Assembly: GCA_003557485.1 (NCBI GenBank) | Contig: PWOI01000020.1 | Location: forward strand, 1 to 7,475 | Length of the DNA stretch: 7,475 bases | Direction: 5' to 3' | DNA from: Elusimicrobiota bacterium | Lineage (GTDB): Bacteria; CG03; SLGR01; PWQF01 | Shown: piece after piece, positions 1 to 7,475 of the stretch | Position numbering within the stretch: position 1 is the stretch's first letter | Layout: each line of letters opens with the position of its first letter | Program-made: the position numbers and the translations under genes | The notes under the pieces: model-generated | What the model was told of the DNA's origin: nothing | Database searches by the model: none | Seen by the model: only the letters and a program-made list of their open reading frames with translations

Positions 1-1
1 A

Positions 2-1099
2 CCTGCAGGCGCTTCACTACACCTTGACATACCATTCTCTATCGAAGATCTGAAGCACGGCATTAAAAAAGCAGCAGGACTTGGCACATGTATCAGCATG
101 AGCAGCAACAGTGGACAGATCTACTTTTCTTCAAAAATAATGCGGAACTTTTACAAGGAGGCGCTTCTATATGCAAACTCCGAAGTAAATACGCTCATTC
201 TGGGCGAAACGGGAACCGGAAAAGAGATGGTGGCCAGGCTACTGCACCACTATAACAATCAACGCAGCAGCGGCCCATTTATATGCGTCAATTGCGGCGC
301 AATACCTGAAGGTCTTTTTGAAGCCGAGTTTTTTGGCTACTCTCCAGGGGCATTCACTGGTGCCTCACACAGCCACGCTGGATATTTTGAACAAGCAAAT
401 GGCGGAACAATATTTCTTGATGAAATTGGCGATCTCCCTCTGTACCAGCAGGTCAAATTACTTCGTGTCATAGAGCAACAATCCATAACTCCACTAGGGT
501 CGAGGCGCAAAATATCGCTCGACTTCAGGCTTATCACCGCCACTAATCGCGATTTATATAGCATGGTGTGCGAAGGGCAGTTTCGGCCTGACCTATATTA
601 CAGAATCGCGGTTGCTATACTTGACCTTCCCGACCTTGAAGCGAGAGGGAAAATAGAAAAATGCCAGTTATTCTCTCACCTCATGTCCTTAATTTCTAAA
701 AAAGAGGGTATACGCACTCCTGATCTCCCTGACTGGCTACTTAACGCGGTCGGCAAAAGGGTTTTCAATGGGAACATAAGGGAAATGATGAACATCGCTG
801 AACGCGTATTTTTAAAATACCGTATCGGTGGAACGTGGAGTAAAAAAGCCATCTTACCTATAATCGAAAATGAATCAGAAGCGCTAATGCCAGCAGCACA
901 CCCCTTTACCGATCATGATCTCGCCGTGGAGAAAAATGAAATACTGGATGCCTTGCAACGCAACCACTGGGTAAGGAAAAAGGCTGCCATGGACCTCGGC
1001 ATAAGCCGTAAGGTGCTATGGGAAAAAATGCATAAGCATAACTTATATAACCATCCCGACCACGTAGGAAAGCGCCCCAGGCAACGGAGGGCAAAGTGA
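2..1099 (+). CDS. Sigma-54-dependent transcriptional activator (enhancer-binding protein), 5'-partial
   Basis: Cytoplasmic AAA+ ATPase that remodels sigma-54 RNA polymerase to open promoters. The frame has no stop back to position 2. The first in-frame ATG (position 98) has no Shine-Dalgarno at normal distance, so the gene probably starts outside the window. The 32 upstream codons include GASLHLDIPFSIEDL, which resembles the end of a receiver domain, with Ile where the conserved Lys of the KPF motif should be. Numbering from the Met at 98: Walker A GETGTGKE 36-43, sigma-54-contact GAFTGA 84-89, Walker B GGTIFLDE 102-109, sensor I ATNRDL 148-153, Arg-finger region with R163 and R169, sensor II GNIREM 225-230, and a Fis-type helix-turn-helix about 277-316 (KAAMDLGISRKVLWEKM), then a basic tail. 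All activator motifs look intact. Its stop overlaps the ABC transporter start by 4 nt. The degenerate receiver suggests control other than classical phosphorylation (inference, FleQ as precedent). Family is certain; target genes are inferred. Confidence 0.93.
   Translation, partial: PAGASLHLDIPFSIEDLKHGIKKAAGLGTCISMSSNSGQIYFSSKIMRNFYKEALLYANSEVNTLILGETGTGKEMVARLLHHYNNQRSSGPFICVNCGAIPEGLFEAEFFGYSPGAFTGASHSHAGYFEQANGGTIFLDEIGDLPLYQQVKLLRVIEQQSITPLGSRRKISLDFRLITATNRDLYSMVCEGQFRPDLYYRIAVAILDLPDLEARGKIEKCQLFSHLMSLISKKEGIRTPDLPDWLLNAVGKRVFNGNIREMMNIAERVFLKYRIGGTWSKKAILPIIENESEALMPAAHPFTDHDLAVEKNEILDALQRNHWVRKKAAMDLGISRKVLWEKMHKHNLYNHPDHVGKRPRQRRAK
1086..1090 (+). promoter_or_regulatory. Ribosome binding site setting the GTG start of the ABC transporter
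   Basis: GGAGG lies inside the last codons of the regulator gene, 5 nt before the GTG at 1096. It supports a GTG start and the 4-nt GTGA overlap with the regulator stop, an arrangement that normally couples translation of the two genes. Confidence 0.75.
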
Positions 1100-3246
1100 G
1101 CGCAACAGAAGCCCAAGCTCAGGAAAAAAGCAATGCCGATGCTGAGAAATCACATTCAGCAGTTTACGCATTCTGTCTTGTATCAGCATTTCATAACTCA
1201 CCATTAGACCCTGAGCAGCTCGCAATAACGGAGGGAATCAGCAAAGAAAAAGCCGGGACAGCGGATCTTATACATCTAGCCTCAAGGCACCGCTTCAAGG
1301 CTAAGCAGGTAAATCTTGCATGGGAAGATCTTGAGCGACAAAGCTTTCCAGCAGTATTAGAGCTTAAAAATGGACAGTTCCTGGTAATTGCTCGTGTAGA
1401 ATCTGAACAAGCTGTCTTAGTTGAGCCTAGACAGGGCAAACCACTCATAGCAACGCGTGAACAGCTGGAAGAAATCTGGACCGGCAACCTGGTCTTGATG
1501 CGTCCTAAAATCGGATGGAACACGGAAAATCCACGATTTGGATTTGCCTGGTTTCTTCCAATGCTGAAGCGTTACAGGTCAAGCCTGACAGAGGTAGGCA
1601 TTGCCGCTTTTGTAATTCAGGTATTTGCGCTGGCCACGCCTCTATTCACCTTGCTCATCATTGACAAGGTTTTGGTTCATCGCTCTATTTCCACTCTTAA
1701 TGTATTAGCCGGCGCCATGCTGGCCATTCTGCTTTTCGAGGCAGTTTTGGGCATTCTGCGTGCTCAGTTAATGACACGCACAACATACCGTGTAGATGCA
1801 ACACTGGGCATGAAGGTGTATGAGCACCTTCTCAGCGTCCCATTAAGATACTTTGAACAACGCAAAGTTGGTGACACAGTTGCCAGAGTCAAGGAGATGG
1901 AAACGATACGCCAATTCCTTACTGGCTCTAGCATGATGGCAATAATTGACCTGCTTTTTGTAGGCGTATTCTTGCTTGTCATGTTTTTAATAAGTTACCA
2001 GTTAACGCTATTAGTTATAGCCATGCTTCCTCTACTGGTTGGTCTATCCATCATAACTTACCCGACCATCAGGAAGCGAATGGTCGACCGACTTGAAAAA
2101 AGTGCTGAATATCAATCATTCCTTAACGAAACCATAAGCAGCATACAGACTATAAAGTCTCTATCTGCTGAGAAGCAGATGGCAAGGCGCTGGGACTCCT
2201 TGCTTGCCAGCTATGCTACTGCATCATACAAAAGTGACTCGCTTTCCGGAATTGTCGGATCTATCGGCCAGGTGATGCAAAGGCTAATAACGCTTGCCAT
2301 TCTATGGTACGGCGTGCAGCTTGCTCTAGATGGATCAATTACAGCAGGCCAGCTAATTGCTTTCAACATGATTGCAAGCCAAGTAACCAGCCCAGTGCTA
2401 CGCATGGTACAGACCTGGCAAGGCTTGCAACAAGTTGGACTATCCATCGAAAGGCTGGGTGATTTAATGAACCCCCCTCAGGAGCCTATACTTAACACTG
2501 GGCGACAAAACCTCAAGCCATTGCAGGGCAAAGTGGAAGTGGAAAATGTTGAGTACCGCTATCGCCCGGACCTGGACCCTGTGATCAAGGGAGTCAGCTT
2601 TACCATTCAACCGGGAAGTTTTGTCGGTATCGTAGGCCGCAGTGGGTCGGGAAAAAGTACCTTGGCGAAGCTGCTTCAGCGGCTATACCTCCCCAGCTCT
2701 GGAAAAATACGTTTTGATAATATAGACCTTAACGAAGTAGACCCCCGCTGGCTAAGACGCCAGATAGGGGTAGTACCTCAAGAGGGTAGTCTTTTCGCTG
2801 GTACTGTTCGTGAAAATATTTCACTCCATCTTCCTGACGCTCCCATGAGCAGCATTGTAGCTGCTGCAAGACTTGCAGGTGCGGAAAAATTTATAGAGAA
2901 CCTCCCAGCAGGTTATGAAACACCAATTGGCGAGCGTGGCGCTATACTTTCTGGCGGACAGCGACAGCGCTTGGCTATCGCTCGCGCCCTGCTTGCAAAC
3001 CCCAGGATTTTAATATTTGACGAGGCAACTAGCGCACTTGATAAAGCTGCACAGCGAACCATTGAGGCTAGCATTCAAAAGGTCCGCCAAGGTAGAACCG
3101 TTTTCATGGTAGCTCACTCACTTGAAGCTATTCAGCATGCCGATATTGTATTAGTCATGGAAAATGGAAGGATTGTCGAGTCAGGAAGCCACAAAGAGCT
3201 CATGGAAAGAAAAGGCACTTTCTACAAACTTTTCCAGGAGGTATAG
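1096..3246 (+). CDS. HlyB-type type I secretion ABC transporter (permease/ATPase) with inactive C39-like domain
   Basis: Inner-membrane ATPase that drives one-step export of an unfolded protein through an adaptor and a TolC-like duct. Length 716 aa, close to HlyB (about 707). Order: C39-like domain about 18-135, membrane domain about 160-440 with several helices, nucleotide-binding domain about 478-716. Visible motifs: Walker A GRSGSGKST 514-522, Q-loop Q562, signature LSGGQ 618-622, Walker B RILIFDE 637-643 with catalytic E643, D-loop SALD 646-649, H-loop H674. Many stretches match HlyB as I remember it (IDKVLVHR, YFEQRKVGDTVARV, IGQVMQ, GQLIAFNM). The N-terminal domain lacks the peptidase Cys and His: aligned from memory to HlyB, Ser21 and Gln94 occupy those places. 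It therefore should not cleave double-glycine leaders and more likely docks cargo. The start is GTG with GGAGG 5 nt upstream; the next gene begins 2 nt after the stop. LapB-like transporters are the nearest alternative family; overall likeness favours the HlyB group. Confidence 0.97.
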   Translation: MSATEAQAQEKSNADAEKSHSAVYAFCLVSAFHNSPLDPEQLAITEGISKEKAGTADLIHLASRHRFKAKQVNLAWEDLERQSFPAVLELKNGQFLVIARVESEQAVLVEPRQGKPLIATREQLEEIWTGNLVLMRPKIGWNTENPRFGFAWFLPMLKRYRSSLTEVGIAAFVIQVFALATPLFTLLIIDKVLVHRSISTLNVLAGAMLAILLFEAVLGILRAQLMTRTTYRVDATLGMKVYEHLLSVPLRYFEQRKVGDTVARVKEMETIRQFLTGSSMMAIIDLLFVGVFLLVMFLISYQLTLLVIAMLPLLVGLSIITYPTIRKRMVDRLEKSAEYQSFLNETISSIQTIKSLSAEKQMARRWDSLLASYATASYKSDSLSGIVGSIGQVMQRLITLAILWYGVQLALDGSITAGQLIAFNMIASQVTSPVLRMVQTWQGLQQVGLSIERLGDLMNPPQEPILNTGRQNLKPLQGKVEVENVEYRYRPDLDPVIKGVSFTIQPGSFVGIVGRSGSGKSTLAKLLQRLYLPSSGKIRFDNIDLNEVDPRWLRRQIGVVPQEGSLFAGTVRENISLHLPDAPMSSIVAAARLAGAEKFIENLPAGYETPIGERGAILSGGQRQRLAIARALLANPRILIFDEATSALDKAAQRTIEASIQKVRQGRTVFMVAHSLEAIQHADIVLVMENGRIVESGSHKELMERKGTFYKLFQEV
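3236..3241 (+). promoter_or_regulatory. Ribosome binding site setting the GTG start of the adaptor gene
   Basis: A perfect AGGAGG inside the final codons of the ABC gene sits 7 nt before the GTG at 3249. It favours this GTG over the in-frame ATG at 3261 and shows tight coupling to the ABC gene. Confidence 0.8.
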
Positions 3247-3248
3247 CT

Positions 3249-4634
3249 GTGGCCAAAATCATGAGAAAACTATCTCGCGTGGTTAGCCGCTTGACTTCTC
3301 GTTACAGCGAGACAAAAAAGCAGCGCAGGACAGATAGGCTTAAAAAGCTTGAGCAAGAGTTTCTTGATCCGCTCAGGTCAATTCAAGAAACTGAGCCTCC
3401 GGCCGGAAGGAGACGTGTACTATGGGCACTACTGGCTTTACTGCTGTGTGCGCTCATTTGGTCTTGGTTTGCACGCATTGATGTCGTGGCCACTGCCAAT
3501 GGTCGATTTATACCTGACGGCCGTAATAAAGTAGTGCAAAGCATGGAGCTTAGCGCTGTAGAAGAGGTCTTGGTCGAAGTAGGGCAACGCGTGGAGTCCG
3601 GTCAACTGCTGGCCAAACTGGATGAAACACTGGCCGCAGCAAGCAATGAGTCCATTGAAAAGGCTGCAAGACTCAATATGGCTCGACGGCACAGACTACA
3701 AAGCACCCTGAGCGGCACCGCGCACAATATCCATCAATCAGACGAGATACATAAACTCAACGATGATATATGGAAAACAGAGAAAGCAAGGCATTCAAGT
3801 GTCCGCAAGTCAATGAACGCCAACATTCGTGAAGTGCAAGCAGAGCTACGATCACATGAATCACGACTTCGGCGGCAAATTGAGCGCCAAGAGCTGGTTA
3901 GGCAGAGGACAGAAAGCGCTAGCCGCTTAGCAGAAATTGGCGCTATAGCTAGAAACGACTACATAATGCTCCGTGAAGAAAGTATTTTACTACAAAGTGA
4001 TATCGACTCGTCTCGAGAAAAAATACAAATTCTTGAAGAACGCTTGGTCAACGCAACTGAAGCACTGGAACAGATTGAAGCGGAGCGACGACTCGATCTC
4101 CTTGCCAGCTTAGAAAGCACTATGAGTGAGTCATACCAGCTAACTGAGCAGCAATCTCATATCGTACATTCCTTGGAGAGCAGAAGCCTTCACGCCCCCG
4201 TTTCGGGTACCGTGAAGTCCATAAATGTTTCAACACCAGGAGAGGTTGTTACAGCTGGGTCCAGCATTATCGAAATTGTCCCTGACGAAGCGCCCCTTCT
4301 TGTTGAGCTGGATCTTTCGGATAGAGATTCCGGATTTGTAGAAGTAGGTCAGCGGGTAGAAATAAAAGTTGAAGCTTTTCCATTCACTCAATATGGCGTA
4401 TTGCCTGGCAAGCTAGTTTGGGTTAGCGCAGATGCACAGACCACCGGCAAGGAAGGCTACTACCGAGCCTGGGTTGAGCCTGACAAGCGCTATCTTGAGA
4501 GAGGTAACCAACGCGTCTCAGTGCGTCCTGGCATGACTGCATCAGTTGATGTCAACACAGGCGAAAGAAGAGTGCTTGAGTTTTTTCTTTCCCCTCTTTC
4601 ACGCAACATCAGCGAGGGCCTTAGCGTGAGATGA
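3249..4634 (+). CDS. HlyD-family type I secretion periplasmic adaptor (membrane fusion protein)
   Basis: Periplasmic bridge between the inner-membrane ABC transporter and the outer-membrane TolC-like channel. Length 461 aa (HlyD 478). Residues 1-56 form a strongly basic cytoplasmic segment, comparable to the HlyD N-terminus that takes part in substrate recognition. One membrane helix lies at about 57-75 (VLWALLALLLCALIWSWF). The first lipoyl half-motif follows at about 83-125 (GRFIPDGRNKVVQ ... VEVGQRVESGQLLAKLD), then a long charged coiled-coil hairpin about 130-305, the second lipoyl half at about 311-345 (SLHAPVSGTV), and a beta-barrel region about 350-440 with the family stretch IKVEAFPFTQYG at 372-383. 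The C-terminus LSPLSRNISEGLSVR strongly resembles that of HlyD. No truncation is seen. It lies 2 nt behind the ABC gene, so the two should be made together. Identification is firm; which cargo it carries is inferred from context. Confidence 0.96.
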   Translation: MAKIMRKLSRVVSRLTSRYSETKKQRRTDRLKKLEQEFLDPLRSIQETEPPAGRRRVLWALLALLLCALIWSWFARIDVVATANGRFIPDGRNKVVQSMELSAVEEVLVEVGQRVESGQLLAKLDETLAAASNESIEKAARLNMARRHRLQSTLSGTAHNIHQSDEIHKLNDDIWKTEKARHSSVRKSMNANIREVQAELRSHESRLRRQIERQELVRQRTESASRLAEIGAIARNDYIMLREESILLQSDIDSSREKIQILEERLVNATEALEQIEAERRLDLLASLESTMSESYQLTEQQSHIVHSLESRSLHAPVSGTVKSINVSTPGEVVTAGSSIIEIVPDEAPLLVELDLSDRDSGFVEVGQRVEIKVEAFPFTQYGVLPGKLVWVSADAQTTGKEGYYRAWVEPDKRYLERGNQRVSVRPGMTASVDVNTGERRVLEFFLSPLSRNISEGLSVR

Positions 4635-4664
4635 ACGTTTAGGCAACCTACGAAACAAAGCGGG

Positions 4665-4695
4665 ACAAAAAAATATTCATCAGCAACAAAAAAAT
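4665..4695. repeat. Two ACAAAAAAAT A-tract repeats spaced 21 bp
   Basis: An identical 10-bp unit, ACAAAAAAAT, occurs at 4665-4674 and 4686-4695. The 21-bp spacing equals two helical turns, so both A-tracts face the same side and should bend the DNA. It lies upstream of the sigma-54-type promoter candidate, where bending helps a distant activator reach polymerase. The repeat is seen directly; the bending role is inferred. Confidence 0.5.
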
Positions 4696-4705
4696 CAATT
4701 ATTCA
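4693..4705 (+). promoter_or_regulatory. Possible IHF binding site
   Basis: AATCAATTATTCA matches the IHF consensus WATCAANNNNTTR at all fixed positions but one (C for T at the second of the paired T). It directly follows an A7 tract. IHF commonly bends DNA between activator sites and sigma-54 promoters. It sits about 110 bp before the predicted transcription start, somewhat far but usable. Short AT-rich matches arise easily by chance. Confidence 0.35.
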
Positions 4706-4784
4706 CGAACGAAAGGGTTTATCTCCATGACTTTATTGCTATATTAAAATCGCTTTTGCCCTGGTTCAAACCAACGATAAGCCC

Positions 4785-4801
4785 TAGGCATAGCTGTTGC
4801 C
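4785..4801 (+). promoter_or_regulatory. Candidate sigma-54 (-24/-12) promoter for the putative cargo gene
   Basis: TAGGCATAGCTGTTGCC carries GG (4787-4788) and GC (4799-4800) separated by exactly 10 bp, with the CA after GG and the TT before GC also matching the TGGCAC-N5-TTGC consensus. Mismatches are A for T before GG, T and A for the following C and G, and C after TTGC. Predicted start is about 4812, leaving a leader of about 97 nt to the ATG at 4909. The sigma-54 activator encoded upstream gives it context. It is the only + strand GG-N10-GC arrangement I found in the gap. Confidence 0.5.
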
Positions 4802-4810
4802 ACAGTGGCA
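4798..4810. repeat. Perfect short palindrome TGCCAC-A-GTGGCA over the -12 element
   Basis: Six-base arms around a single A overlap the -12 part of the sigma-54-type promoter candidate. This could be an operator at which a dimeric regulator blocks polymerase. It could also be chance, since the arms are short and do not extend further. Confidence 0.35.
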
Positions 4811-4894
4811 CATCAGGAGAGACCGGACGAAGCATCACATCTGTCTTTTGCTATGCATCAAAAATGAGCCAAAAATTGGACTTATTTTCTTTCT

Positions 4895-4900
4895 AGGAGA
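4895..4900 (+). promoter_or_regulatory. Ribosome binding site of the putative cargo gene
   Basis: AGGAGA lies 8 nt before the ATG at 4909 in an A/T-rich unstructured stretch, as expected for strong translation. It fixes the start of the 196-residue protein. Confidence 0.75.
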
Positions 4901-4908
4901 AATAGAAC

Positions 4909-5499
4909 ATGGCACTTCTCGGTGGTCTTCTTAATCTTGACGGTCTGCTTGGCGGCCTGCTTGGCAGCAGTAATGGCCAAGGCACCAGCGAAGTTGTTAA
5001 CGTCAGCAACGCCGCGGCGCTTAACACAGAGGGCCTGGTCGATAGCATGATCGGTGGCATGGATAGCCTGATCAACACCACGCTTGACACCACCTTCAAC
5101 GGCGTACACAGCTTGGTAGAAAGCACTGTCGCCAGCAGCGCCTGTGCAATGAACTCCGTTGCAGAGAGCGCCATTGCCTTTACCGAGCAGAGCGCTACCA
5201 AGGTTTTTGACGGCAATGGAAACCTGATTTCTGAAAGCGCCACTCTTAGCACAGCCCCCGGCGCTGAGATCATGCAAACTTACGCTGCTGAAACCCTCGG
5301 TCCGCTGACTGCCGGCGTGGGCAACGGCATCGACGGCATGCTGAGCGGCGTAGGCGAAGGGGCCGGCCAGGCCATGGCCAACCTCGGCAGTGGCGTTCCG
5401 GAAATGCTGCCGGGTACCACGTCAGCACTGGGTGCCGATATCGTCGCTGCCTCTGACAGCGGTGGTCTGGTGACCAACCTGCTGGACGTTCTGATCTAA
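4909..5499 (+). CDS. Small acidic glycine-rich protein, putative type I secretion cargo (unrecognised)
   Basis: I do not recognise this 196-residue protein. It has 19 Asp/Glu, one Lys (K97), no Arg and one Cys (C79), so it is extremely acidic. There is no Sec signal peptide: the hydrophobic N-terminus lacks any basic residue and contains D11. That N-terminus is built from LLGGLL units (3-8 and 13-18). Residues 42-90 read as amphipathic helix with regular small/hydrophobic spacing. Residues 130-165 are Gly-rich (GVGNGIDGMLSGVGEGAG) but have no RTX nonapeptides. The C-terminus, GGLVTNLLDVLI, ends in Asp plus three hydrophobic residues, as in several type I substrates. It follows the ABC and adaptor genes, has its own ribosome site and promoter candidate, and is closed by a strong terminator, which together suggest an abundant dedicated cargo. 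It is markedly GC-richer than its neighbours. Activity (surface protein, bacteriocin or other) cannot be read from the sequence. Confidence 0.9.
   Translation: MALLGGLLNLDGLLGGLLGSSNGQGTSEVVNVSNAAALNTEGLVDSMIGGMDSLINTTLDTTFNGVHSLVESTVASSACAMNSVAESAIAFTEQSATKVFDGNGNLISESATLSTAPGAEIMQTYAAETLGPLTAGVGNGIDGMLSGVGEGAGQAMANLGSGVPEMLPGTTSALGADIVAASDSGGLVTNLLDVLI
4945..4968 (+). repeat. Tandem 12-bp repeat encoding LLGG-LLGS
   Basis: CTGCTTGGCGGC is followed at once by CTGCTTGGCAGC (11 of 12 identical). It lies in the Leu/Gly-rich start of the putative cargo gene and suggests growth of this segment by small duplication. Confidence 0.6.
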
Positions 5500-5514
5500 G
5501 TACGTCGAGATAGT

Positions 5515-5549
5515 GGGGCTCTCTCTAGTCGCGGGGGAGCCCCGTTTTT
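5515..5549 (+). terminator. Strong rho-independent terminator after the putative cargo gene
   Basis: An 11-bp stem pairs GGGGCTCTCTC (5515-5525) with GGGGGAGCCCC (5533-5543), using G-T pairs near the loop. The loop is 7 nt, and G then five T follow. It starts 16 nt after the cargo stop. On the - strand no T-run follows the stem, so it is at best a weak stop for the converging TolC-like gene, which ends at 5556. Confidence 0.9.
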
Positions 5550-5555
5550 AAAAAA

Positions 5556-6965
5556 TTATTCAGTTTCCATCATCTTGCGGAATTGCTGTGGTAGCACAGT
5601 GGCTAGCACTGCCCAGCCTGACATTCTGACGGCTAGCTCCTGACGCTTCTGCTGCGCGACTCGTCTGACCCACTCAGCTTCCAGCTTAACTGCCTCCATG
5701 TTGCTACCAAAACCATGCCTGGCTTTGGCGCGATGCAATTCCATAGCTTCCCGAGCGCTTGCTTCAGATTTTTTTATAATTTCTAGCTCCTGGCGGTTTG
5801 AACGCAAATCACTCAAGGCCTCTTGAGCCAAGTCGAGAAGCTCATGCTGTAACTCATCATACCGTAACTGTGCCAAACGCAGTGCTGATCTCGATGAATC
5901 GATGTTTGCTCGTTCCGATGTAAAGGGTCCCAAAGTCTGATTCAAAGAAAGCCCAATGGTGAAATTGTCTCTCCCCATATCATCTATAGCATCCATAGCG
6001 TTCTGTGAATCAACTCCAATAAAGGAGTAGTTTGCAACAAGAGATATTTTGGGAAGTATGGCACCCCGCGAAGATTCTAGTTTTCGGTGCGCAGAATCAA
6101 TGCGATTTTTTGCTGCTTTAAGTGATGGATGCTCTGTAATGTGAGCTTGAGGTTCAACAAGATGCATTACCGGAGGTGCAGGTATAGTGCCCGCATCGGT
6201 ATGTAGGTTGCTCCCTATTGCTTGGCGGATGCCAAGATGGCGTAGCAGTCGAGCTGATATATGCTGTCTATGTGTCTGGTTCTCCAGGATTTCCGACTGA
6301 GTGTCAAGCCAATCTGATTCTGCTGCTTGTACTGCAGTCTTGGCCAGCCGGCCTTCAGCGAAGCCCTTCTGGGCTAGTGAGAGTCTTTTTTTGAAAAGGG
6401 CAGCCCGGTGTTTGCTGGCTTGTGTAGAAAGCTCGGCACTGGCCAAGTCGACATATAGCTTTAATGCTTGCAGGTACTCGTTGGTTAAAACCGCTTCTAG
6501 CTCTGCTTCGCTGGCGGCAAGCTCTGAAGCTGCAGCGCGCAAACCAGCCTGATGCTGCCCACCACTGAATAGACTAAGTTCAGCAGAGAGCGCAGCATAG
6601 CTGTTGTAGAAGCTCTCACTGGCATCAACGACGCTGCCGCCAATAATGGTGCTTCCACTGCCGGAGTAGTTCTGCGATCGGAGAGTTTGTAATGATAGAT
6701 CCAGTTGTGGGAGGAAAGCCCCTCTTGCTTGATTTTTTTGAGACTCCGCCTGAAGGGCTATTTCCCTTTGCTTCAGCATTGCTGGGGTACTGGATGCAAC
6801 CTGCTTAAGCACTTGCTGCAGTGTCATGCGGTGAGCTGATTGTTCCTGTTTTTGCAGTGAGCGCTCTGAGCTAGTGCTTATCGAGTTGGCTACGGCTGGG
6901 GCTGAGAGCAGCTGCGAAAGCGCAAGCAATATGACCGTAAACCTTGGCTTGATGCCTTGTTTCAT
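5556..6965 (-). CDS. TolC-family outer-membrane channel of the type I secretion system
   Basis: Outer-membrane and periplasmic duct that completes the exporter formed with the ABC protein and adaptor. Length 469 aa. A Sec signal peptide is clear: basic start (K2, K6, R8), hydrophobic core 10-21, likely cleavage after AVA at residue 26. The two-fold repeat of the family is visible. The first half has QARGAFLPQLDLSL at about 79-92, and the second has HPSLKAAKNRIDSAHRKLESSRGAILPKISL, beginning at 279. Each is followed by strand-like segments (YAALSAELSLFSGG; FTIGLSLNQTLGPF) and long helices. The start ATG overlaps the stop of the upstream 160-residue gene (ATGA); only a weak GGA lies about 12 nt upstream, so translation probably depends on coupling. 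It is transcribed towards the cargo gene on the opposite strand. Locus context suggests a dedicated channel of the AggA/LapE/CyaE kind rather than the housekeeping TolC (inference). Confidence 0.95.
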   Translation of the reverse strand: MKQGIKPRFTVILLALSQLLSAPAVANSISTSSERSLQKQEQSAHRMTLQQVLKQVASSTPAMLKQREIALQAESQKNQARGAFLPQLDLSLQTLRSQNYSGSGSTIIGGSVVDASESFYNSYAALSAELSLFSGGQHQAGLRAAASELAASEAELEAVLTNEYLQALKLYVDLASAELSTQASKHRAALFKKRLSLAQKGFAEGRLAKTAVQAAESDWLDTQSEILENQTHRQHISARLLRHLGIRQAIGSNLHTDAGTIPAPPVMHLVEPQAHITEHPSLKAAKNRIDSAHRKLESSRGAILPKISLVANYSFIGVDSQNAMDAIDDMGRDNFTIGLSLNQTLGPFTSERANIDSSRSALRLAQLRYDELQHELLDLAQEALSDLRSNRQELEIIKKSEASAREAMELHRAKARHGFGSNMEAVKLEAEWVRRVAQQKRQELAVRMSGWAVLATVLPQQFRKMMETE

Positions 6966-7444
6966 ACGAGCGAAGTGTCCAAGTCCGCAGGGCTGGCCAT
7001 TTCCAACAATGAAAGAGTCTGCAGAGGTACCTGATTGGCAAAAGAGGGCATCTCGGCAGCAATCATACTGCCTGCGTCGTGGAGTAGCATTTCGATTTCA
7101 TTTGCAGATTGGCTTGCTTCAAGGTTGATGCGATTTTCCAGGCCATGGTTAATACGATCGATGGCAGCATCGTGATGGAATCGCTCTTCGATAACTACGC
7201 CGCCATCTTCTTGTGGTGTGATGTTTTTTTCCAAGACACCCTGATTCATATTTGAGCCGAGCAAAGAGTGTAAGGAAACAGCGCTGCTTAAAATGCCTCC
7301 TAAGCCAATAAGGCTAGCTTCCATAAAGGTTTCACTAATGTCCTGATTGAACTGCATGGCCATGCGATCAATGCTGGCATTGATAGTCTGGTTTGTTAGT
7401 GAGGCTAGGCTGTTGCTAAAATCATGTGGAAGTAGGTTTGACAT
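6962..7444 (-). CDS. Small acidic protein of unknown function coupled to the TolC-like gene
   Basis: Unrecognised 160-residue protein with 21 Asp/Glu against 5 Lys/Arg and no Cys. No signal peptide or clear membrane segment is seen; the most hydrophobic stretch is at about 43-62 (SLIGLGGILSSAVSLHSLLG). The first 60 residues look amphipathic and rich in Ser, Asn and Leu; residues 70-130 are charged and helical in character. The C-terminus, PADLDTSLV, is hydrophobic at the very end. A strong ribosome site (TGAGGAG, minus strand of 7450-7456) sits 5 nt before the ATG, and the stop overlaps the TolC-like start by 4 nt, so this is a real gene co-made with the channel. It could be a second cargo, a cargo chaperone or an accessory factor; the acidity and lack of Sec signal resemble the 196-residue protein, and a short stretch (residues 15-28) reads like residues 53-66 of it. 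None of these roles is established. Its promoter lies beyond the right edge. Confidence 0.8.
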   Translation of the reverse strand: MSNLLPHDFSNSLASLTNQTINASIDRMAMQFNQDISETFMEASLIGLGGILSSAVSLHSLLGSNMNQGVLEKNITPQEDGGVVIEERFHHDAAIDRINHGLENRINLEASQSANEIEMLLHDAGSMIAAEMPSFANQVPLQTLSLLEMASPADLDTSLV

Positions 7445-7449
7445 GATAG

Positions 7450-7456
7450 CTCCTCA
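7450..7456 (-). promoter_or_regulatory. Ribosome binding site of the 160-residue protein gene
   Basis: The minus strand reads TGAGGAG here, 5 nt before the ATG that ends at 7444. It fixes the start. The remaining 19 bases to the right edge hold no promoter I can recognise. Confidence 0.7.
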
Positions 7457-7475
7457 GGTAGGAAAAACTGGTCGG

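Follow-up and report, generated by a model that had tools for sequence, protein, structure and literature searches.

Several type I secreted proteins are under the control of regulators of the enhancer-binding protein family. In Pseudomonas, FleQ acts on lapA and on the LapA type I secretion transporter (PMC6120874). As at the locus described here, where type I secretion of the cargo is probable, an NtrC-family enhancer-binding protein is combined with a type I secreted protein and its transporter, both of which it controls in the case of the adhesin LapA. In contrast to the activator of our locus, however, FleQ is a global flagellar and biofilm regulator which is encoded outside the transporter operon and works with sigma-70 at some biofilm operons, and LapA is a giant adhesin. 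The cabABC genes of Vibrio vulnificus are regulated by BrpR, BrpT and BrpS, and the cabA promoter, which is bound by BrpT and BrpS, was assigned as sigma-70-like (PMC6978666). Here, a VpsR homolog stands at the top of the cascade that controls a matrix protein and the type I system dedicated to it, but the genes of cargo and transporter lie in a single operon and the action of BrpR goes through BrpT. In Vibrio cholerae, VpsR and FlrA act on the adhesins craA/frhA (PMC6890996). These are likewise large secreted proteins under enhancer-binding-protein-family regulators; they differ in being giant adhesins whose regulators are encoded elsewhere, and the effect of FlrA on frhA may be indirect. The first-pass annotation of the DNA stretch analyzed here regarded sigma-54 control of a type I cargo as uncommon, a view that has to be tempered in the light of FleQ and VpsR/FlrA, with the reservation that several of these precedents are sigma-70-dependent or indirect. 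A non-exhaustive literature search yielded no precedent in which the transporter operon itself includes the activator gene. Among the activators that the plasmid collection yielded, those from Cupriavidus and Caballeronia come closest; they are 45-50% identical over the AAA+ and HTH domains and lie beside Tad/Flp-pilus-like genes (the neighbour was called TadG-like by eye only), but no homologous type I secretion operon stands alongside in the stretches read.

The analyzed window is a whole contig (7475 bases) of a 2.07 Mb draft genome. It carries a compact type I secretion module (Table 1), in which an operon of activator, ABC and HlyD genes is accompanied by an orphan gene for a small cargo and by the genes for a TolC-type channel and its companion. 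With ABC transporter, HlyD adaptor and TolC channel, all parts of a type I secretion system are present, although the channel scores below the cutoff of TIGR01844. The activator matches the Pfam families Sigma54_activat (1.7e-62) and HTH_8 (3.5e-11), the latter a Fis-type HTH, and thus has the AAA+ and DNA-binding domains of an enhancer-binding protein. Walker A (GETGTGKE, nt 203-226), GAFTGA (nt 347-364) and Walker B (nt 401-424) are all intact; these motifs are needed for sigma-54 activation. The activator reading frame and the ABC gene share 4 nt, so the earlier statement that placed the activator in the transporter operon is correct; the HlyD gene starts 2 nt after the ABC gene. Structure prediction for the activator gave an unusable model.

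Table 1. Features of the 7475-base window.
Feature	Position	Strand	Remarks
Sigma-54 activator (enhancer-binding protein)	2..1099	+	365 codons; N-terminal ~80 residues lost at contig end
Type I secretion ABC transporter, HlyB-type, C39-like N-terminal domain	1096..3246	+	TIGR01846 808 bits, cutoff 725.55
HlyD-type periplasmic adaptor	3249..4634	+	TIGR01843 326 bits, cutoff 208.65
Conserved intergenic block, candidate main cargo promoter	4693..4757	+	56/65 columns identical to Halomonas sp. Y3
Putative secreted cargo, 196 aa, family-less	4909..5499	+	only relatives found: the two cargo copies of Halomonas sp. Y3
Terminator-like hairpin with T-run	5514..5549	+	cargo and channel genes converge on it
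TolC-type outer membrane channel, inverted vs Y3	5556..6965	-	Pfam OEP 3.6e-39, above cutoff
160-aa protein, no assigned function	6962..7444	-	4-nt overlap with channel gene; 72% identical to Y3

The composition of the contig suggests that it stems from another bacterium and was probably misbinned. In tetranucleotide frequencies, the window correlates at 0.38 with the remainder of the sampled bin, for which 15 of the other contigs give 0.84-0.97, and at 0.94 with its homologous stretch in Halomonas sp. Y3. No sigma-54 activator-interacting domain (rpoN) was found in the assigned bin and no relatives of the cargo in 60 genomes around it. Because the contig is probably misbinned, the missing rpoN is uninformative about the window, and the contig should not be used for describing the organism of its bin. 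In Y3, which encodes rpoN, the homologous stretch has a GC content of 48-52% within flanks of mostly 64-68%, and therefore looks like a genomic island.

The cargo has no match in Pfam, NCBIfam or PHROGs. Its adjacency to the transporter genes and its conserved C-terminus suggest that the protein is probably a type I secreted substrate. Beyond Y3, orthologs were detected neither in the 60 relatives of the bin nor in 275 genomes of the Halomonas family and 390 genomes of the order, nor in plasmids and viral contigs, and peptide patterns of the cargo, searched against all genome contigs, hit only Halomonas sp. Y3. Further matches of the cargo search were short, low-scoring and probably due to chance; a 295-aa protein beside an Azotobacter transporter is no cargo homolog. 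The predicted structure is a low-confidence helix/beta-hairpin/helix (pLDDT 59.5) with no significant match in the PDB. The 160-aa protein, for which Pfam, NCBIfam and PHROGs gave no significant family, is kept together with the channel gene and could be a further substrate or an accessory protein.

Among the genomes searched, with few candidates scored per genome, an ortholog of the activator was also found only in Halomonas sp. Y3. There, the gene order is activator-ABC-HlyD-cargo a, followed by the 160-aa gene, the channel gene and an oppositely oriented second cargo gene (cargo b). Proteins of window and Y3 are 72-94% identical, with 94% for the ABC transporter and 83% for the activator, whose Y3 ortholog is full-length (445 aa). 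Third codon positions outside the cargo gene are only 54-61% identical, thus unconstrained sequence is heavily diverged between the two. Since only two loci are known, footprinting rests on this single pair.

For the region between HlyD and cargo genes, a local circuit had been proposed in which the activator switches on the cargo through a sigma-54-type promoter at 4785-4801. The letters of this element are as described: on the plus strand it reads TAGGCATAGCTGTTGCC, with GG at 4787-4788, a strict spacer of 10 nt and GC at 4799-4800, CA at 4789-4790 and TT at 4797-4798. Its end lies 108 bp before the cargo ATG (4909), and a transcription start would be predicted near 4812. The bare GG-N10-GC pattern occurs 65 times in the window, with 66.5 expected. 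Compared to the 16-nt consensus TGGCACGNNNNTTGCW, the element has four mismatches and therefore falls outside the list of 21 window sites with up to three. For scoring against TGGCACG-N4-TTGC, we used a matrix re-fitted from the 44 sequences and scores in Table 3 of PMC3224663; it is not the original matrix, has a leave-one-out error of ~0.5 and was applied with the published cutoff of 7.95. The element scores 8.35 (fit error ~0.5) and ranks fifth among the seven window sites at or above the cutoff, the four higher-scoring ones being intragenic. When the 274-bp intergenic region was shuffled, the best plus-strand site was this good with P = 0.0175, and the composition of the whole window predicts 0.047 sites as good. 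The element is above chance only marginally.

The GG-N10-GC motif is not kept upstream of the homologous cargo gene. At cargo a of Y3, the only close ortholog found, a 2-nt insertion turns it into GG-N12-GC, which scores 0.4 at the GC-aligned position. The stretch is 62% identical to Y3, i.e., at the neutral level for this divergence, in an alignment that contains gaps around the element. A sigma-54 promoter requires the 10-nt spacing. The two lineages could differ by turnover of a functional site. As it stands, this sigma-54-like site is weak as well as lineage-specific; it is probably not the main cargo promoter and should not be taken as the promoter.

A stretch further upstream in the same intergenic region (4693-4757) is better conserved: 86% of its columns are identical in Y3 (P = 4e-7 if 57% identity is taken as neutral), and it is single-copy in the Y3 genome. 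It contains an extended -10-like sequence, TGCTATATT, at 4737-4745, conserved in both loci and one mismatch from the extended -10 pattern TGNTATAAT. The start predicted from it is near 4752, so the block spans about -59 to +5. Extended -10 sequences are frequent by chance (seven in the window, 5.1 expected), the -35 region is poor, and a promoter scan of the block detected no sigma-70-type site with both hexamers. Rfam gave no hit above threshold in the intergenic region. We infer that the block is a candidate for the main cargo promoter. The same block also holds a possible short upstream reading frame with an ATG at 4727.

The strongest sign of sigma-54 control was found in Y3 upstream of cargo b. 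The sequence TGGCATGAAGCTTGCT (L003 10294-10309, minus strand) lies 80-95 bp before the ATG, has one mismatch from the consensus and scores 12.39 (shuffle P 0.0004). This equals, in the source table, the score of the sigma-54 site of pilA1 (12.38), which was characterised by primer extension (PMC3224663). The pattern TGGCAYGNNNNTTGCW matches only 8 times in the 4.09 Mb genome of Y3 (reversed-pattern control: 0), and six of the eight matches are located shortly before the start of a reading frame, one of them rpoN. With a site that is near-perfect and this rare in the genome, the idea of a local circuit is reasonable for the cargo family. The evidence for it comes from Y3 and not from the element at 4785-4801. 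We consider it more likely than not that one or more cargo copies of the family are under sigma-54 control.

Taking both loci together, we give somewhat better than even chances to an explanation in which sigma-54 acts at one or more cargo copies, the element at 4785-4801 is weak and the main promoter of the window's cargo lies in 4693-4757. The activator would most likely drive at least one cargo copy through sigma-54, as best seen at cargo b of Y3, where its action is suggested because the genes are adjacent. For the cargo copy beside HlyD, most transcription would more likely start in the conserved block, probably at an extended -10 promoter of the sigma-70/sigma-S type, and sigma-54 would contribute little or nothing to this copy. 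Both the sigma factor used and the action of the activator on the cargo promoters are what we infer from the two loci; a search for an activator-binding repeat common to the promoter regions compared revealed nothing convincing. The circuit proposed earlier thus stands in part, with an activator in the operon and a near-perfect promoter at cargo b, and probably loses the weak and unconserved element from which it had started. An activator inside a type I secretion operon together with a strong sigma-54 promoter would form a simple local circuit, here for a probable secreted protein family without known relatives.

It seems unlikely to us that 4785-4801 is itself a functional sigma-54 promoter of the cargo, switched by the neighbouring activator and starting near 4812. 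The correct spacing with GGCA and TTGC, its rank as the best plus-strand site of the intergenic region and the operon-encoded activator with an intact GAFTGA would all fit such a role, as would the strong site at a similar distance before the paralogous cargo of Y3. However, the score is close to the cutoff and exceeded inside genes of the same window, and at the Y3 ortholog both spacing and score are lost while identity is neutral. A chance origin is easier to accept, although we hold it to be less than an even bet. GGCA...TTGCC would then arise from overlapping palindromes (GGCA/TGCC, TGCCACAGTGGCA) that are bound by another regulator or by nothing. The frequency of GG-N10-GC in the window is in line with this, and the motif matches on both strands here (4787-4800 plus, 4788-4801 minus), but the extended matches GGCA and TTGC have the right strand for a promoter, and their distance to the gene that follows is plausible.

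The activator might also have other targets, namely the large adhesin genes neighbouring the module in Y3 or its own operon, both cargo copies being sigma-54-independent. In Y3, an adhesin-like reading frame of 1123 aa ends 215 bp before the activator gene, a second one of 2472 aa follows beyond cargo b, and a sigma-54-like site scoring 9.25 (L003 1636-1651) precedes the activator gene. We regard this possibility as doubtful, as the near-perfect site, so rare genome-wide, faces cargo b directly. A 12-bp inverted repeat, TATGCCAGTATG/CATGCTGGCATA (L003 1615-1651), overlaps the site before the activator gene and may point to autoregulation.

Window and Y3 also differ in the orientation of the channel genes. 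Positions 5008-7475 of the window align to the reverse of L003 7567-10049, i.e., the channel and 160-aa genes lie on a segment that has opposite orientations in the two loci and whose breakpoints coincide with the inverted cargo copies. In Y3, the proteins of cargo a and b are 87% identical and their genes share long identical runs of DNA. The inversion would fit recombination between the cargo copies. The contig ends in the apparent second arm of a hairpin that is located, in Y3, between cargo a and the 160-aa gene; a second cargo copy of the window, if any, is off the contig. We mention as an improbable further step that the inverted cargo copies could stand under different promoters, a distal sigma-54 one and a proximal conserved one, and that recombination flips the channel and its companion gene as a regulatory switch. 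If true, the flip would determine from which promoter system the channel genes are read and couple export to either program.

The two adhesin-like reading frames flanking the island in Y3 (L003 -1831 to 1540 and 10772 to 18190) appear by eye to have similar N-termini and long repeats. Further out, another HlyD/ABC/TolC-like set was noticed by eye at L003 -9872 to -5242.

Follow-up and report, generated by a model that had tools for sequence, protein, structure and literature searches.

The window, that is, the whole stretch of DNA analysed here, comprises the first 7,475 nucleotides of contig PWOI01000020.1 from an Elusimicrobiota MAG. It contains the following features, among them a small acidic protein referred to here as P0001:

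2–1,099, forward strand: sigma-54 activator (AAA+ and Fis-type HTH), 5′-truncated by the contig end; it adjoins the exporter in Halomonas sp. Y3 too
1,096–3,246, forward strand: HlyB-class ABC exporter, 716 aa, with a C39-like N-terminal domain; Walker A, signature and Walker B present
3,249–4,634, forward strand: HlyD-class adaptor, 461 aa (TIGR01843)
4,786–4,801, forward strand: weak, possible −24/−12 site AGGCATAGCTGTTGCC that the Y3 orthologue of P0001 does not share
4,895–4,899, forward strand: ribosome binding site AGGAG, 9 nt 5′ of the P0001 ATG, kept in Y3 as CCAGGAGAAATAAAACATG
4,909–5,499, forward strand: P0001, 196 aa, acidic, Lys/Arg-poor and Gly/Leu-rich; proposed major small cargo
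5,008–7,475, reverse strand: segment inverted relative to Y3, aligning to 11,049–8,567 of the Y3 locus sequence (L002) on the opposite strand
about 5,514–5,549, forward strand: intrinsic terminator 3′ of P0001, between the convergent P0001 and tolC
5,556–6,965, reverse strand: outer-membrane channel gene, OEP/TolC-like (Pfam OEP, TIGR01844), called tolC below
6,962–7,444, reverse strand: P0002, 160 aa, acidic, pI 4.3, ending DLDTSLV, most likely a paralogue of P0001; its stop and the tolC start overlap by 4 nt (ATGA)

The ABC exporter scored 808 bits against TIGR01846 (cut-off 725) and the adaptor 326 bits against TIGR01843 (cut-off 209); the tolC-like gene reached 135 bits with Pfam OEP (cut-off 22) and 100 bits with the TolC-specific TIGR01844, which is below the cut-off of 225. 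An HlyB-class ABC protein, an HlyD-class adaptor and a TolC-class channel thus occur together in the window and make up a type I secretion system, as an earlier reading of the sequence only had supposed. That reading placed P0001 straight after the exporter genes: hlyB and hlyD do lie 5′ of it, but a gap of 274 nt separates it from the adaptor gene.

The N-terminal domain of the exporter, whose nearest solved relative is the C39-like domain of HlyB (3zua), has no Cys at the aligned catalytic position and carries Gln in place of His. Microcins and class II bacteriocins with C39 exporters resemble the present arrangement in that a small protein and an ABC exporter whose N-terminus bears a C39-type domain are encoded side by side, and GG pairs occur near the P0001 N-terminus; in the window exporter, however, the catalytic Cys and His are lost, so double-glycine leader cleavage is not expected, and a double-glycine bacteriocin, which goes with an active C39 Cys/His, was rejected as a candidate. 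The domain (window 1,096–1,530) also lacks the Trp/His pair reported from its HlyB counterpart (PMC8277102), and recognition of cargo may differ.

The coordinates, strand and length of P0001 are as first read, and so is its charge: 19 acidic residues (10 Glu and 9 Asp), one Lys and no Arg. The protein has a mass of 19 kDa, a pI of 4.05, a GRAVY of +0.44 and a single Cys that is missing from its relatives, and its C-terminal half is Gly-rich, as described before (18 Gly, against 12 in the first half). Lys and Arg together make up 0.5% of residues; since the 147 background ORFs called mechanically for comparison, 117 of this MAG and 30 of the Halomonas Y3 flanks, had 2.8% as their lowest value, this depletion is not a matter of chance. 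Judged by eye, P0001 has no basic n-region and no signal peptide, which agrees with the absence of a Sec signal claimed earlier, and RTX nonapeptide repeats (GGxGxDxUx) were likewise not found, there being no GGxGxD in the sequence and no Pfam match. Searches of Pfam, NCBIfam, PHROGs and the PDB returned nothing usable for P0001 or P0002. Within Pfam, P0001 had no BapA_N, Ig-like or Asp-Ala repeat match that would mark a BapA-type adhesin, and neither protein had a Ra/CHDL match of the Rap family above the cut-off. The structure model of P0001 is weak (pLDDT 59, with the tail under 50), and Foldseek gave no significant fold match.

Both expression signals described as strong in the sequence-only reading hold up. 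The AGGAG site is conserved in Y3, and the terminator consists of a −21.9 kcal/mol stem followed by TTTTT (z −3.1); Y3 has a hairpin in the corresponding position. The possible sigma-54 site upstream of P0001 was not relied on, because it is not kept at the Y3 orthologue.

The Halomonas Y3 locus and a family of small acidic proteins

Scanning 84,980 species genomes with a pattern brought up a single genome with close relatives of P0001, Halomonas sp. Y3, where they occur as two copies (87% and 78% identity). No other match was obtained in 275 genomes of the Halomonas family and no credible one in 369 genomes of the Halomonas class, where those weak profile matches that were readable proved to be DprA (twice), MurB, an ABC permease or other frames. 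Only eight genomes of the searched set belong to the window's own class, and none besides this MAG had P0001; viral contigs and plasmids held no family member, and the plasmid search for the window tolC came back empty. Comparison of P0001 with its Y3 orthologue gave a dN/dS of 0.14, indicating a protein under purifying selection.

The gene order in Y3 is adhesin 1, sigma-54 activator, hlyB, hlyD, P0001a, P0002, tolC, P0001b (218 aa, on the opposite strand) and adhesin 2, with protein identities to the window of 94% for hlyB, 84% for hlyD, 87% for P0001a, 72% for P0002, 78% for tolC and 78% for P0001b. The adhesin genes flank the exporter (L002 1–2,540 and 11,868–16,513) and encode proteins of about 1,100 and 2,400 residues with similar N-termini and hundreds of Asp-Ala dipeptides in long repeats; adhesin 2 matches Pfam BapA_N. 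They resemble BapA of Paracoccus denitrificans, whose gene adjoins those of its type I system and which biofilm requires (PMC5588039). Because the near-identical exporter stands between two BapA-type adhesins in Y3, an arrangement like that of Paracoccus bapA-bapBCD, the giant adhesins are its likely main cargo. The system is therefore probably an adhesin exporter, not the exporter dedicated to P0001 that the sequence-only reading had proposed. In the window's MAG, which is fragmented, no adhesin gene was detected by C-terminal homology, BapA_N or the Asp-Ala DNA pattern.

The Paracoccus BapA/BapBCD system, as described, is alike in that genes for a type I ABC protein, an adaptor and an outer-membrane channel neighbour a giant acidic adhesin with Asp-Ala repeats; Y3 has two such adhesins, with BapA-type N-termini. 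It differs in that PMC5588039, as far as consulted, mentions no small acidic paralogues; the loci described here include two or three genes for small proteins, of which two form an inverted repeat, and a gene for a sigma-54 activator. A near-consensus sigma-54 site, TGGCATGAAGCTTGCT, lies in Y3 95 nt before P0001b (L002 11,309, reverse strand) and is the best in 52 kb of Y3; the sigma-54 activator gene is part of the same locus.

The sequence-only reading had missed P0002, which belongs to the same family as P0001. A P0002 profile retrieved a third protein, P0003, from another genome of the Halomonas class (E 7e-6), where the next gene downstream shares 34% identity with the window tolC over 419 aa. 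P0003 scores 32.0 bits with P0001 and 37.0 bits with P0002; the highest scores among 1000 global and 1000 local shuffles were 24.6 and 26.9. Profile-profile alignment gave an E value of 7e-5 over 136 columns. Low-confidence models of both proteins show a long helix, a beta-hairpin and a second long helix. Since P0003 bridges the two, P0001 and P0002 are most likely diverged paralogues, and a new family, whose members are small, acidic and free of RTX repeats, unites the three proteins. P0003 ends PSLS and may be cut by its contig end; in the part of its genome covered, the exporter was not found, twenty more contigs giving only weak ATP-binding-domain matches. All known family proteins (6/6, from three loci only) adjoin type I genes or a related tolC, so homologues do not lie mostly away from exporters, the pattern that would speak against an exported product.

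Two small paralogues, predicted helical and with hydrophobic segments, beside an exporter would also suit a secreted antibacterial or pore-forming two-protein system. We consider this highly unlikely, as the exporter is without the active C39 peptidase of the double-glycine bacteriocin kind, no toxin family matched, no immunity-like gene was seen, and in Y3 the locus is shared with adhesins.

Inverted segment and provenance of the contig

P0001a and P0001b of Y3 make up the two arms of an inverted repeat of 540 nt that is 89% complementary. These arms, at L002 7,977–8,516 and 10,558–11,097, include a stretch of 120 identical columns, lie 2041 nt apart and enclose P0002 and tolC. Alignment of the window to Y3 keeps a single orientation up to the end of P0001, and a second alignment, in the reverse orientation, starts inside P0001 and continues to the contig end. 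The hairpin that follows P0001 in the window looks like the one that follows P0001b in Y3. Together, the alignment orientation and the P0001b-like hairpin indicate that P0002-tolC stands the other way round from its Y3 counterpart, the exchange point falling within P0001. Under this model, a second P0001 copy is expected just past position 7,475; the MAG assembly holds one copy and not a second.

The GC content of the window is 48.6%, against 41–51% in ten other contigs of the MAG, with a weaker tetranucleotide correlation. The exporter core of Y3 (chromosome about 378,000–388,000) has about 50% GC within a chromosome of 65–70% GC, which makes it a likely horizontally acquired island there. 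Given an HlyB 94% identical to that of a Halomonas and the weak compositional fit, the contig either has been misbinned or represents an island that moved horizontally. It is a substantial possibility, if somewhat short of an even one, that the contig is misbinned, that the inverted arrangement arose when the assembly was joined through repeated copies of P0001 and not from a real inversion, or both. The compositional figures favour this, as does the closeness of HlyB to Halomonas even though the MAG's class comprises only eight genomes in the searched set; so do the single P0001 copy in the MAG and the fact that repeats can confuse short-read assembly. Against it, all genes of the contig are intact save the one cut at the contig end, and the island is compositionally foreign in Y3 as well, so that horizontal movement explains the identity without misbinning. 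Either origin is compatible with P0001 being a cargo protein. Another contig of the same MAG (L027) carries a c-di-GMP-I riboswitch (77.9 bits, positions 6,423–6,510, reverse strand).

Expression and proposed export of P0001

The three P0001 genes have ENC values of 43.9, 43.1 and 38.5 with a GC3 of 0.66–0.70, against 51.6–58.2 and 0.44–0.52 in their neighbours, including P0002, and the dS of P0001 is 0.48 against 1.0–1.4 for the neighbours. In Y3, a strong hairpin (−28 kcal/mol) separates P0001a from P0002-tolC. Codon bias, low dS, the strong ribosome site and terminator and the Y3 hairpin together suggest that production of P0001 far exceeds that of P0002 and the exporter, and the protein is probably highly abundant. 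Gene conversion between copies could also have lowered the dS of P0001; it would not explain the codon bias, which therefore stands as a separate sign. These features also bear on whether P0001 is a spurious ORF or the decayed, functionless tail of an adhesin gene, as the want of any Pfam, NCBIfam or PDB match might hint: with a dN/dS of 0.14, a conserved ribosome binding site, codon bias and a second copy in Y3, that explanation is hardly credible.

Type I substrates have been reported to carry [FLI][VAI] at their last two positions (PMC8861453). P0001 ends LI and P0002 ends LV (FV in Y3), both within this pattern, which only 2 of the 147 background ORFs fit; P0003, ending LS, falls outside it. 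P0001 thus bears the statistical markers of an uncleaved type I substrate (the terminal pattern and Lys/Arg poverty), which are not proof of export. Its DVLI end had been likened to the tails of secreted proteases. The hydrophobic end is conserved, but the residue four from the end is Asp in the window and Asn in both Halomonas copies (NVLI), so only the hydrophobic part is conserved and the argument from an acidic protease-type tail was dropped. Nor is a terminal motif common to P0001 and the adhesins, since the latter end HG and YG in Y3.

Taken together, the location, the absence of a visible signal peptide, the depletion of Lys and Arg and the [FLI][VAI] ends make it plausible, at a probability of roughly 0.5, that P0001 is a cargo of the adjacent type I exporter. 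Counting against this reading, the tail Asp is not conserved, P0003 lies outside the end pattern, no end is shared with the adhesins, the structure model is weak and the window's fragmented MAG yielded no adhesin gene; moreover, exporters with a C39-like domain have been reported with RTX cargo above 50 kDa (PMC8277102), and P0001 is a non-RTX protein of 19 kDa.

Alternatively, P0001 and P0002 might be accessory parts of the exporter, such as a cytoplasmic chaperone, a pseudo-substrate or a channel-gating factor, that help the giant acidic adhesins through HlyBD-TolC. The family always adjoins an exporter or a related tolC, the overlap of the P0002 frame with tolC suggests translational coupling, and such small cargo is not known for HlyB-type exporters (PMC8277102). 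We nevertheless regard an accessory role as somewhat unlikely, because codon bias far above that of the exporter genes suggests more product than an accessory needs, and because the near absence of Lys and Arg and the [FLI][VAI] ends are rare among background ORFs.

Small proteins secreted by other type I systems offer partial parallels to the proposed export of P0001. HasA, a hemophore, has a size of about 19 kDa. Like the putative cargo P0001, it is small, free of RTX repeats and uncleaved, and it leaves by a type I system with HasD (PMC8277102); unlike the window exporter, HasD is without a C39-like domain, and no PDB chain resembles P0001 in sequence. The Rap proteins of Rhizobium, secreted through the type I system PrsDE, are also small (about 30 kDa) and have a role in the biofilm matrix (PMC9298526), but they have Ra/CHDL beta domains, whereas P0001 has no Pfam match and is predicted to be mostly helical.

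From the genes, family membership, exporter, adhesin linkage in Y3, codon bias, selection and composition observed here, we infer a model of export, high expression, a matrix role and major and minor roles for the two paralogues. P0001 would be the abundant major member of the family, exported uncleaved by a C-terminal signal through the adjacent HlyB-HlyD-TolC system, which most likely secretes giant BapA-type adhesins too. It would be laid down with these adhesins as a small matrix or surface-coat component, and P0002, with its frame overlapping tolC, would be the minor paralogue. In its fullest form, in which the C39-like-domain system exports P0001 as major and P0002 as minor subunit along with the Asp-Ala adhesins, and the two P0001 genes bound an invertible segment that swaps the promoter of P0002-tolC, the model is doubtful and should be taken as speculative.

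The small-protein family is new, and the adhesin exporter to which it is attached is of a known kind. If P0001 is cargo, a degenerate C39-like HlyB-class exporter would carry a 19-kDa non-RTX protein, against the published correlation (PMC8277102), and the two genes provide a compact means of testing what constitutes the C-terminal signal in type I substrates. Adhesin exporters of the BapA kind would then be able to deposit, besides the adhesin, another surface protein that is small and possibly more abundant, and P0001 may be an additional, small component from which the bacterial surface layer is built.
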